Positions 1 to 57,928 of a stretch of DNA of 57,928 nt are shown here, piece after piece. Under the pieces are notes generated by a model. That model was not told where the DNA came from and did not search any database. It saw only the letters and a program-made list of their open reading frames with translations. A program made the position numbers and the translations under genes. Each line of letters opens with the position of its first letter. Positions within the stretch are counted from its first letter, which is position 1. Source of the DNA: a virus; IMG/VR virus record IMGVR_UViG_3300045996_001284, positions 1 to 57,928 of that record; one strand, given 5' to 3'.

Positions 1-94
1 TGCCGGCAACCAGCAGCCCATTGAAGCCGGCCAAGCAGACGCCGTGAGCCGCAGTCGCTAGCCCAGCGATGGTGGACAAAGTTTCACTTAGCAT
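1..94 (-). CDS. Partial small hydrophobic ORF at the left edge
   Basis: An open frame starts at an ATG and runs off the left edge after 31 residues rich in Ala, Gly and Leu, without charged clusters. It could be a membrane peptide. If the two window ends were joined as a circle it would stop three codons further on. No convincing ribosome binding site is seen, so it may be chance. Confidence 0.22.
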   Translation of the reverse strand, partial: MLSETLSTIAGLATAAHGVCLAGFNGLLVAG

Positions 95-178
95 AGTGAT
101 ATTCCGCACGGGCGTTTGCCCGAGACGAGCTTAGAAGCTGAGCGGCCATCGCATCCCTCAACACAGGGGTGTGTGGTA

Positions 179-213
179 GGGCCGGGCGCGGAGGATCAGT
201 CCGCGTTCGGCCC
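179..213 (-). terminator. Stem-loop after the leftmost minus-strand genes
   Basis: Two 14-base arms (GGGCCG...CGCGGA against TCCGCG...CGGCCC, with two G-U type positions) flank a 7-base loop just past the stop of the 40-residue ORF. There is no T-tract, so this is a possible but not classical terminator. A second short hairpin, CGGGC-gttt-GCCCG, lies at 109-122. Confidence 0.35.
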
Positions 214-218
214 GCTGC

Positions 219-341
219 TTAATGATGGACGCTTACACGACTTTCCCGCGTTAGGCTAATGACACCGTGGGTCGCGGCTTGATAGAGCGCGATCGAGAGG
301 ATAAGGCCGCCAGCGCAGAGGATGGCGATGTCTCGGGCCAT
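219..341 (-). CDS. Small membrane protein, 40 residues
   Basis: A 40-residue ORF starts a few bases after the stop of the lipoprotein gene, consistent with translational coupling. Residues 5-30 form one hydrophobic segment (ILCAGGLILSIALYQAATHG), followed by a short basic tail. Function is unknown. Its place at the end of the lysis-proximal block fits a small inner-membrane peptide. The start has no strong Shine-Dalgarno sequence, and the gene is inferred from hydrophobicity and spacing alone. Confidence 0.42.
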   Translation of the reverse strand: MARDIAILCAGGLILSIALYQAATHGVISLTRESRVSVHH

Positions 342-348
342 CGTGCGG

Positions 349-774
349 TCAGAGGCCAGGAGCGTGCGCCACGCCGTCGATCATTCTCGGCGCCTCGGCG
401 GAAACGCCTATCCGCGTGAAGGCCCTGCGACGAGCGCCGCTGTACGCCATCTCGTCAGGGTTCTCGGGCCTAGCGTCGGGGTCAACTTCCTGCGGTGCCG
501 CCGGAGCAGGAGTTGGCGGTCTCGCCACAGCTACCGTCCCGACCAGCCCGGCTAGGCGGTTGATGGCAGCGAAGGCTTCCGCAGTGGCGGCGGCGTTTGG
601 GTTCGACCCGTAGGTAAACCCCAGACCATCCGGCCCCTCAAAGGTGGCGCTCGTGTCGGTCAGGAACCGCTGGAACGAGACCTTGCACGCTCCCTGGCGC
701 AGGTCAGCGCAGTCGAGCTGGCCGGCAGCACAGCCGCCGAGAGCGAGCAGGAGGAGAGGGGCGAGGCGGATCAT
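349..774 (-). CDS. Putative lipoprotein
   Basis: A 141-residue protein. The chosen ATG places a short hydrophobic stretch directly before a lipobox (Leu-Gly-Gly-Cys, Cys15), so it is probably exported and lipidated. The longer upstream frame lacks a signal and overlaps the preceding gene. The mature part has two further cysteines near the N terminus and a Pro/Ala/Glu-rich stretch around residues 75-105. It sits at the distal end of the lysis region, where outer spanin lipoproteins occur, but it is longer than a typical Rz1, so a moron lipoprotein is equally possible. Confidence 0.6.
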   Translation of the reverse strand: MIRLAPLLLLALGGCAAGQLDCADLRQGACKVSFQRFLTDTSATFEGPDGLGFTYGSNPNAAATAEAFAAINRLAGLVGTVAVARPPTPAPAAPQEVDPDARPENPDEMAYSGARRRAFTRIGVSAEAPRMIDGVAHAPGL

Positions 775-781
775 GCTGACC

Positions 782-1009
782 TCATGAAGGTGGTGGCGGC
801 GCAGCTTGCACGCCAACTCGCCAGTTCCACAGATACCACCAGGCGCTCTCGACCTTCGTCGGCCCATGCGCCAAGAGCAGCCCCGCATAGGTGAGAGCGA
901 TGAGAAGCCACCACAGGACCAGTCGGCCAGGACGGACGGACCGGACGCCAGCCCACCACGATGCCCGCCGCTCCGCCGTCGGCCTGCCCAGCAGGGTTTC
1001 CCTGTTCAT
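782..1009 (-). CDS. Small membrane protein, 75 residues
   Basis: Starts with ATGA overlap at the stop of the upstream iron-permease-like gene, which fixes the start. It has a basic N-terminal region (residues 1-29), one strong transmembrane segment at about 31-48 (LVLWWLLIALTYAGLLLAHG) and a Trp-rich, then Pro-rich tail. No family is recognised. Context (holin-like and endolysin genes nearby, tight coupling) suggests an envelope function late in infection, perhaps as a spanin or antiholin partner; this is inference. Confidence 0.55.
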   Translation of the reverse strand: MNRETLLGRPTAERRASWWAGVRSVRPGRLVLWWLLIALTYAGLLLAHGPTKVESAWWYLWNWRVGVQAAPPPPS

Positions 1010-1284
1010 CGAGACCCGCTCTTCTCGATGCCGACGAAGAGGTCCCGAGCCTTGTCGTTCGCGCGGATCAGCTCGTCGAGCTTGGCCTGGATCGCCCGCT
1101 CCTGAGTGTTTTGCGAGCGCTGGATCAGGATCGCGACCAGCCATGTCAAAACCGAGATGAGCGCGATGAAGAAGTCGTAGGTGGCTGGAACAGACATGCC
1201 GATCGCGCACAGCACGACATTGGTGATGAAGAACCACGGGGCGCCGACCTGATCCGAACACCACTCCGCGAAACGGTCGAACAT
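1006..1284 (-). CDS. Low-affinity iron permease family-like membrane protein
   Basis: A 92-residue protein with two hydrophobic segments (about 15-31 and 37-53), followed by a cytoplasmic helix with the pattern IQ-RSQNTQERAIQAKLDELIRA and a closing ARDLFVGIE. That arrangement is characteristic of the small bacterial low-affinity iron permease family (PF04120), named by analogy with yeast Fet4. A transport role for such short members is not established. In a phage it may modify the host membrane. It overlaps both neighbours by ATGA-type or single-base junctions, so it belongs to the lysis-end operon. Confidence 0.6.
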   Translation of the reverse strand: MFDRFAEWCSDQVGAPWFFITNVVLCAIGMSVPATYDFFIALISVLTWLVAILIQRSQNTQERAIQAKLDELIRANDKARDLFVGIEKSGSR

Positions 1285-1472
1285 CAGAGCGGCTGCCCAT
1301 ACTCACACCGCCACCGCCTCAGCGTGGCACCCGGCGCGTGCTTCGCGATCCACGCCTGAGCTAGAGGCGTCGCCCCCATGGCGCAGGCATAGACCCCTCC
1401 CTCAATCGGCAGCTCCACGATCTGGCAGGCTGAGCCCGTGCAGATCACCATAGTGAGCCAGACGGAAATCAT
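1284..1472 (-). CDS. Small cysteine-containing protein, possibly exported
   Basis: A 62-residue protein whose ATG overlaps the stop of the preceding ORF (ATGA). The N terminus is hydrophobic (MISVWLTMVICTGSACQ) and could be a signal or anchor. The body holds four cysteines and ends with a W-I-A-K-H...LRRWRC pattern that resembles small proteins seen next to phage lysis genes. A GTG-started 93-residue version beginning at 1565 is possible. Function unknown. Confidence 0.5.
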   Translation of the reverse strand: MISVWLTMVICTGSACQIVELPIEGGVYACAMGATPLAQAWIAKHAPGATLRRWRCEYGQPL

Positions 1473-1579
1473 GCCCGCCGCCTGAACGGGAGGAGGGACG
1501 CGCTCTTTTTCGCGGGCGGGAACATCGCCTCCCAGTAGGCCAGCCAGCCTATCCAGCAGGCGCACCAGTGCCGGACCAT
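1469..1579 (-). CDS. Very small Trp/Cys-rich peptide ORF
   Basis: A 36-residue ORF with an N-terminal Trp- and Cys-rich hydrophobic part and a basic C terminus (PFRRRA). It is kept because its stop overlaps the ATG of the next gene. There is no clear ribosome binding site and no family. It could be only the upstream half of an alternative, longer start for the next gene. Confidence 0.3.
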   Translation of the reverse strand: MVRHWCACWIGWLAYWEAMFPPAKKSASLLPFRRRA

Positions 1580-1604
1580 GAAGCGGGGGATGTTCTCGGC
1601 CACG

Positions 1605-1805
1605 CTAGCCGACCCTAACCATGCCGCCGGAGAGCAGGCCGAGCGCGCCCAGAAGCCACAGCACAAAGAGGCAGACCACGAGCACGTACAGCACCGTGAC
1701 GACCGGCGCCGGCAGGCCGATGGTTGGGGCCAACGTGCGGAGCGCCCATAAGGCCAGCGCGAGGAGGAGGACAGCGACAATGATGCTCACGATGGGTAAA
1801 GTCAT
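1605..1805 (-). CDS. Holin-like small membrane protein
   Basis: A 66-residue protein made almost wholly of two transmembrane segments (about 4-24 and 34-61) joined by a short turn (RTLAPTIGLPAP). The ATG is chosen because the longer frame upstream reads through the opposite-strand gene. The two-helix topology, tiny size and position beside the endolysin gene suggest a holin, although similar two-helix proteins of unknown function exist in bacteria. No dual-start motif is evident. Confidence 0.5.
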   Translation of the reverse strand: MTLPIVSIIVAVLLLALALWALRTLAPTIGLPAPVVTVLYVLVVCLFVLWLLGALGLLSGGMVRVG

Positions 1806-1826
1806 AGCTGCCTCGCTAAGGAGAGT

Positions 1827-2066
1827 GTGTTGAACAAGCTGCCGCCGCTGAACCACATGGACGACGCCCTGCGCGACGCGGAAATCGTCCTCTTCCTGAA
1901 AACAGGCGAAACGGTGGCTGCCGAATGGGTCGAGCACTGGACCGCCTGGAGCCCGCAGGGTGGCCCCACCGACCGAGAGATGGGTATGGGCTACCAGTAC
2001 GACCGTCGCATCAAGCCCGACCAAGTGCTGGGCTGGTGGCCTATGCCGGAAGTTTCCCTAGCCTGA
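1827..2066 (+). CDS. Plus-strand small protein, DUF551-like ending
   Basis: A 79-residue protein lying alone on the plus strand inside the minus-strand lysis block. AAGGAG at 1818-1823 is best spaced for a TTG at 1830; GTG at 1827 and ATG at 1857 are alternatives. The middle reads like a small acidic domain (FLKTGETVAAEWVEHW) and the end (VLGWWPMPEVS) recalls the tryptophan-proline ending of DUF551-type phage proteins. Its 3' end overlaps the endolysin 3' end by 26 bases, tail to tail. Confidence 0.5.
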   Translation: MLNKLPPLNHMDDALRDAEIVLFLKTGETVAAEWVEHWTAWSPQGGPTDREMGMGYQYDRRIKPDQVLGWWPMPEVSLA

Positions 2067-2517
2067 GCATCTCCGCGTTCCTGACCGCGCGGGCCGGTGC
2101 CTGCTTGGCGTAGAGGCTGTCGAGCAGTTCCTCGGCGGCGGCGTCCCATGCCGAACATGCGAGAGCATCCCGCATGCGGACGAAGCCCCCCAGGCCAGTG
2201 GGACCAAGATTGTGAGCTAGATCGAGAATGACGACACGTCTAATGTCGTTCAGTTCCTGCCAGAGGGACTCGCCAAGATAGACTCTTGCAGCCTCTTCCG
2301 CGCCAGCAAGGTCATTGAGGAATAGGTAGTCTGCCTCGACCTTGGAGATGCCCTTCACATCTAACGCACGACCATACCCGACGGTCACATGGCCTTTGAT
2401 CTTGGAGCCGGAGACCACTGGCTTGCCGGTCCCGCAGTCATAACAAAAAAGTCTAAGCCCTTCATTTTCACGAATGAGCTTGGTCGCAAGAGCGATGAGG
2501 CTGCTCAAGTTCGTCAT
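2041..2517 (-). CDS. Endolysin, T4-type lysozyme (GH24)
   Basis: A 158-residue muramidase-like protein that should cleave the N-acetylmuramic acid/N-acetylglucosamine bond of peptidoglycan at the end of infection. The catalytic signature is near the N terminus: Glu19 in ENEGLRLFCYD, Asp27, then GHVTVGYGR with Thr45 and the G-Y-G turn. The rest follows the helical lobe of phage lysozymes (DLAHNLGPTGLGGF). There is no signal peptide or anchor, so export would depend on a holin. The first 50 bases of the gene overlap the end of the HNH nuclease gene upstream. Confidence 0.88.
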   Translation of the reverse strand: MTNLSSLIALATKLIRENEGLRLFCYDCGTGKPVVSGSKIKGHVTVGYGRALDVKGISKVEADYLFLNDLAGAEEAARVYLGESLWQELNDIRRVVILDLAHNLGPTGLGGFVRMRDALACSAWDAAAEELLDSLYAKQAPARAVRNAEMLRLGKLPA

Positions 2518-3097
2518 CCCTCAGATGTCTCCAGGCCAAGCCCCGTCTGATCGCGCTAACGTGCGAGAGGGACAACCCAAAGCGCCTAGCAGCAGCGCTG
2601 TGCGAGCCCTGGAAAGATCGTATCTCTCGGATCGTTGGTTCGGTTAGCTTGGCGCAACCGTGGCTCTCACCGTGGCTGTGCCGGCCCTTCCGGATTTTGT
2701 CGTCCATATTGTCTTTGGGAGTTCCAACGAAGAGATGCTCCGGCTTACAGCAAGATGGATTATCGCAGTGATGGCAGACTAGGAGGTCATCCGAAACTGG
2801 CCCGTACCGGTGCTGGTAAAACAGCCGATGCGTCTGCCAAATCTTCGCTGACCCACGCGGTCCTATCGAAATATGGCCGTAGCCCCTAACGCAAGCCCCC
2901 TGCCACTCCCAGCAACCAGTCACTCTATTTAGACGAAGTTGACGGAGTATCTTTCGATGTAACGGCGCGCTCCGAGATGCAGCCGATATGCTCGTACTGC
3001 CATGGCGCCATCGCCTCTTGTAGTGCGTGCCGCAGAGTCCCGTTGATTTCACGGACTTGCCGCACCCCTCAACCGAGCATAGGCTGCTCTCGGCCAT
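2468..3097 (-). CDS. HNH endonuclease with N-terminal zinc finger
   Basis: A 209-residue protein. Residues 7-25 hold a C-x4-C-x8-C-x2-H finger. Residues 62-140 are an HNH homing-type nuclease core: CWEWQG...GYGHI...HRLFYQHRYG, then LLVCHHCDNPSCCKPEHLFVGTPKDNMDDKIRKGR. The C-terminal part (LTEPTIREIRSF...AAARRFGLSLSHVSAIRRGLAWRH) is a small helix-turn-helix for DNA recognition. It overlaps the endolysin start by 50 bases, which suggests insertion of a mobile nuclease at the lysis gene. It probably nicks phage DNA at a related site. Confidence 0.85.
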   Translation of the reverse strand: MAESSLCSVEGCGKSVKSTGLCGTHYKRRWRHGSTSISAASRSAPLHRKILRQLRLNRVTGCWEWQGACVRGYGHISIGPRGSAKIWQTHRLFYQHRYGPVSDDLLVCHHCDNPSCCKPEHLFVGTPKDNMDDKIRKGRHSHGESHGCAKLTEPTIREIRSFQGSHSAAARRFGLSLSHVSAIRRGLAWRHLRDDELEQPHRSCDQAHS

Positions 3098-3124
3098 CTC
3101 GCTGTCTCCTCAGCGGTGTGGTCA

Positions 3125-3158
3125 GGGCTGGGCCGAGGTCGCCACCTCGTCTCAGCCC
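3125..3158 (-). other. Stem-loop between PLA2-like gene and HNH gene
   Basis: Nested arms GGGCTG/CAGCCC and GAGGT/ACCTC form a two-part stem in the 71-base gap. It may end transcription of the cassette upstream or separate the mobile HNH gene from it. No T-tract follows on the minus strand. Confidence 0.35.
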
Positions 3159-3168
3159 GCTTAGTCTA

Positions 3169-3555
3169 TCACTTCCGCAACCCGCCGAACAACCGCACTG
3201 CCGCCCAGTAGACCGAGCCAACCGCCGGCCATAGCGGCTTCAGCCAGGCATCCTCTACCTCGGCCACCGAGCAGATGCATTCGCGCAGGTCGTCGTCCGC
3301 CTTCTTCCGCTCGGCCTCGGTTTCCATGAAATGATAATCCATATCGTGGACCCGGCAGCAAGGCCGGACGATCTCCGGCGCCATGGTGCAGCCGTCCCAG
3401 TCGTCCACCTTGTACGGCTTGATCCACGGCTTGGCTGCGTGCCGTCGGTTGGCTTCGTCCTGAGCCCACGCCCGGAATGCCGCCTCATAAGAGGCGCTCG
3501 ACGCAGCATCCCGCATCGCCTTGCGGAAGGCGCGGAAGCGCTGGATGGCGGTCAT
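3169..3555 (-). CDS. Phospholipase A2-like protein
   Basis: A 128-residue protein whose ATG overlaps the stop of the caspase-like gene (ATGA). Residues 54-76 read DGCTMAPEIVRPCCRVHDMDYHF. This matches the calcium loop plus CC-x2-HD helix of phospholipase A2 folds, with His70-Asp71 as the expected catalytic pair. RKKADDDLREC at 83-93 matches the following active-site helix. Such domains occur in parvovirus capsids and some phages. A plausible role is hydrolysis of host membrane phospholipid, from the virion or at lysis. The basic N-terminal helix has no signal peptide. Confidence 0.7.
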   Translation of the reverse strand: MTAIQRFRAFRKAMRDAASSASYEAAFRAWAQDEANRRHAAKPWIKPYKVDDWDGCTMAPEIVRPCCRVHDMDYHFMETEAERKKADDDLRECICSVAEVEDAWLKPLWPAVGSVYWAAVRLFGGLRK

Positions 3556-4280
3556 GGGGTGAAGGGCTTCTCGCGAAGCCACGCCTCATCAATGGGGCCG
3601 AGCAGGTCGAGGTAGGGCTGCTGCTTCTTGGGCATATGGCGCTTCATGGTCCGATGAAACTGCCGCCAGTTGCCCTGAAACCTGCCCTCGTTCCACGTCC
3701 GTACGAGGGTGACGGTCATCAGGCCACCGGCACGGGTGTCCGCCGATGTAGCAGTATCCTCGCAACCACTCAGGGTGATGACGTTCGCCTGGATGGCCTT
3801 ACCGCGGTCCCGGTCCATGTGACGCAGCGCGTTCTGCACTGCCGTGCGGTCGCGACCCATCGTGGCACTGTGACAAGCATCGCACGTGAAGATCACCCGG
3901 ACGCCGGGCCTGAAACCGGCAAAACACTGGTTGATCTCGTCGTCGAGAAAGGTCGATCCCCATAGGCAGATAGCCTCGTCCAGCCCGTCCGGCTCGGGGT
4001 CGGAGCCGACTGCCGGGAGCTGGACACCATGCCCACTGAAACAGAGCATAAACGTGTCGCCGGACTGCATCCTGGCCGCCTGCTCTTCCAGCACGACCTT
4101 CAGCGCAGCGCCCGTCGCCTCTGCATCGCGGAAGGATTGCAGCACCTCGAAACCGGCGTCGCCCGCCAGCTTCATCATCAGGTCGCTGTCCTTCCAACAG
4201 CCGGACAGGCGACCATCCCAGCCATCATAGGCGACGGGATCGAGGGAGTTGAGGGCGAAGCTCGCCATGCGTGCGGTCAT
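3552..4280 (-). CDS. Caspase/metacaspase-like cysteine peptidase
   Basis: A 242-residue protein of the C14 caspase fold. FALNSLDPVAYDGWDGRLSGCWKD is the first strand plus the GCxxDA-like helix. LCFSGHGVQ holds the catalytic His84, and VIFTCDACHSATM the catalytic Cys136 in the DxCHS motif. AICLWG and LSGCEDTATSAD match later core strands of bacterial orthocaspases. Length fits a bare p20-like domain without extra modules. Start and stop both overlap neighbours by ATGA, so it is made together with the zinc protease and the PLA2-like protein. Substrate unknown. A host-targeting role or virion processing are both possible. Confidence 0.8.
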   Translation of the reverse strand: MTARMASFALNSLDPVAYDGWDGRLSGCWKDSDLMMKLAGDAGFEVLQSFRDAEATGAALKVVLEEQAARMQSGDTFMLCFSGHGVQLPAVGSDPEPDGLDEAICLWGSTFLDDEINQCFAGFRPGVRVIFTCDACHSATMGRDRTAVQNALRHMDRDRGKAIQANVITLSGCEDTATSADTRAGGLMTVTLVRTWNEGRFQGNWRQFHRTMKRHMPKKQQPYLDLLGPIDEAWLREKPFTP

Positions 4281-4828
4281 CGGTCGTCCCGTCGATATGC
4301 GGCCCTGAGTTCTGAGACATCGTAAGGCAACATCCGATCCGGATACTCTTCCCGGTCTGGCCAGTCGGTCGCCATGACGCTGATGTCGATGGAGTTCGCG
4401 GCATCCTCGGCGTGCAAGAGGCCCATCGCGTGGCCGACTTCGTGGAGGCCGTGGCAATAGACCCGTGTTCCGGGCGACCAATCCATATCCGCAAGCTTCG
4501 GATGGTGGAACACAGCCCCGCTCCGGTGCTGCCGCTTACCCGGTGAAAAACCGTACCCCCATCGCGCCACCACGCCCGACATGGCCACCCTGATCTGCGC
4601 GTCCTCCGGCTCGACCTCCTCGAACCGCAGCCCGATCTGGTCGCCTATGGTGGCGAGGATGAGCCGGTGCGCGTCCGCCACCCGCGCGGGCGCCGGCTCC
4701 CAGGAGTAGGTGAAGGGGCGGTCGTAGCCGTCGGCCCGCAGGTCGCCGCGCCACTCGAAGTCATCGGCTGGGAAGCCGAAGCGGATGACGCGACCGGGCC
4801 AGCGGCTGCCCGAGAAGAACTGACCCAT
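4277..4828 (-). CDS. Matrixin-like zinc metalloprotease
   Basis: A 183-residue metzincin. Residues 129-139 read HEVGHAMGLLH, the HExxHxxGxxH zinc site with Glu130 as general base, followed by SVMATDW with Met152 as the Met-turn. The N-terminal half has the matrixin strand order (GRVIRFGF..., FTYSW...). This start is preceded by a purine-rich AGGATC at good spacing; the longer frame upstream is not protein-like. No signal peptide is seen, so it acts inside the cell or from the virion. It is the first gene of the coupled trio with the caspase-like and PLA2-like genes. Confidence 0.78.
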   Translation of the reverse strand: MGQFFSGSRWPGRVIRFGFPADDFEWRGDLRADGYDRPFTYSWEPAPARVADAHRLILATIGDQIGLRFEEVEPEDAQIRVAMSGVVARWGYGFSPGKRQHRSGAVFHHPKLADMDWSPGTRVYCHGLHEVGHAMGLLHAEDAANSIDISVMATDWPDREEYPDRMLPYDVSELRAAYRRDDR

Positions 4829-4982
4829 TGCGATCCTGCGGCTGGTGGTGGATAGAGAGGGCAGCGCGCTCGCTGTGTGGTAGCACCACATCCGGACAAG
4901 AGCGCTTCGCCAAGATCGGGTAGCCGGAAGCTGAGATGTCTCCGGTCCGCGACGGTTGCCGGTATAGGCCCGGCCGAGCGCG

Positions 4983-6182
4983 CTACTCTCCCCGCAGTGC
5001 GATGCCACCAGCCTTCGCCGCGCCCTCGTAGCACTCCGCGAACCACAGGCCCGTCTCCATCTCCCGACCGCGGTCATCGACCGACGCCCTAGCCCACGAC
5101 TCCTCGGTCTTGGCGCGGATGCGCTGAAGCTGAGCCTTCACAGCCTGCTGCATCCGGAAGGCGCTGAGGTCAGGGCGCGGCACCGGCTGGTCGCGGCGCA
5201 GGCGGACCGCCTGGATGACCTTTACGTCCTCATCGCTCATGCCAGGGTCAACGATGCAGTCGGTCGCCGGAAACTTCTTCTGCTTGTCGTTGAAGGCGAA
5301 CCCAACCGTCACCGACTTAACGCGCGCGACGCTCACCTGATACGAACACTGCATATTGTGTCCGCCCTGAGGCTCATGCACCGCACCGTCCGTGCCGCCT
5401 GACCCTGGCTCCCAGCTCCCGAGCTTTCCGAACAAATTGCCGGAATACAGTATAACCCGACAGTCAGGGCAATCGCTGATGAGGTGAGGACCGCAGCGAG
5501 TGGTGACGTTCCAGCACTCAGGGCAGTTATAGACGAGGCTGCCGACACCGTGCCGTATGCGGACGGTGAACTTTCCGGTGCAGCCGATGATCGCGACGTG
5601 CGACGACTTGATCTCGAAGTCGTCGCTCAGCGTGTTGTTGCGAAAGTCCACGCCAGAGAACAGCAGTCCATAGTCGTCGTCGCTGGTCTGCCAGTTCTCG
5701 CCGGGGTAAAAGGCCATGGTGCCGTGCTCGCCGCCGCCACCACCTGTCGGCTTGCGCAGCTCGCTGACCTCACAGTCGTAGAAGATTGCCCCGTCGCCCT
5801 GCGGTCCCTTGAGAACGCAGCGCTCGGCGTCCGTGAACTTGGTCCGCCGGATGAGGACGTTCTTTTTTCCCCGCAGGCTCATGAACGGGTTGCCATTACC
5901 GCCAGTGCCGCCGCGGAAGACCTGATCCTCGATAACGTTGTTCCAGTCCGGCGGCGGTGGAAGCGGGTCAGGATGCGGGCCGGGAATGACCGGAGGTGGT
6001 GACGGGTCGGTATCAGAGGGCGGGACCGTGGCGACCTTTTTCACGGTCAGGTTGACCCGAACGTCGTACCTTCCCGGCTTCGCCGGGGCCTGCCCGGCTG
6101 GGATAGGCTCTCCAGGCTTGCACTTTCCAGCGCGGTTGATGCGCTTGACCGCGGCACGGTCCGTCGCCCTCTCGGCCGACAT
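4983..6182 (-). CDS. Right-handed beta-helix protein (spike-like)
   Basis: A 399-residue protein. The N-terminal 75 residues are basic, then Pro-rich (PPSDTDPSPPPVIPGPHPDPLPPPP), which looks like a linker. Residues 80-290 carry short repeating strands (NVLIRRTKFTD, AIFYDCEVSEL, LLFSGVDFRNNTL, HVAIIGCTGKF) typical of a pectate-lyase-type parallel beta-helix. Four CxxC-type cysteines in 220-255 may bind a metal. A strong AAAGGAG precedes the ATG. It may be a tail-associated depolymerase or adhesin; catalytic residues are not assignable. It is transcribed away from the exported gene on its right. Confidence 0.65.
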   Translation of the reverse strand: MSAERATDRAAVKRINRAGKCKPGEPIPAGQAPAKPGRYDVRVNLTVKKVATVPPSDTDPSPPPVIPGPHPDPLPPPPDWNNVIEDQVFRGGTGGNGNPFMSLRGKKNVLIRRTKFTDAERCVLKGPQGDGAIFYDCEVSELRKPTGGGGGEHGTMAFYPGENWQTSDDDYGLLFSGVDFRNNTLSDDFEIKSSHVAIIGCTGKFTVRIRHGVGSLVYNCPECWNVTTRCGPHLISDCPDCRVILYSGNLFGKLGSWEPGSGGTDGAVHEPQGGHNMQCSYQVSVARVKSVTVGFAFNDKQKKFPATDCIVDPGMSDEDVKVIQAVRLRRDQPVPRPDLSAFRMQQAVKAQLQRIRAKTEESWARASVDDRGREMETGLWFAECYEGAAKAGGIALRGE

Positions 6183-6276
6183 GACGTTCTCCTTTAATGA
6201 GTGGTTAGTGCGATTGGTCACTGCCGGACGCACCGACCGGCCCTACGTTCCCCTGCCTCAGAAGGAGGGGAATGCG

Positions 6277-6945
6277 ATGCGAATGATTGCTCTTGCCGCC
6301 ATGCTCGCGGCCATGCCGACGTTTGCAGAGGCAGCCAAGCTCTCGCTCGGGCAAGGCATAAACGACGACCTGCCCACAGTGGGTGCCATGGACCGGCACA
6401 CGGTCTACCTGCGCAAGGGGAGTGACTACGCCATCGAGTACCTGGCCGGCGACAGTGCCAAGACGGTCTGGACCATGCGCTCGCCGTCAGGCTCTGTGCT
6501 GAAAAGCTGGGAGGCCAGCAGCGCCAAGAGCTACGGGTTCGAGTTCCGCGCAGCGGTCACCGGCACCTATCGCATCGAGGGGCGAGCGGTGGAAGCGGGC
6601 ACGTCCTACCTGTTGCGCGCCGCCAAGGACTGCCGAAACAAGCTGCCGACCGGATGTTTCCTCAACGTCGGCGCCACCCAGAGCCGGCGAGCCGATTATG
6701 GCCATGACCTCGACTATATACGTCTAGCCGGGCTCACGGCAGGGAAGCTCTACACGGTGACCATGGCGACCGACGGTGGAGCGGCGACCCCCACTTTTCA
6801 GCTCGTTGACGCGCGGGGCACCGTGTTCTCTGAGGGCGATAACGCCACGTTCCGGCTGTACACGACGGTGCTGTTTCTGCGCTTCCGGCAGGACAACGAC
6901 CGCGGCGGCGGACCCTACAAGGTGACTTTGAAAAGTCAGCCTTGA
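6277..6945 (+). CDS. Exported two-domain PPC-like protein (plus-strand cargo gene)
   Basis: A 222-residue protein with a clear signal peptide (MRMIALAAMLAAMPTFAEAA, cut near residue 20). Two beta-sandwich repeats follow (about 28-120 and 130-222), each with the pattern D-x-Y-x-[IVL]-L-x-G-x-x-Y-x-[VI] and a closing G-x-Y strand, as in bacterial pre-peptidase C-terminal (PPC) domains. AAGGAGG lies 8 bases before the ATG. It is alone on the plus strand between fibre genes, with its own divergent upstream region, so it may be expressed in the host independently of the late operon and reach the periplasm. Confidence 0.68.
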   Translation: MRMIALAAMLAAMPTFAEAAKLSLGQGINDDLPTVGAMDRHTVYLRKGSDYAIEYLAGDSAKTVWTMRSPSGSVLKSWEASSAKSYGFEFRAAVTGTYRIEGRAVEAGTSYLLRAAKDCRNKLPTGCFLNVGATQSRRADYGHDLDYIRLAGLTAGKLYTVTMATDGGAATPTFQLVDARGTVFSEGDNATFRLYTTVLFLRFRQDNDRGGGPYKVTLKSQP

Positions 6946-7301
6946 TACCAGCCCGGCGACACGAAGACCGAAATAGTTGTGCTGGTCCCCGAAATCATCG
7001 CCATCGCCGCGGCTTTGTTGTTCGTCCCGGCGGCAGGAGCGGCATTCACCCCTTGCCCAGAAGCATTGGTTGTCAGGGTCATCCCGCGCCCGATCGCCCC
7101 TGACACCTCCAAGTTGCACTCACCGAGCACGCACACATCAACCGCGGCAGCGTCAACAGCGTCGTCAGGACCGATGTAGACGCCAAGTATTCGGTCAGTG
7201 ACCGCGCTGGATTGAATGACCTGGGTGTCGCTGGAGCCAAACTTCACCAGCCGATTCTTCGTGATGGCTCCCTCGGCGACCATTCGCTTAACCCACAGCA
7301 T
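6936..7301 (-). CDS. DUF2190-like decoration-fold protein in the spike module
   Basis: A 121-residue protein with beta-rich repeats: VDVCVLGECNLEVSGAIGRGMTLTTNASGQGVNAAP. This matches the DUF2190/capsid-decoration type domain and resembles the decoration protein beside the capsid gene in this window. Its start overlaps the stop of the spike gene (TAATG), so it is co-translated with the spike and may be a cap or trimerisation partner. Met7 is an alternative start. The last ten bases overlap the end of the opposite-strand exported gene. Confidence 0.55.
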   Translation of the reverse strand: MLWVKRMVAEGAITKNRLVKFGSSDTQVIQSSAVTDRILGVYIGPDDAVDAAAVDVCVLGECNLEVSGAIGRGMTLTTNASGQGVNAAPAAGTNNKAAAMAMISGTSTTISVFVSPGWYQG

Positions 7302-8809
7302 TACGACGCCCTCCTGTACCCGTTCAGCATCGGGTAGCTCGCGCCGGTAGAGATTTTTACGGCCTTGCCGGTCCGGTCAGTGCAGTTGGTCGCAGAAAAC
7401 GAACTGCCGTAGTTAAACCAGATGCTTTCGCCAGATACCGCGCCGTAAAGGTCCACCCCGCGGAAATGCACGTTAGTAGGCGGGCCAGTGGTGGAGCTTC
7501 CGACACTCGCCAGACGGCTCTTGGTCGCCCCGGATATGCCCAACGAACCGCCCTCAAAGACAATATCCGCGTAGGGATAGCCGGTATAGGTCTCGCTTGG
7601 AATAGTGACAACTTCCTGATTCTGCGTCCCACCATGTCGGAAGTTGCAGTTTCGTACGCGGACCTGGTAGCCCTTGATTTGGGCAAGGCCCAGCGCCGCG
7701 ACAAACCGCTCATCCAGAAAGCAGTCGATGTCATCCATTTGGATGTGGCAGGCTTGCTCCCCGATGTGGATCGGAAAGTTCTGCGTCTCGCCAGTCTGCA
7801 AAGTGGTAAGGCCATTAAAGCTGGCTTTGAAGTTACGCATCACCACATCAAAGCTATTGCACGATGGCTCAATAAGTCGTCCAGAATACTGCCCAAACCA
7901 GTTCTCGGCTACCACATGCGTCATCGTCGCGCCGACGAATCCATGATGGATGTCGAGCATGTGGATGTTGCGGAAGATGCTGTTATAGGCACATGCCTTT
8001 GACGAAAGCACCGCACGGCCCTTAAAGCCCATGTTCTCAATCACTACGTTTTCCACCGGAGTGATCGGCTGGCTCAAGTTGGTGCCTGCCATCTTGAAAA
8101 TCTTGGCGCCGCTGGCGATGGATCGAACGATATTGTCTGCCAGCCTGATCTGCCCCGATCCTGGGAGGGCCTGAACCTTGGTCTGCTGACCGTGGCTTCT
8201 CACGCCACTGACGTTGGCGGTGGTGCCGACATAGACCAGCTCGCCAACTGAAAAGTTGGCGGCCTCGCCCGAGGTCGTGCATGTAACGAGATTGGTCGGC
8301 GCAGTAATGGCGTTAAGCGCGTAGTCATCCAGGCTATCATAAAGAAGAGGGTGCATCAGACCAACCGACAAACATGCGTCCAAGTCAATCGTGGCGTTGG
8401 TCTTGTCATTGAACAGAACTGAAGAGGCGCCATCGCCGTACAGGTGCGTGTTTGAAAGGATGGGAAGCCACTGTTTGTAGAGGTAGATGCCCTCCGGCAG
8501 ATACATTGATCGGCAGACCAGGGCTGCATCAAGCAGTTTGGAGGTATTGTCGGCCGACCCGTCGCCGACCAAGCCGAACCGACGCTTGAGGTTGACGTTT
8601 TCGTCCTCTAGCCAGTCTTCGAGTGACCGAACAACGGCAGGGGCGGCTGGCAGGCCGAAGCTTACCGCTGCGCTGAGGTCGTCTAAGACATAGCTCTTAA
8701 TCTGGTCGGAGCTTGCCCGCCGGCTCGCTGCGCTCTGCGCGCACGGGAATGCCTCTGTGCCGTCGAGCGTTGAAGCCGCGGTCAGAGCCGAGGTTTTCGT
8801 ATTAGCCAT
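7301..8809 (-). CDS. Tailspike, pectate-lyase-type beta-helix
   Basis: A 502-residue protein. Residues 1-45 (TKTSALTAASTLDGTEAFPCAQSAASRRASSDQIKSYV) form the N-terminal segment common to tail fibre proteins of related phages. From residue 75, GLVGDGSADNTSKLLDAAL...MYLPEGIYLYK is the classical entry of a pectate-lyase-like parallel beta-helix, followed by many short strand repeats up to 470. Expected role: trimeric spike binding and perhaps cutting a surface polysaccharide. Catalytic residues cannot be assigned. It is coupled at both ends, to the GH5 gene upstream and the DUF2190-like gene downstream. Confidence 0.8.
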   Translation of the reverse strand: MANTKTSALTAASTLDGTEAFPCAQSAASRRASSDQIKSYVLDDLSAAVSFGLPAAPAVVRSLEDWLEDENVNLKRRFGLVGDGSADNTSKLLDAALVCRSMYLPEGIYLYKQWLPILSNTHLYGDGASSVLFNDKTNATIDLDACLSVGLMHPLLYDSLDDYALNAITAPTNLVTCTTSGEAANFSVGELVYVGTTANVSGVRSHGQQTKVQALPGSGQIRLADNIVRSIASGAKIFKMAGTNLSQPITPVENVVIENMGFKGRAVLSSKACAYNSIFRNIHMLDIHHGFVGATMTHVVAENWFGQYSGRLIEPSCNSFDVVMRNFKASFNGLTTLQTGETQNFPIHIGEQACHIQMDDIDCFLDERFVAALGLAQIKGYQVRVRNCNFRHGGTQNQEVVTIPSETYTGYPYADIVFEGGSLGISGATKSRLASVGSSTTGPPTNVHFRGVDLYGAVSGESIWFNYGSSFSATNCTDRTGKAVKISTGASYPMLNGYRRAS

Positions 8810-9909
8810 CAGGCTTCCAGCAGGAGCTTAGACGAATTGTCTTCGAGCAGCAGGAAGTCGCCGCTTTCGAGCAGCAGGGCCGACTCCGGCAGCGTGGACG
8901 TCCCGGTGTGTGCCTTGAACACCGTCACCTGCGGCTTCTCGCTGCCGGCAAGCGTCGGGATCGGATCGAGGTTGAGGAAGTAATCCTCGCCAGTCGAGGC
9001 ATTGTACCACCACGGACCACCAGCCCATCCCGTGAAGCCAATCCACACGTCGCGATTGGCGTCCATGAACTCCAGCTCGGCCTCAAGCTCGGCCAGGGCG
9101 GCGGAGCTTGTGCCAACGCCGGTCTCACCGAGAAAGAGCTTCTTATTGTTGCTGCGCGCCCAGCTTGTCGCCGCGCCCAATACGGTGGAGCCGGCGCCAG
9201 TAACCACGGTCGGACTGGTGCCGCTATAGTCGCTGTCGAGGTACTGGTGCAACTCGTAGGCATAGTTATTCTCGGGGTCCACCACTCCGAGCATCGTCGC
9301 CGCGTTTCCGCTGGAGACCCAACTATGAGCGCCACTCCAATACGATCCGGGCACGAGGCAAAGCTGTTTCGCGCCCTGCGCTCTGATGGCCGCGAGAGCC
9401 TGATTGTTTGCGATTAGCCAGTTTGCTGAGCTTATCCCGTTGGTGACGGTGGGCGCCATCGGCTCATTGCAAATGCCGAGGACGACGTTGTCCTTGTCCT
9501 TGATGTCGTCTGCGAGCTGGCTCCAGTATGAAACGAACAGGGCACGAGCAGTGCTGTCAGAAACGACCACGTGCTCGCCATCCAGTACCACCTGAGCATA
9601 ATGGTGGGGGTCCAGGATGCAGCGCCCGCCCTTGCCGGCGATGTAATCGACGAGGCCGAGCAAAATATCGCGGTCTTCATCGCGTGCAATTCGCTCGAAC
9701 AGAAAGGGCAGTCGGATGCAGTTGAAGCCTTTGCTGACTAGGTAATAATCAACCTCGGCCCTCGTCGGCCACGTATAGTCAGTGTCTCGCTTGCCAGGCA
9801 CTTTCGCCAAGTCGGTATGGCCGAACTCGGCGCCTGCGAGGTTTACGCCCGTAAGCCAGATTTGCGGTGACGTGGTGGGCGTTAGGCCGCGACTACTGCT
9901 CGCTATCAC
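8809..9909 (-). CDS. GH5-type cellulase-like tail enzyme
   Basis: About 366 residues from a GTG twelve bases after the previous stop; the exact start is uncertain because the frame is open further upstream. The fold is a glycoside hydrolase 5 TIM barrel: WLTGVNLAGAEFG, GFNCIRLPFLFERI, CILDPHHYAQ, VVLGICNEP with acid/base Glu149, YELHQYLD, and LFLGETGVG with nucleophile Glu262. The family cuts beta-1,4-glucans. The last 25 residues repeat LLLESGDFLLLEDNSSKLLLE, a short structural motif of phage tail proteins, so the enzyme is probably on the virion and digests cellulose-like exopolysaccharide. Confidence 0.8.
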   Translation of the reverse strand: MIASSSRGLTPTTSPQIWLTGVNLAGAEFGHTDLAKVPGKRDTDYTWPTRAEVDYYLVSKGFNCIRLPFLFERIARDEDRDILLGLVDYIAGKGGRCILDPHHYAQVVLDGEHVVVSDSTARALFVSYWSQLADDIKDKDNVVLGICNEPMAPTVTNGISSANWLIANNQALAAIRAQGAKQLCLVPGSYWSGAHSWVSSGNAATMLGVVDPENNYAYELHQYLDSDYSGTSPTVVTGAGSTVLGAATSWARSNNKKLFLGETGVGTSSAALAELEAELEFMDANRDVWIGFTGWAGGPWWYNASTGEDYFLNLDPIPTLAGSEKPQVTVFKAHTGTSTLPESALLLESGDFLLLEDNSSKLLLEA

Positions 9910-9920
9910 GCCTGCGAGGA

Positions 9921-10352
9921 TCAGGTCAGGTCTCCACCCAGCAACCACTCGTTGGTGCCGAGCTTGCGCAAGAAGCCCGTGCTGTATTGAGCGCGGAGTG
10001 ACATGCCGCGGTCCAGCGGCTTGTGGATAGTGACGCTCGTTCCAGGAGCTATGATGAAAGCCCCAGTGTTCTTCCGGCACAGGTTAATGACCGTGCCAAT
10101 CGGGAACGCGACAATGCCGTTCGGGCGCACGGTGCCGGTCACGGACGAGGTCGAGTTCGAGTCGACGAAGCAAAGCGGCGCGGCATCGGCGAGCCCGAAG
10201 TCAAACGCTCCGGTCTTGTTCCGCGTCGCTACCTGCGTGCCGAGATATTGCAAAAGGCTCTTCAGCAGCGCGTTAACAAGCGCCGTGTCGGGCCTCGGCG
10301 AGCCGCTGGCCGCGACCGCGGCGTCAATTTCCGTGGTGGTCGGGAGAGGCAT
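9921..10352 (-). CDS. Tail fibre protein with C-terminal beta domain
   Basis: A 143-residue protein. A helical N-terminal part (residues 1-45) precedes a beta domain, IVAFPIGTVINLCRKNTGAFIIAPGTSVTIHKPL...LRKLGTNEWLLGGDL. That pattern closes many phage tail fibre or receptor-binding proteins. It probably acts as a fibre tip or connector between the fibre upstream and the GH5 enzyme downstream. It sits four bases from the upstream fibre gene. Confidence 0.6.
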   Translation of the reverse strand: MPLPTTTEIDAAVAASGSPRPDTALVNALLKSLLQYLGTQVATRNKTGAFDFGLADAAPLCFVDSNSTSSVTGTVRPNGIVAFPIGTVINLCRKNTGAFIIAPGTSVTIHKPLDRGMSLRAQYSTGFLRKLGTNEWLLGGDLT

Positions 10353-10355
10353 CGC

Positions 10356-11231
10356 TTACTTCACCGCATGCAAGACGATGCGCCAGTTAGCGGGCGTCAG
10401 AGTGCCAGACGCGCCATTGGTCCAGTTGATGATGCTGATGGGGTCGTCATTGCACACGAACCCCACCTTAGTGCTGTCGGCCCAAATCATGATGTCGGAG
10501 CGCGGCACCTCGATCTCATTGCCGGTGGTCCAACCAAGCTGAGCGGTCTTGCAGACGAGATTGCCCCAGAACTTACTCGGAACGCTGCCGAGGCCGTGGT
10601 CAAAGTCGTTCTTGACCCCAGCCCCGATGGTGAACTCGTCACTGGCCTGCGGGCGGTAGCGCTTAAGCCGGCGTGGCGTGATAATAGCGTCGACCTTGGT
10701 GCCAGCGTCCGCGTCAGAGAGGCTGGACTCGCCCCAGGTTGCGCCGCCCGCGAGGCCAAGGAAGCTTCGGAAGGCCGCCTTGTCGCTGCCATACCACCGG
10801 CCGTACTCCAGCCACTGGCTACCGGTGTAGACCAAGCACAGCCGGGTGCCGGTGCTTCCCATTAGGAAGTCGGTCGTATCCGCGAGGAACACCTCGCTGG
10901 TCGAGCCGGCGTTGTGCTTGACCGTAACCTTGCGGGAACTGTCTGCGATCCGTAGCCACAGCACGCCGTGGCTGTTGCCGTTCGTGGTTGGCATGTTGGT
11001 GAGGTCGATGCCGACAAGGTCATCCGTAGCGGCTCCACCAAAGGTGTCGACACGGTTGAAGCACCGGGTCGGTGCTATCTTGCCGTTGGCGTCCAGGGTA
11101 ACGATCTGTTCGCGGGCACCGCCAGGAAGTTGCTTGGTCGCCTCCAGCCAGTCCTCGAAAAGAGCTTCTACGTCAGCATTGGATTTGCCAACCTCGGCCT
11201 CAAAAGAGGTCTCGGGAGGAAAAGCCGCCAT
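10356..11231 (-). CDS. Tail fibre protein
   Basis: A 291-residue protein. The first 45 residues are helical and acidic (FPPETSFEAEVGKSNADVEALFEDWLEATKQL), probably a trimerising stalk. Residues 45-175 look like a beta domain with TRCFNRVDTFGG...WLRIADSSRKVTVKHNAGSTSEVFLA, and 205-291 a second beta domain ending NWRIVLHAVK. No catalytic motif is visible. Tight packing with neighbours supports a structural role in the fibre/spike complex. The identity is inferred mainly from position and composition. Confidence 0.6.
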   Translation of the reverse strand: MAAFPPETSFEAEVGKSNADVEALFEDWLEATKQLPGGAREQIVTLDANGKIAPTRCFNRVDTFGGAATDDLVGIDLTNMPTTNGNSHGVLWLRIADSSRKVTVKHNAGSTSEVFLADTTDFLMGSTGTRLCLVYTGSQWLEYGRWYGSDKAAFRSFLGLAGGATWGESSLSDADAGTKVDAIITPRRLKRYRPQASDEFTIGAGVKNDFDHGLGSVPSKFWGNLVCKTAQLGWTTGNEIEVPRSDIMIWADSTKVGFVCNDDPISIINWTNGASGTLTPANWRIVLHAVK

Positions 11232-11827
11232 TAGCTAATCCTCCTGAAATCACCCCAGATCGTGTCCATGCCAAAGCCAGTGTAAATCATGAGATAGCCA
11301 GTAGTCATTCCGCCGATGATGGCCGAGGAGTGGCTAACGCTGATGCCAAGGTTGACTGCCGTCAGTGTCGCGGTATTTCCGCTCACCGATAGTTCCAGTT
11401 CGTGCTCAACGTTCAGGCCGAGGTTGACCAGCACATCACTCGTGTATTGCGTCCGCGTGCCATCGCCGTTGTAGGTCTGCATGCGGAACTTGTTGCTGAA
11501 CTCAGGGCTCAGCGTGTTAATGTTGCCCGGCGAGAACCTGAAACCCTTGAGGAAGCGCTGGACCTCCGTGTCACGAGTGGCCGTGGTGCCTGGCCAATTA
11601 GCCGGGATAGACGTAGGGGCGGAACTCGTGGCAATGACCCAGCCGTAGAGATTGAAAGCGCCCTCGGCCGTCGTAACGGGCGTAAGAACCTTACGGGTGC
11701 ATTTGCATCTGACCTTGAAAGGCTTGGTCAGTGCCGCGCGCGAGTACATCCGCACGCCACTCTCAAGGTCATCGTAAGCGCCGCCCGCGAGCCTGACCGC
11801 ATTCGTGAGCTGAGTGAGAGTGCCCAC
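11231..11827 (-). CDS. Hypothetical tail-module beta protein
   Basis: A 198-residue protein with a beta-rich composition: alternating strands such as VEHELELSVSGNTATLTAVNLGISVSHSSA and a closing YLMIYTGFGMDTIWGDFRRI. The layout is like a concanavalin-type jelly roll, a common carbohydrate-binding fold in tail fibres, but no signature is decisive. It lies between the PL6-like protein and a fibre gene with one-base overlap, which supports a structural or receptor-binding role. Confidence 0.5.
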   Translation of the reverse strand: MGTLTQLTNAVRLAGGAYDDLESGVRMYSRAALTKPFKVRCKCTRKVLTPVTTAEGAFNLYGWVIATSSAPTSIPANWPGTTATRDTEVQRFLKGFRFSPGNINTLSPEFSNKFRMQTYNGDGTRTQYTSDVLVNLGLNVEHELELSVSGNTATLTAVNLGISVSHSSAIIGGMTTGYLMIYTGFGMDTIWGDFRRIS

Positions 11828-11832
11828 GGCTG

Positions 11833-13314
11833 CTAGGACTCCGAGCCGAACGGCCCGACATCGACTGTCGTGAGCTTCTTGGGGGCTGCCGGCCGTGGGT
11901 ATGAGGTGATGCCGCGGCGGCCGAAGGTGCCTGAAATGGTGGTCACGATGCCGGTGCAGTTTTCGAGGATTGTGCGTAGCGGTGGCTTGGGAGGAGGATT
12001 ATTCGCATTCCAGCCCCCAATCTCGATGCTGCCGTCATGATCGATTGCAACAGCATCTTCGGCATAAACGATACCGCTGTCTCCAGAACGGAGCTGGTCC
12101 CCAGAAATCTGCCCACCGTTAACCCCGAGCTTGCCTTTGTTCCTGACTGCAATCGAGTTGTGATCGCTGAGCTGAAGATCGCCGCCTTCGACCCAGTTAC
12201 GGCGATAAACGTTGCGCATGCCGTGCCGGTTGTTGATATTAGTCGCCTGACCGGCGCCACCGAGTACCGTGTTCCCCTCAACCACATTATCACTCGATTT
12301 TATTTCGATGCCGTTGTTCTCATCATTCGCGTAAACAAGATTTTCGATAATCTGGCATTTAAATGCCTTAGCGCTGTCGGCCTTGCTCCCTCCAGAAGAG
12401 ATGACCGCGCTTGGCGTCCCGGGCGCCGTTGCTGTCTTGCCGGTCAGTACGCACCGCTTGATGGTGTTGCGAAAGCCGGCATTGCGAATACCCTCTTTGT
12501 CAAAGCCGGAGGTCTCACACCAGTCAGCCGTACAATCATCACCATTAATTATGATTGTATTCCGATCGGCGTTTCGGACACCATTACACCGGCAGCGATG
12601 CGCGCGGGTCCGGTCGCCGTTGAGGTCGATGCCTTTAGGTACATCGCAGCGAGCGATGATGACATTGGCTGAGCTTAGCGTTACCCGACCTGTAATCCTC
12701 GCCTTCAAGGTGGAAGAGGCATAAATCTGGATCGGGTCGTTGGTTGTGCCTGTTGACCGGGTGACAGTGAGGTTCCCCGTATAGTCACCGTCCGACAGGA
12801 TAATGCGCCGCCCGGCGGGCGCGATGCTCAACGCAGAAGTCAGCGCGGCCATGTTGGCTACGGTTACGGTGCTGAGCGGGGCAGGCAATCCGGCGACGGG
12901 CTCGGGCGGATCGGCTCCATCGCCGAGCTGAACCCCCCAATTCACCGCATAGTTGCTGCCAATGGCTATATCGCCGTCAGGCGGCTCCTCGATCGGCGAA
13001 ACCCTGGCTTCGCGTAGCGCCTCGAAGCCAAACCGGGTCGGCTTGACCAGAACATCATCCGTGCCAGCCGGCAGCTCTGCAATCGAGATGAACAACGAAA
13101 ACGTAGTTTTGAGATAGGATGCGCTTCCCCAGGCGACGCCGGAAGCTAGTGCCGTCTTGACGATATAGCCCGTGAAGTCATCCGGCTCCTGGTAGGTCCA
13201 GACGACACGGTCATCCTCGACTCGAATGTCCGTAATCGGGTCCGGCGCCAGAATGGGTGGCTTCTCCACGAAGCCCACAGGGGCCGCGTGGACCAGGGAA
13301 AGGCCGGGAATCAC
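11833..13314 (-). CDS. PL6 polysaccharide lyase-like tail protein
   Basis: A 493-residue protein. Residues 20-105 resemble a fibronectin-III-like domain. From residue 150 (TVANMAALTSALSIAPAGRRIILSDGDYTGN) the sequence follows chondroitinase-B/alginate-lyase family 6 beta-helices. The active-site pair is conserved in place: Lys339 in NGIEIKSSDNVVEGN and Arg363 in NNRHGMRN. These lyases cut uronic-acid polymers by beta-elimination with calcium. It probably acts on the virion as a capsule or biofilm depolymerase. The start overlaps the end of the large fibre gene by four bases. Confidence 0.77.
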   Translation of the reverse strand: MIPGLSLVHAAPVGFVEKPPILAPDPITDIRVEDDRVVWTYQEPDDFTGYIVKTALASGVAWGSASYLKTTFSLFISIAELPAGTDDVLVKPTRFGFEALREARVSPIEEPPDGDIAIGSNYAVNWGVQLGDGADPPEPVAGLPAPLSTVTVANMAALTSALSIAPAGRRIILSDGDYTGNLTVTRSTGTTNDPIQIYASSTLKARITGRVTLSSANVIIARCDVPKGIDLNGDRTRAHRCRCNGVRNADRNTIIINGDDCTADWCETSGFDKEGIRNAGFRNTIKRCVLTGKTATAPGTPSAVISSGGSKADSAKAFKCQIIENLVYANDENNGIEIKSSDNVVEGNTVLGGAGQATNINNRHGMRNVYRRNWVEGGDLQLSDHNSIAVRNKGKLGVNGGQISGDQLRSGDSGIVYAEDAVAIDHDGSIEIGGWNANNPPPKPPLRTILENCTGIVTTISGTFGRRGITSYPRPAAPKKLTTVDVGPFGSES

Positions 13315-15329
13315 GAGGTAGGGCCGAGAGCCAGGACAGCGATGGTGGACGATGCGACCTTCGCTGCTACCGATCCGTCCGCCGACGCGTACTTTGTCGC
13401 GAAAGTGTCGGTGGTAAGCGAGCGCGCAAGCAAGGTCATTGCACCCCAGCTCATCGGGGAATACTGGAGCGTGACGCCGCTCACGACGCGCCCGGAATGG
13501 ATCGCCTGGGGACCGACTGCCGAGCCATTGCGCTGAAACTCGACCTTGCAGCCCATGCCCGCATCGTCATTGGCGGCATGAGCCTGCATGGTCGCCAGCA
13601 CCAGCGACCGCCAGCCGGACTGCAAGTTGGTGTCCTTGCTCACCTTGTTCTGGAGCGTGGCGCTGGTCGTGGTGCCACTCTCGGCGATGCTCTCGCCGCT
13701 GTCGAAAGTCTGGAAGCGGGCGGCAGCCAGGATGAAGACGATGCCGTGCGTGGCCGTCGCCGTACCGCCAGAACCACCGCTCTTGATCTGGACGGTGACA
13801 GTCGTGCTGCCGCTGAGGCTCAGGACACGGAAGGTCGAGAACAGCCCCTTGCCAGGGTCGATATTGGAACAGAGGGTCTCGTTGTAGCTGGTGCCGCCCG
13901 CCGTAATCTTGCCGTAGAAGCGGTGGTCCGTCGACGTTGCCACCGTGAACTGGCCGCCTACAACGTAGGTGCCGGCCGGCAGCGTCATCGTCTTGGTGGC
14001 AACTATCTGATAAGTCTCGGCGTCGTCGTCAGCGACGCCGCTCTGGCTGGCAAAGCCCTCGTCCGTCTCCAGCTTGAGAGCCAGGAACTCGGGGCTCTGC
14101 ACGCGGGTGCTGTAGGTGCTGCTGGAGCCGTTGGCTGCCTCCAGCCGATAGGTCTGGGCGGTCGGCGACGCGCCGAAGGTCGCGCCCAGCATGAAGACGC
14201 TACGCTGCACCTGCGAAGCCACGCGCGGCCTGCCGACCTCGCATAGCGCCGTGGTCGGGGCCGCAGTGTTTACCAGTCGCGCACTGGAATTGTTCGTCGT
14301 GTTAATCGCGTCTGCGCTCAGCGTCATGTCGCAGAAGAGGAGGTAATCGGACGAGGCGGCGGGCGTGAACGTGAGGCTGCCGCAGGCAACGAAGGCCGTG
14401 CTGCCTGTCGGCAGATTGACGGTGGGAAGCGGCGTCGTGTTGCGGGCGTAGCTGCGGACGATGGCGCCGCCGCCACCGCCATCGTCCGCCGTCTCGCCGT
14501 GTAGCCACCAAGCCAGGGTGCCGTTGTTCTGCTCGCGCAGGATACTCTGGACTACCGCCCCGTCACCCATCCCGCGATCGTGGTTCAGTACGTGGTTCGG
14601 CGTAGTCCCGGTGTGCGTGACGAAGGTGAGGAGCGAGGCGCACTGGCTCCAAGTGACGTTGTGGCCCTTTAGCCACCCACTGCCGGTCTCGTTCGGGTCC
14701 GGCAACTCGACCTCGCAATCCTCGCGGATATCCTTCCACTTGCCGCTGTCGGTCAGGATGGCGACGTACTCACCGCCGACGACGAGAGCATCTTCCATCG
14801 TCCAGCGGAGGCGGGACACCGGCTGGTCGCCGCCGTCGAGCGGCTCTGTCAGCTCGCCCGTGAATCCGCTCGTGCCGGCGAACCCGTCGCGTCGCAGCTC
14901 GTAAATGGTGGAGCCGCGCCGCTCGACCGTGATGCTTTTCTCTAGGCTGTCGAGCCGGACCGTACCGCCGGCCTCGTCTACCGCATTGAGACTGAACTCG
15001 CCGCCGCCCGTGCCGGCGTTGCTGAGGTGGACGATATCCACGACGTGGCCGAAGTCCGCCTGCCGGAGCCGAACCTCTAGGTTTTCGGGCAGAGTATCGA
15101 GGTCAATCTCGGTCAGTTGGTCGAGGCTGGCGGCCCCTTCTGTCTGGACGAGCACATTGCGGCTGCTGTCGAGGCTGAGCACACCGGAGATAAGCGTGCG
15201 CGTCTCTGCGGCTGCAACGTCCGGGCTCTGCGCCAACACCTCGGCCGCATCATAGAGGTTCTGGAAGGTCTGGCCTTCGTTGACCCCGGTCGCTGGCAAC
15301 GACTTGATAGGCAAGTCAGTATCCGCCAA
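13311..15329 (-). CDS. Large tail fibre/receptor-binding protein
   Basis: A 672-residue protein. The N terminus (LPIKSLPATGVNEGQTFQNLYDAAEVLAQSPDV) is an adaptor-like segment. Residues 70-230 contain beta strands around VRLDSLEKSITVERRGSTIYELRR. Residues 300-670 hold two or three similar beta-sandwich units with Ser/Thr/Gly-rich strands (LPAGTYVVGGQFTVATSTDHRF..., TVTVQIKSGGSGGTATATHGIVFILAAARF), typical of receptor-binding modules. No enzymatic motif is visible. Its start lies inside the end of the tail-tip gene, so it is made directly after it. Confidence 0.6.
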   Translation of the reverse strand: MADTDLPIKSLPATGVNEGQTFQNLYDAAEVLAQSPDVAAAETRTLISGVLSLDSSRNVLVQTEGAASLDQLTEIDLDTLPENLEVRLRQADFGHVVDIVHLSNAGTGGGEFSLNAVDEAGGTVRLDSLEKSITVERRGSTIYELRRDGFAGTSGFTGELTEPLDGGDQPVSRLRWTMEDALVVGGEYVAILTDSGKWKDIREDCEVELPDPNETGSGWLKGHNVTWSQCASLLTFVTHTGTTPNHVLNHDRGMGDGAVVQSILREQNNGTLAWWLHGETADDGGGGGAIVRSYARNTTPLPTVNLPTGSTAFVACGSLTFTPAASSDYLLFCDMTLSADAINTTNNSSARLVNTAAPTTALCEVGRPRVASQVQRSVFMLGATFGASPTAQTYRLEAANGSSSTYSTRVQSPEFLALKLETDEGFASQSGVADDDAETYQIVATKTMTLPAGTYVVGGQFTVATSTDHRFYGKITAGGTSYNETLCSNIDPGKGLFSTFRVLSLSGSTTVTVQIKSGGSGGTATATHGIVFILAAARFQTFDSGESIAESGTTTSATLQNKVSKDTNLQSGWRSLVLATMQAHAANDDAGMGCKVEFQRNGSAVGPQAIHSGRVVSGVTLQYSPMSWGAMTLLARSLTTDTFATKYASADGSVAAKVASSTIAVLALGPTS

Positions 15330-18300
15330 CCGTCACGTCGACCACGGCCGCCACACTGGCGCCGGTTGCGTCATAGGCCGTGATGCGGGGCTGGAGCGTC
15401 CCCTTAGATTCGTGCTTGACCACGATGGCACTCGTCCCATCCTCCAACGTGCTGTGTATCCAGTCGATGCCGCGATAGTCGCTGGCGAGCGGGAGCCGCG
15501 TGCCGCCTGCCGGCAGGGTGAAATCGGCCACCGCTTCCTTGATCTCCGCGCCCATGACGATGATTTTGGCCGCGAGGATGCGGGCACGAACCGCGGTGCC
15601 GCCGCGACCGATGACGCGAAAGCGGATGACCTCGCCCGCGATCGGGCGCAGGCCATCACGCCAAGGCGTGAAGGGGCGACTGCTCGCAGTGCCGGACAGA
15701 TAGAAGCCAAGGGGCACCCAGCCTGGCGGCAGAAGCTCCTCGGCAGGCGGAAGAAGATTATCAGCGTACTGAGAGACCTGATCAGTCGCCCAAGTGTAGG
15801 CGATCCGCAGCTCGCCCTCGGTCAGGCGCTCGAACATAAGATAGTCTGTCGAGCGAACGTTGCTTGGGCAGGTGTACTCAAATTCCCAAGTGAACGTCTC
15901 AAAGCTGCCTGCCAGCCAGTCTGCGTCTTGTGGCGACAGCCAGTCGCCATCCGCCGGGCCAAGCCATACTGAGTTGTCCAGAGCTTCGAGCACGCCGCCG
16001 TTGATCTCAGCGCCCGTGATGGCGCCGCCGCTGGTCGGGCCGCTCCACTTCGTCGTGCCGGTCGGGGTCGTCCAATCCACGTCACCAGCCGCCGAGGTCC
16101 AACTTAGCTGAGCCGACGCGGCGCCCACCGCGGGGAAGCCCTCGGCCGCCAAGTCGCGGCTGAAAACCCTGTAGGCGGTCGGACGTGGGATGCCAGCCAC
16201 GAGCACCCGACCGGCGATTGCAGACTGCACGCCGGCTGTCGTCTCGGCCTTGACCAGAAGCTCAACGGCATCGCTCGGGACTTCGAGCAACAGCACGTAG
16301 TCGGTGAGGACCAAGCCATCCGTCAGGCGTTCGGCTGCATCCCAGCCTTGCCCCGACGTGGTCGTGAAACGGACGCGGAAGCCAGCATGATCGGGCGGCA
16401 GCGGCGGTGACAGCCAGGAGATGCGGTCACCCGCGACGTAGACGACCGTCACATCCGAGGGAGCCAGCGACGGGCCGCCGAGAGTGTGCGTGACCGTAGG
16501 CGACCAGCCCCCATACTGCGGCTGGCCTTTCTTGCTGTTGCCCAGGATGTACCGGGCGCGAATGTCGTAGGTTTCGCCCTTCCTCACGTCATCGTACCGG
16601 ATCACTTCCGCCGAGGCCGGGTGTTCGCGATGGCGGGCGGGGTCTCCGGTGCTCACCTCCTGCACGCTCAACTGCACGCCCGTCACCGTATGGCTGCGGA
16701 CGGTCGAACTGCGGCGCAAGCGGACCACGACGGCCAGCTTGTGGCTGCCGTCAGCATCGCGGAGCAACGAGCCTTCGTCCGAGGTCACGATGTCGATGTA
16801 GGGAACGACAGCCTCACGCGGCGCGGTCACCAATGCATCCCACGGCGGGATAGGGCCATCTTCCGCGTTGAACACGCCCGCCCCGTAAGGAATCAGCGTG
16901 ACGGTGGCTGACAGTTCCGGACCGGGCCGGATGTTGGTGACCAACACCTCCATCGACTCGCGACCAGACATGCCGACCATGACCATATCGCCAACAGCCG
17001 GCTCGCCATCGCCGTCATCGTCGCCGACGCGGGTGAGGACGTTATTCTCGCCACTCCAGTTGGTGATCGGTGACGTGTAGGTACTGCCATCGGCGCAGCG
17101 GACGCGCACGACCAGCGAGCCCGTACCATCCCAAACAATCCGTTCATCCAGAATCAGGTCGGTGCCGTCAATTTCCTTGATGCGACCAAAGCCGGAGCCG
17201 ACCAACACAGTGTCATAACTGAGGCGACCTTTCGATCCGCGCATGAATGTTAGCCATTCCCAATCCATCTCGACTTCGTATTGTTCTGGCCTGAGTTTTA
17301 TCTCCGCTAGCCGCTTGCGCCCGTGCTTGTAGATGAGGTCGTGCCGAGTAACTCCCGGCATCTCCCAATCTTCGTACCTGTCCGAGTTGTTCTCGTCGTA
17401 GCCATCATCGTAAACGTCTTTGGTTCGCTCTTTCCAGTCGTTGTCCTCGTCTACGAAGCTGACCCGTAGCGCATGCGGCTGCTTGGCGAATATCTTGCGC
17501 CAGCGCACGTTACGACAGTTACGGGGCGTCAGGTGAAATTCGTCGGTTGTCTTGGGCACGTCTATGCATACGGTGTACTTTCCGTCGATCTCCATCGGCC
17601 TGGCGCGCCCGCAGCCGGCGACAATGTGCAGCAAGTCATCCGTCGAAATGTCTTTGTCGTTGACGAAATTGCACGTCCAATTGTAATACTCGCACAACCC
17701 GTGCCAGTATTCCAATGTGGTTAGGTCGATTTCGTCGTCATCAACTCTGTTCGGGTTGGCGTAGCTCTGGAGCACATGCCGGAACAGACTGGCCGGGTTC
17801 TGCGTCGGTGTCTGGACCCAGCTATCACTACTGCTCTTATAGTCCTTGCAGATAGTGGTAGCGATGATGGAGAAGTCGTCAATCCGGCCTTCAAGTTGCC
17901 GCGAGGCGCGGATGCGGAGCGCATAGAGTATGCTATACTTGTTGCGGACCGGCCGCTCGTTCTGGAAGCTTCGGACAAGCTCGATCCACGAGCGATGCTG
18001 GCGACGGTTGGACTCGTAGTCTTCCGTCGTGCGGCGGATTTGGATGTCGTACTGGCCTTTATCTGGGAACGAAAAATTCATCGTCCTGACAACCGGACGC
18101 CCTGTCCTTCCCTCGTACCGGCGCTCTTCCTCCTCAGACCAGTCGTCGGTTCCCGTCAAAGCCCATCGGGTGTGGACGTGGACGGCCTGCGGAGCAATGT
18201 CGCCGTCGCTATGCGTCCACTGCAACCCCTGCCGGAATGCAAGATCAAGCTGCGCCTTGTCGCAGTCGGGACGGGTAGTAAAAGTCACCGGTCCGTCCGC

Positions 18301-19080
18301 TTCCGTGATCTCGCGGCCCTCAGCGTCTTCTACGACGGACCTTTTAAAGAGGCTGACTTCCTGATCCTCGCCGGGAACGCCGGACGAAGTCTCAGTGTCT
18401 ACGTCGTCATACTTGTCGAGCCCGTTCTCACCGATACGCGGGTCCTGAAGATGCAGCGGACCATAGCCAAGGTCCATGAGCATGCAGAAGTATTGTTCGT
18501 CTTCCTCGTATTCGCTGTATGACTGCGCCGCGAGGTCGGGAAAGATACGGTGCCGCCCGAGCACCTGCATGACCGGGCCTTTCAGGCGCGCGCGGTTGCT
18601 GGCGCCCTCGATGGCGTAGTGCTCGCCCTCGCTGGGGGCGCTGTTGTTGGCTAGCTGCGGGACCTCGGGCGGGATCAGCGCATTGATGGCCATCATGCCA
18701 GCGATGGTGATGCTGGCTGACAGCAGTGCGCCGCCGAGCGTGCCGGCTCCCATGCCAAGGGCAGCCGGGGCCGCATACGGCGCGGCAATAGCCGCGGCGA
18801 TAACCGCCACCGTCAACGCGATGCGGAGCCCGCCGCCGCCCTCCGGGACGGGTACGATGATGACCGCAGTGCCGGTCTTGGGCCGGTAATGCTTCCAGAA
18901 CGTCTGGGGGACCGGATCGCCGTTGACTTGGCACTTCAGGACCGGGCGCAGCTTCGCCGGGAACGGGATGGCATCGGCCATCGCCTGAAGCGATGTGCCT
19001 TCAGGAAAAGTGAATGGCTCGGCAATCTGCGAAAACGGCCTGGTACGGGCCGCGACGCGAACCTGACGCTCAGAAAGCAA
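15316..19080 (-). CDS. Tail tip protein, lambda J-like host specificity protein
   Basis: A 1254-residue protein, the length of J-type central tip proteins. Residues 50-150 include the usual insertion with a hydrophobic helix pair (IALTVAVIAAAIAAPYAAPAALGMGAGTLGGALLS). Residues 160-330 carry the conserved tip domain (GPVMQVLGRHRIFPDLAAQSYSEYEEDEQYFCMLMDLGYG). Later parts are beta-rich: about 850-1000 contains fibronectin-III-like units (APSDVTVVYVAGDRISWLSPPLPPDHAGF) and 1000-1250 a C-terminal beta domain. It should form the tail tip that contacts the host and triggers DNA release. It overlaps the NlpC/P60 gene and the fibre gene. Confidence 0.85.
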   Translation of the reverse strand: MLSERQVRVAARTRPFSQIAEPFTFPEGTSLQAMADAIPFPAKLRPVLKCQVNGDPVPQTFWKHYRPKTGTAVIIVPVPEGGGGLRIALTVAVIAAAIAAPYAAPAALGMGAGTLGGALLSASITIAGMMAINALIPPEVPQLANNSAPSEGEHYAIEGASNRARLKGPVMQVLGRHRIFPDLAAQSYSEYEEDEQYFCMLMDLGYGPLHLQDPRIGENGLDKYDDVDTETSSGVPGEDQEVSLFKRSVVEDAEGREITEADGPVTFTTRPDCDKAQLDLAFRQGLQWTHSDGDIAPQAVHVHTRWALTGTDDWSEEEERRYEGRTGRPVVRTMNFSFPDKGQYDIQIRRTTEDYESNRRQHRSWIELVRSFQNERPVRNKYSILYALRIRASRQLEGRIDDFSIIATTICKDYKSSSDSWVQTPTQNPASLFRHVLQSYANPNRVDDDEIDLTTLEYWHGLCEYYNWTCNFVNDKDISTDDLLHIVAGCGRARPMEIDGKYTVCIDVPKTTDEFHLTPRNCRNVRWRKIFAKQPHALRVSFVDEDNDWKERTKDVYDDGYDENNSDRYEDWEMPGVTRHDLIYKHGRKRLAEIKLRPEQYEVEMDWEWLTFMRGSKGRLSYDTVLVGSGFGRIKEIDGTDLILDERIVWDGTGSLVVRVRCADGSTYTSPITNWSGENNVLTRVGDDDGDGEPAVGDMVMVGMSGRESMEVLVTNIRPGPELSATVTLIPYGAGVFNAEDGPIPPWDALVTAPREAVVPYIDIVTSDEGSLLRDADGSHKLAVVVRLRRSSTVRSHTVTGVQLSVQEVSTGDPARHREHPASAEVIRYDDVRKGETYDIRARYILGNSKKGQPQYGGWSPTVTHTLGGPSLAPSDVTVVYVAGDRISWLSPPLPPDHAGFRVRFTTTSGQGWDAAERLTDGLVLTDYVLLLEVPSDAVELLVKAETTAGVQSAIAGRVLVAGIPRPTAYRVFSRDLAAEGFPAVGAASAQLSWTSAAGDVDWTTPTGTTKWSGPTSGGAITGAEINGGVLEALDNSVWLGPADGDWLSPQDADWLAGSFETFTWEFEYTCPSNVRSTDYLMFERLTEGELRIAYTWATDQVSQYADNLLPPAEELLPPGWVPLGFYLSGTASSRPFTPWRDGLRPIAGEVIRFRVIGRGGTAVRARILAAKIIVMGAEIKEAVADFTLPAGGTRLPLASDYRGIDWIHSTLEDGTSAIVVKHESKGTLQPRITAYDATGASVAAVVDVTVGGY

Positions 19081-19450
19081 GGCGGTGGAAGCTCACGATG
19101 CGGGCTGCCCAAAGAGCGCTGCGGTAGCTGGTCACGACCGAGGTCTTGCCCTGCTCCAGGTGCAACATGTTGTTTCTGCCCACCACGAGCCCGCAGTGCG
19201 TACCGTGGTCGAAGAGCACTACGTCCATGGGGCGCTCCCGACCGTCAGGGACGATCTGCCAAGCGGCGAACACGCGACGGGCAGCCGGAATGACTTCGCG
19301 CGCGACAGTCGGCGGAACAGTGTCATAGGTGGGAAGATCGACGCCAAGGAACTCGCGATAAACGGGCGTAACGATGCCGGACCAGCATGTACAGTCGGGA
19401 CTCCACTGCCTGCCGACGTAATTGCTCAAGTCAATCAAGCAGCGTTCCAC
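19070..19450 (-). CDS. NlpC/P60-type tail-assembly peptidase
   Basis: A 126-residue protein of the NlpC/P60 cysteine peptidase fold found in lambda K-like tail proteins. Residues 19-36 read DCTCWSGIVTPVYREFLG with the catalytic Cys in the DC-x2-W motif. FDHGTHCGLVVG supplies the catalytic His strand and NNMLHLEQG the polar third residue. The family cleaves peptide stems of peptidoglycan, here probably to help DNA injection or tip maturation. It overlaps both neighbours. Confidence 0.82.
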   Translation of the reverse strand: MERCLIDLSNYVGRQWSPDCTCWSGIVTPVYREFLGVDLPTYDTVPPTVAREVIPAARRVFAAWQIVPDGRERPMDVVLFDHGTHCGLVVGRNNMLHLEQGKTSVVTSYRSALWAARIVSFHRLAF

Positions 19451-19920
19451 AGCGCCGGATAGTGCCTTTCCAGAAATCGGTGTGCCGGATAGCGCGCACT
19501 AGTCGTATCGTCCCGTTCCGCGCGCGCTTCCCACGACATGGCGTCCGGCGTATTGGCCTCGACCAGCTTAAACTTCTGCCAGCGCTGAACCAGTTCGTCA
19601 GGATCGGTCAGCCTGACCAGTTCTACCTTCAGGTAGATGAAAGGCTCTAGCTGCCGCAAATTCGCCATGATGCTGCGGTCGATGAGGTCAGCCACGAACC
19701 GCATCTGCGGCGGGGTTTTCTCTTCTTCCGCGGCGAGCACGACATCAACGGCGCTGGCCTTGAAGAGGTCGCCACGGCTGGTCACGTCGACCGGATTGCG
19801 CACAAACCGCACCGGCTGCATCTGCGAGTGCGTGAGGGTCACCAGGACGAGCGCGCCTTCATCGGTCGTCTGCTTCAGGATTTCAGTCACCATCCCGAGC
19901 GAAATTCCCGGACGAGCCAT
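19435..19920 (-). CDS. DUF1833-like minor tail protein
   Basis: A 161-residue protein resembling DUF1833-type tail assembly proteins: LVLVTLTHSQMQPVRFVRNPVDVTSRGDLFKAS...FVADLIDRSIMANLRQLEPFIYLKVELVRLTDPDELVQRW. These lie between the tape measure and NlpC/P60/J genes, as here, and correspond in position to lambda L. No metal-binding cysteine cluster is seen. Probably part of the tail tip base. Confidence 0.65.
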   Translation of the reverse strand: MARPGISLGMVTEILKQTTDEGALVLVTLTHSQMQPVRFVRNPVDVTSRGDLFKASAVDVVLAAEEEKTPPQMRFVADLIDRSIMANLRQLEPFIYLKVELVRLTDPDELVQRWQKFKLVEANTPDAMSWEARAERDDTTSARYPAHRFLERHYPALWNAA

Positions 19921-19957
19921 GCCGTGGTATCCTGCGGGAAGTAGAGGAAAGAGCGAA

Positions 19958-20230
19958 CTAGAGGGTCAGCGCCGCTTGAAGCAGCGCCTGCGCGCGGTCA
20001 TGCACAGCACCCACCGATGAGCGATATGTGCCCAGCATCCCATCCGGGACATCGCGAGCGGCGATTGCCGCAATAGCGTTGTCGCCCTGAAGGATGGCGC
20101 GAGCCGTCTGCATCTTGCTGGCGACGAACTCGGGTGAAAACGACGCATCCTGCGCCAACTCGGCCGCAATCATCGTGACGCAGACGGTGAGGAAGTCGCG
20201 GGCCGCTTGGTCGTAGATGCCATCCGTCAC
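19958..20230 (-). CDS. Small tail-tip-module protein
   Basis: A 90-residue, mostly helical protein (YDQAARDFLTVCVTMIAAELAQDASFSPEFVASKMQTARAIL). No family is recognised. The start overlaps the stop of the upstream minor tail gene (ATGA-type), so it is translated with it. It may be an assembly chaperone or a small tip component; this is inferred only from position. Confidence 0.5.
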   Translation of the reverse strand: MTDGIYDQAARDFLTVCVTMIAAELAQDASFSPEFVASKMQTARAILQGDNAIAAIAARDVPDGMLGTYRSSVGAVHDRAQALLQAALTL

Positions 20231-20580
20231 GGCAGGATGTAGAGCCGCATGCGGGCCAGCACGTTGCCGGCCTCCAGATCAGAGTAGGTAACGCCTTTTT
20301 TACGAAACTGCATCACGCAGGCAGCTCGTGTGGACGGGCGAACCCAGTCAAAGGGAATTGCCCCGAATAGAAGCGTGCTCTCGAAGAAGGCGTCAAAAAT
20401 CAGGTACTCGTCATAGCTGTAGGTGATGGCCCCCTCGACTGGGCGAAAGCCCGCCGTGAAGCGGCGCCTCGTCTTGTACGGGCCGGCGTCCATCGGGGTT
20501 TCTAGCAGAACGTCGGGCGGCTCCTCGGTCCACGAGCCTGCATCGAAATACTGCGGCAGCGTCAGCGGATAGGTTGGCAT
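20227..20580 (-). CDS. Minor tail protein, distal-tail (M-like) position
   Basis: A 117-residue protein immediately after the tape measure gene. The motif METPMDAGPYKTRRRFTAGFRPVEGAITYSYDEYLIFDAFFES matches the pattern of small distal tail or minor tail proteins that cap the tube (D-x-G-P-x-K-x-R-R-R-F). It would join the tail tube to the tip. Family assignment is by pattern and gene order, not by a catalytic motif. Confidence 0.62.
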   Translation of the reverse strand: MPTYPLTLPQYFDAGSWTEEPPDVLLETPMDAGPYKTRRRFTAGFRPVEGAITYSYDEYLIFDAFFESTLLFGAIPFDWVRPSTRAACVMQFRKKGVTYSDLEAGNVLARMRLYILP

Positions 20581-23500
20581 CTAGCGGAGCTGCCGGGCCA
20601 TCTTAAATCGCCCCTGAAGCGTGCGGTCGAGACGACCGCTGGCGATGTTCTCATTCTGCTCACGACGGATCATGAGCTTGATGGTTTCCATGCCGTTGCC
20701 GTCCCGGCTGCTCTCCTGCTCGATTGGAGGCGCATCCTTGCCGCGCTGATCATAGACCTCGATCTTGGTCCCGCCGCCGCGCTGCGCGGCTACTTCCTGC
20801 CGCGACTGCACCCTTTCGCCACGCTGGGCGATGATGGGCACCTCGTCCCGGCCGAGCACGAGGCCGCCGGAGTGGTAGCGGGGAGCATCCTTGAACCACA
20901 TCGGGTCGGCCATGCGACGAGCGCCGCCCTCACCGACGATACCGCCCTGATGAAGCGTTGCAGTGCCGCCTGAGCCGCCGGCCGCGGCACCGAAGCCCCC
21001 GCCCATGCCGAGGCTGCCGAGGATGGCCTTCATGATCAGAACCTTGGCCATCTCGGCGGCAATCTGCTCGCCGAAGTTAGCCAGGCCCTCGCCCAGTGAG
21101 TCCCATGTGAGGTCGCCGGCCTGCAAAAGGTCGACAAAACCGCTCACGCCTTGGTCGAGCGCGCCGGACAACTGGCCACTGATGTTTTCCGACAGCGTTC
21201 CCGTCTCGTCCTGAAGCCGCCGCAGGCCAGCCTCTACGCCATCAAATGGGTTTTCCGTTTCCTCCAGTTCTTCCGCGCGGTTGCGGTTGAACTCCTTGTC
21301 ATCCCGCCGCCGCTTCCGCGCCGCCTCGCTTGCGCCCAAGCCTTGCGATTCAGCCAGGGCGGTTTCGAGCATAGCATCACGCAGTCGCGTGCTGGCGCTG
21401 GCATACTCGTCCGTGAGTTGCGTGGCCAGTTCAATGCCCTGCGCCCGGCGGCGCGAGGCGATGTCCGTCTCGATCAGAGCCTTTGCCGCCGCAGCCTCCG
21501 TCGTCCCGAGAATGCCCAACACCTTGTTCTCGGCTGCGATGCGGTTTTCCATCTCCTGCCGGGCAGCAGCCGTGCCGCGGATCACGCTGGCCAGCCGCTC
21601 CTGCTGTTCGGCTTCCAGGGTCAGTTGCGCGGTGGCGCGGGCGCCCTTCGTCCCATCATCGGCTGTCTTGCGCAGGTCGAAAGCCTGGTTAGCGCGGTCC
21701 GTCTCGCGGGCGATGACCTCGGGCGGCTGGTCGCCGAGCTTCTCCACCACGCCACGCACGAACTCAGCCCGCGCCACCACCTCGTCGATCGCCTGCGGCG
21801 TCAGGCCGACGAGCTGCGGCAGGTCTAGTTCCTGGCCGGCTGCTCCAAGCCCAGGCGCAGCCGTCGCACGACGGATGATGTTGTCCAAGTCCTTGCGGAC
21901 GGCGGCCTGCCGCTGGAGGGCCTCGGTCTCATCGCGGATGCTGGCTGCCCGCTGGAGAACCTGCTGGCCCTCGCGGGTCGTGAGGTCGAAGCCGGCGGCG
22001 CGCACGCGGCGCATGACCTCCAGAACGTTCGCCTGCTTCTCGTAGGCAGCCGAGCCTTGGTCGACGGCGCCCTTCAGCGCGGCAAGCTGTTCGGTCTCCT
22101 GATCCAGCCCGGTCGAAAACTGCGAGCGGCGATCGGCAACGCCCTGAGCCTTGGCCGCGGCAGAGTTAGATGCCTCGATGGCCTTGGTCTGATCATACTT
22201 GGCGAGCGCGAGCTTCTTGGCCCGGTCGGCCAGCGCCGCGTCGCCTTCCGTCTGTGCCAGCGTCGTGGCGTAGGCTTCCTCGCCCGCCCGCTTACGCGCG
22301 TCAGTGGCGAACGTCAGTTCTTTCTCGACTATGGACAGACGGGCCGCAGCGTCAGCTCGCTTTTCATTGCGAGCCACCTCTTCCTGGCCGACGAAGATGG
22401 CATCCGCCTTCTGTCGAATCGTCTCGGTCTTTTCCGCTCGATCCTTCGGGTCCGCTATATCGCCGACGCCGCTCGTCCGAATCTGCTCCTGAATGAACTG
22501 CTCGCGCTTGTTCGTGCCGAGCTTCAGACCCTGAAGGCGCTGGTCTAGGCTCTCAATGGTGTTCTGATACGAGGTGACGGCATCCTGTGTCTTCTTGATG
22601 CTGTCCTGATTCGCCTTCCACGCCCGGTCTTGATCATCAAGCGTACCGGTCAGAGCATGGACCGCATAACGCGCAGCCGACTCACGCTGTTCAGTGGCGG
22701 CGAGGTTGGTGGCCAGTTCCCGAACGGAAGCGATGCGCGCATCGGTTTCGCGAGCGTTGAGTCCCTGTGCTTCGGCAAGCCGCCGCGTGGCCTGCTCCAC
22801 CTGACCAATGGTGGCCTGCCCTTCGCGGTAGGCATTGATGGTCTCTTGGACTTGCGCGGACTCAGCTAGGCCCGAGCTTCCTGATTGGGCGGTAGCCAAA
22901 CCGCCCCCTGAGAAGAAACCTGCTCCGCTGCCGAAGGTCGAGCCGACGGCAGAAAGTTGTTCGACCTGCTTTCTAACTGCGTCTGCCTCTTCGCGCGCCC
23001 TATCAAAACCGGCTAGAATGTTACTCGACACCGCGCCCTGTTGCGCTTCGGTCAGCAGGTTGAAGGCTGCGGCCAGCTTATCAACATTGTCCTTTGCGAT
23101 GCCGAGCGTGCTCAGAAGGTCTTCGGTTTTATCCTTCTGCAGCTCTGCCGCCTTGGCTGCCTTCTCTTGGGCCGAGCCCATGACGCCGAAGCCGATGGCA
23201 GCGGCAGCAGCAATGGCAATAGCAGCGCCGACAGCCACCCCGACGGGGCCAAAAGCGCTCGCAATCTGCGGTCCCTGCTGCGCCAGAATGATGAGGGCGC
23301 TGGTGCCGGACGAAGCCTGGACGGCCACATCCTGAAGCTGCGCGCCAAGGTTGCCGAAGTCGACGCGGGCGCCCTTGGCGCTTTGGCCCGCCGCCGTTGT
23401 CGCTTGGCCGTGCGCCGTCGTGGCCTGCGTGGCCTGCTTCGTTACCTGAGCCTGAGCAGTGGTCGCCTGAACCGCCTGCGTGGTGGCTTGCGCCGTGCGG

Positions 23501-23817
23501 GCCGTCGCCTGCCCGTAAGTGGCGGCGCTGGTTGCCGCCTGCGCGAGGGATGCCGCCGCCGCTTGGGCTGCTTGCGCCGCCTGCTGCGTTGATTGCGCCG
23601 CCTGGGCTGTGGATCGCGCCGCTGCCGCCGTAGCCTGAGCCGAGGCATTAGCGCCGGTAATGATGGCCTGAGAGCCGCGAGAAACGAGGTCAGCAGCCTG
23701 CGCCAGTTGTATCTGGGCGCGAGTTAGCTCCTGAGTGGCTGCCGCGGCGGCACGATAGCCCGCGACTGCAGCAGAGCTATCGACGACGATATTCAAAGCA
23801 GCGATGGTATCAGCCAC
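20581..23817 (-). CDS. Tail tape measure protein
   Basis: A 1078-residue protein. Residues 60-150 are a low-complexity Ala/Gln/Thr stretch (QATTQAVQATTAQAQ...) predicted as a long helix. Around 150-215, LGAQLQDVAVQASSGTSALIILAQQGPQIASAFGPVGVAVGAAIAIA is the tail-length tape measure signature plus a membrane segment. Long coiled-coil follows to about 900. The end (HQGGIVG...PRYHSGGLVLGRDEVPIIAQRGERV) matches the lambda H-type C-terminal domain. At about 0.15 nm per residue, the family rule, the tail would be near 160 nm. It follows the frameshifted chaperone gene. Confidence 0.92.
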   Translation of the reverse strand: MADTIAALNIVVDSSAAVAGYRAAAAATQELTRAQIQLAQAADLVSRGSQAIITGANASAQATAAAARSTAQAAQSTQQAAQAAQAAAASLAQAATSAATYGQATARTAQATTQAVQATTAQAQVTKQATQATTAHGQATTAAGQSAKGARVDFGNLGAQLQDVAVQASSGTSALIILAQQGPQIASAFGPVGVAVGAAIAIAAAAAIGFGVMGSAQEKAAKAAELQKDKTEDLLSTLGIAKDNVDKLAAAFNLLTEAQQGAVSSNILAGFDRAREEADAVRKQVEQLSAVGSTFGSGAGFFSGGGLATAQSGSSGLAESAQVQETINAYREGQATIGQVEQATRRLAEAQGLNARETDARIASVRELATNLAATEQRESAARYAVHALTGTLDDQDRAWKANQDSIKKTQDAVTSYQNTIESLDQRLQGLKLGTNKREQFIQEQIRTSGVGDIADPKDRAEKTETIRQKADAIFVGQEEVARNEKRADAAARLSIVEKELTFATDARKRAGEEAYATTLAQTEGDAALADRAKKLALAKYDQTKAIEASNSAAAKAQGVADRRSQFSTGLDQETEQLAALKGAVDQGSAAYEKQANVLEVMRRVRAAGFDLTTREGQQVLQRAASIRDETEALQRQAAVRKDLDNIIRRATAAPGLGAAGQELDLPQLVGLTPQAIDEVVARAEFVRGVVEKLGDQPPEVIARETDRANQAFDLRKTADDGTKGARATAQLTLEAEQQERLASVIRGTAAARQEMENRIAAENKVLGILGTTEAAAAKALIETDIASRRRAQGIELATQLTDEYASASTRLRDAMLETALAESQGLGASEAARKRRRDDKEFNRNRAEELEETENPFDGVEAGLRRLQDETGTLSENISGQLSGALDQGVSGFVDLLQAGDLTWDSLGEGLANFGEQIAAEMAKVLIMKAILGSLGMGGGFGAAAGGSGGTATLHQGGIVGEGGARRMADPMWFKDAPRYHSGGLVLGRDEVPIIAQRGERVQSRQEVAAQRGGGTKIEVYDQRGKDAPPIEQESSRDGNGMETIKLMIRREQNENIASGRLDRTLQGRFKMARQLR

Positions 23818-24268
23818 GGTCGCCGCCCTTTCCGCCCTTGTCGCGCCGTGCTTCAGCCAGCTTCGCGCACTCGTCTAGGTATGCGTTGTCCATCGTGCGC
23901 AGGGCCGCGGCCTCCCAGCGCTCGATGTCGGCGCCGGTCATGCGGTCATAGGCGTCGATGTCGCCCCAGACGATAGCCTCGGGGCCTGAGAAGCCCTGCC
24001 CGCGGGCATTGGACAGGTCGAAGAACAGCATCCAGAGGCGCTCGCCGCCGTTGGGCAGGGGCTCAGATGAAGGTTCTAAGGCGTTAGCCTTCGGAGGTTC
24101 ATAGGTTCTGCCCTCCTTTTTCGCCGCCAGTCGCGCCCGCAGAGCCTGGCCCTTGCGCTTCTGCGCCTGATGGTCAGCGACGGAACCGCCGCCCGCACGC
24201 TGCCGCAGTCTCAGGTCTCGTCGGATGCGCTCGCAGAGGGCGTGGACGATGATCCGCCTTTGCGACTC
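23810..24268 (-). CDS. Tail assembly chaperone T extension (made by -1 frameshift)
   Basis: This frame has no good start of its own over most of its length but is open from the slippery site to a stop just inside the tape measure gene, giving about 152 residues. It contains a basic linker (RLRQRAGGGSVADHQAQKRKGQALRARLAAKKEGRTYEPP) and then a helical domain (AIVWGDIDAYDRMTGADIERWEAAALRTMDNAYLDECAKLAE). Position and reading phase fit the T part of a lambda G-GT pair, which binds the tape measure during tail assembly. An internal ATG at 24031 could also start a 73-residue protein. Confidence 0.72.
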   Translation of the reverse strand, partial: ESQRRIIVHALCERIRRDLRLRQRAGGGSVADHQAQKRKGQALRARLAAKKEGRTYEPPKANALEPSSEPLPNGGERLWMLFFDLSNARGQGFSGPEAIVWGDIDAYDRMTGADIERWEAAALRTMDNAYLDECAKLAEARRDKGGKGGDRG

Positions 24269-24675
24269 AAAAAATTGGCACGCTGACCCGCATTAGCGTC
24301 GGCCTGAAGCGCGATCCAGTAGTGCTCGCGGAAGAGCCGGTCGAGATTGTCCCGCGTCGGCGGCAGGTCGTTGCCGTCCTCATCCCGGAACCCCCGCCAG
24401 TCGAGCACGATCATGGGCACGCACTCGGCCAGCGCGCGCTCCTCTTCCTTCGGGTCTGTCTCGCCGGTCGCCGATGCCTGCCGCAGCCGGGCCATGCGGC
24501 GGGCATACTCGCGGATATAGGCCCGGTGCTTGTCGCTGTCCGGGCCTGCCAACTTCAGCTCCAGCGTCTGGCCGTCGATCTCCACCGGCTGGCCGCCACG
24601 AAGGTGACGAACTGGAAACCAGACGCCTTCCTCCGCGAGAGGGCGAGGGTTGAGGTCTGAAAGACCGAGGAACAT
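24211..24675 (-). CDS. Tail assembly chaperone G
   Basis: A 154-residue acidic, helical protein (FPVRHLRGGQPVEIDGQTLELKLAGPDSDKHRAYIREYARRM...FREHYWIALQADANAGQRANFLSRKG) placed between tail tube and tape measure genes. This is the position of lambda gpG chaperones, which coat the tape measure. The ATG follows GGAG at good distance nine bases after the tube gene's stop. Near its 3' end a T-TTT-TTG heptamer in the correct phase allows a -1 shift into the downstream frame, so a minor longer product is expected. Confidence 0.72.
   Translation of the reverse strand: MFLGLSDLNPRPLAEEGVWFPVRHLRGGQPVEIDGQTLELKLAGPDSDKHRAYIREYARRMARLRQASATGETDPKEEERALAECVPMIVLDWRGFRDEDGNDLPPTRDNLDRLFREHYWIALQADANAGQRANFLSRKGGSSSTPSASASDET
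24268..24274 (-). promoter_or_regulatory. -1 ribosomal frameshift slippery site T-TTT-TTG
   Basis: Read on the minus strand the codons are AAT-TTT-TTG, containing the canonical X-XXY-YYZ heptamer TTTTTTG at residue 134-136 of the chaperone. A -1 slip enters the downstream frame, which stays open for about 152 codons. The tail chaperone gene pair of long-tailed phages is the classic location for this. Confidence 0.75.
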
Positions 24676-24683
24676 TTTCTCTC

Positions 24684-25574
24684 CTACGGGGTTACGTCTC
24701 TCACGACTGTGCATTTGGTCCCAGAACTGAGACCTGCGTCGAACTGGAATGTCTGAAGGCGCTCTGGGTCGGTGGTGACCGGCGCATCCCAGCCGGTCGT
24801 GCTCACGGCGGGAAAGGTGAACGTGTGCGACAGCCCGCCGAACGCCATCACGAACTCTAACGCATTGGTCGTGCCGTCGAGCGCGTCGTCCAGGCGGTCG
24901 CGGTTGCTGTAGGCGAGGGTCATCTCGCCCGACACCGCGTCCAGATTGCGAATTTTCCGATCCGGGAACCGTCCGGCGAACACGGCGTAGCGGTTCTCGA
25001 AGTTGTTCGAGAACGTCACGCGGAGGCTGGTGACTGTGACGCTGCCGCCAGCATAGGTGAGCGAGCCGCTCCATGTGTCATAGGGCGCGTGCGTGTCAGC
25101 GGCGACGGGCGAGCCAGTGGCCGTGCCGCTGATACTCACGTTCTCGGCCAGCAGCTCGATGGTCGTTTCCACCAGACCGTTCGGCTGGAAGTTGAAGGAC
25201 ATCGAGTTAACCTCGGCGTCCTCGTAAACGACGTAGCTGGTGGCGTCGGTCTGCCGGTCCTCAAAGGTAAAATACTTGCGCGTGCTGCCCTGGGTGAGGG
25301 TATTGGTCGACCAGGAGTTCTGGAAAGCGGCGGCGAGCAAGTCATCGTAACACGTAGGCGCGAACTCGACAGTCAGCGTCGGGTTCACCGGCACCGTACC
25401 AGCGCGGCCAGGAGTAGAAAACCGCGAGACCTGAGAAGTCTGGGCCTGGACACGGTTAAAAGTAATGCCCGAGGACCATGAGACCTTGGGCAAATACTTC
25501 AGGCCGCTGCTCTCTGGCGCATTACGCGCGCTCTGCGCCTTGAAAGCGATGTCAAATGCTGCACGATCGGCCAT
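24684..25574 (-). CDS. Major tail tube protein
   Basis: A 296-residue protein with the N-terminal pattern of tail tube subunits (FDIAFKAQSARNAPESSGLKYLPKVSWSSGITFNRVQAQTSQVSRFSTPGRAG). It has two beta-barrel-like halves linked near residue 145. It stands in the expected position between terminator/neck genes and tail chaperones. Six-fold stacking would form the tube. The duplication-like length (about 300 residues) matches the larger tube protein class. Start is an ATG after a purine-rich leader; 84 bases of apparently non-coding DNA separate it from the tail terminator gene. Confidence 0.8.
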   Translation of the reverse strand: MADRAAFDIAFKAQSARNAPESSGLKYLPKVSWSSGITFNRVQAQTSQVSRFSTPGRAGTVPVNPTLTVEFAPTCYDDLLAAAFQNSWSTNTLTQGSTRKYFTFEDRQTDATSYVVYEDAEVNSMSFNFQPNGLVETTIELLAENVSISGTATGSPVAADTHAPYDTWSGSLTYAGGSVTVTSLRVTFSNNFENRYAVFAGRFPDRKIRNLDAVSGEMTLAYSNRDRLDDALDGTTNALEFVMAFGGLSHTFTFPAVSTTGWDAPVTTDPERLQTFQFDAGLSSGTKCTVVRDVTP

Positions 25575-25658
25575 GGCTCAAGCCCTCAAAGCGGCGCCAG
25601 GGCGGCCCGCGCGGTCGGTGATGGGGTGGGTTGGGTAGAAAGGAAGGAAGATAGCTAG

Positions 25659-26099
25659 CTAGGCGGCAACGCCGTAGGTCACTGTCCAGACGCACGAAAT
25701 CGGCACAAAGAACCCCGTCTCACCCTCGGGCGCCTGCACGCCAAGGTCGCGGCTGTTGCTCACGATGCGGACGGCCACGGTCGGGCCGATGATGGTCATG
25801 CCGCGGGGAAAGCGGCTGCGGACGTTGGCGGCGAGCGCATCAACCCCGCCGGGGCCGGAGCCCTCAGGGCCGAAGCAGTCCACGAGAAACAGCCCGCTTT
25901 CCTGCACGAGCTGGTCACCAGTGCCGAGGACCGTCCGCCCTTCCTGCGTACCGTAGACGACGCGGGCGCGGAGCCAGAGGCGGGCGCCGGTCGTGGGGGG
26001 TGTAAACGGGCTGTTCTCCCAGGCAATCGGGGGCACACCACTCATCGTGGCGAGCCTCTGTTCCAGGAGGCGCCTTATCTCTTGATCTGGCTGGGTCAT
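25659..26099 (-). CDS. Tail terminator protein (DUF4128-like)
   Basis: A 146-residue protein with PPIAWENSPFTPPTTGARLWLRARVV near the N terminus, the pattern of DUF4128/lambda U-like tail terminators (x-x-W-x-N-x-x-F-x-P-P), and beta strands after it. It should cap the growing tail tube and dock it to the neck. It is one base away from the small membrane protein gene upstream and precedes the tube gene, as usual. Confidence 0.72.
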   Translation of the reverse strand: MTQPDQEIRRLLEQRLATMSGVPPIAWENSPFTPPTTGARLWLRARVVYGTQEGRTVLGTGDQLVQESGLFLVDCFGPEGSGPGGVDALAANVRSRFPRGMTIIGPTVAVRIVSNSRDLGVQAPEGETGFFVPISCVWTVTYGVAA

Positions 26100-26290
26100 C
26101 AGCCAGCTAAATGATACCTGTTGATTGCCGACTCAGAGCGCCCGTCAACATACAACGGGCCAGCTAGCCAGAAGGTCACCCGCATCATAAGGGGGATGAT
26201 GAACCGTGCGGCAATGTAGCCGAGCCAGATAACGGGGTACTCGATACACGCCAACGGCACCAACAGAGCGATCAGCAGAGACTTACCCAT
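26099..26290 (-). CDS. Small membrane protein in the neck module
   Basis: A 63-residue protein with two hydrophobic segments (about 4-20 and 24-45) and a polar tail (DGRSESAINRYHLAG). Overlap with both neighbours (eight bases upstream, one base downstream) supports a real gene. A membrane protein inside a neck gene cluster is unusual. It may be a late-expressed host-modifying peptide. No family recognised. Confidence 0.5.
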   Translation of the reverse strand: MGKSLLIALLVPLACIEYPVIWLGYIAARFIIPLMMRVTFWLAGPLYVDGRSESAINRYHLAG

Positions 26291-26717
26291 TTGACCTCAC
26301 CTTGGCTACGATCTCGCGCACGTAGAGCGGGATATCCGCCGCCACGCCGCGGATCACGGGGTGGCCGGGCCGGTTTCGGCTCGGGACACCGAACTCCTCG
26401 TAGATCGCATAAGGCGTGGCGTTGGTGATGTAGACCCGGTCGCCCATCTTCGCCCGCTTGGTCTCAGGCAGGTTACGCGCCTTCATGGCCGAGCGGCTGG
26501 TGTCCTTGCGGTTCTCGTCATAGGTCATGTCGGCGCCGTTGATGCCGATGTTCCAGTTGCCGATCATGCGCCCGGTCCAGATGTGGTTCCGGTTGCTAAT
26601 CTCGGTCACGATGCGGGCGGACACGTCCTGCACGACCTTGTCGATATTACGTGCTGCAACATCGTTAAACCTGACGACCTGCTGGCTCAGGTTGCCACTG
26701 ATGCGGAGGACCGGCAC
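26283..26717 (-). CDS. HK97 gp10-like neck/tail completion protein
   Basis: A 144-residue protein. The pattern RNIDKVVQDVSARIVTEISNRNHIWTGRMIGNWNIG (T-G-x-x-x-x-x-W) followed by DRVYITNATPYAIYEEFGVPSRNRPGHPVIRGVA matches the HK97 gp10/lambda Z family. These proteins complete the head-proximal tail end. It lies between head-completion genes and the tail terminator. Confidence 0.72.
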   Translation of the reverse strand: MPVLRISGNLSQQVVRFNDVAARNIDKVVQDVSARIVTEISNRNHIWTGRMIGNWNIGINGADMTYDENRKDTSRSAMKARNLPETKRAKMGDRVYITNATPYAIYEEFGVPSRNRPGHPVIRGVAADIPLYVREIVAKVRSNG

Positions 26718-26718
26718 C

Positions 26719-27060
26719 TCAGTAGGGCCGTACGCTCACGATGGGGATGGCGTGGAATTTGCCGGCACCGGGGGCGCCCACAACCTCGATGCTGCCGCCC
26801 GACGCCGGAAACATCACCCAGTCCTTTTCGCCTTGGTCATACTGGACGGCGAGCGGATCATCGACTGTCGGCGCTACGCCATCGACGCGGACGAAAAACG
26901 GTCCAGTACCTCGCGCATGGACGCGCACGCCATCAGCACCGGTGAACGGCCCCATGGTCTTGGCGTTGCCGTCCATATTCACAGACAGCACACCGCCGCC
27001 ATAGTCCAGGATGGGGAATGCCGACTCGCCGTTCTGCGTTCGGGCCATGTGGATTGCCAT
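26719..27060 (-). CDS. Hypothetical neck-module protein
   Basis: A 113-residue beta-rich protein (GGGVLSVNMDGNAKTMGPFTGADGVRVHARGTGPFFVRVDG...VMFPASGGSIEVVGAPGAGKFHAIPIVSV). No family is recognised. Position between two neck genes with two- and nine-base spacing suggests a small structural protein, perhaps a minor decoration or connector component. A second ATG at codon 5 is possible. Confidence 0.55.
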   Translation of the reverse strand: MAIHMARTQNGESAFPILDYGGGVLSVNMDGNAKTMGPFTGADGVRVHARGTGPFFVRVDGVAPTVDDPLAVQYDQGEKDWVMFPASGGSIEVVGAPGAGKFHAIPIVSVRPY

Positions 27061-27069
27061 GCGTGCTCC

Positions 27070-27435
27070 TCAGCGTCCTAAGTCACAGGCCCAGCCGATG
27101 AACCCACCCTGGATGATCAGCGGCTTGATGTTGCCGATCTCACTTTCGGCGCCGGTCAGGCTGTCCACGATGCGGTCATCGGAGTTGGGCGCTGCCCGCC
27201 CGTCGCCTGTGTCATCGAGGGCAGGAATGAGAACGCCGGCTTTTTCACGGACGATGAGTGAACCGGCCATGTTCACTTGGCCTGGGCTGAGTGGCAGAGC
27301 GATGATTTCCTCTTCCTCGACTGTCTCAGCCGCTTGACCAGTCGCGGGGTCATAAGCGCCCTTCGTGACACGCTTGAGCGTGTGCAAGTGGCCGTACTTC
27401 CGGACCTGACGGCTTACGGTGGCGACGAAGGTCAC
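27070..27435 (-). CDS. Head-tail stopper/connector-like protein
   Basis: A 121-residue protein with a small beta-barrel type layout: VTKGAYDPATGQAAETVEEEEIIALPLSPGQVNMAGSLIVREKAGVLIPA. This is like head closure (stopper) proteins, where a conserved loop plugs the portal channel. It overlaps the upstream adaptor gene by four bases. The family is inferred from gene order and strand pattern. Confidence 0.58.
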   Translation of the reverse strand: MTFVATVSRQVRKYGHLHTLKRVTKGAYDPATGQAAETVEEEEIIALPLSPGQVNMAGSLIVREKAGVLIPALDDTGDGRAAPNSDDRIVDSLTGAESEIGNIKPLIIQGGFIGWACDLGR

Positions 27436-27908
27436 GGGCGCCAGGTCGAATAGGGCCAGGGATAGCGCTGGGTGGAGCTGAACGCCGGCAGCGGCCGGTC
27501 GCGGTCCTGGTCTACGCTGTTCATCTCGTCCGCGTCCACACCGCCGACAAACGGCGCGGCGATGACCGCCGTGGAGCCGCCGCCGCCGACCACACCCTCG
27601 CCGGCTGCGGTTGCCATGGCGGCATATTTTTCAGCCAAGGCTAGATAGTGCTTATGCTGATCGGAACTGTTCTCAGAGATTCCGGCAGAAGCCAGTGTGG
27701 AGCTGACCTGCGTCGCAAAGCGAGCGGCCAGCGTGTAGCACAGGTCAGAGGCAGCGCGGTAATAGCCACCGCTGATCCCGTACTGAAACGAAATCTCCTG
27801 GTCAGTAAGCAGCCATGGGTCCGGGCCAACATCTCCAATCATCGCCCGCAGACGAGTGACGGAATTGAGGCCCGGATTACCAGGATCATAGGTGAAGGTG
27901 ATTGGCAC
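27432..27908 (-). CDS. Head-tail adaptor (gp6-like) protein
   Basis: A 158-residue protein. Residues 10-90 (NSVTRLRAMIGDVGPDPWLLTDQEISFQYGISGGYYRAASDLCYTLAARFATQ) have the helical pattern of phage head-tail connector proteins that bind the portal ring: R-x-x-I-G-D, L-x-D-x-E-I, then a helical bundle. A Gly-rich loop and a Pro/Trp-rich tail follow. Placed directly after the capsid block. Confidence 0.68.
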   Translation of the reverse strand: MPITFTYDPGNPGLNSVTRLRAMIGDVGPDPWLLTDQEISFQYGISGGYYRAASDLCYTLAARFATQVSSTLASAGISENSSDQHKHYLALAEKYAAMATAAGEGVVGGGGSTAVIAAPFVGGVDADEMNSVDQDRDRPLPAFSSTQRYPWPYSTWRP

Positions 27909-28103
27909 TTAGGCCGCCTTCTCGTCCTGCTTTGCCTGCTTCTCAATCTCGGCAGACTTGGCAGCCGCGCGCTTGGCCTTGTCGGCAAGCTCGGCCTTGT
28001 GCTCGCTCAGGTAGCGCTTGGTGTTGGCCGCAGCCGCCGCGCGCTGCGCCTCCAGCCGACGCTCGTCTGCGTCGGCGGGAGCCACATCCTTCTTCGCGCT
28101 CAC
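27909..28103 (-). CDS. Small Lys/Ala-rich helical protein
   Basis: A 64-residue, highly charged protein (Ala, Lys, Glu), predicted as one helix, GTG start with TAGTG overlap. It resembles histone-like or scaffold-like peptides in capsid modules. No defined family. It may bind DNA or help head assembly. Confidence 0.48.
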   Translation of the reverse strand: MSAKKDVAPADADERRLEAQRAAAAANTKRYLSEHKAELADKAKRAAAKSAEIEKQAKQDEKAA

Positions 28104-28360
28104 TACTTCTCGGCCTTCTCGCGAGCCTTGGTGACGCGCTCGCGCGCCTCGGGCGTGGCACTCTCGTCCACCACCTGAAGGCCCATGTCGGCCTCGACCT
28201 CGCCCGGAACCGGGGGATTGCTCTCGACCGTCTGCTGCTCGGGCAAGGTCCCGCCACGACCAGCGGCGGCGTCCTTCTCGGCCCGCTCCTGCGCCTGCTT
28301 CTCCTCAAGCTCGGCGCGCTCACGCTCTAGCTTGGCCTCTTCGTCAGACTTCTTCGGCAT
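28103..28360 (-). CDS. Charged coiled-coil protein of the head module
   Basis: An 85-residue protein with Lys/Glu-rich coiled coil at both ends (EEAKLERERAELEEKQAQERAEKDAA and EARERVTKAREKAEK). The ATG is preferred to longer frames because it lies within the 3' end of the previous gene (17-base overlap). Unknown role; perhaps assembly-related. Confidence 0.5.
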   Translation of the reverse strand: MPKKSDEEAKLERERAELEEKQAQERAEKDAAAGRGGTLPEQQTVESNPPVPGEVEADMGLQVVDESATPEARERVTKAREKAEK

Positions 28361-28688
28361 TGCCGCTCTCCTCGCTGCGTACCTTGGGCGGACGCCCACG
28401 GAGACGGGGAGCCTCACCGGGCTCCTCGGCACCATTGTCCGCAAGCTGCGCTTCCAGCTCGGCCACGCGCTGCTTCAGCGCCTCGTTCTCCTGCCGCAGG
28501 GCATCGTCACCGGGACCCCGGGTCTGCTGCTGTGGCGAGGAGGCTTCAGCGATCAGCTTGCGCGCAACCAGAACCTCGATATCGGCGTCAGGCACCTCAT
28601 GACCATCGCCGGGGAATGGCTCTCCCGCCGAGTAATCACGGCCGGAGGTGTGGAACCCCCGGCGTGCCTTGTAGGTCTTCTCAGCCAT
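28344..28688 (-). CDS. Head-module protein with C-terminal coiled coil
   Basis: A 114-residue protein. The first 50 residues (KTYKARRGFHTSGRDYSAGEPFPGDGHEVPDADIEVLVARKLI) resemble small capsid-module proteins with an SH3-like strand layout. A heptad coiled coil (DALRQENEALKQRVAELEAQLADN) and a basic GRPPK tail follow. Its ATG overlaps the capsid stop codon (TGATG). Confidence 0.58.
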   Translation of the reverse strand: MAEKTYKARRGFHTSGRDYSAGEPFPGDGHEVPDADIEVLVARKLIAEASSPQQQTRGPGDDALRQENEALKQRVAELEAQLADNGAEEPGEAPRLRGRPPKVRSEESGNAEEV

Positions 28689-29680
28689 CAGGCTACGAGG
28701 CTCGTGAAGAACACGCCGAGGCTTGCGTCCATGATCTTCATGTCCCACGCCGCAAGCGCGTTGAGCTGGTCCGAGTAAGCCAGCCCGATGCGGTGCCACC
28801 CGAATACCGTCCCGTCTTCATTGGCAGCGCCGTTGTGCAGCCCCTCCCAGCCGAAGATGCCGATAGCGGTGCGGGTGGCGCCGCCTGCGGCCAGCGGGTT
28901 ACGGTGCAGCAGCAATGCGCTTTTGGCGTTGACGGTATAGCTGAAGCTATCCGTCGCCCCCTCCAGGGCACTGTTGTAGACCGACCGTGCGACAAGAATC
29001 TCATCGACCATGAAATACTGGCGTAGCGCGTCGTCCATGACGATGTTCGGCGCATTGTCGCCGGCCAGCGCCGTCAACTGCGGATGACGACGCAGCCGCA
29101 GGTAGGTGGTGGCGCCGAGCACCAACACGTTCGGCATGAAGCCGGTCGCGAGGAACATCGTCTCGCGCTCAGCCTCGATGTCATCGTAGGGCGTGCTGGC
29201 CGCATCGTTCCACTGCTTGACCTGAGCGCCCGAGGGCGTGCCCGAGACGCCGGTCACGTCACGGCCCCAGACGCCGGTCGTCATCGCCTGGACGGCGAAG
29301 AACCGATCACGGCGGATGGAGTGCTTCCGCATCAGGATGTCACGAGCGTTCTGGTCTAGCACCAAACGCTTGCTGTTGTTGGCACGCTCGCGATCGTCAA
29401 TGCGATGACCGAGACCATATTCCTGACAGTTGTAGGTCCCATCGCTGGTGCCGTAGGTAACCAGCTCGACCTCGCCACCGAGCGGGCGGGTTTTGACCTC
29501 ATCCCGGAACCAATCGCCCCGGTTGTAGATCATGAACTTCCCGGTCTGAAACATGACCGGAATCGGCGTTCCGGCACGGTAAGCGACCGAGCCGGGGTTG
29601 GTGCGTTCGAAACCGAGCGAGGTGTCGGTCAGGAACTGGTCGTAGTGGATGTCATTGCGACCGTTATTGAAGGCGGGCAT
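28688..29680 (-). CDS. Major capsid protein
   Basis: A 330-residue protein in the standard place between decoration protein and neck genes. It follows the GPE/P22-like major capsid pattern: FMIYNRGDWFRDEVKTRPLGGEVELVTYGTSDGTYNCQEYGLGHRIDDRERAN near residues 50-100, FFAVQAMTTGVWG, then MPNVLVLGATTYLRLRRHPQLTAL and MVDEILVARSVYN in the A domain. It has no N-terminal delta domain, consistent with a separate scaffold gene upstream. The adjacent protease would process scaffold rather than a long capsid extension. Confidence 0.85.
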   Translation of the reverse strand: MPAFNNGRNDIHYDQFLTDTSLGFERTNPGSVAYRAGTPIPVMFQTGKFMIYNRGDWFRDEVKTRPLGGEVELVTYGTSDGTYNCQEYGLGHRIDDRERANNSKRLVLDQNARDILMRKHSIRRDRFFAVQAMTTGVWGRDVTGVSGTPSGAQVKQWNDAASTPYDDIEAERETMFLATGFMPNVLVLGATTYLRLRRHPQLTALAGDNAPNIVMDDALRQYFMVDEILVARSVYNSALEGATDSFSYTVNAKSALLLHRNPLAAGGATRTAIGIFGWEGLHNGAANEDGTVFGWHRIGLAYSDQLNALAAWDMKIMDASLGVFFTSLVA

Positions 29681-29697
29681 TTGAGTTCCTCCCCCGC

Positions 29698-30075
29698 CTA
29701 CAGAGCAACGTGCGGGTTGAGTTCGATCTCGAAGATCACGTTGGACGACGCCGCGGAGTAGCTGGTCCCGATGGCGTTCTGTCCGGTGGTGGCGGTCACG
29801 ACCTTGCCGCTCGCGTCCGTGGTCACGGAGAGGCCAGCGCTGGCGACGGTGCCGCCCGCGATAACCTTGACCTTGCCGCGGATGCAGACGGAGACGCCGC
29901 GATTAGCAGCGGCGCCCTCGTGGATGACCCCCTTGAGCTGAGCCGTCGCATTGGCGCCTGCGAGCGCCCACTTCCCCGACGTGTTGTAAAACGCAATGTA
30001 GCGCTCTTTGCCGGTGAGGTCCGCCGCGGCATCGCCAGAGCGAAGATTTACCGGATCGTAAAGTTCAGTTGCCAT
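29698..30075 (-). CDS. DUF2190-like capsid decoration protein
   Basis: A 125-residue beta-rich protein directly upstream of the capsid gene, the usual place of head decoration proteins. The repeat-like pattern GVSVCIRGKVKVIAGGTVASAGLSVTTDASGKVVTATTGQNAIGTSYSAASSNVIFEIEL fits the DUF2190-type fold. It probably trimerises on the capsid surface. It overlaps the scaffold gene by 11 bases. A related domain occurs again in the spike module. Confidence 0.68.
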   Translation of the reverse strand: MATELYDPVNLRSGDAAADLTGKERYIAFYNTSGKWALAGANATAQLKGVIHEGAAANRGVSVCIRGKVKVIAGGTVASAGLSVTTDASGKVVTATTGQNAIGTSYSAASSNVIFEIELNPHVAL

Positions 30076-30832
30076 TGACCAGGCCCTCCCGCTCGTCGGC
30101 GTAGCGCTTGGCGAGCTGCTCGTTGCTGTTCATGACCAAGCGGCCTGCTTCAGCACGGCTGAGCTTCGGGTCTGCCTGCATCATCTTGGTGACCTCGGCC
30201 TGATACTCGGCCTGGGCGCTGCCCATGACGGGCTTGCCTGCCTTGCCGACCTCGCGCATGAGCGTGGCGAAGGCGCCCTCGGCCTCGCGCATGCCCTTCA
30301 GGATGCGGTCCTTTGCGGGACCGTCGGCCATCTTGTGGACCGCCCGCAGCGCCTCGCCCTTCTCCACAGCAGTGCCGGGGGTGTAGGGAAAGTCAGCCTC
30401 GGCCCGCTTCTGAAACTCCATGGTTTCGGCCTTCTCGACGGCCTCCTCATGGCTCTTGCGGAGGGCCGCAAGCTCGGCCTCGGTCTTCTCAATGCGGGTC
30501 TGCTCGGCCTTGGCGAGCTTCGCCGTCTCCTCGACCTTGGCCTCAGCGGCCTTGGCCTTCTCCTGCTCCTGAGCCAGCGCCGCCTGGACTGTGGCGAGCT
30601 GGTCCTGGAGCGCCTTGACCTCTTCGTCGGTCATCGTGCTCTCACCAGTCTTGCCGTCACCAGCGGCGCCAGAAATGGAAACGGCCGGGGGTGAGCCGGC
30701 CGTCTGGTCACCACCACCGTTGCCGGCGGGGCTTTCGTCACGCTTGAAGAGCAGGACGTGCGCGCCTGGGTTGGCGCCCCTGTCTACAAGCGAAACTTCA
30801 TTGAACGTGAGCTTGCGCAGTCTAGTCGCCAT
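30065..30832 (-). CDS. Scaffold protein with XkdF-type N-terminal tail
   Basis: A 255-residue protein. Residues 1-32 (RKLTFNEVSLVDRGANPGAHVLLFKRD) match the conserved C-terminal end of XkdF-type phage proteases, here in a separate frame. Residues 66-170 are a long charged coiled coil (ALQDQLATVQAALAQEQEKAKAAEAKVEETAKLAK...), typical of scaffolds. An internal ATG at 30634 before TDEEVKALQ has a purine-rich upstream sequence and could give a shorter scaffold, like lambda C/Nu3. It overlaps the protease gene by 11 bases in a different frame. Confidence 0.72.
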   Translation of the reverse strand: MATRLRKLTFNEVSLVDRGANPGAHVLLFKRDESPAGNGGGDQTAGSPPAVSISGAAGDGKTGESTMTDEEVKALQDQLATVQAALAQEQEKAKAAEAKVEETAKLAKAEQTRIEKTEAELAALRKSHEEAVEKAETMEFQKRAEADFPYTPGTAVEKGEALRAVHKMADGPAKDRILKGMREAEGAFATLMREVGKAGKPVMGSAQAEYQAEVTKMMQADPKLSRAEAGRLVMNSNEQLAKRYADEREGLVNGN

Positions 30833-31250
30833 CTGTGATTTCCTCGCGGATGGCCCTGCCCCCAATTGAGAACATTGGGAGTTCACCTGACTCTACTTTG
30901 GCGACTATTTCGGCTGGCAGCTCCATACAGCCGAGCCAGCCCACCTTGCCGAGGTCCACGCCGAGTGCGGCCTGCAAGCCCTCGGTGAGCACGACGCTCT
31001 CGACGACGTCGCCGATCGCCTCGCCCTGGTGCATGACCTTGGCGTGGCGGTACGCCTTGGAGAACCCGTGCGCAGCGGCGACCAGCTCGGGCTCCTCGAT
31101 CACGTCGCCCTGGCTGTCCACGACCGGCTTGCCACCTTCCTTGATGACGGAGAACCAGCCCCAGACGAGGCGCTTCTCAACGTCGACCTTCAGGACTTCG
31201 GCCGTGAGCGAGGCATCCACCTGCGCGTTCGCGGGTGACTGATCGGGCAT
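30822..31250 (-). CDS. XkdF-like capsid maturation protease
   Basis: A 142-residue protein with the XkdF/S78-type pattern: VWGWFSVIKEGGKPVVDSQGDVIEEPELVAAAHGFSKAYRHAKVMHQGEAIGDVVESVVLTEGLQAALGV...GWLGCMELPAEIVAKVESGELPMFSIGGRA. His in KVMHQG and the ESVV strand fit the family active site. Members normally end with an EVSLVD-PANP segment; here that is the beginning of the next gene. It should cleave scaffold during head maturation. Confidence 0.75.
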   Translation of the reverse strand: MPDQSPANAQVDASLTAEVLKVDVEKRLVWGWFSVIKEGGKPVVDSQGDVIEEPELVAAAHGFSKAYRHAKVMHQGEAIGDVVESVVLTEGLQAALGVDLGKVGWLGCMELPAEIVAKVESGELPMFSIGGRAIREEITDGD

Positions 31251-31276
31251 GGCGGAGTATCCTGGGAAAGAAGTCG

Positions 31277-31528
31277 ATGGAGATGGCTATGGACGAGCTT
31301 GTGCCCGACAAGTTCTATTGGATAGACTACTTCGGCGAGCTAACGGTTGCTCAGCTCAAACTTAGCCATTACGGCGAACGCTATCTCTTGCGGATTGGCG
31401 TTGACTGCTACGGCGCGATTCAAGAAAGCAGCAAGGAATGGGAACGGGGCTATTGCCGCGTGATAGCGGAGGCTAAGCCGCCCGAGCTATCGAGTAGGTC
31501 AACCAACACCGACAATTCGCAGTGTTAG
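31277..31528 (+). CDS. Plus-strand small protein (cargo gene)
   Basis: An 83-residue protein on the plus strand between protease and MuF genes. The first ATG follows AAAGAAG; a third ATG at 31289 has GGAG at better spacing. Sequence (KFYWIDYFGELTVAQLKLSHYGERYLLRIGVDCYGAIQE) looks like a small folded domain with lower GC than neighbours. The 3' end overlaps the end of the minor head gene tail to tail. No family recognised. Likely a recently gained gene. Confidence 0.52.
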   Translation: MEMAMDELVPDKFYWIDYFGELTVAQLKLSHYGERYLLRIGVDCYGAIQESSKEWERGYCRVIAEAKPPELSSRSTNTDNSQC

Positions 31529-32426
31529 CCAACGGCGCGCTCGGATCGTGCGGGTAAAGTATCCCACCGTAGGGCGAGGCGAAGCGCCCGAAAAGCGGCA
31601 CCCCCTCGGGGTTCATGGTCGGGATTTGCAGGTGGGCGTCGCGCACCCGACCGTCGGATAGGTGGTTCCACCGCTTGCGCGTCTGCTGGGCGTCAATCAG
31701 CCCATCCTCGGCCGCTTGCTCCCACACCCGCTGCGTTGCGATGGCAGCGGCGCGCCTGCTCTCAGCGTCGGCGATGAACCCGGCCCGCATGTGCTCGGCA
31801 CGACGGCGATAGCGCTCCAAAGCGGCATCTGCCTGCGCTCGCGTGCGCCGTGGCTGCCTTGCGCCATCACGCGCGGCCTCTGCTGCTTCCGTCGTTGCTT
31901 GGCGCTGTAGGCCCGTCTGCAACGCCTCTGCGCCTCTCACTTGCTGTTCGGTCAGCCCTATGCTCTGGAGCACCGCCCGCGCGAGTTGTGCTGGCGTCTG
32001 CTGGGAGGGAGCCGATCCCAGGACAACCCGCACCACGGCCGCGCGGACGGTCTGCTTGAGGTAGCTGGTGACGCTACCTATCCATGTCTGAGCTGCGGTA
32101 ACGGTGGCGGGGGCGAAGGCGCGGAAGCCCCACGGAGCGCGCTTGCGGACGAACGTGGTCGCCAGCTCGTCGCCTATGAGCTTGCCGGCGGAGATGAGGG
32201 CTTCGTGGAGGGCGGTTTCGAGGGGGCGGAAAGGCTCAGCGGCGAGGGCAGCGTCGACAAGTCGAACAGCACCGTAGCTGTCGCCACGCGCAAGAGCTGC
32301 GGCCAACTCGTGACGCTTGATGTGCCCCCTGATTCTGGCAACGGATAGTAGGAACGCGGCACGTATTTCACGGCGGGAGCGCTCAGCGGCTCGCTCCTGG
32401 AGGTTGGCTTGCGCGATACGGTTCAT
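31473..32426 (-). CDS. MuF-type minor head protein
   Basis: A 317-residue protein of the SPP1 gp7/Mu F head morphogenesis family. The C-terminal signature is clear: RKRWNHLSDGRVRDAHLQIPTMNPEGVPLFGRFASPYGGILYPHDPSAPLANTANCRCWLTY (H-x7-R-x2-H near residue 255 and N-C-R-C at the end). The N-terminal two thirds are helical. A few copies enter the head with the portal and may leave with DNA. It is separated from the portal gene by a 3-kb regulatory island. Confidence 0.82.
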   Translation of the reverse strand: MNRIAQANLQERAAERSRREIRAAFLLSVARIRGHIKRHELAAALARGDSYGAVRLVDAALAAEPFRPLETALHEALISAGKLIGDELATTFVRKRAPWGFRAFAPATVTAAQTWIGSVTSYLKQTVRAAVVRVVLGSAPSQQTPAQLARAVLQSIGLTEQQVRGAEALQTGLQRQATTEAAEAARDGARQPRRTRAQADAALERYRRRAEHMRAGFIADAESRRAAAIATQRVWEQAAEDGLIDAQQTRKRWNHLSDGRVRDAHLQIPTMNPEGVPLFGRFASPYGGILYPHDPSAPLANTANCRCWLTYSIARAA

Positions 32427-32664
32427 TAACTAATGCCGCCTGCTTGGCCGCCCATTCGTCAACGACCATCTTGCAGAGCATATAGAGCACCGCTTGGTCG
32501 GCGACATCTTGAGCTAAATTGCCCAGGATGGCGTCCCACCGTGCCTTGAACCGCTCTTCCTCGGTCCTGACCCAAAGCACGACCTTCTCTTTGGCCGCCT
32601 CGTACCGAGCATAATCCTCTGGCGACAGCCGATGCTGGAGTATCAGCTCACCGTCGACCTTCAC
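32383..32664 (-). CDS. Hypothetical protein upstream of MuF gene
   Basis: A 93-residue acidic, mostly helical protein (SPEDYARYEAAKEKVVLWVRTEEERFKARWDAILGNLAQDVADQAVLYMLCKMVVDEWAAKQ). It overlaps the MuF start by 44 bases and the upstream gene by four. No family recognised. Head-associated or early regulatory role cannot be decided. Confidence 0.52.
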   Translation of the reverse strand: MKVDGELILQHRLSPEDYARYEAAKEKVVLWVRTEEERFKARWDAILGNLAQDVADQAVLYMLCKMVVDEWAAKQAALVNEPYRASQPPGASR

Positions 32665-32885
32665 CGACCCTCTCCTGGAGGGCTGCTTGGGCGGCTCGGT
32701 TCATCCTTCAGGTGCTCGCCCGCTTCGATCGCCCGCGCAATCTCGGTGAATTCCATGGCCACATCAGGCCATCCCATCTCGTGCTGCTTCCACAGCCAAG
32801 CCACAATGCGGCTGCGCTCGCGCTCCTCGGCCGCCTGGAACAAATCTTCCGCGGGGATGAAGTAGGGCCTCGGCCAGTCGCTCAC
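32661..32885 (-). CDS. Hypothetical small acidic protein
   Basis: A 74-residue protein (FIPAEDLFQAAEERERSRIVAWLWKQHEMGWPDVAMEFTEIARAIEAGEHLKDE) with helical character. Start overlaps the stop of the GIY-YIG/HTH gene (ATGA). No family is recognised. It belongs to the minus-strand transcript from the island's repressor promoter. Confidence 0.52.
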   Translation of the reverse strand: MSDWPRPYFIPAEDLFQAAEERERSRIVAWLWKQHEMGWPDVAMEFTEIARAIEAGEHLKDEPSRPSSPPGEGR

Positions 32886-33397
32886 GGCCGTGCCCTCGGC
32901 CGCACGCCGCCATCAGCGGTGAACTCGACGCCACCTTCCTTGAGAGCACTCACCATAGCAGTGAGATTACCTCTAATGGGCGTCCGCCGACCGCACTCAA
33001 ACTCCATGAGAGTGCGTAACGCGATGTTGGCCTTCTCAGCAAGCTGAGGCTGAGTCCAGTTTACGAAGTACCTTGCCGCCTTCATCTGGAGCGGCGCCGG
33101 GAAACAGGTGACGGGTCTAGGAGCGCGCCGCGCACGCGGCCATCTCGGAACCTGTCTGTTCTCAAGACGCTCTGGCCCGATAAGATGGATCAACCGCGTC
33201 TCGGCGTCTCTAGCCTCATCCGCTGAAAGGCCGCTCGCCACGATTTCGAAGGCCATCGAACGGGCCTTGGCATTCAACCTCGCTCGCTCGGGGGAACCTT
33301 GCCCTACATACCGGACATGCCCGGCTCTATCCCAGAGGAGATAGACGCAGCTGCCGGACCTTCGTAGCTCCTCACGCCCCTCGTCAGCGCCTCGCAA
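32882..33397 (-). CDS. GIY-YIG-like domain fused to an XRE helix-turn-helix
   Basis: About 171 residues from a TTG that has GGAG five bases upstream, inside the end of the repressor gene. Residues 18-85 (VYLLWDRAGHVRYVGQGSPERARLNAKA...EARDAETRLIHLIGPERLENRQ) follow the GIY-YIG nuclease pattern, with YLL...YVG in place of GIY...YIG, an Arg helix and a catalytic-type Glu. Residues 105-160 are an XRE DNA-binding domain (WTQPQLAEKANIALRTLMEFECGRRTP). This pairing is uncommon. It may be a mobile nuclease that also regulates, or a former nuclease turned regulator. Confidence 0.66.
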   Translation of the reverse strand: MRGADEGREELRRSGSCVYLLWDRAGHVRYVGQGSPERARLNAKARSMAFEIVASGLSADEARDAETRLIHLIGPERLENRQVPRWPRARRAPRPVTCFPAPLQMKAARYFVNWTQPQLAEKANIALRTLMEFECGRRTPIRGNLTAMVSALKEGGVEFTADGGVRPRARP

Positions 33398-33540
33398 GCC
33401 AGCTCCACCGGCTTCGGCACCGGCAAGTCGCCCTTCTCGTAGAGCTGAAGCGACGCTCGACTGACCCCGATGGCCTCGGCCGCCACTCGCTGGCTCCAGC
33501 CCATCCACTTCCGCCATGTCCTCAGTCCGTCCTTGGTCAT
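33304..33540 (-). CDS. XRE-family repressor of the island
   Basis: A 78-residue protein. Residues 4-55 form an XRE/Cro helix-turn-helix (LRTWRKWMGWSQRVAAEAIGVSRASLQLYEKGDLPVPKPVELACEALTRG). A promoter (TTGCAC, 16 bases, TTATAC) ends seven bases before the ATG, so the mRNA would be leaderless, as for lambda cI from PRM. It faces the plus-strand operon across a 109-base region holding a perfect palindrome, its likely operator. The 3' third overlaps the next gene in another frame. Confidence 0.75.
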   Translation of the reverse strand: MTKDGLRTWRKWMGWSQRVAAEAIGVSRASLQLYEKGDLPVPKPVELACEALTRGVRSYEGPAAASISSGIEPGMSGM

Positions 33541-33547
33541 GACGGCT

Positions 33548-33575
33548 GTATAAGGGCTAGGCCAAAAAAGTGCAA
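33548..33575 (-). promoter_or_regulatory. Leaderless promoter of the island repressor
   Basis: On the minus strand: TTGCAC, 16-base spacer, TTATAC, then seven bases to the ATG. The spacer contains GGCCTAG, which resembles half of the palindrome found in the facing promoter, so autoregulation is plausible. Confidence 0.6.
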
Positions 33576-33593
33576 TAGGTCTGCATTTCCCTG

Positions 33594-33629
33594 TTGACGC
33601 CCTGGCCGGAAGGGCCTAATGATTAGGCC
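33594..33629 (+). promoter_or_regulatory. Plus-strand promoter with palindromic operator
   Basis: TTGACG, 17-base spacer, TAATGA. The perfect palindrome GGCCTAATGATTAGGCC (33613-33629) covers the -10 box, ideally placed for repression. The leader that follows (CATCAGCAAGGGAGAG) recurs before three other plus-strand genes in this window. Confidence 0.72.
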
Positions 33630-33649
33630 ATCAGCAAGGGAGAGAACAG

Positions 33650-33877
33650 ATGCTTAAGAAGGTGACGAAACGGCAGGCCAGCCTGATCAAGCGCGGTTAT
33701 GCCTACGTCCGCTACCAGCACTACGAGAACAACGGCGTTGAGGCCGGCACCGTTCTCTCAGTCCACAAGGACAGCTTCTCAGCCCACCGCGCGGCGCCGA
33801 CCACCTGGGATGTCGGCATTGACGAGGTGAGCATAACCCCCGACCGCTTCGGTCACTGCGACGTGGTCGTCGACTAA
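33650..33877 (+). CDS. First gene of the plus-strand island, unknown function
   Basis: A 75-residue basic protein (LKKVTKRQASLIKRGYAYVRYQHYENNGVEAGTVLSVHKDSFSAHRAAPTTWDVGIDEVSI) with a small mixed fold. AAGGGAG is placed nine bases before the ATG. Transcribed first from the operator-controlled promoter, so an early regulatory or host-takeover role is likely. No family recognised. Confidence 0.62.
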   Translation: MLKKVTKRQASLIKRGYAYVRYQHYENNGVEAGTVLSVHKDSFSAHRAAPTTWDVGIDEVSITPDRFGHCDVVVD

Positions 33878-33892
33878 CACCTCAACCGGGCC

Positions 33893-33924
33893 GGCGGGCG
33901 CTAGCAACACCCGACCGGCCCTAA
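33893..33924 (+). other. Stem-loop after the first island gene
   Basis: GGGCCGG and CCGGCCC arms flank a partly paired loop between two genes. Without a T-tract it is more likely an attenuator or RNA-stabilising hairpin than a full terminator. Comparable hairpins follow at 35130-35155 and 35344-35372. Confidence 0.4.
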
Positions 33925-33952
33925 CCACCCAACTCAGTGGGAGTGAGTCACG

Positions 33953-34258
33953 ATGGCTACGGCCACCTACAACCTTCGCTCGGTCATGCACAAGGCTTGG
34001 GCCACGGCCCGCTACAACGCCCGCCGGCATGGCGGTTCCGTCCGCACCTACATCGCCGCCGCCCTGCGTGAGGCATGGGCATTCGAGAAGCGGTTGCGGG
34101 TCGAGATGGCCGCCAGCAACGCCCGCGTTCAGGCTGCCATCGAGGCCATCAAGGCGAGCCACAGCGCCGAGGGTGTGGCCAAGCGCGCCGCCGACATGGC
34201 TGGCTGGCAGGCCCGCTGCGGCATGCCCCAGCGCAGCTACGGAAGGGCATGGCGGTGA
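33953..34258 (+). CDS. Hypothetical helical protein
   Basis: A 101-residue, Ala/Arg-rich helical protein (MHKAWATARYNARRHGGSVRTYIAAALREAWAFEKRLRVEMAASNARVQAAIEAIKA). The N-terminal MHKAWATAR...GGS pattern resembles small phage/host proteins thought to bind nucleic acid. Ends overlapping the next start. No family assigned. Confidence 0.58.
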   Translation: MATATYNLRSVMHKAWATARYNARRHGGSVRTYIAAALREAWAFEKRLRVEMAASNARVQAAIEAIKASHSAEGVAKRAADMAGWQARCGMPQRSYGRAWR

Positions 34259-34494
34259 GAGACGCTAAGGAGATCGAGCGGCTGCGTCAGATCATTCACG
34301 ATCTCTGCGTCCGCGCCGAGAATGCCGAGGCCGAGCGCGACGAACTCCGCGAGGTGCTGCGCGACCTCCTCACGCTGCGGCAGGCCGAGACTGACGGTGT
34401 CAACGGCCAGTATCGCAACCTCGCCCAGCGCGAGCGTGACGCCTGGAAGGTCGCTGCCGACCTCACCCACTTTGAGGACGGGCCATCGTCATGA
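34249..34494 (+). CDS. Coiled-coil small protein
   Basis: An 81-residue protein, mainly a heptad coiled coil (AKEIERLRQIIHDLCVRAENAEAERDELREVLRDLLTLRQAE). Starts ten bases before the previous stop, ends overlapping the next ATG. Function unknown; dimeric by prediction. Confidence 0.55.
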   Translation: MAVRDAKEIERLRQIIHDLCVRAENAEAERDELREVLRDLLTLRQAETDGVNGQYRNLAQRERDAWKVAADLTHFEDGPSS

Positions 34495-34736
34495 CCACCG
34501 ACCTCCTGCCCCTGACACAGCCCAGCTACCAGCGCCCGCTCGTCCACATTGACGACATCGGCCGCGCCCTCGACCGGGCGAGAATCTTACTCGATAGCTC
34601 CATTCGAGAGCTTCGTTCGGCAGCGCATGTGGCGCCGGAGGCCGAGGGGTTGGCCGAGGAGTTGGCAGCGGTGAAGGCCAAGCTTGTGAAGGTTTGGAAC
34701 GAGCTTGAAGAGCCCGAACTCCCGCTGGAGAACTGA
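34491..34736 (+). CDS. Hypothetical small helical protein
   Basis: An 81-residue protein (YQRPLVHIDDIGRALDRARILLDSSIRELRSAAHVAPEAEGLAEELAAVKAKLVKVWNELEE), helical and acidic at the C terminus. ATGA-type overlap with the previous gene. No family recognised. Confidence 0.55.
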   Translation: MTTDLLPLTQPSYQRPLVHIDDIGRALDRARILLDSSIRELRSAAHVAPEAEGLAEELAAVKAKLVKVWNELEEPELPLEN

Positions 34737-34738
34737 CG

Positions 34739-34981
34739 ATGAGCAAGCCGAAGATTGTCGGTCCGGCCAGTGAGCTTATGACCGTCCACAGCATGCCAGC
34801 GGTCTGTACCTGCTGCGAGCGCCCGCTAAAGGGCAATGTGGCATGGCTGGAGCTAGACCAGCGAGACGACACCTATCACGACCGGGGCGACGTGCCGCCA
34901 GAGAGGTCACAGGGATGGTTCCCGTTCGGCATCACCTGCGCCACCAAGCTCAACGCTGCGGCACGTACCGCTTCGCAGTGA
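34739..34981 (+). CDS. Small protein with CxxC knuckle
   Basis: An 80-residue protein. CTCCERPLKGNVAWLELDQRDDTYHDRG...FPFGITCATKL offers a C-x2-C knuckle plus a later Cys and His, suggesting a small zinc-binding fold. Follows the previous gene by two bases. No family assigned. Confidence 0.55.
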   Translation: MSKPKIVGPASELMTVHSMPAVCTCCERPLKGNVAWLELDQRDDTYHDRGDVPPERSQGWFPFGITCATKLNAAARTASQ

Positions 34982-35124
34982 GTGACGTGGAGGATGAGTA
35001 CGGTGACGGCTTCTGGCTACGTGAGATTACTCGCTGCCGCGCCGTGCTCAGCCCTAGCTACGGCTACACGGTAAGGCCCGATGAAGGCCGGCACTGCCAG
35101 CAGTGGGCGGCCAAAAGCAACTAA
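34978..35124 (+). CDS. Very small protein, GTG start
   Basis: A 48-residue ORF beginning at a GTG that overlaps the previous stop (GTGA). Sequence (DEYGDGFWLREITRCRAVLSPSYGYTVRPDEGRHCQQWAAKSN) looks protein-like. Identified from coupling and composition only. Confidence 0.45.
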   Translation: MSDVEDEYGDGFWLREITRCRAVLSPSYGYTVRPDEGRHCQQWAAKSN

Positions 35125-35167
35125 CCACTCACGGGCGGGGCTGCGGCTCCGCCCAACACAGGAGAGG

Positions 35168-35338
35168 ATGATGTCAGTTCACAAACCCAGCCCGTGGCAG
35201 CCCAAGCCTCGTCGCTATTGCAGCGAGGAATGTAAGGCTGCCGATGAGAAACGCCTCGCTGAGGCAGAGAAGGCGTTCGGCCAGCGCAAAGCTGGCCGCC
35301 CCGCGCCCGAAATGGCCACACCTAAGGTTAAGGACTAA
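35168..35338 (+). CDS. Small basic protein with CSEEC motif
   Basis: A 56-residue protein; the second of two adjacent ATGs (35171) has AGGAG at the best spacing. YCSEECKAADEKRLAEAEKAFGQRK recalls the C-terminal half of a treble-clef zinc knuckle plus a basic helix. Possibly DNA-binding. Hairpins flank it on both sides. Confidence 0.5.
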   Translation: MMSVHKPSPWQPKPRRYCSEECKAADEKRLAEAEKAFGQRKAGRPAPEMATPKVKD

Positions 35339-35397
35339 CTACCCGCGGGGCGGAGCTTTCGGCTTCGCCCTAAGCGCGTCCACTGGAGAGAACGACT

Positions 35398-35934
35398 TTG
35401 AGAAAAGGCACCACCTTCTGGCGTACCGTAGATGTCGCCCACATTCAGGCACGCTTCTGGGCCAAGGTTGAGAAGACCGAAAGCTGTTGGATTTGGAAGG
35501 GCTCTCTGAGTGGCAAAGGCAACTACGGCTATCTATGGGTTGTTGACCGCATCCAGCGAGCGACAAGGGTATCTTGGTGGATCGCGACTGGAGAGTGGCC
35601 TGACGCGGCGCTTGATGTCTGCCACAAATGCGACACGCCGGCATGCGTGAACCCAGACCACCTCTTTCTAGGCTCTCGTTCAGAGAACCTCTTTGATGCT
35701 TCGCGCAAGAGAAGGCTCGGCGTTCAGCGTAACCCTGAAGCATACACGGCCGTAATTGAGCGGTTGGCCGATAGGGAACGGTGCAAGACGCATTGCCCGC
35801 ATGGGCATGAGTACACTCCAGAGAACACGATACAGACCAAGAAGCAGAGAAGATGCCGCACATGCTGGAACCGGATTAACAATCTTCGAAGGCGGAAGAA
35901 GAGAGCGGAACGGTCAGGGCTGCTTGGCCCGTAG
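35398..35934 (+). CDS. HNH endonuclease closing the plus-strand island
   Basis: A 178-residue HNH nuclease, TTG start after GGAGAG. Core: [22 protein letters not shown]...[50 protein letters not shown], with H-N-H residues in VCHKC/NPDHL. The C-terminal [16 protein letters not shown]...RRCRTCWN is the second zinc finger common in this family. The gene ends tail to tail with the portal gene (21-base overlap), suggesting insertion next to an essential gene. Confidence 0.85.
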
Positions 35935-37317
35935 AGCTTCAACCTCAGCCTGTTGAGCTTCCAGTTGCATTTCCCGATCTTCTTCGGCCTGAGCCTCGCG
36001 CTCGCTAAAGGTCTCTTCATCTATAAGTGGGAGATCAGCCGCTTCACGGAGACTGTTTTCTGTCTCCAGATGGGCAGCGATGGGCACACCAGCCCCGCTG
36101 ATCTTGGCCACGAAGTTCGCGAGCGCATCGAGGTCTACCTGCGCCACCCGGCCGTGGGCCAGCTTCGGCATGAGGCGATAGTCCAGCGCGTTGAGCGCCC
36201 ACAGCCGGGGCAGCTGGTGCCGGTTGATGGTGTCCTGGATCACGTCCACGAACCAGGTGATGGCGGCGACGAACAGGTTTGACTTGTCCTTGCTGAGCGC
36301 AAACGACCCCTGCTTGCCGGCGCCCAGCAGCATGAAGTCAGCCATGCTATTTCTGAACACATCCCCAGCCAGACGCGCTATCGTCCCGTTGGTGTCGATG
36401 CTACGCGTGCCACCGGATGTGATCAGGTCCACGTCATACTGAGGCAGACTGGACGGCTTGCCGTCTGCATCGAGCCAGGGGTCGCTTGGGTAGATCAGCC
36501 CGCCCTGCTCGTTCTTTTTGAGGTCGCGGGCGATTGACTCGTACTTCGCATAGACCGCTTGGCGAGCGGCCTCCTCGGCCGGGTCGGCTTTGGCAATCAG
36601 GAGTGTCGACGGCACCTTGACCCGCGGCAGGCCCGTCAGCTCACGCTCGATGCCGACCAGTTCAATCTGTTCGACGTGGCGTCGGGCACGGAAGGCCAGG
36701 TAGGCAGAGCGCAGAGCCGAACGCCCCTCGGGGCTGCCCATCTCGCGCGCGGTCCTGAACAGCAGCCCACGCTCGATCGGGATGCGCACGCCGTCGGGCT
36801 TGCCCTCGACCTCCTGCACGAACGCCTGGACACCGCCTGTCTCATCCAGGTCCCAGCGCTTTAGCGTGAGCTGGCTGCGGCCCACCATCTTGCGAATGCC
36901 GATGCGGCCGTCGTCGAAGTCGCTGCGCAGCGCAGGGTCCGCCTGGTCTGGGCCAACGCGGCGCTTGTAGACCGTCTCCAGGAACGACCACCCGAACACC
37001 ACCATGCTCATGGCGTCGGTGATCATGTCGTCGAAGCTGTGGCTCATGTCCCGCAGGAACACGCCCTCGACGAACTCAGCCTCCTCCTGTGCGCTAGCGC
37101 TCTCGTCCGCGGGCTCAACGCTCCAGCCCACGCCCCGGCACAGCAGCTCGATGGCAGTGACGACCGCCCCGGCGACGGGATCGGTGTCGCGCATCTCGTG
37201 CAACCGCTCGCGGCCATCCTTGCCGTTCAGCTCACGAAGCGCGGTGCGGTAGATGTTGCCGCTATAGTCGGTGCGGTAGCCCGCAGAGCCGAGTTCGACG
37301 AAGGGGCTTGCTGCCAT
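35914..37317 (-). CDS. Portal protein (DUF935/Mu gp29-like)
   Basis: A 467-residue portal. Features: [32 protein letters not shown] (residues 40-72), [26 protein letters not shown], a central wing ([58 protein letters not shown]), then a helical crown with [19 protein letters not shown] and acidic end. It forms the dodecameric DNA channel at one capsid vertex. The MuF partner is three kilobases downstream, separated by the regulatory island. Confidence 0.85.
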
Positions 37318-37373
37318 CCGGCGTCCAATGCATTAGGATGGCGATGCGCACACGCGGTGTGGAGGGACACACC

Positions 37374-37440
37374 CAGCAGTAGCCGAGTGTTTCAGGCGCC
37401 GGCCTTGCCCGGAGAACGCTGGTTCGAATCCAGCCTGCTG
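37374..37440 (+). tRNA. tRNA-like element (degenerate)
   Basis: A 67-base cloverleaf: six-pair acceptor stem CAGCAG/CTGCTG, D-arm GCC...GGC, a four-pair anticodon stem CCGG/CCGG with a six-base loop CCTTGC, five-base variable region, and a perfect T-arm GCTGG-TTCGAAT-CCAGC. Missing pairs and the short anticodon loop make normal decoding doubtful; the loop recalls an Ala TGC anticodon. No CCA is encoded. Could be a decayed tRNA gene, or a tRNA-mimic RNA, upstream of the portal gene. Confidence 0.42.
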
Positions 37441-37488
37441 AGAGGGGACGCCCTAGCCGGTATCAAGCCCGGCCGTGCGCGCGCCCCG

Positions 37489-37851
37489 CTAGTCCGCGGC
37501 CAGCCGCTCAGCCACCGCCTGGAGGTCTATGCCGAGCGTGCGGGCCAACTTCTGGAGCGCGAGGGCACATGCCTCCTCTTCGCGCCAGCACGTCGCATGC
37601 TTGCCGATCGCGATGCCCATCAGCGTGGGGCTGCAAGGCAGGCCGAGGAGCGCTGCCAGGATGTGGTGAGTTAGCTCGTGATCACGGGACATGCGCGCTG
37701 TGTCAGCGCCGTAGCCAAGCTCACGAGCCCGCGCCTTGTATCCATCCGTCGCCTGCGGGTACGCCGCAACCTCGCCCTCTGGGTAGACCGTAACGGTTAG
37801 CGGGTCATCGTGGAGGCGGATGTCTGCACCAGCCAGGTGGATGGTCTTCAC
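37489..37851 (-). CDS. Zincin-like protein with HExxH motif
   Basis: A 120-residue protein. RMSRDHELTHHILAALLGLP at residues 53-72 contains HELTHH, an HExxH zinc-binding helix, with WREEEACALALQK about 20 residues later as a possible third-ligand helix. N-terminal strands (TIHLAGADIRLHDDPLTVTVYPEGEVAAYP) resemble small bacterial zincins. Start overlaps the end of the methyltransferase gene (ATGA). Target unknown; could be antirestriction-type or regulatory protease. Confidence 0.58.
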   Translation of the reverse strand: MKTIHLAGADIRLHDDPLTVTVYPEGEVAAYPQATDGYKARARELGYGADTARMSRDHELTHHILAALLGLPCSPTLMGIAIGKHATCWREEEACALALQKLARTLGIDLQAVAERLAAD

Positions 37852-39662
37852 GCGGCAGCCGAGGTGAAGAGCGGGCCGACTTCACCGGGCTCTACAGCGG
37901 GCTTCTCAGCCCCGCCCAGGCGTCTCACGATGTCCTGGATGTATTCGGCCTCGCGCTCCACGAGCACAGCCTGGAAGCCCTCGGCGACCGCCGCAGCTCC
38001 AGTCGTGCCGCTGCCGGCAAACGGGTCGAGCACGGTGCCGCCGGGGGGCGTGACCATGCGGACGAGCCAGCGCATGAGGGAGAGGGGCTTTATGGTCGGA
38101 TGAGATGACCCTGCTCGATCAACCTTCCCCGCCTTCGCGCTGTAGTGGAACCGCAGCTCCTCGCGCGTGAGCGGGCAGGGCTGGAAGAAGCGGGCGGCTG
38201 AACCGCGGTCGTGATAGCTGCCCCAGCAAGTGCGGTCAGCAAACTCCCCGTAGACCGTCTGCGTCTTTGAGCTTGGGGCACTCGGACGGATGTTGCCGCC
38301 GGCCACCCGCTCCCCGAACAGGTCGAACGCCGCCAGCACTTCCTCGTCGCCTGAGTGGACTAGGTTGGCGGGCCAGCGGCCTACTGCGTTGTAGGTCGGC
38401 TGCTCATGGTCAGAGCGGAGCCCGCTCGCCTCGCCTTCTTTCCACGTCACGCGAGCGGAGCGCTGCCGCTGCACCTTGGCAGGATCGTACTCCTCGCCCA
38501 TAACAACCCTGCACCCGTCGATATTCAGCGCCCCCGTGCCCCAGCGCAGCACGTTTAAGTGGATGCTGGGCTCACTTAGAGATTTCCTCGCCAAGCAAAT
38601 CGGCTCATGGCTGGGTTTTAGGGCTCCCGAGAACCCACCGAACTCCGGCGAGAGTTTGCCGCATCTCGGGCAGCAGCCACCGTCTCGTAGTGCTCGTCCA
38701 TCCAGTGCTCCAGATGGCTCGCATAGACCTTCAGGTTGTCCAGCCGGTTGTCTGCCCGATCCAGATTGCGATGATGCACTTCCTCGCCCGGTTCCAGCGA
38801 GCGGCCTAGCATCTGCTCCGCTACCAAGATGTGTTCGCAGACGTAACCGTTCTTCCGCGCCCTCGGATGGTCCCGCTTCAGCACCATCACGTAGCCTTTG
38901 CCCGGCTCGACGTAGCGCCCGCCCTTCCAAGCCGGGTTGTTCTCTCCCGCTAGCTTCGGGTTCGGACCCCGTGGGCCATAGCTCCGATGGACTGTGTTCC
39001 GGCAAGCGCGGGAGCAGAACTTCCCCTCGTTCGTCGTCATAGTAGACGGGCGGCGGTAGATCGGCTTGTCGCAAAGGTCGCAAGTCGTGTTCGGCCGCCT
39101 GTTGGTCATCGCACTCACACCACTCAATGCCTGAGCGGTTTTTTAGCAGACCAACTTTTGCAAATCCAGTCCCATAAATCCACGCGAGCTGATCGCGGAC
39201 CTCGAACCCCGCATCCTCGATCGCGCACACCATGCGGTGGTAGGTGCGGGTGCCGCCGAACGCCACGAGATGGGCGCCGGGCTTGAGCACGCGGTAGACC
39301 TCGCGCGCCCACTCCTCGCACCAGTCTTGAAAGGCCCGCATCTGCCGGACGCGAGTGGCCTCGCGCGCCTCATCCCACTGTGGCGCGTCGCAGGTGCATG
39401 GCTTTGCACCCCGGCGCCGACCGCCACACGCTAGGCAGTTGGCATTGCGGGTGCCACCCCAGCCACCTGGCGTAGCGCGCTCACGATCGCCGAAGAGCTT
39501 TGACTTGCCGCCGAGCTGCCAGGGGGCATCCCACTCGCGCCCCATGAACTCCAGCCCATAAGGCGGGTCCGTCACCACCGCCTCGATGCTGTCCGAGTCG
39601 AGCGTCCGCAGCACGTCCAGGCAGTCGCCGTGGTGAAGCGTGGCCCCGCCGACCTGGATCAT
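37848..39662 (-). CDS. DNA methyltransferase (DPPY type) interrupted by HNH gene
   Basis: A 604-residue open frame. MIQVGGATLHHGDCLDVL and VVTDPPYGLEF (motif IV, residues 30-38) come first and VLDPFAGSGTTGAAA (motif I) near residue 545: the beta-class order of amino-methyltransferases, probably N6-adenine. Residues 182-342 have no methyltransferase similarity; they are the shadow of an HNH gene placed between GLLKNRSGIEW and GFSGALKPSHEPICLARKSL, normally near each other. No stop was introduced, so the protein may fold around the insert or be inactive. Confidence 0.78.
   Translation of the reverse strand: MIQVGGATLHHGDCLDVLRTLDSDSIEAVVTDPPYGLEFMGREWDAPWQLGGKSKLFGDRERATPGGWGGTRNANCLACGGRRRGAKPCTCDAPQWDEAREATRVRQMRAFQDWCEEWAREVYRVLKPGAHLVAFGGTRTYHRMVCAIEDAGFEVRDQLAWIYGTGFAKVGLLKNRSGIEWCECDDQQAAEHDLRPLRQADLPPPVYYDDERGEVLLPRLPEHSPSELWPTGSEPEASGREQPGLEGRALRRAGQRLRDGAEAGPSEGAEERLRLRTHLGSGADARPLAGTGRGSASSQSGSGRQPAGQPEGLCEPSGALDGRALRDGGCCPRCGKLSPEFGGFSGALKPSHEPICLARKSLSEPSIHLNVLRWGTGALNIDGCRVVMGEEYDPAKVQRQRSARVTWKEGEASGLRSDHEQPTYNAVGRWPANLVHSGDEEVLAAFDLFGERVAGGNIRPSAPSSKTQTVYGEFADRTCWGSYHDRGSAARFFQPCPLTREELRFHYSAKAGKVDRAGSSHPTIKPLSLMRWLVRMVTPPGGTVLDPFAGSGTTGAAAVAEGFQAVLVEREAEYIQDIVRRLGGAEKPAVEPGEVGPLFTSAAA
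38618..39109 (-). CDS. HNH endonuclease nested in methyltransferase gene
   Basis: A 163-residue HNH nuclease in another frame of the same strand. The N terminus has a zinc finger (CDLCDKPIYRR...FCSRACRN). The core is GGRYVEPGKGYVMVLKRDHPRARKNGYVCEHILVAEQMLGRSLEPGEEVHHRNLDRADNRLDNLKVYASHLEHWMDEH, with catalytic HH-x-N and downstream N/H residues. Its stop codon lies in the GALKP codons of the methyltransferase. A free-standing homing nuclease inserted at a conserved methyltransferase site. Confidence 0.82.
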   Translation of the reverse strand: MTNRRPNTTCDLCDKPIYRRPSTMTTNEGKFCSRACRNTVHRSYGPRGPNPKLAGENNPAWKGGRYVEPGKGYVMVLKRDHPRARKNGYVCEHILVAEQMLGRSLEPGEEVHHRNLDRADNRLDNLKVYASHLEHWMDEHYETVAAARDAANSRRSSVGSREP

Positions 39663-41161
39663 GCGACAGCCTCTGCGAACAGGGGCGCATCGCCCCGCAA
39701 CCGCTCGGCACCCATCGCGACGTAGGCGGGACTCATCTCGATGCCCACGCTGCGGCGCTGGAGACGCTCGGCCACGAGGAGCGTGGTGGAGGCCCCGGCG
39801 AACGGGTCGAGCACGGTTCCGCCGGCAGGACAGCCCGCCTTGATGCAACGCTCGGCCAGCTCGGGGGGGAAGGTTGCAAAGTGATCCGTAATTGTGGTAT
39901 CTTCCTCGCATGTACACGTGCGAGCGTTGCCATCAGCCGTTTGTCCCGAGGGATGCTTCGGCTGCTCACCAGAAGAGAAACCCTGCTCGGTTCTGCTCTC
40001 GGGACTGTGGCCGGACATGGCGCCGGAAGCAGGTTGAGGTTCACTGCCGCCAGTGTGGGCAGGTGATGCTGCGGCGACAGTCCCATGCTGCGAAGTCCCA
40101 GGAGCGAGGCCCGTTCTGCGGCTTTCGTTGCTATGCGGACTGGCAGGCGACGAACACTCGTGGAGCAGCGAACCCGAACTATCAGGCGTCCAGCCCTCGA
40201 CGAGGCTCGTCTGAATGGGAGCGGGCGCGTCTAGTGGCTCTGGATCGGGACAGGCATTGCTGCCAGGACTGCGGGCAGACTGAGAAGCGGCTTGTGGTCC
40301 ACCATATCCAGCCGTGGACGCCTCAGTCCGCCGCTCCCCATGCAGTGGGCAATCTGGTGACACTTTGCGACCGCTGCCACCGGCTGCGCCACGCAGCAGA
40401 TGAGCGCCGCTGAAAGGCTGGGTGGCGATCGTCCAGACGGAGCGGATGTTGCGGCCGGTCTGGGCGAGATGTTCGGCGGCTCGGTCGCCGAGCATCTTCA
40501 TGCCGTCGGGCCTGCCACTGTCGTAAGGGCGCTTGTTGCCAGGAGGGCTCACGCCAAGCGTTAGAGGCTCCTTCACCGCCTCCGCATCGAAGAAGTATCG
40601 CGGGCTCTTCGCGAGCAGGAACAGGTACTCATGCGCCTTGGTCGGGCGGTCGGTGACGCTCTCCGGCATCGGGTTGGGTTTCGCCCAAATGATGTCCGAG
40701 CGCAGCCACCAGCCGTCGTCTTGCAGCGCGAACGCCACGCGCCAGGGAACGCCGACGAGGTCTTTCGGCTTGAGGCCGTCCGTGGGCTTGCGCTGTCGAG
40801 CCTTACCGGCAAGCTCGGAATGCTTGCCCGTCCCGGTCCCGTATGCCGCGGCCCTACGAGCTAGGTCACCAACTCCGCAGTCATCCCGGCCGATTTTCCC
40901 GCCTGCGAAAGAGTCGCCCAGGTTCAGCCAGCACGTCCCATCCGCCCGCAGCACGCGCCGCACCTCGCGGAAGATCGCGACCAGCTTCTCGACGTACTCG
41001 CCGACCGTGGGCTCGAGGCCGAGTTGCCCGGCCACGCCGTAGTCGCGCAGGCCCCAATAGGGCGGGCTGGTGACGCAGCAGTGGACGCTGTCGGCCGGCA
41101 GCCCCACCAGCACCTCGCGGCAGTCGCCGTGCAGCAGCGTGGCCCCGCCGACCTGGATCAT
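39659..41161 (-). CDS. DNA methyltransferase (TSPPYW type) interrupted by antisense HNH gene
   Basis: A 500-residue open frame. TLLHGDCREVL and CVTSPPYWGLRDYG (motif IV) precede VLDPFAGASTTLLVA (motif I), beta-class; SPPYW favours N4-cytosine methylation. Conserved FSGAH (residues 250-254) and HFATFPPELAERCIKAGCPAGG (427 onward) are normally continuous; 172 codons between them are the reverse complement of an HNH gene. The frame is preserved because the insert is a multiple of three without stops. Activity is uncertain. It overlaps the next methyltransferase start by four bases. Confidence 0.78.
   Translation of the reverse strand: MIQVGGATLLHGDCREVLVGLPADSVHCCVTSPPYWGLRDYGVAGQLGLEPTVGEYVEKLVAIFREVRRVLRADGTCWLNLGDSFAGGKIGRDDCGVGDLARRAAAYGTGTGKHSELAGKARQRKPTDGLKPKDLVGVPWRVAFALQDDGWWLRSDIIWAKPNPMPESVTDRPTKAHEYLFLLAKSPRYFFDAEAVKEPLTLGVSPPGNKRPYDSGRPDGMKMLGDRAAEHLAQTGRNIRSVWTIATQPFSGAHLLRGAAGGSGRKVSPDCPLHGERRTEASTAGYGGPQAASQSARSPGSNACPDPEPLDAPAPIQTSLVEGWTPDSSGSLLHECSSPASPHSNESRRTGLAPGTSQHGTVAAASPAHTGGSEPQPASGAMSGHSPESRTEQGFSSGEQPKHPSGQTADGNARTCTCEEDTTITDHFATFPPELAERCIKAGCPAGGTVLDPFAGASTTLLVAERLQRRSVGIEMSPAYVAMGAERLRGDAPLFAEAVA
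39910..40413 (+). CDS. HNH endonuclease antisense within methyltransferase gene
   Basis: A 167-residue protein on the opposite strand. Two N-terminal zinc knuckles (CERCHQPF...FCSRDCGRTW and CRQCGQVM...FCGFRCYADW) precede the HNH core: WERARLVALDRDRHCCQDCGQTEKRLVVHHIQPW...GNLVTLCDRCHRLRH, with HH and N-H residues in place. ATG chosen; a TTG six codons upstream is possible. Both ends fall at the junction of the interrupted methyltransferase motif, marking a precise insertion. Confidence 0.82.
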   Translation: MYTCERCHQPFVPRDASAAHQKRNPARFCSRDCGRTWRRKQVEVHCRQCGQVMLRRQSHAAKSQERGPFCGFRCYADWQATNTRGAANPNYQASSPRRGSSEWERARLVALDRDRHCCQDCGQTEKRLVVHHIQPWTPQSAAPHAVGNLVTLCDRCHRLRHAADERR

Positions 41162-41263
41162 CCCGGAACTCATCTCTCGTATTGGGGTGGTTTCGTGATG
41201 CAGTTCTGAGACGCTGGCGTGCTTGGCCGCGTCCGCTCAGTGAGAGACTATCAAAAACGGTCG

Positions 41264-41292
41264 TTTGCGGGGTACGCGCTGCGTGCATAAGA
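41264..41292 (+). promoter_or_regulatory. Weak promoter with ACGC-GCT-GCGT operator
   Basis: TTTGCG at the -35 position, operator ACGC-GCT-GCGT at 41274-41284 in the spacer, and CATAAG/ATAAGA as a poor -10. The spacing copies the three better promoters to the right. A second operator ACGC-AAT-GCGT lies at 41321-41331 in the leader. Confidence 0.5.
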
Positions 41293-41385
41293 GGCATGCT
41301 GAAAGAGCATTAGCGGAAGCACGCAATGCGTGGCATAACCCTTCTCACGCCAGGGCAATCAAGCCCGGCGAAAGGGAGGCCCCCG

Positions 41386-41574
41386 ATGGCCACTTCTCCT
41401 TCTCTTCCCCCCCTGCGGCGCCGCCTGCGCGGCCTGCCGGCCAGCTGCCACAAGCAGCTGTGCGGAGGCTACCTCCGCGAGGCGGAGCGGCTTCAGGGCC
41501 GCAACCCGGCCCGCGAGGCCGAGCTTCTCTCCCTGGTGGAGCGGTGGCTCCCCTACGCGGAGGCGGCGCGATGA
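41386..41574 (+). CDS. Small basic protein of the second plus-strand island
   Basis: A 62-residue protein (LRRRLRGLPASCHKQLCGGYLREAERLQGRNPAREAELLSLVERWLPYAEAAR); the ATG is chosen because GGGAGG lies seven bases upstream. Helical, basic N terminus. Its stop overlaps the next ATG. Function unknown; may bind nucleic acid. Confidence 0.55.
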   Translation: MATSPSLPPLRRRLRGLPASCHKQLCGGYLREAERLQGRNPAREAELLSLVERWLPYAEAAR

Positions 41575-41786
41575 GCGCCGTTACCTTCCGCCCGGCAACG
41601 GGCGAGGGCGGCTTCGTCGAGATCGGCGTCCGTGACGCCATCTCCGGCGAGATCGTCGGCCTCATCAGCCGGCCCTGCACCGGGGCTAAATGGCTGGTGT
41701 ACGGCCGCACCGGGGTCCGGCCGGTAGCTCGGATGCGCAGCCGCAAGGCTGCCGAGGAGTTCTTCCTCAACGGGAGCGGGGCTTAG
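41571..41786 (+). CDS. Hypothetical small protein
   Basis: A 71-residue protein with a beta-rich centre (GGFVEIGVRDAISGEIVGLISRPCTGAKWLVYGRTGVRPVARMRSRKAAEEFFL). ATGA overlap with the previous gene and a terminator overlapping its stop codon. No family recognised. Confidence 0.58.
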   Translation: MSAVTFRPATGEGGFVEIGVRDAISGEIVGLISRPCTGAKWLVYGRTGVRPVARMRSRKAAEEFFLNGSGA

Positions 41787-41798
41787 GCCCCGTTTTTC
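41777..41798 (+). terminator. Rho-independent terminator
   Basis: CGGGGC-TTAG-GCCCCG followed by TTTTTCGTTT. The stop codon of the preceding gene lies within the hairpin. Confidence 0.85.
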
Positions 41799-41841
41799 GT
41801 TTGCGGGAGGCAAAAAAGTTGGCGCTCGCTGAAGAAAGCTG

Positions 41842-41869
41842 TTGACCACTAGCACGCACTGCGTATACT
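41842..41869 (+). promoter_or_regulatory. Promoter with ACGC-ACT-GCGT operator
   Basis: TTGACC, 16-base spacer, TATACT. Operator half-sites ACGC and GCGT (41854-41864) overlap spacer and -10, so bound repressor would block polymerase. The shared leader GGCATCAGCAAGGGAGAA follows. Confidence 0.78.
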
Positions 41870-41895
41870 CAGGGCATCAGCAAGGGAGAACGCAG

Positions 41896-42114
41896 ATGAC
41901 CAGCACCGAGATGCAGAGCCTTACCACCTACGAGTGCATCGGCATGGCCGACCTAGAGCCTCACATGGTCCGCGACGAGGGCTTCCGCCGGCAGGAAATC
42001 GCGATGAAGAAGCTGGCAAAGCTCCAGAAGCAGGTTGAGGCAGCGAAGAAGGCACTGGCCGAGGCCGGCATGATCGCGGCGGCTGGCATGGCCGAGATAG
42101 CGAAGGCAGCATGA
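41896..42114 (+). CDS. Small helical protein before HTH gene
   Basis: A 72-residue protein; ATG with AAGGGAG seven bases upstream. The second half is an Ala/Lys helix (RRQEIAMKKLAKLQKQVEAAKKALAEAGMIAAAGMAEIAKA), possibly a coiled coil. Stop overlaps the next ATG. It is cotranscribed with the HTH regulator. Confidence 0.58.
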   Translation: MTSTEMQSLTTYECIGMADLEPHMVRDEGFRRQEIAMKKLAKLQKQVEAAKKALAEAGMIAAAGMAEIAKAA

Positions 42115-42368
42115 AGGAGATGGTACGTGAGGCCCGGCGCTCACTGGGCCTCACCCAATCCCAAGCCGGCCACCTCTTCGGCGCCACTCTGCGTACATGG
42201 CAGGACTGGGAGAGCGGCAACCGCAAGCCGCACGGTTCGGCGCTGCTGCTGATCGAGCTGGCGTGCGAGAAGCCCGAGGTGGTGGACTGGCTGGAAGCGA
42301 AGCGGGCAAAGCAGGAGACGGCGGACGCGCTTGGCGAGCTGGCTGGAGCGGACGCAGAAAACCTCTAG
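42111..42368 (+). CDS. Helix-turn-helix regulator, candidate island repressor
   Basis: An 85-residue XRE-type protein: VREARRSLGLTQSQAGHLFGATLRTWQDWESGNRKPHGSALLLIELACEKPEVVDWLEAKRA, an HTH with the R-x-W-Q-x-W-E-x-G recognition turn. It is encoded among promoters that each carry the ACGC-N3-GCGT site and lies downstream of one of them, so it is the best candidate to bind that operator and feed back on its own transcription. This link is inference. Confidence 0.75.
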   Translation: MKEMVREARRSLGLTQSQAGHLFGATLRTWQDWESGNRKPHGSALLLIELACEKPEVVDWLEAKRAKQETADALGELAGADAENL

Positions 42369-42385
42369 CTGGCAGAAGAAAGCTG

Positions 42386-42413
42386 TTGACGGTACACGCA
42401 TCGCGTATATAAT
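42386..42413 (+). promoter_or_regulatory. Promoter with ACGC-ATC-GCGT operator
   Basis: TTGACG, 16-base spacer, TATAAT, the strongest consensus of the set. Operator ACGC-ATC-GCGT at 42396-42406. The shared AGAAAGCTG precedes the -35, and the leader GGCATCAGCAAGAGAGA follows. Confidence 0.8.
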
Positions 42414-42440
42414 CAGGGGCATCAGCAAGAGAGACAGAAG

Positions 42441-42719
42441 ATGCAGGCCACCGAGTTCCTCTACCCCGCCACCGCCGAGAAGGCGGACCTGCTCCGCTCT
42501 CTGCTCGCCACCTGCGGCGTCCAGGGCGCCCGCGTCCGTGTCATGCGCAACGGCGCTGCCCGTCTCGTCCTCCGCAACGCCAGCGACCGTGACGGCGCCC
42601 GTGACGCCCTCGTTCTCGCCGCCGCCCGCACCACCACCGGTGGCACCTTTGCCAACCCCGACAGCCGCTTTGCCTGGAACGGCCCGGTTGAGGTCTTCGT
42701 CCGCTTCGGCGCTCCGTGA
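42441..42719 (+). CDS. Hypothetical protein under operator control
   Basis: A 92-residue protein (QATEFLYPATAEKADLLRSLLATCGVQGARVRVMRNGAARLVLRNASDRDGARDALVLAAAR...FVRFGAP), alpha/beta layout like a small ACT/KH-size domain. Single-gene transcription unit with its own promoter. No family recognised. Confidence 0.6.
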   Translation: MQATEFLYPATAEKADLLRSLLATCGVQGARVRVMRNGAARLVLRNASDRDGARDALVLAAARTTTGGTFANPDSRFAWNGPVEVFVRFGAP

Positions 42720-42748
42720 AAAATTCACGGTCTGCCTAAAGAAACCCG

Positions 42749-42776
42749 TTGACGTGACACGCGCTGCGTGTAGACT
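42749..42776 (+). promoter_or_regulatory. Promoter with ACGC-GCT-GCGT operator
   Basis: TTGACG, 16-base spacer, TAGACT. The operator extends here to a six-pair palindrome ACACGC-GCT-GCGTGT (42757-42771). Leader GGCACATCAGCAAGGAAGAG follows. Confidence 0.78.
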
Positions 42777-42802
42777 GGGCACATCAGCAAGGAAGAGCGC
42801 AG

Positions 42803-43264
42803 ATGACCACCGAGACCAGCATCCGCAGCCAGCTTCGCTGCATCATCCGCGACAACGCCAGCAATCCTGAGCTGGGCCGCAAGCGGGCCATCGCCTACCT
42901 GACCAAGGGCGCCGAGGCTCCCGTCTACGCCAAGACCGAGCCCTTCCGCAGTCGCCAGGAAGCAGAGCGCGAGGCTTACCGCGTGGTGCTGGCCGAGTTC
43001 ACCGCTGAGCCGAAGCCGGCCGAGGAGACCGAGAAGCAGGCACCGGTTAGCGTCGATGAGCAGTACAGCGAGCTTCGGCAGAGCGGCATGAGCGTCAGCG
43101 AGGCCGTCTCTGCCCTGCGGAAGAATGGCTTCTCGCTGAACGAGGCAGCCGACGCATCATGGCGTGGCGAGAGCGGTAAGCCGGCGCCGAATATGAAGCG
43201 CAATGCTAGGGCCGCGTCATCCTGGTATCGCGGCCGGGAGAGAAGTGAGAGCGGTCACTACTGA
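42803..43264 (+). CDS. Hypothetical protein under operator control
   Basis: A 153-residue protein. The N-terminal half (RSQLRCIIRDNASNPELGRKRAIAYLTKGAEAPVYAKTEPFRSRQEAEREAYRVVLAEF) is helical and basic. The middle (VDEQYSELRQSGMSVSEAVSALRKNGFSLNEAADA) resembles two short helical repeats. Basic tail rich in Arg. Probably nucleic-acid binding; no family assigned. Confidence 0.58.
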   Translation: MTTETSIRSQLRCIIRDNASNPELGRKRAIAYLTKGAEAPVYAKTEPFRSRQEAEREAYRVVLAEFTAEPKPAEETEKQAPVSVDEQYSELRQSGMSVSEAVSALRKNGFSLNEAADASWRGESGKPAPNMKRNARAASSWYRGRERSESGHY

Positions 43265-43302
43265 CAGTAGCCCCACCCCACCCACACACAGGGAGAGACG
43301 AG

Positions 43303-43563
43303 ATGACGATGACCTTGGTGAAGTGCTGTACCGCAACCGGCAAAAGCGGCCCGACCATGGCCCAGCTCAAATCCGGCTTTGTTGCTCAGGTCCGGTCGCC
43401 CTTTGACAACCGCTTGCGCGCTGAACTGGCGTTGCAGGACGGCCGAGTCATCATGACCGGCTGGAAGCCAGACGGAAGAACGAGCCAGCACACCCTTTTC
43501 GCAGAGACGACCAACACCTACCGCCTGCGGGCTCATTGGCGAGGCTTCTGTATGTCCTACTAG
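43303..43563 (+). CDS. Hypothetical protein, last of the island
   Basis: An 86-residue protein (LVKCCTATGKSGPTMAQLKSGFVAQVRSPFDNRLRAELALQDGRVIMTGWKPDGRTSQHTLFAETTNTYRLRAHW), beta-rich. Purine-rich GGGAGAGACGAG precedes the ATG. Followed directly by a strong terminator. Confidence 0.55.
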   Translation: MTMTLVKCCTATGKSGPTMAQLKSGFVAQVRSPFDNRLRAELALQDGRVIMTGWKPDGRTSQHTLFAETTNTYRLRAHWRGFCMSY

Positions 43564-43584
43564 CCCCACCCCCACCCACACGAG

Positions 43585-43613
43585 CGGCCCCCTCACCGGG
43601 GCCGTTTTCGTTT
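43585..43613 (+). terminator. Rho-independent terminator ending the plus-strand island
   Basis: CGGCCCC-loop-GGGGCCG followed by TTTTCGTTT. It separates the plus-strand unit from terL, which is transcribed the other way. Confidence 0.88.
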
Positions 43614-44965
43614 CAGCCCGGCATCGGGAAGGCAAACCCAGCCGGCCCACCGCCGGCCTGCACGGGCGCGACGATCTTCGGCTCGAATCCGCCCAGCATG
43701 AGGTCCGATAGGCTCCAAACCATCGCATCGAGTCTATCCGGCGAGCCGCCGCCCTCGTACCCGCCGGGCTTCATCGAGCACATCTGGTCTTCAAGCTGCG
43801 GGAACACGCCCGCTAGCTTCACGCGGCCCTGCTCGAACAAGGCGCTTACCGGCTCCGCTCGTGCCACCTTGCCCCGGCTGGCCGTCATGACCCGCACGGG
43901 CGCGTGCTTCATGGCCGTCTGGATGGTGTGGCGGACCATGCCGCCTCCGAAGTTCGTCTCTGCCACGATGCGGTCTGCGCCCCAGCCCTGATACGCGCCA
44001 ATGACTCGGCGGCCCCACTCGCCGGGAAGCTCACGGCAGGAAACGTCCGCCAGAACGTATCCGAGCCCATCAACGCCAAGCCCAGCAACGATGATGCCCT
44101 GCTCGTCGCCAGCCTCAAGTCCCTCGTCCTTGCCGCTAGGATCGACGCCGACAACCACGCGCTGCATTTCCGGCGCTTGCGTGACGCGCGCTGCTTCCAC
44201 CATCTCCCGCGTCCAGAGGGCGCCTGGGAGGTCGCCGAGGATTTCCGCCTCAAGTTCCTGCCTTCCTAGCCGGGTGCCTTCGTAGCGGCGTTTTATCTGC
44301 TCCAGGAACGAGGGGGCAAGGTTGGCATGATTGTCGAACGTCGAGCCCCGGATTAGCCGCACATCCTTGCGGGTAGGGTCCGCGATCTGGCGGACCAGCG
44401 GGGTCGGCTTAGGCGTAGTGGTGATGATGCAGCGCGGGTCTGTGCCCAGGCGCAGCGTCATCATGAGCATGTCCCACGCTTCGGTGCGTGGCCATGCGGC
44501 TAGCTCGTCGCAGTAGGCCCGGTGAAACTGCGGGCCGCGAAGCCTCTCAAAGGCGTCGGCGGAGAAACCCTGAATAAGGCTTCCGTTTGCGAAATGAAGC
44601 TCAAAGAGTGAGCGATTGTAGGCGACATCCAGAGACCCCCCTCGGAGGCACTCAGGCGGCGTTGACGCCGTAATCCCGCTCTCACCCTCAAAGCATGTAC
44701 GCCGAAGGTCACCCGCCGTAGGCGCGACAACCGCCGTTCGCGATCCCTCGTTCTCAACAGCATACCACCACGCATCCTCGGCAAAGGCCCGGGTCTTTCC
44801 GAACCCTCTGCCAGCGAGGATAAGGCAGATGAACCAGTCGCCGCCAGGGATGATCTGCTTCGGCCTGGCCTGCTCCAGCCAGCGCGTGCGGGCGATGATA
44901 GCGGGGGCCATCCATGGCGGGAGAACGCGAAGCTGGGCGGCTAGCCGGTCGACGCCGCTGATCAT
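43613..44965 (-). CDS. terL: Terminase large subunit
   Basis: A 450-residue packaging motor. Walker A is AGRGFGKT (residues 51-58), Walker B AYCDELAAW with Asp153-Glu154, motif III IITTTPKPT. The nuclease domain has VVGVDPSGKDEG (first Asp), IVAETNFGG (Glu) and PDRLDAMVWSL (last Asp). The protein pumps DNA into the prohead through the portal and cuts concatemers. The TerS-like gene is 117 bases upstream, separated by a strong stem-loop. This compact terL type occurs with headful or cohesive-end systems; the mode cannot be told here. Confidence 0.93.
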   Translation of the reverse strand: MISGVDRLAAQLRVLPPWMAPAIIARTRWLEQARPKQIIPGGDWFICLILAGRGFGKTRAFAEDAWWYAVENEGSRTAVVAPTAGDLRRTCFEGESGITASTPPECLRGGSLDVAYNRSLFELHFANGSLIQGFSADAFERLRGPQFHRAYCDELAAWPRTEAWDMLMMTLRLGTDPRCIITTTPKPTPLVRQIADPTRKDVRLIRGSTFDNHANLAPSFLEQIKRRYEGTRLGRQELEAEILGDLPGALWTREMVEAARVTQAPEMQRVVVGVDPSGKDEGLEAGDEQGIIVAGLGVDGLGYVLADVSCRELPGEWGRRVIGAYQGWGADRIVAETNFGGGMVRHTIQTAMKHAPVRVMTASRGKVARAEPVSALFEQGRVKLAGVFPQLEDQMCSMKPGGYEGGGSPDRLDAMVWSLSDLMLGGFEPKIVAPVQAGGGPAGFAFPMPG

Positions 44966-44984
44966 GCCTAGCCGCCACAGGAAA

Positions 44985-45014
44985 CAGGCCGGACAGTTGG
45001 CGCCGTCCGGCCTG
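44985..45014 (-). other. Perfect stem-loop between terS-like gene and terL
   Basis: CAGGCCGGAC and GTCCGGCCTG form a ten-pair stem with a ten-base loop in the 117-base gap, just upstream of the terL start. May tune TerS/TerL ratio by attenuation or RNA processing, or be a packaging-related site. A second small hairpin GCCTC-gctt-GAGGC lies nearby. Confidence 0.6.
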
Positions 45015-45082
45015 CGATGTGTTGCTCACAAAACGAGTGCAGGCCGCTTCTAAGCCGCCTCGCTTTGAGGCACAAGGCTCGT

Positions 45083-45415
45083 CTAGGCACCCTCGGTCTT
45101 CTTCGTCGCGAGGTGCCGCATCAGCTCGGCTACCGACTGCATGGCCTCTCGGGCGCTGATGTCGATGGCGTGCTCGATGGCGCCACCCTCTGGGCCACTG
45201 TGCTCGACCGCCTTGCGCTTCGGGGCAACGTACTGCGCAAGCTCTGAGAACATCTTGCCCCTCAGCTCGCGGGAGCTTTCGGGATCGAGGGCCAGTTGGG
45301 CCATGCCAATTAGCGGGTCACACCCTAGAGCCGCGAGCTTCGCTTCAATGCCCTGATTGATTTTGTCTCGCGCTCCCTTGGGGCGGCCGGCGCCTGGGCG
45401 CTTGCCACCGGGCAT
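45083..45415 (-). CDS. Terminase small subunit-like protein
   Basis: A 110-residue protein with a basic N terminus (GKRPGAGRPKGARDKINQ), then a helical region (LIGMAQLALDPESSRELRGKMFSELAQYVAPKRKAVE). The GAGRPKG-x-R-x-K opening and helix-turn-helix-like first half are typical of small terminase subunits. It would recognise the packaging site. Position directly before terL supports this. Confidence 0.68.
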   Translation of the reverse strand: MPGGKRPGAGRPKGARDKINQGIEAKLAALGCDPLIGMAQLALDPESSRELRGKMFSELAQYVAPKRKAVEHSGPEGGAIEHAIDISAREAMQSVAELMRHLATKKTEGA

Positions 45416-45436
45416 TAGATTTCCTTCCGATAAAAA

Positions 45437-45754
45437 TCAGCCGGCCCTCTCAGCTTCCCGCCGCCGCTCGACCTGCTCCCGCGCCATGCGGGCGGTCGAG
45501 AACTCGATCACGCCGCCGTACTCACTGAGCCACTCACCCCCCATCTGCGCCCACCACTTGTCACCGACCGGCATGATGCGGGCGTTGAGCTTGGCGCTCG
45601 TGTAGCCGGTCTCATCCGTGCCGACCCAGGAGTCCACGGGCGGCGGGGTGACGACGGGCCAGATGCTGGCGGGGTGGGCGTAGCCCCACGGGCCGGTCAT
45701 CAGCACTTGACCCCAGAAGTGGACTGGGTAAGCGTCAAAAGCGCCTATCGCCAT
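45437..45754 (-). CDS. Hypothetical late protein before terS
   Basis: A 105-residue protein (HFWGQVLMTGPWGYAHPASIWPVVTPPPVDSWVGTDETGYTSAKLNARIMPVGDKWWAQMGGEWLSEYGG). Pro/Trp-rich, no family recognised. First gene after the candidate late promoter and terminator, so probably the first late protein. Confidence 0.52.
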   Translation of the reverse strand: MAIGAFDAYPVHFWGQVLMTGPWGYAHPASIWPVVTPPPVDSWVGTDETGYTSAKLNARIMPVGDKWWAQMGGEWLSEYGGVIEFSTARMAREQVERRREAERAG

Positions 45755-45774
45755 GGCGTGGGCTCCGGAAACGC

Positions 45775-45795
45775 AAAAACCGCCCTTGTGGCGGT
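45775..45795 (-). terminator. Rho-independent terminator just after the late promoter
   Basis: On the minus strand ACCGCC-loop-GGCGGT followed by TTTTTGCG. It lies some 30-50 bases after the expected start of the promoter upstream, like lambda tR', and before the first late gene. Confidence 0.82.
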
Positions 45796-45829
45796 CCTGT
45801 GACGCGTCTCCGCGCGTAGTGATTTGGGG

Positions 45830-45858
45830 GTGTAAAACATGCTATGGTCCCATGTCAA
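45830..45858 (-). promoter_or_regulatory. Candidate late promoter (pR'-like)
   Basis: TTGACA overlapping the stop of the 190-residue gene, 16 bases, TTTACA (or 17 bases, TTACAC). A terminator follows at once, so full late transcription would need antitermination. Confidence 0.65.
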
Positions 45859-46427
45859 GCGTATTTCTTCCCAATCGCGTCCAGCCCCCTCTTGAGCATC
45901 CCTATCGCCTCCTCGGCCGTGAGCGCCCGGCGCCGCATGGTCTCCGCCACTGCGCTGGATGGGCTTTTGTTCTCCAGCACGATCTTGCGCGTAATCATCT
46001 CCACGAAATGCCCCTGCGGCAGCGCGAGCATGGCGTCCCGGCCCTCCTGCCACCTGCGCCAGGCGACGAAGTCAACCTGCGAGGCAGCCAGCATGTCACC
46101 GCCACCACCGCCCCTCGCCTCATTGACGTTGAGACAGGATTTCATCGGAGCCAGCGAGACGGCATGGTCGGCTGCCCACTGCTCGGCCGCCTGAAGCTGG
46201 CGCAGCGTGAGCTTGCCCGCCTTGTGGAGGCGTCGCACCTGCGGACCGCGGTGCTGCGACTTGCGCGCTCGCTCCTCGAGACGCTCATCCGCCGCCGTGA
46301 TGGGATCGGTGGTTCTGGGCTTATCCTGCGCGCGCAAGATGCGTCGCACCTCCGAGCGTCCCTTGCCGGGATACATGGCGAGGGCCGATTCGACCCGGCG
46401 GCGTAGGCTGGTCGCGGGTGCCATCAA
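45855..46427 (-). CDS. Candidate late regulator (Q-like position; DUF6456-like)
   Basis: A 190-residue basic protein, helical (SLRRRVESALAMYPGKGRSEVRRILRAQ...RGPQVRRLHKAGKLTLRQLQAAEQWAADHA...ITRKIVLENKSPSSAVAETMRRRALTAEEAIGMLKRGLDAIGKKY). The LHKAGKLTLRQLQAAEQW segment resembles DUF6456-type proteins. It is the last early gene, followed by promoter and terminator, exactly where lambdoid Q antiterminators lie. A role in late gene activation is an inference. Confidence 0.6.
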   Translation of the reverse strand: MMAPATSLRRRVESALAMYPGKGRSEVRRILRAQDKPRTTDPITAADERLEERARKSQHRGPQVRRLHKAGKLTLRQLQAAEQWAADHAVSLAPMKSCLNVNEARGGGGGDMLAASQVDFVAWRRWQEGRDAMLALPQGHFVEMITRKIVLENKSPSSAVAETMRRRALTAEEAIGMLKRGLDAIGKKYA

Positions 46428-46666
46428 GCGCCGTGTCCCTCGTCTTCGGGCTTCCGGTGTTCCCCGCGCTCATACCGGCTTGCTGCCTTGCGGAGCCAAT
46501 CAGCGGCGATCTCGCCGTCGCGCGCGACATCCCCTTCGGCCTCTTCGCGATCAGCCCACTCGCGCAGGTCCCGGACGATAGCCATGCGTTCCACATTGCG
46601 ACCCGCCTCAACGCCCATCTTGCGAGTCTCCACGATGAGATTCTGGTGCTCTCGCAAGGTGCTCAT
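46424..46666 (-). CDS. Hypothetical early protein
   Basis: An 80-residue helical protein (TLREHQNLIVETRKMGVEAGRNVERMAIVRDLREWADREEAEGDVARDGEIAADWLRKAASRYERGEH). Start chosen for ATGA overlap with the upstream stop. No family recognised. Confidence 0.6.
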   Translation of the reverse strand: MSTLREHQNLIVETRKMGVEAGRNVERMAIVRDLREWADREEAEGDVARDGEIAADWLRKAASRYERGEHRKPEDEGHGA

Positions 46667-47088
46667 CCGAAATCCCTCTGCGCCTGCCGCCACTCCTCAT
46701 CCCTTACCACGCGATATCCACCGGTGCAGTGGTCCGCAGGTATAGTCGCCATACAACGACGCACACCTGTGCCACGGGATTCGGCAACTGGCTCATGGTC
46801 CTCCAGGGCCAGCTTGCGCCAGCGGTCACGCTCCTGCTCCGCCTCGCGGAGGCGGCTGGCGAGGGCAACGAGCGCAGTCGCAATATCGCCCCTCACCGCG
46901 GAATCGTCCCGCTCGTCCATGCTGAGGCGGCGTCGCTTGCCGTCCCAGGCGTCACCGGCCGCGATGGCGGCAGCCATGCGTGGCCCGAAGTAGTCGAGCG
47001 CCCAGCATTCTCTTGGCTGGCCTTTGGCTTCGCATATGCAGCCGTTTTGGCAGCAGAACGCGCGTGACATGCGCTCGTGCTTATCCAC
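46663..47088 (-). CDS. Hypothetical protein with Cys cluster and coiled coil
   Basis: A 141-residue protein. The N terminus contains FCCQNGCICEAKGQPRECW, five cysteines that may bind a metal. The middle is a helical stretch ending in LREAEQERDRWRKLALED. The C-terminal part is RCMATIPADHCTGGYRVVRDEEW. Overlaps neighbours by a few bases. Function unknown. Confidence 0.55.
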   Translation of the reverse strand: MDKHERMSRAFCCQNGCICEAKGQPRECWALDYFGPRMAAAIAAGDAWDGKRRRLSMDERDDSAVRGDIATALVALASRLREAEQERDRWRKLALEDHEPVAESRGTGVRRCMATIPADHCTGGYRVVRDEEWRQAQRDFG

Positions 47089-47320
47089 CCGCGTCCTCCC
47101 CCTGCCGTGCGCCGGGCTGGACGAGGGCGGCGCGTACGTCCCGCAGCAACCCGACCGTCGTCGTGATGACGCTCTGGTCGGTCAGCACCGCGCCATGCCG
47201 GGCCTCCCAGTCGGCCAGCTTGTCGAGCAGCGGCTTGAGTGCCGCGCGGGTTTGGCGCAGCTCGAGGTCCGGGTTCTGCTGGCGCGTGCTGGGGTCGCGC
47301 CACTCGGCGGGGGCGGTCAT
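47081..47320 (-). CDS. Hypothetical early protein
   Basis: A 79-residue protein (PSTRQQNPDLELRQTRAALKPLLDKLADWEARHGAVLTDQSVITTTVGLLRDVRAALVQPG), helical. The ATG follows GGTGGAGG; longer frames are shadow. No family. Confidence 0.55.
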   Translation of the reverse strand: MTAPAEWRDPSTRQQNPDLELRQTRAALKPLLDKLADWEARHGAVLTDQSVITTTVGLLRDVRAALVQPGARQGEDAGG

Positions 47321-47336
47321 CGGTAAACCTCCACCG

Positions 47337-47492
47337 TCACCTCTCCTCCCGTCTCGCTCTTGCGTCTTGCAGGGCAAGTAGACCCATCGCTAGGGCGCAG
47401 ATGCCGGAAACCCACCCCAAAGTTCGCAGAGGCCCATCCATGCCTGCGTAAGCGATAAACAGACCGGCGAAGACACCACTCCAGAACTGCAT
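47337..47492 (-). CDS. Small membrane protein, 51 residues
   Basis: Two hydrophobic segments (FWSGVFAGLFIAYAG and VSGICALAMGLLAL) and a basic C terminus (DARARREER). Its ATG lies two bases after the stop of the upstream small gene. Short early membrane proteins often act on the host envelope or exclude other phages; no direct evidence here. Confidence 0.58.
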   Translation of the reverse strand: MQFWSGVFAGLFIAYAGMDGPLRTLGWVSGICALAMGLLALQDARARREER

Positions 47493-47494
47493 GG

Positions 47495-47662
47495 TCACTG
47501 GTTGTCCTTAATGGCTTGGAACGCATCCGCAGCGGCGTCAGCTACGCCGATGGCCTCCGTGTCCCAGCCCATGTCCTGGAGCATTGCGATGACGCCCTTG
47601 GCGCAGGACAGCATCTCGGCGCTCATATCGCAGTCACAGGGGTCGTGGTCGTGCTCACTCAC
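47495..47662 (-). CDS. Small acidic protein, GTG start
   Basis: A 55-residue protein from a GTG overlapping the MazG-like stop (GTGA). It starts SEHDHDPCDCDMSAEML and continues as an acidic helical segment (GVIAMLQDMGWDTEAIGVADAAADAFQAI). The HxHxxCxC start may bind metal. No family recognised. Confidence 0.55.
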   Translation of the reverse strand: MSEHDHDPCDCDMSAEMLSCAKGVIAMLQDMGWDTEAIGVADAAADAFQAIKDNQ

Positions 47663-48009
47663 CGCGTGTCTCCATCGCCCCGCAGTGTGCCCCTAGCCTT
47701 CCGGTCCGCGAGCTTGCGGAGGTTCATGCTGGCAATGTCCGCGAGGCTGAATCCCAGAAGCCGGGCGAGATTGGCGACGTACCAGAGCACGTCGCCCAGC
47801 TCGCGGGCCATGAGGTCGGTTTGCTCGTCGGTGAGTTCGCCGCCGTGGTCCCGGTAGAGCTTGCCGAGTTTTTCCGAGAACTCGCCGGCCTCTCCCGTGA
47901 GCTTCAGCGTGCAGTAGACCATCGGCGGGATACCGAGGTCACGATCGGACCAGACGGCGGTCTGCCATGCCCGCTCCTGGTAGTCGTCGAGGTCGTGGAC
48001 GACGTTCAT
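47659..48009 (-). CDS. MazG-like nucleotide pyrophosphohydrolase
   Basis: A 116-residue all-alpha NTP pyrophosphatase. TLKLTGEAGEFSEKLGKLYRD carries E-x2-E (the first metal helix), and TDLMARELGDVLWYVANLARLLGFSL the second helix with E-x2-D. These hydrolyse (d)NTPs to monophosphates and, in phages, are thought to alter nucleotide or alarmone pools. Tightly coupled to flanking small genes. Confidence 0.82.
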   Translation of the reverse strand: MNVVHDLDDYQERAWQTAVWSDRDLGIPPMVYCTLKLTGEAGEFSEKLGKLYRDHGGELTDEQTDLMARELGDVLWYVANLARLLGFSLADIASMNLRKLADRKARGTLRGDGDTR

Positions 48010-48146
48010 GCTCGATCCTCCTGCGCCGCTGCTAGAGCCGCGTCCGCGATGCCGATGGCCTCCTCGTAGCTCAGGCCCTCGTGCAGTGCGGCCTCCAGGG
48101 CTGCGTACCAGACGGCCATGCTCGGCCTCTCGGTTTGGTCGCTCAT
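48006..48146 (-). CDS. Small helical protein, 46 residues
   Basis: Sequence runs ERPSMAVWYAALEAALHEGL, then SYEEAIGIADAALAAAQED. Its stop overlaps the MazG-like ATG (ATGA), and it starts two bases after the helicase stop. Resembles one helical repeat. Function unknown. Confidence 0.55.
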   Translation of the reverse strand: MSDQTERPSMAVWYAALEAALHEGLSYEEAIGIADAALAAAQEDRA

Positions 48147-48147
48147 G

Positions 48148-49467
48148 CTACAGTTCCGCCAGGTGGGGGCCGTGGGGGTGGATGAAGAACGCGGGCTGGT
48201 CCGTTTCCCCGATAGGGTCGCCCGTACCGTCGCGCGACTTGGCCACGTCCATCCACAGCGTCGTGACCGCGCCCAAATCAGGATGGAGGAATTTTTCCTC
48301 CTCCTTGTTGATCCGGGCGAGCCAATCGCAGGCGCGCATCAGGCCGTCGCTGCCCAACGTGTGGCCGTCTCGGTTCTGCTGGCTGGCAATGAACCACGTG
48401 GCACCATGTTTTGAGGCGAAAGCCTGGAGCCAGTAGGCGACCTCTTCGAGGTGTTGGCTCCGGTTGTCGCAGCGCCCGTCAGGGGTGACGAGCTGGTAAT
48501 AGTCGAGGAAGAAAACCTGACACTTGCGCCGCGTAAGATGCTCGCTAGCAAGCTGCTTTAGCTGAGCGAACGTTATTCCAGGGCAGTCCTCAATAACCAA
48601 CTCTTTCGGCAGCGTCGGAGCCAGTCTAGCCATTTCTGAGACAAGGCCGGCATTGGGGTAGCGAAAACGTTGGGATTTAAAAGACCCCAGGTGACCCATC
48701 ATGCGCTTTGCTAGACGCATACGCCCCATCTCAGCGGCGAAGTAACAGCAGGGAACACCACTCATCGCGATATTGACCGCAACGGTATGAAGTGTTCCCG
48801 ACTTGAAGCCAGCCGGTCGGGCTTCAAAGCCTACGATGTAACCGTAGGGGACTCCTCCGCCGACCGACTCGTCCAGCCTAGCGAGGCCGGTCGAGAGCAT
48901 TTCTCGCGGGTTGAGCATCTCGTCCGAGATGTCGCTCGCCACATCGAACAGGCTCTTGCCCAGCGACTTCGCATCATCGCGGGCGGCTGCTTCCAGGGCT
49001 CCACCCATCTCCGCCCAGATGACAGCCGCATCGGCGTTATCGGCGCGGTTGTCAGCCCGGTCTGCCATGGCTCGGGCTGCCTCAGCCAAACGGCGGCGGC
49101 GAGCGGCGTCCCGAACCGTGCGGGCATACTCGACCGCGTTCACGATGGACTCGGCGCGCGCGCCAAGCTCCGCGAGGTATTTTCTTCCTCCAAGCTCGAT
49201 GAGAGCGGGCTCGGTCTCAAACCACATACCGAGCGACACGGGGTCGGAAAGCCGGCCAGCCTCAACATCAACGCAGAGCCGGGACCAGATGCGACCGTGA
49301 ACGGGCTCGAAGAAGTCCCCGGCACTCAGGAACGGCGCTCGGCGCACCACCGCGTTGTTGACGAGTGCGGCGCCCAGAATTGCTTGCTCGGCCTCGACGT
49401 TGTGCAAGGGAGCAGAGCGAGGGGCAGAATTTTGGCCGTACAGGTAATGTACCTCAGCAGCGCGCAT
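48148..49467 (-). CDS. dnaB: Replicative DNA helicase, DnaB-like
   Basis: A 439-residue helicase with DnaB N domain (LHNVEAEQAILGAALVNNAV...), linker and RecA-like C domain: STGLARLDESVGGGVPYGYIVGFEARPAGFKSGT. The P-loop is unusual; the expected G-K-T/S is replaced by G-F-K-S-G at 220-224. Walker B is CQVFFLDYYQLV, with later motif IASQQNRDG. It unwinds the fork; the initiator upstream probably loads it. Start overlaps the initiator gene end by 14 bases. Confidence 0.86.
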   Translation of the reverse strand: MRAAEVHYLYGQNSAPRSAPLHNVEAEQAILGAALVNNAVVRRAPFLSAGDFFEPVHGRIWSRLCVDVEAGRLSDPVSLGMWFETEPALIELGGRKYLAELGARAESIVNAVEYARTVRDAARRRRLAEAARAMADRADNRADNADAAVIWAEMGGALEAAARDDAKSLGKSLFDVASDISDEMLNPREMLSTGLARLDESVGGGVPYGYIVGFEARPAGFKSGTLHTVAVNIAMSGVPCCYFAAEMGRMRLAKRMMGHLGSFKSQRFRYPNAGLVSEMARLAPTLPKELVIEDCPGITFAQLKQLASEHLTRRKCQVFFLDYYQLVTPDGRCDNRSQHLEEVAYWLQAFASKHGATWFIASQQNRDGHTLGSDGLMRACDWLARINKEEEKFLHPDLGAVTTLWMDVAKSRDGTGDPIGETDQPAFFIHPHGPHLAEL

Positions 49468-50314
49468 CGGCTATCTCCCGCATCCGGGCGACGACAGCCC
49501 TGCCTCCTTCAGCCGTGTAGACATCGAGTCCAGTTGCCGCGATTTCGAGCCTAGCCTGCCTCTCGATCTTCGGACGCTCAAACTTGTCGAGGAGAAGCTG
49601 GTCACCCTTCGAAACAGCGGGCTTCTTGTTCCCGCCAGAGCGCTTCAGCTCGTCCACCATCCAGCTTTTCGGCTCAGCCGGGGTAGACTTGAGAGCCTTG
49701 AAGTAGGCTGCGAAGACCGGGCCTTCGCCGTGGTCCCGGCACCATGCCGCAATCAGCCGGCCAGGGTCTTTGCCCCCGAGCCAAGCCTTCATCTCAGCCC
49801 AGAGCAGGACCTTGGCGCCCCCCTCGGGGCGCGTCTGAGACGCTGTGTTGGTAGGGAGATTCCTACCCTTCGTAGAGGACTCCTGATTCTTAGATTCTTC
49901 TCTTTCTTGTTCTGTGCGTTGGGCCTGCGTTAGGTCTGCGTTAGATGCCCCGTTAGGCTTTGCGTTAGCCTCTGCGTTAGGCGTGTCGCCTCCCGACTGG
50001 TAAGTGTCGAAATTCGTTATGGTAATCAGCGTAAGCCCTGCGTTAGCCTCTGCGCTAACCATTGCGTTACGCTGCAGCGCAGCTAGTGCAGTGCGGAAAT
50101 TCTGGTACGTCATGCCGGAACGCTCGGCAAAGTCCCTGGCAGACACCACCAGCTGGCCCCTTTCCAGCTTCACCGCCTTGCTCCGGAACGTCACCGTGCA
50201 GGGCTTGAAGGCTGCAGCGGCGACCATGCGGAAGAAAGCCGCGAAATTGTTCGGGGCGTGCAGCACGGGGTGGTCGAGCGCTGCACGGTGAAGCTTCACC
50301 CATCCGTCGCTCAC
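49454..50314 (-). CDS. Replication initiator/helicase loader
   Basis: A 286-residue protein. The N-terminal 100 residues (WVKLHRAALDHPVLHAPNNFAAFFRMVAAAAF...RGQLVVSARDFAERSGMTYQNFRTALAALQRNAMV) are a winged-helix DNA-binding domain of replisome-organiser type. A low-complexity middle (SNADLTQAQ...) is encoded by iterons. The C-terminal part (WAEMKAWLGGKDPGRLIAAWCRDHGEGPVFAAYFKALKSTPAEPKSWMVDELK) resembles loader domains. Position directly before dnaB supports lambda O/P-like function. Confidence 0.75.
   Translation of the reverse strand: MSDGWVKLHRAALDHPVLHAPNNFAAFFRMVAAAAFKPCTVTFRSKAVKLERGQLVVSARDFAERSGMTYQNFRTALAALQRNAMVSAEANAGLTLITITNFDTYQSGGDTPNAEANAKPNGASNADLTQAQRTEQEREESKNQESSTKGRNLPTNTASQTRPEGGAKVLLWAEMKAWLGGKDPGRLIAAWCRDHGEGPVFAAYFKALKSTPAEPKSWMVDELKRSGGNKKPAVSKGDQLLLDKFERPKIERQARLEIAATGLDVYTAEGGRAVVARMREIADARC
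49915..50070. repeat. Iteron cluster, probable replication origin
   Basis: Five exact TGCGTTAG copies (49926, 49937, 49961, 49973, 50039) and variants at 49915, 49949, 50051 and 50063. The left six are spaced 11-12 bases. Next to them (49880-49914) is an AT-rich pyrimidine tract. The cluster lies inside the initiator gene, as in lambda O. Confidence 0.72.
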
Positions 50315-50520
50315 AGCCCGCCTCCCGCCTGGAGGTCGGCAATCACAGCCTGCATGTCTGCCGTCACGGCGCGGAGGCGCTCGATCTCGGCTATGGCGTC
50401 GCGCATCTCGTCACGAATGATGGGCCGCGTGAACCCGTCTTCGGACCGAGCACGCAGCCGCACAACGATGTCAGAAGAATCTTGACGTGCGGGGGCATCT
50501 GCCCCATTGTCACGGGACAT
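50311..50520 (-). CDS. Hypothetical early protein
   Basis: A 69-residue protein (DIVVRLRARSEDGFTRPIIRDEMRDAIAEIERLRAVTADMQAVIADLQAG), with a C-terminal coiled coil. ATGA overlap with the initiator. The DGFTR...RDEMRDAIAEIERLR pattern is frequent in small phage proteins. Confidence 0.6.
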   Translation of the reverse strand: MSRDNGADAPARQDSSDIVVRLRARSEDGFTRPIIRDEMRDAIAEIERLRAVTADMQAVIADLQAGGGL

Positions 50521-50632
50521 CGACGAGCCTTTCGCATTCGACGCGGCCGGTATCCTTGGCGGGGTGACCGGCCGCAGTCATGTTGAACCCGGAATTGCTA
50601 GCACACTCCGCGCGCGCGGGCCACATTTTCAT
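50510..50632 (-). CDS. Very small protein, 40 residues
   Basis: A 40-residue ORF ending ...TGRVECERLVDVP, with start and stop overlapping neighbours (ATGA and an 11-base overlap). A start at the internal ATG before TAAGHP is possible. No family recognised. Confidence 0.42.
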   Translation of the reverse strand: MKMWPARAECASNSGFNMTAAGHPAKDTGRVECERLVDVP

Positions 50633-50808
50633 GGCCCCGCCTTCGCCCTTGCCTTGGTCGCAAGCCACGCCTGCAAGTCGCGTAAGCGAGCGCAGACCTT
50701 TGCCGCGACCCAGTAGCCTGGCATGCCCCAGCGCCAGAAGTCGAGCGCTATCACACGCATCTCCTCCGCCTTGCGGCGGTACTCGGCGGCGGACAAAGGC
50801 TCGCTCAT
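50629..50808 (-). CDS. Small helical protein, 59 residues
   Basis: Sequence begins SAAEYRRKAEEMRVIALDFW and continues with a Trp-rich basic helix. ATGA overlaps at both ends. The opening resembles small phage proteins with an EYR-x-K-A-E-E motif. Function unknown. Confidence 0.55.
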   Translation of the reverse strand: MSEPLSAAEYRRKAEEMRVIALDFWRWGMPGYWVAAKVCARLRDLQAWLATKARAKAGP

Positions 50809-50963
50809 GGCTGCCTCGCCCGCAGCACTTCCCGCAGTGCGGCTAGGCGCAGTCTTTCGACTAGTTCGCTATTCGGGAACCGCTCAGTCAGCGCCGCCGC
50901 GAGCGCGTAGAGCCGGGTCGCATGCATGCGTGCATGCGTGCGTGCATCGGGGGCTTCAGTCAT
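50805..50963 (-). CDS. Small helical protein with repeat-coded N terminus
   Basis: A 52-residue protein. Residues 6-15 (DARTHARMHA) are encoded by a GCAT/GCGT tetranucleotide tract. The rest (RLYALAAALTERFPNSELVERLRLAALREVL) is helical. It begins inside the end of the upstream gene and stops at the next ATG. Confidence 0.5.
   Translation of the reverse strand: MTEAPDARTHARMHATRLYALAAALTERFPNSELVERLRLAALREVLRARQP
50920..50947. repeat. Tetranucleotide repeat (GCRT)7
   Basis: Seven tandem GCAT or GCGT units inside a small gene near its start. Gain or loss of a unit would shift its frame. Confidence 0.8.
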
Positions 50964-51360
50964 GGGGCGGCTCCCCGCTCTGCATTAGCCGCCACCAGCC
51001 TTGGCCGTGCGTTATCTCGCGGTCGTTTATGGATGAGCAAATGAAATAAGGGACCCCTTTCATAGTGAAATGCTCGGCGTCGAGACAAAATCCTCGAATG
51101 TGAAATGTCGGGAAGCCCTCTTCGCTAAGTCCTGTGTAAATACGGGTCAGAAAATGGGGTCGTGGATCGCCGTCCCGCCTCAGCTCGAACGGCGTGCCGT
51201 CGCTGGGCGGGAAATGGGCCAGCCCCAGCCGCGTCCACCCGCCCCGCAGGCGCTCGATTTCGGCCTCGGCCTCGTAGAGGGTCGCAGCAGGACCCCGCCA
51301 GCCCTGCTCATCCGCGAACAGGGCCAAGCTGCGGACCTTCTCTAGGATGTCCTCATCCAT
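50956..51360 (-). CDS. Hypothetical protein, 134 residues
   Basis: ATG chosen near the coupling point. It begins with a helix (DEDILEKVRSLALFADEQGWRGPAATLYEAEAEIERLRGG), then a mixed fold (PFELRRDGDPRPHFLTRIYTGLSEEGFPTFHIRGFCLDAEHFTMKGVPYFICSSI). No family recognised. Confidence 0.58.
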   Translation of the reverse strand: MDEDILEKVRSLALFADEQGWRGPAATLYEAEAEIERLRGGWTRLGLAHFPPSDGTPFELRRDGDPRPHFLTRIYTGLSEEGFPTFHIRGFCLDAEHFTMKGVPYFICSSINDREITHGQGWWRLMQSGEPPHD

Positions 51361-51556
51361 CCGCGGCGGCCTCGACGGCTCGCAACTCCGCCGCTTGGCG
51401 GTACTCCTCGGCAAGAGCCAGGAACGCCATCGCCTCCAGCGGCTCGCCTTCGGCCTTAAGCGCGTCGGCTCGGCGGATGCAGTCCTCAGCCTTATCGCGC
51501 AGCGTCTCAGGCCGCTCGTGGAGGCCTATGGGGAGGTAGTCGCGGCCACGAGTCAT
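51353..51556 (-). CDS. Small helical protein, 67 residues
   Basis: RPETLRDKAEDCIRRADALKAEGEPLEAMAFLALAEEYRQAAELRAVEA looks like one TPR-like helical pair. Overlaps neighbours by ATGA and eight bases. Function unknown. Confidence 0.58.
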   Translation of the reverse strand: MTRGRDYLPIGLHERPETLRDKAEDCIRRADALKAEGEPLEAMAFLALAEEYRQAAELRAVEAAADG

Positions 51557-51861
51557 GCGTCTATTACCTCCCGCAAAAACTCCTGCCGCTCATCCTCGCT
51601 GGCTAACCTCCAGGCGCTGCGGAGGTTGGCGAGCCTGCTCTTCGGCTTGCGGATGCCGGCCTGCACGCTGGCGTCGGTTACGCGCATGCGGCCAGCCTCG
51701 ACCTCACGCACGAGCTGGAGGAGAGCCGGGTTTTCGGCTGCTGCGCGGCGGAGGCGACCGAGGCTGTCACGGCCCACACCGCCCTTCAGCGGCAGCGCTT
51801 GCCTCTCCCATCCGGCACGGGCCGCCGAAGCCAGCTCGCGAAGGCGGTCGGCGATGCTCAT
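51553..51861 (-). CDS. Hypothetical DNA-associated protein
   Basis: A 102-residue helical, basic protein. LLQLVREVEAGRMRVTDASVQAGIRKPKSRLANLRSAWRLASEDERQEFLREV contains an HTH-like segment and an ending shared with the next upstream gene (RK-x6-L-x2-AWR-x-AS-x2-ER-x2-F). Both may act in replication or its control. Confidence 0.58.
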   Translation of the reverse strand: MSIADRLRELASAARAGWERQALPLKGGVGRDSLGRLRRAAAENPALLQLVREVEAGRMRVTDASVQAGIRKPKSRLANLRSAWRLASEDERQEFLREVIDA

Positions 51862-52550
51862 GCCACGCGACTCTCGTGGCGATACCATTCCGCGATGTAT
51901 TCCTCGAATTGGCCTCGTTCGGCCTCGGATGCCCGGCGCCACGCAGCACACAGCTCCTGGTAGGGCGTGCGCTGCTTGCGCCAGCCCATCTCGACGGCGG
52001 CCTTGTGCGGACTCAGCTTGCCGGCCGTTACCTGATCCCACAGCCTGGAGGCTTCAGGGTCACCATCCTCTCTGGCTTCCCATAGCTGCTTGACGGCTTT
52101 CGCCCTTGCGTTTCCTTTGGGGGCAGCCGGGAGGTCAAGAGATACATTGTTACTCTTGACCTCCTCACGCTGATGCTGATTGTTGCCGTTCGGATTGCGT
52201 AGTCCGCCGTGGGGCCTCTCAATGGCCTTCAACCATAAGGCGAGCGCCTCCGCGTTGTCCGAGATTAGTCTCTCAACCGTCGCATAATCGGAGTTTAGTC
52301 CTATCGGAGCGGGATTGTGAACGAGGTTGTAGATGCTTCCGGCGCTGACAACCCGGCCAAGCTCAGAGCGGCGATCTTCCCATGCGCGGGTTTCAAGGAT
52401 CAGCTTCACCCAAACTGCCGCATCCTTGGCGCGGCCAATGCCCGTCAGGCAGTGGAATAGCTGGGTGACGTAACTGCCCCTGACATTGATGAGCCGCTCC
52501 TCCTCATTCGCCGGGAGCTGCACGAACTGCCGATGGATGACGTTGGTCAT
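51858..52550 (-). CDS. Hypothetical protein related to the neighbour's C terminus
   Basis: A 230-residue protein. The N-terminal two thirds are helical (SYVTQLFHCLTGIGRAKDAAVWVKLILETRAWEDRR...). The last 60 residues (LSPHKAAVEMGWRKQRTPYQELCAAWRRASEAERGQFEEYIAEWY) share a motif with the gene downstream and look like an HTH plus tail. Coupled to the SF2 helicase gene. Replication accessory by context. Confidence 0.6.
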   Translation of the reverse strand: MTNVIHRQFVQLPANEEERLINVRGSYVTQLFHCLTGIGRAKDAAVWVKLILETRAWEDRRSELGRVVSAGSIYNLVHNPAPIGLNSDYATVERLISDNAEALALWLKAIERPHGGLRNPNGNNQHQREEVKSNNVSLDLPAAPKGNARAKAVKQLWEAREDGDPEASRLWDQVTAGKLSPHKAAVEMGWRKQRTPYQELCAAWRRASEAERGQFEEYIAEWYRHESRVA

Positions 52551-53995
52551 GCTGCCTCGTCCTTCATCTCGGCCATGTCCATCAGGATGCGGGCAACATC
52601 GGCGACACTCATGCGGGCATAGTAGTCATCCCGACGCATGAAGATTCGTGCCTTGTCGAGCCACGCCGGCGAGATGTCCCGTTTGCCGAAAATGATCCCG
52701 CGCTGCTCAGCCTCCGAGCTGATAATAGTAACGTTGCGATGAGCGCCGCGATTAATGGCGCCAGTTGCTCCGGCCTTCTCCTCGCCCAAGGCATGCCTGA
52801 CTTCCTTGTCGATCTCCAGAGCCCATTTCTTCAGGTCGGGATCGCCAGGAATGAACATATATGCCCGCTCGGCCTCGGCCGCCTTCTGGACACGGACCAG
52901 CCGACCGACCGCTTGGCGGAAGCGAAGCGAGGTGCGGACAACGGTGCAGTATGCGCCGACTCGCAGCCGTGGAATGTCCACGCCCTCGCTCACCATGTTG
53001 ATAGCGACCAGCCAGCGATGAGTGCCGCCGGCAAAGTTCTCGATCAGCTCAGCAGCGCGAGGAACCTCCTGCGTCACCACTACCGGGTCTTCGCCGCTGA
53101 TCTCCCGGATCACACCAGCGAGGCGCTCCACATGCTCGGTATTCCAGCCGATCGCCAAGCCGCCGGCTGTTTCATGATACCCACCTTGCGCGCGTATCTC
53201 GGATAGCTTCTCGTTCGCAAGCGTGAGAAGTTCCCGGCAGCCATCGGTGTCCGGGTCAACGGCCGCCCTGAGACGAGCACCGAAATCCCGCTTGCGGATT
53301 TGGTCCGTAAAGCTCGCCGCGGACCGTACATCGCCGCGTTGCCACTGGTGCAAGCCGTCCAGCCACGGCAGTTCCACCGGCCGGCACACGCCTTCACTGA
53401 TGGCTGCCGTATACCCATAGGTGCAGTCGGCAACGCTCTGCCGGGTCTCCGGGCTGTAAAAAACGTAAGGAATGGGGCAGTCGTCCTCCCTGAACGGAGT
53501 GCCGCTCAACAGCATGCGATAAGCTGCGGCATTGAACGCCACCTTGACCTTGTCGCCCCAGTCCTTTGACTGACCACAATGGTGAATCTCGTCCAGGATG
53601 ACCATGGTCGGAGCAAGCTCAAGCCATTCAGCAATGGCTTCCGGCATGGTGATGACCTGCTGATAGGTCATGACGACGGCCTGCACGCCAAACGGCAGGG
53701 GCTCCTGCGTAAGGTCGGCCGTCCTTGTCACTAGCGCTTTGGCGTTGATCCCGACCTCGGCACACTTGCGGACCCACTGCGAGCGCAAAGCGTCTGATGG
53801 ACAGACGATCACGATGCGCTGGAGCGGAAGCGCGTCAAGCAGGCGCCTGGCACACATCAGCGACGCCATGGTCTTGCCGGCTCCAGGCGTAGCGACCAGA
53901 AGGAAGTCCTTGCTCCGGTTAACGACGGCGTGTTTGAGGCACAACCCGATCGCTTCGATCTGCCAAGCCCTCGGCTTCAACTCGTTAAAGTCCAT
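52547..53995 (-). CDS. Superfamily 2 DNA helicase
   Basis: A 482-residue SF2 enzyme. Motif I LLVATPGAGKTMAS (residues 32-45), Ia IVIVCPSDALRSQW, II VILDEIHHC, III LLSGTPFRED, V INMVSEGVDIPRL, VI RFRQAVGRLVRVQ. A C-terminal extension (DKARIFMRRDDYYARMSVADVARILMDMAEM) may bind partners. It resembles phage RAD3/UvsW-like branch-remodelling or restriction-type helicases. Likely in recombination-dependent replication with the nuclease next door. Confidence 0.85.
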   Translation of the reverse strand: MDFNELKPRAWQIEAIGLCLKHAVVNRSKDFLLVATPGAGKTMASLMCARRLLDALPLQRIVIVCPSDALRSQWVRKCAEVGINAKALVTRTADLTQEPLPFGVQAVVMTYQQVITMPEAIAEWLELAPTMVILDEIHHCGQSKDWGDKVKVAFNAAAYRMLLSGTPFREDDCPIPYVFYSPETRQSVADCTYGYTAAISEGVCRPVELPWLDGLHQWQRGDVRSAASFTDQIRKRDFGARLRAAVDPDTDGCRELLTLANEKLSEIRAQGGYHETAGGLAIGWNTEHVERLAGVIREISGEDPVVVTQEVPRAAELIENFAGGTHRWLVAINMVSEGVDIPRLRVGAYCTVVRTSLRFRQAVGRLVRVQKAAEAERAYMFIPGDPDLKKWALEIDKEVRHALGEEKAGATGAINRGAHRNVTIISSEAEQRGIIFGKRDISPAWLDKARIFMRRDDYYARMSVADVARILMDMAEMKDEAA

Positions 53996-54016
53996 TTCTG
54001 TGCTCCGCTCCGCGCG

Positions 54017-54370
54017 CTAGAGAACGATCACGTTGAGATGCCGCGCCCGCAGTGCCGCCCGCTTGGCCCGGCTCGCCTGAGTGTCCCGACCCTTCACGTC
54101 CACCAGCCGCCCACGAAACGTGCCGTCTGGATAGACCTCCAGAATGGCCAGAGCGTCGGCGCGGTAGCGGACTGCCCGGCCCTGCTCGTCGCGCCCCATC
54201 TCGAAGCCGGGTTGAGGTATCCAATCCAAGATTAAGCCGGCCGTCTTCTCGGCGTTCATCTCCATCGCGATACGGGCCTCTTTCTTGGAGTCATAGAGCC
54301 GCAGCGCGCCTGTCGGATCGGGCGCTGGTGTTCGCTTGTTGCGATACTTCGTGCCAGTCCATCCCTTCAT
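54017..54370 (-). CDS. DUF1064-like nuclease
   Basis: A 117-residue protein: GTKYRNKRTPAPDPTGALRLYDSKKEARIAMEMNAEKTAGLILDWIPQPGFEM...RYRADALAILEVYPDGTFRGRLVDVKGRDTQ. The DSKKEA, YRADA and DVKG motifs are the restriction-fold Glu/Asp/Lys set of DUF1064/Holliday-junction-resolvase-like phage proteins. Probably processes branched DNA with the SF2 helicase. Confidence 0.76.
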   Translation of the reverse strand: MKGWTGTKYRNKRTPAPDPTGALRLYDSKKEARIAMEMNAEKTAGLILDWIPQPGFEMGRDEQGRAVRYRADALAILEVYPDGTFRGRLVDVKGRDTQASRAKRAALRARHLNVIVL

Positions 54371-54663
54371 CGGCAGCCACCAGCCAGTCGCAGCTCCAGC
54401 GCCCGCACGCCTGATCGCAGCGCCTCAACGCGCGTCGCCAGAGCTAGTGGACCGGTCACCAGTGGCAGCGCCGCCTCGGCCTCCAGTCGGTGCAGCGCCC
54501 GCTCCAGCATCGGGCTCTGTCGTTGCGGAGCGCCGACCCGTGCCCGAGCCAACACCCGGCGATAGCGTGCCTCCAGAGCGTGCTCAGGGCCGCAGTGCTT
54601 TGACTGCACGCCGTTCGTGTGGCGCGGGACATGGATGCCGCAGATCGGGCAGCGGACGGTCAT
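54367..54663 (-). CDS. Zinc-ribbon small protein
   Basis: A 98-residue protein starting VRCPICGIHVPRHTNGVQSKHCGPEH (C-x2-C...H-C, one zinc knuckle), followed by a helical, Arg/Leu-rich region. ATGA overlap on both sides. Possibly nucleic-acid binding; no family. Confidence 0.6.
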   Translation of the reverse strand: MTVRCPICGIHVPRHTNGVQSKHCGPEHALEARYRRVLARARVGAPQRQSPMLERALHRLEAEAALPLVTGPLALATRVEALRSGVRALELRLAGGCR

Positions 54664-55559
54664 GCTCGTGCTGCTCTAGCGATCATCTCTTCCACGGACA
54701 TCACCCGACCCAGGACGTACCACCTCTCGTCGTCACCATTCGGGGGTGCGTAAGGGTTGGTCTCAGCACTCAGTGGGTAGACTGCGCCGAGCCGCCGGAG
54801 CCGACGAACAACCGCCTCCAGGTGCGCGGAGTAGAACTCACTCGCAAATGGCGTGTCGCGCGGCTGTCGGTTGCCCTTGGGGCGCGGGCCAGTAGGCTTA
54901 GGAGCCAGCGCTCTACGTGGCTTCGGGCGCTCCGTTGATGCGGTGTCCTTCGGCGACCGCCTAGCCACCTCACGGCACGCCGAGCAGCAATAGCGACGCG
55001 CTTCGAAGTGGTTGCGGCCCTCCTCCGCCCGCTGGACGACCTGGTTCTGGCAGGTGGGCAGCTTGCACGGCTTGGTCAGCCGAGGCGCCGATCTCGGAGA
55101 CGTTGGCCTCCGCTCAGGCTTTGCCTTTCGCTTCGCCTCGCCAGCAGCTCGCTTGACCGCGACATCGCACGCCGCCGAACAATATTTGCGTTTCGCGAAC
55201 TCACTGGCACTGCTTCCCTTAGCCTTGATGATCTTCTCCGGGCACCCCGGTCTGGCGCATGGCTTCTCTGGTCGCACGTCCCCGTGCGCTCCATGCACCT
55301 GCATGCACTGGCAGACATGCGAACAATATTGTCGCTTTTCCCATCGCTTAGGACCTTCCCCACGGCGTCTCGTGAGGATGTTGGCGCACCCGGTGCGCTT
55401 GCATGTCTTGCTCGATGCAGGTGCCCTCTTATCCGCATAACCGCACTCGTGAGAGCAATATTTCCGCTTGGCGAACTTGTTCGGAGTCTCGCCTTCGTGC
55501 CGGACGACGGGGGCGGAGCATTCCGAGCGGGCGCACAGCTTAGCCTGTTGCTCGCACAT
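54660..55559 (-). CDS. Tandem four-zinc-finger protein
   Basis: A 299-residue protein with four near-identical C4 fingers at Cys 9/14/35/39, 53/58/79/83, 101/106/127/131 and 165/170/191/195, all C-x4-C-x20-C-x3-C with F/W-x2-R-x-Y-C-[SC]. A basic linker (RRSPKDTASTERPKPRRALAPKPTGPRPKG) leads to a helical C-terminal domain (FASEFYSAHLEAVVRRLRRLGAVYP...MSVEEMIARAARA). Strong duplication within one gene suggests DNA or RNA recognition. No family is recognised. Confidence 0.72.
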   Translation of the reverse strand: MCEQQAKLCARSECSAPVVRHEGETPNKFAKRKYCSHECGYADKRAPASSKTCKRTGCANILTRRRGEGPKRWEKRQYCSHVCQCMQVHGAHGDVRPEKPCARPGCPEKIIKAKGSSASEFAKRKYCSAACDVAVKRAAGEAKRKAKPERRPTSPRSAPRLTKPCKLPTCQNQVVQRAEEGRNHFEARRYCCSACREVARRSPKDTASTERPKPRRALAPKPTGPRPKGNRQPRDTPFASEFYSAHLEAVVRRLRRLGAVYPLSAETNPYAPPNGDDERWYVLGRVMSVEEMIARAARA

Positions 55560-55801
55560 CAGCCTACCTCGTGCCCTGGCCGAAAGGCACGAGGGACGCC
55601 GGCCATCTGCGCCTGCTCGATTATTTCCTCAGGGATGGGCTCCTCCATGGCCGCGTGCCAGCCGTAGGCCCAGGCGCAACCTCGATACCAATCGCAAAAC
55701 GGATTGGCGGTGGCCGGCTGGCCGAGACGAGCATCGTCGTGGCCAAGGCGCTCGGCGTCATAGATCGTGAGACGAGAATAGTCCGGCTCCTCCCCCTTCA
55801 C
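55559..55801 (-). CDS. Rmf/CrpP-like small protein
   Basis: An 80-residue protein. AERLGHDDARLGQPATANPFCDWYRGCAWAYGWHAAM has the pattern A-x2-x-G-x-D-A...NP...W-x-x-GW of ribosome modulation factor/CrpP-type domains frequent in phages. Role in phage unknown; may contact RNA or ribosomes. Confidence 0.6.
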   Translation of the reverse strand: MKGEEPDYSRLTIYDAERLGHDDARLGQPATANPFCDWYRGCAWAYGWHAAMEEPIPEEIIEQAQMAGVPRAFRPGHEVG

Positions 55802-56091
55802 TTCGTCAGCTCCACGACATACGCCTTAACGAACTCGCTGAGCTTGCGCTGATAGAGGGTGGCCCTGCCCTTTTCGTACAGGTTCCAGACGTCGCGTCTG
55901 GCGTCGCGAGCTATGCTTTTGGTCGCGCCCTGCTTCTCCGCCTGTATTTCGCGCTCGCATGCCTCTGCGAGGTTGCCCGCCCAATAGACAATCGAGGAGC
56001 CGGGCTGCGCGATATTGGACCACGCCCAAACATTCGGAGGCTCAAAGTTGGTCTCTGGGGTTGGCGTTAGGCTGTCGCGACGAGGGGTCAT
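55798..56091 (-). CDS. Hypothetical protein after the stem-loop array
   Basis: A 97-residue protein (NVWAWSNIAQPGSSIVYWAGNLAEACEREIQAEKQGATKSIARDARRDVWNLYEKGRATLYQRKLSEFVKAYVVELTK). GGAG precedes the ATG directly beyond the last stem-loop. The C-terminal half resembles a small helical DNA-binding domain. First gene after the hairpins, so probably the first delayed-early gene. Confidence 0.6.
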   Translation of the reverse strand: MTPRRDSLTPTPETNFEPPNVWAWSNIAQPGSSIVYWAGNLAEACEREIQAEKQGATKSIARDARRDVWNLYEKGRATLYQRKLSEFVKAYVVELTK

Positions 56092-56442
56092 GCATCATCT
56101 CCGCTCAGCCCAGGGCCGCAGTGGCGAGAGCCCTTGATGGAGGACCACCACGGCCCTGGGCTGAGGAGAGAAAGTGCGGCCGAGCCGGAGCCCGGCCGCA
56201 AAGTCGGATCAGGGAGGCAAATGCTGGCAACGACGTCACCAGCGGTGAGCAGCCGACAGTGTCGGACCGGGGTAGCCGGCTGCTCACCGTTAGCGACGAA
56301 GAAGAGGCCGGACCCGAAGGCCCGGCCCAGTGTCATGACGCGCTGATCTCGCCCGAGGGAGGTAACGGGCGCCGCAACGTACAATCCGGCCGTCCGTTCG
56401 GCGCCGGCATCGACCTGTTGCGGCAGGCCGAAACTCATGGGG
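56092..56442 (-). ncRNA. Array of five strong stem-loops in early-transcript leader
   Basis: Read on the minus strand: (5) GGCGCCG arms at 56368/56399; (4) a nine-pair stem with C(TTCG)G tetraloop at 56306-56327 followed by TCTTCTTCG; (3) 13-pair stem CGGTGAGCAGCCG (56243-56255/56277-56289) with an inner palindrome; (2) eight-pair stem TGCGGCCG (56175-56182/56193-56200) followed by CTTTCTCT; (1) 15-pair stem CTCAGCCCAGGGCCG (56104-56118/56151-56165) just before the next gene's ribosome binding site. A 116-residue frame spans the region, but long perfect stems argue for a structured RNA or tandem terminators. Confidence 0.62.
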
Positions 56443-56964
56443 TCAGGCAGCCGGCGTCTCGGGGGCCGGCTGGTCCTCGACGGTCACGGTCGTGCCGGCG
56501 AAGACGATTCCCTCCCCCTCGACCTCGAACGTCTCGGAGATGCGGAACTCTTGGCCGTCAGCACTTCCGGTGCCGCGCAGGGTGGCGAGACCGGCGCTGC
56601 CTGGGGTCGCGACGATACGCACGCGCGATTGGTCACCAGCCTCGCTGGCATCCTCGAACCGGCCCACGCCGTCGGGATCGTCATATTCCCACACGATATC
56701 GACGTCTCTCTGGGCGCCCGAGAGACGGCCCTTGAAGTCCGGGTCAACGACCGCCTGCTGGTCGCTGCGCATCCTAGTGGTGCCCATCGGGAGGATCCTT
56801 GCTGCTGATGGTGGAGGCTGGTCAGTGATGGTGATGGTGACGCGCTGGTCGATTGGCTCCGGCGCTACTCCCAGATCGCGCTCGCGCAGTCGAAGAGCGT
56901 TGCTGACCGCACGGCGCAAGCCGTCGGGGGCGCCCTCGAACTCGATGCGGAGACGCTCCGTCAT
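56443..56964 (-). CDS. Hypothetical early protein with beta domain
   Basis: A 173-residue acidic protein. Start (MTERLRIEFEGAPDGLRRAVSNALRLRERDLGV) is ATGA-coupled to the upstream gene. The C-terminal 90 residues (VDIVWEYDDPDGVGRFEDASEAGDQSRVRIVATPGSAGLATLRGTGSADGQEFRISETFEVEGEGIVFAGTTVTVED) form an Ig-like beta sandwich. No family recognised. It precedes the hairpin array. Confidence 0.58.
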   Translation of the reverse strand: MTERLRIEFEGAPDGLRRAVSNALRLRERDLGVAPEPIDQRVTITITDQPPPSAARILPMGTTRMRSDQQAVVDPDFKGRLSGAQRDVDIVWEYDDPDGVGRFEDASEAGDQSRVRIVATPGSAGLATLRGTGSADGQEFRISETFEVEGEGIVFAGTTVTVEDQPAPETPAA

Positions 56965-57137
56965 CGGTGGGTCTCCCCACCCGCGAGCCCGCAGCCCCAG
57001 GCAATCCACACCACCGTGCCGACCAGCAGCGCCGCCCCGATCATCGCGAGGTCGCCCAGCGTGGTCGGGCTGTGCATGTCGTGGACTTGGCCGGCAGAGA
57101 TGCGCTGGCCGTGGCGGAGGAAGGGGCGGGCGCTCAT
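56961..57137 (-). CDS. Small membrane protein, 58 residues
   Basis: A basic N terminus (MSARPFLRHGQRISAGQVHD) and one transmembrane segment (LAMIGAALLVGTVVWIAWGCGLAGG). ATGA overlap with the next gene. Early single-span proteins near immunity regions may act in exclusion; no direct evidence. Confidence 0.55.
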   Translation of the reverse strand: MSARPFLRHGQRISAGQVHDMHSPTTLGDLAMIGAALLVGTVVWIAWGCGLAGGETHR

Positions 57138-57407
57138 GCCGCACCAAGCGTGTCAAGCCTCTGTCCGCTACCAGACGGACAGCGCCAAGGATCGTGAACG
57201 ACAAGGCTGACGCAAGTTAGCGCGCTCTGTCCTATACCACAGGGCGTCCACCGCACCGCACCACAAACCGCGGCGTTAGAGAGTAGAATGTCCCAGGGGG
57301 AAAGACGCTTGCCTAAGCTGTTGGAATAGCGTGCATCACAAGTTGAGCTGAAATCGCTGGCGGGAAACCGCTGAGACACGAGCCCATCATGTGGATACAC
57401 GTTCATG
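57138..57407. other. Intergenic leader of the early operon
   Basis: Two hundred and seventy bases without a convincing gene between the first regulator and the next early gene. A 90-residue minus-strand frame exists but has no ribosome binding site and atypical composition. The region may hold leader elements such as antitermination sites; none is proven. Confidence 0.4.
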
Positions 57408-57677
57408 TCACGCGAACTCGGAATTAATAATGTCGTTGTTGCTCATTTTGCCCGTCAGGCATATAACGGCCTCCGTCGGGGAAAAGTGAGCCTCCAGCAG
57501 CGCCCGCACCCCGATCTCGCCGCCAGTCGCGGCGGCGATGCGCGCTATCAGCGCTGCACTGGGCCGTCGCTGTTTGTGAACGAGCCGGGTAAGCGTGGAC
57601 GGCGAGACGCCGACCCGCTCCGCCAGCCGGTAGAGGGAAACGTTGTGAGTCTGTGCATAGCGCGTGAGAGGGTGCAT
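57408..57677 (-). CDS. Helix-turn-helix regulator (Cro-like position)
   Basis: An 89-residue protein. MHPLTRYAQTHNVSLYRLAERVGVSPSTLTRLVHKQRRPSAALIARIAAATGGEIGVRALLEA is an XRE HTH. The longer start is rejected because operator 57687-57701 covers it, and a TTGACG/ATAGAT promoter ends five bases before this ATG (leaderless-type). It is first in the minus-strand early operon, facing a second HTH gene across the operators. Confidence 0.78.
   Translation of the reverse strand: MHPLTRYAQTHNVSLYRLAERVGVSPSTLTRLVHKQRRPSAALIARIAAATGGEIGVRALLEAHFSPTEAVICLTGKMSNNDIINSEFA
57448..57462. promoter_or_regulatory. Operator copy TTGCC-N5-GGCA inside the regulator gene
   Basis: TTGCCCGTCAGGCAT near the 3' end of the HTH gene. 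Same inverted repeat as the three intergenic copies; may be an auxiliary site for looping. Confidence 0.6.
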
Positions 57678-57682
57678 GCGCC

Positions 57683-57711
57683 ATCTATGCCCCAAGGGCA
57701 AAAATCGTCAA
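57683..57711 (-). promoter_or_regulatory. Early promoter with embedded operator
   Basis: TTGACG, 17-base spacer, ATAGAT. Operator TTGCCCTTGGGGCAT (57687-57701, minus strand) fills the spacer. Transcript would start at or next to the HTH start codon. Confidence 0.7.
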
Positions 57712-57729
57712 GCGTAAAAAGCGCAGAGC

Positions 57730-57770
57730 TTGCCTGCGGGGCAGTTGTAGGAACTTTGCCCGTTAGGCAA
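57730..57770. promoter_or_regulatory. Two operators TTGCC-N5-GGCA upstream of the divergent regulator
   Basis: TTGCCTGCGGGGCAG at 57730-57744 and TTGCCCGTTAGGCAA at 57756-57770; the second is a perfect inverted repeat. With the promoter copy this makes three operators in about 85 bases, as in a lambda-type right operator. Confidence 0.72.
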
Positions 57771-57779
57771 GGTGTGGAC

Positions 57780-57928
57780 ATGCCCCGCGGTCGCCCCAGG
57801 GCCACAGCCGAGCCCATAGAGCCAGCCAATCGCATCGGCTTCTTGCGCATTGAGCGAGGCATGACGCAGCAGCAGCTTGCTGACATCGTCGGCTGCGAGG
57901 CGAGTACCATCTACCGACTAGAGAGCGG
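57780..57928 (+). CDS. Partial XRE-family repressor (CI-like position)
   Basis: The window ends 49 codons into this gene. After a short basic arm (PRGRPRATAEPIEPA), NRIGFLRIERGMTQQQLADIVGCEASTIYRLESG is the first part of an XRE DNA-binding domain. Divergent from the other HTH gene across the operators, so it is the likely counterpart in a two-repressor switch. The remaining domains are outside the window. Confidence 0.72.
   Translation, partial: MPRGRPRATAEPIEPANRIGFLRIERGMTQQQLADIVGCEASTIYRLES

Follow-up and report, generated by a model that had tools for sequence, protein, structure and literature searches.

An overlapping metzincin, caspase, and phospholipase A2-like gene trio with a putative lysis-linked role in a tailed phage

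Results

Three overlapping hydrolase genes in one phage genome

The 57,928-base genome of a tailed phage (IMGVR_UViG_3300045996_001284, 63% GC; this whole stretch is hereafter referred to as the window) contains three intact minus-strand open reading frames (ORFs) that encode, head to tail, a metzincin, a caspase-fold protease, and a phospholipase A2 (PLA2)-like protein. We tentatively interpret this trio as a late, translationally coupled, lysis-linked degradative cassette of three hydrolases, a reading to which we give somewhat less than an even chance. A preliminary description of the same DNA had reported three genes joined by ATGA overlaps and carrying the motifs HEVGHAMGLLH, SGHG/DACHS, and CCRVHD. 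Both junctions are present on the minus strand (metzincin stop/caspase start, 4277–4280; caspase stop/PLA2-like start, 3552–3555), all frames are intact, and each motif reads as claimed in the translated ORFs. The coupling and the enzyme identities proposed there (matrixin-like, caspase, and PLA2) are supported as well, with the qualification that the metzincin and the PLA2-like protein score below the Pfam gathering thresholds and draw their support from other comparisons.

The catalytic residues are intact in all three enzymes, none of which has a predicted signal peptide or membrane segment. Short gene overlaps are common in phages. A weak Shine-Dalgarno-like AGGA was found at the metzincin start and no obvious one at the caspase or PLA2-like starts, a pattern that would fit translational coupling of the two downstream genes. 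Codon adaptation (0.68–0.75) and GC3 (0.79–0.83) of the trio equal those of the core structural genes, suggesting that the trio is a long-term resident of this genome; the HNH endonuclease and lysozyme genes outside the trio (codon adaptation of 0.49 and 0.54, respectively) are both unlike the core genes. Recent foreign insertion of the trio was ruled out by this core-like codon usage, and chance motifs or damaged frames were ruled out by the caspase E-values (PF00656 and 3BIJ, see below), the intact ORFs, and the codon usage.

Late position between depolymerase-type and lysis genes

The window encodes a major capsid protein, portal, terminase, tape measure, central tail fibre J-like protein, DnaB-type helicase, and DNA methyltransferases, including two neighbouring, overlapping methyltransferase genes that match the same PHROG (37848–41173, minus). 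The closest capsid relatives belong to Erythrobacter phages (36% identity), and no close relative was found. The late genes are encoded on the minus strand in the order tail, depolymerase-type genes, the gene at 4983–6182, the trio, HNH endonuclease, lysozyme, and small membrane proteins. From this position, late expression of the trio is likely, and the placement between spike and lysis genes proposed in the preliminary description was borne out: depolymerase- or polysaccharide-lyase-type genes (chondroitinase-B-like, GH5, and pectate-lyase-like) lie upstream, and the HNH, lysozyme, and small membrane protein genes lie downstream.

The upstream gene previously read as a spike (4983–6182, minus; an upstream GTG extends the ORF to 6233) shares the codon usage of the trio and had no Pfam match at E ≤ 1. 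On the other side, an HNH endonuclease gene of divergent codon usage (2468–3097, minus) separates the trio from the lysozyme gene, whose start it overlaps, and is probably a later, mobile insertion. The next genes encode a lysozyme-type endolysin (2041–2517, minus) and small membrane proteins; one small membrane protein weakly resembling the Thivi_2564 family (1605–1826, minus) is a candidate holin. A search of 1900–7400 revealed neither promoter-like nor terminator-like sites. The late region also holds a sole plus-strand gene (6274–6945). It has spike-type genes on both sides, and its product begins like a signal peptide and weakly matches the PPC domain. The GH5 cellulase-family protein (8809–10080, minus; 140.9 bits) lies among the tail/spike genes.

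A serralysin-type catalytic domain

The first gene of the trio (4277–4828, minus; 183 aa) is assigned to an isolated M10 (serralysin-type) catalytic domain. The metzincin zinc motif HEVGHAMGLLH (HExxHxxGxxH; residues 129–139, positions 4444–4412) is followed by the Met-turn SVM. Profile scores stayed under the cut-offs for both Pfam PF00413 (18.5 bits, cut-off 24) and the NCBIfam serralysin model (12.2 bits, cut-off 500). Serralysin-type matches in 385 alphaproteobacterial genomes reached E = 3e-10 at best, and serralysin catalytic domains align from residue 6 through the zinc motif, the Met-turn, and the C-terminal helix. These sequence comparisons support the serralysin-type M10 assignment. 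The propeptide, RTX repeats, and type I secretion end are absent from the 183-aa protein. A single-sequence scan of IMG/VR with the metzincin gave no matches and its relatives came through alignments, while the single-sequence AlphaFold model had a confidence too low for the fold to be read (pLDDT 32.5).

A GSU0716-like caspase without the self-blocking segment

The second gene (3552–4280, minus; 242 aa) encodes a caspase-fold protease (C14, GSU0716-like orthocaspase), an identity that we regard as certain from its sequence. The product matched Pfam Peptidase_C14 (PF00656) with 69.6 bits (cut-off 21.4, E = 4e-19), and its best solved relative is GSU0716 (PDB 3BIJ; E = 2.7e-43, ~39% identity over the aligned length). 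His84 of SGHG (4031–4029) and Cys136 of DACHS (3875–3873) are invariant in the alignment of relatives, in which acidic motifs are conserved too. Relatives were found in taxa including Deltaproteobacteria, Nitrospirae, Planctomycetes, Streptomyces, and archaea, as well as on three additional virus contigs (labelled L053, L054, and L078); they came from alignment-based searches, single-sequence scans of IMG/VR and genome contigs having given no matches. A known anti-phage defence system was ruled out, as the sole similarity reported by PADLOC was a weak match to its caspase model (23 bits). In another virus contig (L027, IMGVR_UViG_3300037264_003676), the caspase gene (4831–6795) is split by an intein (PF14890) that contains HNH_3 and sits immediately after the catalytic SGHG.

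A published analysis of 3BIJ describes a peptide of the structure itself, IRYRA, that blocks the catalytic cleft (PMC3881575). We found that this peptide corresponds to an internal segment, EIRYRAMP (GSU0716 residues 161–168). In an alignment-based census from which one copy with an interrupted frame (L052) was excluded, 34 of the 36 caspase relatives, including L053, L054, and L078, have the motif [RK]x[MA]P in the stretch from the catalytic Cys to SGC. The phage protein has no such motif, and its Cys-to-SGC linker spans 35 residues compared with 58–85 in the plug-bearing relatives. The two other plug-less copies are from cyanobacterial plasmids of Annamia and Synechocystis (the latter gene is damaged) and do not group with the phage caspase in the tree. 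Plug loss by common descent with these copies is not supported by this tree, in which the phage branch is long and poorly placed. We infer from the structure paper (PMC3881575) that the segment is inhibitory, and predict that its loss unlatches the phage caspase, which would then be active without self-cleavage. The plug-less protein could also be inactive.

A phospholipase A2-like protein

The third gene (3169–3555, minus) encodes a 128-aa protein matching PHROG 6098, with His70 (3348–3346), Asp71, Tyr74, and Asp87 as its catalytic set. The Pfam score is under the cut-off (PF09056, 14.3 bits; cut-off 29.4), and C56, C66, C67, H70, D71, Y74, D87, and C93 are invariant in an alignment of 14 phage sequences. 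The AlphaFold model (pLDDT 83.6, pTM 0.73) had as its top PDB matches the Tuber PLA2 TbSP1 (4AUP; probability 1.00, E = 0.014) and a Streptomyces PLA2 (1FAZ; probability 0.93, E = 0.47), and as its top matches among viral models phage proteins named phospholipase A2. These structural E-values are modest and leave the predicted PLA2 fold with good support but short of proof. The protein has extra N-terminal helices (~48 residues) that the other phage relatives lack. Among these relatives, the genes of Mannheimia phages and several prophages follow tail-fibre genes, that of Pseudomonas phage Epa5 stands between terminase and portal, and a further record (L021) has its copy close to an Rz-like gene.

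Genomic surroundings of related caspases

We further compared the surroundings of GSU0716-like caspases by eye at about a dozen loci, a comparison that has no statistical background. Among the virus contigs, L054 has the caspase gene overlapping one for an M15 peptidase; in L078, DUF1353, SNase-like, and caspase genes follow in order with 4-base overlaps, and a trypsin-like gene occurs in the same region; in L053, the caspase gene follows the portal gene with defence-like genes nearby and no lysis gene beside it. Fusion proteins occur as well, joining the caspase to a GDSL lipase plus an M15 peptidase in Kandeliimicrobium (L050), to a GDSL lipase on a Rhizobium leguminosarum plasmid (L095), and to a peptidoglycan-binding domain in Deinococcus (L096). 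Bacterial neighbours include papain-type C1, subtilase S8, and C25 peptidases, GH46 chitosanase, L,D-transpeptidase, and a nuclease, and one bacterial relative adjoins a TIR-TPR gene. We read in these loci a recurring theme, in which GSU0716-like caspases neighbour envelope hydrolases and other peptidases or are fused to them; L053 does not fit it. Separately, one further locus (L085) looks related to the caspase, GDSL lipase, and M15 fusion of L050. The R. leguminosarum plasmid region (L095/L097, 10352–17292) holds the GDSL-caspase fusion, chitosanase, murein L,D-transpeptidase, DUF3616, and C25 peptidase genes, a run that resembles a multi-hydrolase cluster.

Occurrence of the trio elsewhere

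Each of the three families is present singly in other phages. No second trio was found in the phages, IMG/VR, and plasmids searched, nor when virus records with the other trio families were searched for M10, C14, and PHROG 6098. The function and unity of the cassette are thus read from one genome and its overlaps. Nearest to the trio was a 485-kb uncultured phage (L007/L025/L055) where ~16 kb separates a caspase gene from a gene for a lipoprotein-like M10 metzincin. A 240-kb virus record (L077, L081, and L082) contains three M10 metzincin genes, two of which form a tandem pair and have lipoprotein-like starts. The open-licence papers searched included none on phage caspases or on this trio, which, together with the phage, IMG/VR, and plasmid searches, is consistent with the earlier statement that no phage system with these three genes was known to have been described. 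All three enzyme classes are known, and the PLA2 by itself is not new, phage PLA2-like proteins having been annotated already.

Discussion

Phage lysis is usually explained by holins, endolysins, and spanins that open the membrane and the cell wall; a cassette that broke down proteins and lipids of the host would extend this scheme by one step. The preliminary description had suggested virion-borne enzymes, programmed lysis, or superinfection killing. In the lysis-linked reading, the three enzymes would be made in the cytosol alongside the late proteins, without export signals, and would reach their substrates during cell failure. The metzincin and the caspase would cut host proteins and the PLA2 would cut membrane lipids, helping the cell to disintegrate and the progeny to be released. 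Both sPLA2 and serralysins require calcium. Metacaspases are typically activated by calcium (PMC7206013, PMC9622860). By analogy, calcium may control these three proteins too. With no plug on the caspase and a usual calcium requirement in each of the three enzyme classes, control may come from late timing combined with calcium influx: cytosolic calcium would be low before lysis, and its entry at membrane failure would serve as a shared switch.

We counted several observations in support of this role: the identity and intactness of the three enzymes, the plug loss, the position near the lysozyme gene, the association of this caspase type with hydrolases in L054, L078, L050, L095, L096, and the bacterial neighbours, the placement of PLA2-like genes in other phages (behind tail-fibre genes or close to an Rz-like gene), the calcium dependence of metacaspases, and the codon usage indicating long residence. 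Counted against it were the occurrence of the trio in a single genome with overlaps of a kind common in phages, the L053 context, where the gene is not near a lysis gene, and the chance that a plug-less caspase on a long branch is inactive. A more specific version, which we hold to be doubtful, is that some phages use GSU0716-type caspases in lysis-phase enzyme sets, and that here removal of the plug has unlatched the caspase, which coupled with the metzincin and the PLA2 forms a self-digestion module triggered by membrane failure beside the holin and the endolysin. If true, this would provide a function for a widespread bacterial caspase type that repeatedly lies beside envelope hydrolases.

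Alternatively, the trio proteins might be carried on the phage tail, as the spikes and depolymerase-type proteins are, with the envelope or the incoming cell as their target. The trio does follow tail and depolymerase-type genes (GH5, pectate-lyase-like, and chondroitinase-like), and phage PLA2-like genes often come after tail-fibre genes. However, no virion-binding domain is recognisable in these proteins, the metzincin begins at its catalytic domain, and the caspase does not lie beside tail spikes in other phages. We consider virion carriage unlikely, and gene context favours the lysis-linked role over it.

Rather less probable is that the three genes are unrelated cargo, gained separately, packed together by genome compaction, and serving different roles. 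The absence of the trio from every other genome searched, the occurrence of its families alone in other phages, and the frequency of short overlaps in phages would all be expected of such cargo, whereas the uniform codon usage over the three genes, their strict coupling, and the similar overlapping hydrolase groups containing the caspase in L054 and L078 argue for a unit.

A role in conflict or counter-defence, in which the caspase and the metzincin would cut proteins of the host or of rival phages and the PLA2 would damage the cell to exclude superinfecting phages, appears improbable. Caspase and PLA2 domains do serve as toxins in polymorphic toxins (PMC3482391), one bacterial caspase relative adjoins a TIR-TPR gene, and the phage copy L053 lies near defence-like genes; yet the PADLOC similarity is weak (23 bits), the cassette includes no sensor or partner gene, and its position is late. 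Finally, it is highly improbable that the enzymes are released at lysis to target eukaryotic predators or the surrounding matrix in place of the host cell: metzincins and PLA2 are frequent among secreted effectors and matrix-degrading enzyme genes precede the cassette, but the proteins bear no secretion signal and no evidence of a eukaryotic target was found.

Compared with known systems, the phage metzincin shares the catalytic-domain start, HExxHxxGxxH, and Met-turn of the serralysins (M10B) of Alphaproteobacteria, but it has no propeptide, RTX repeats, type I secretion end, or Tyr after the Met-turn. The caspase has the fold, His-Cys pair, and acidic DxE/DDE motifs of GSU0716-like orthocaspases, but is ~36–40 residues shorter between the catalytic Cys and SGC, the missing stretch including the RYRxMP segment. 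The PLA2-like protein resembles PHROG 6098 and group XIII/XIV PLA2 (4AUP and 1FAZ) in its catalytic His-Asp-Tyr-Asp set and predicted helical core, and differs in its extra N-terminal helices and its coupling to two proteases. Polymorphic toxins likewise use the caspase and PLA2 classes as effectors (Tox-Caspase and Tox-PLA2; PMC3482391), whereas the trio consists of stand-alone genes without toxin trafficking domains. A parallel in proposed role is phage WO, in which a patatin-based putative lytic cassette includes a phospholipase as a proposed part of the lysis module (PMC9203015), as we propose for the phage described here. However, patatin has an unrelated phospholipase fold, and the phage WO cassette contains no caspase, metzincin, or peptidoglycan endolysin, whereas the present phage encodes a lysozyme.
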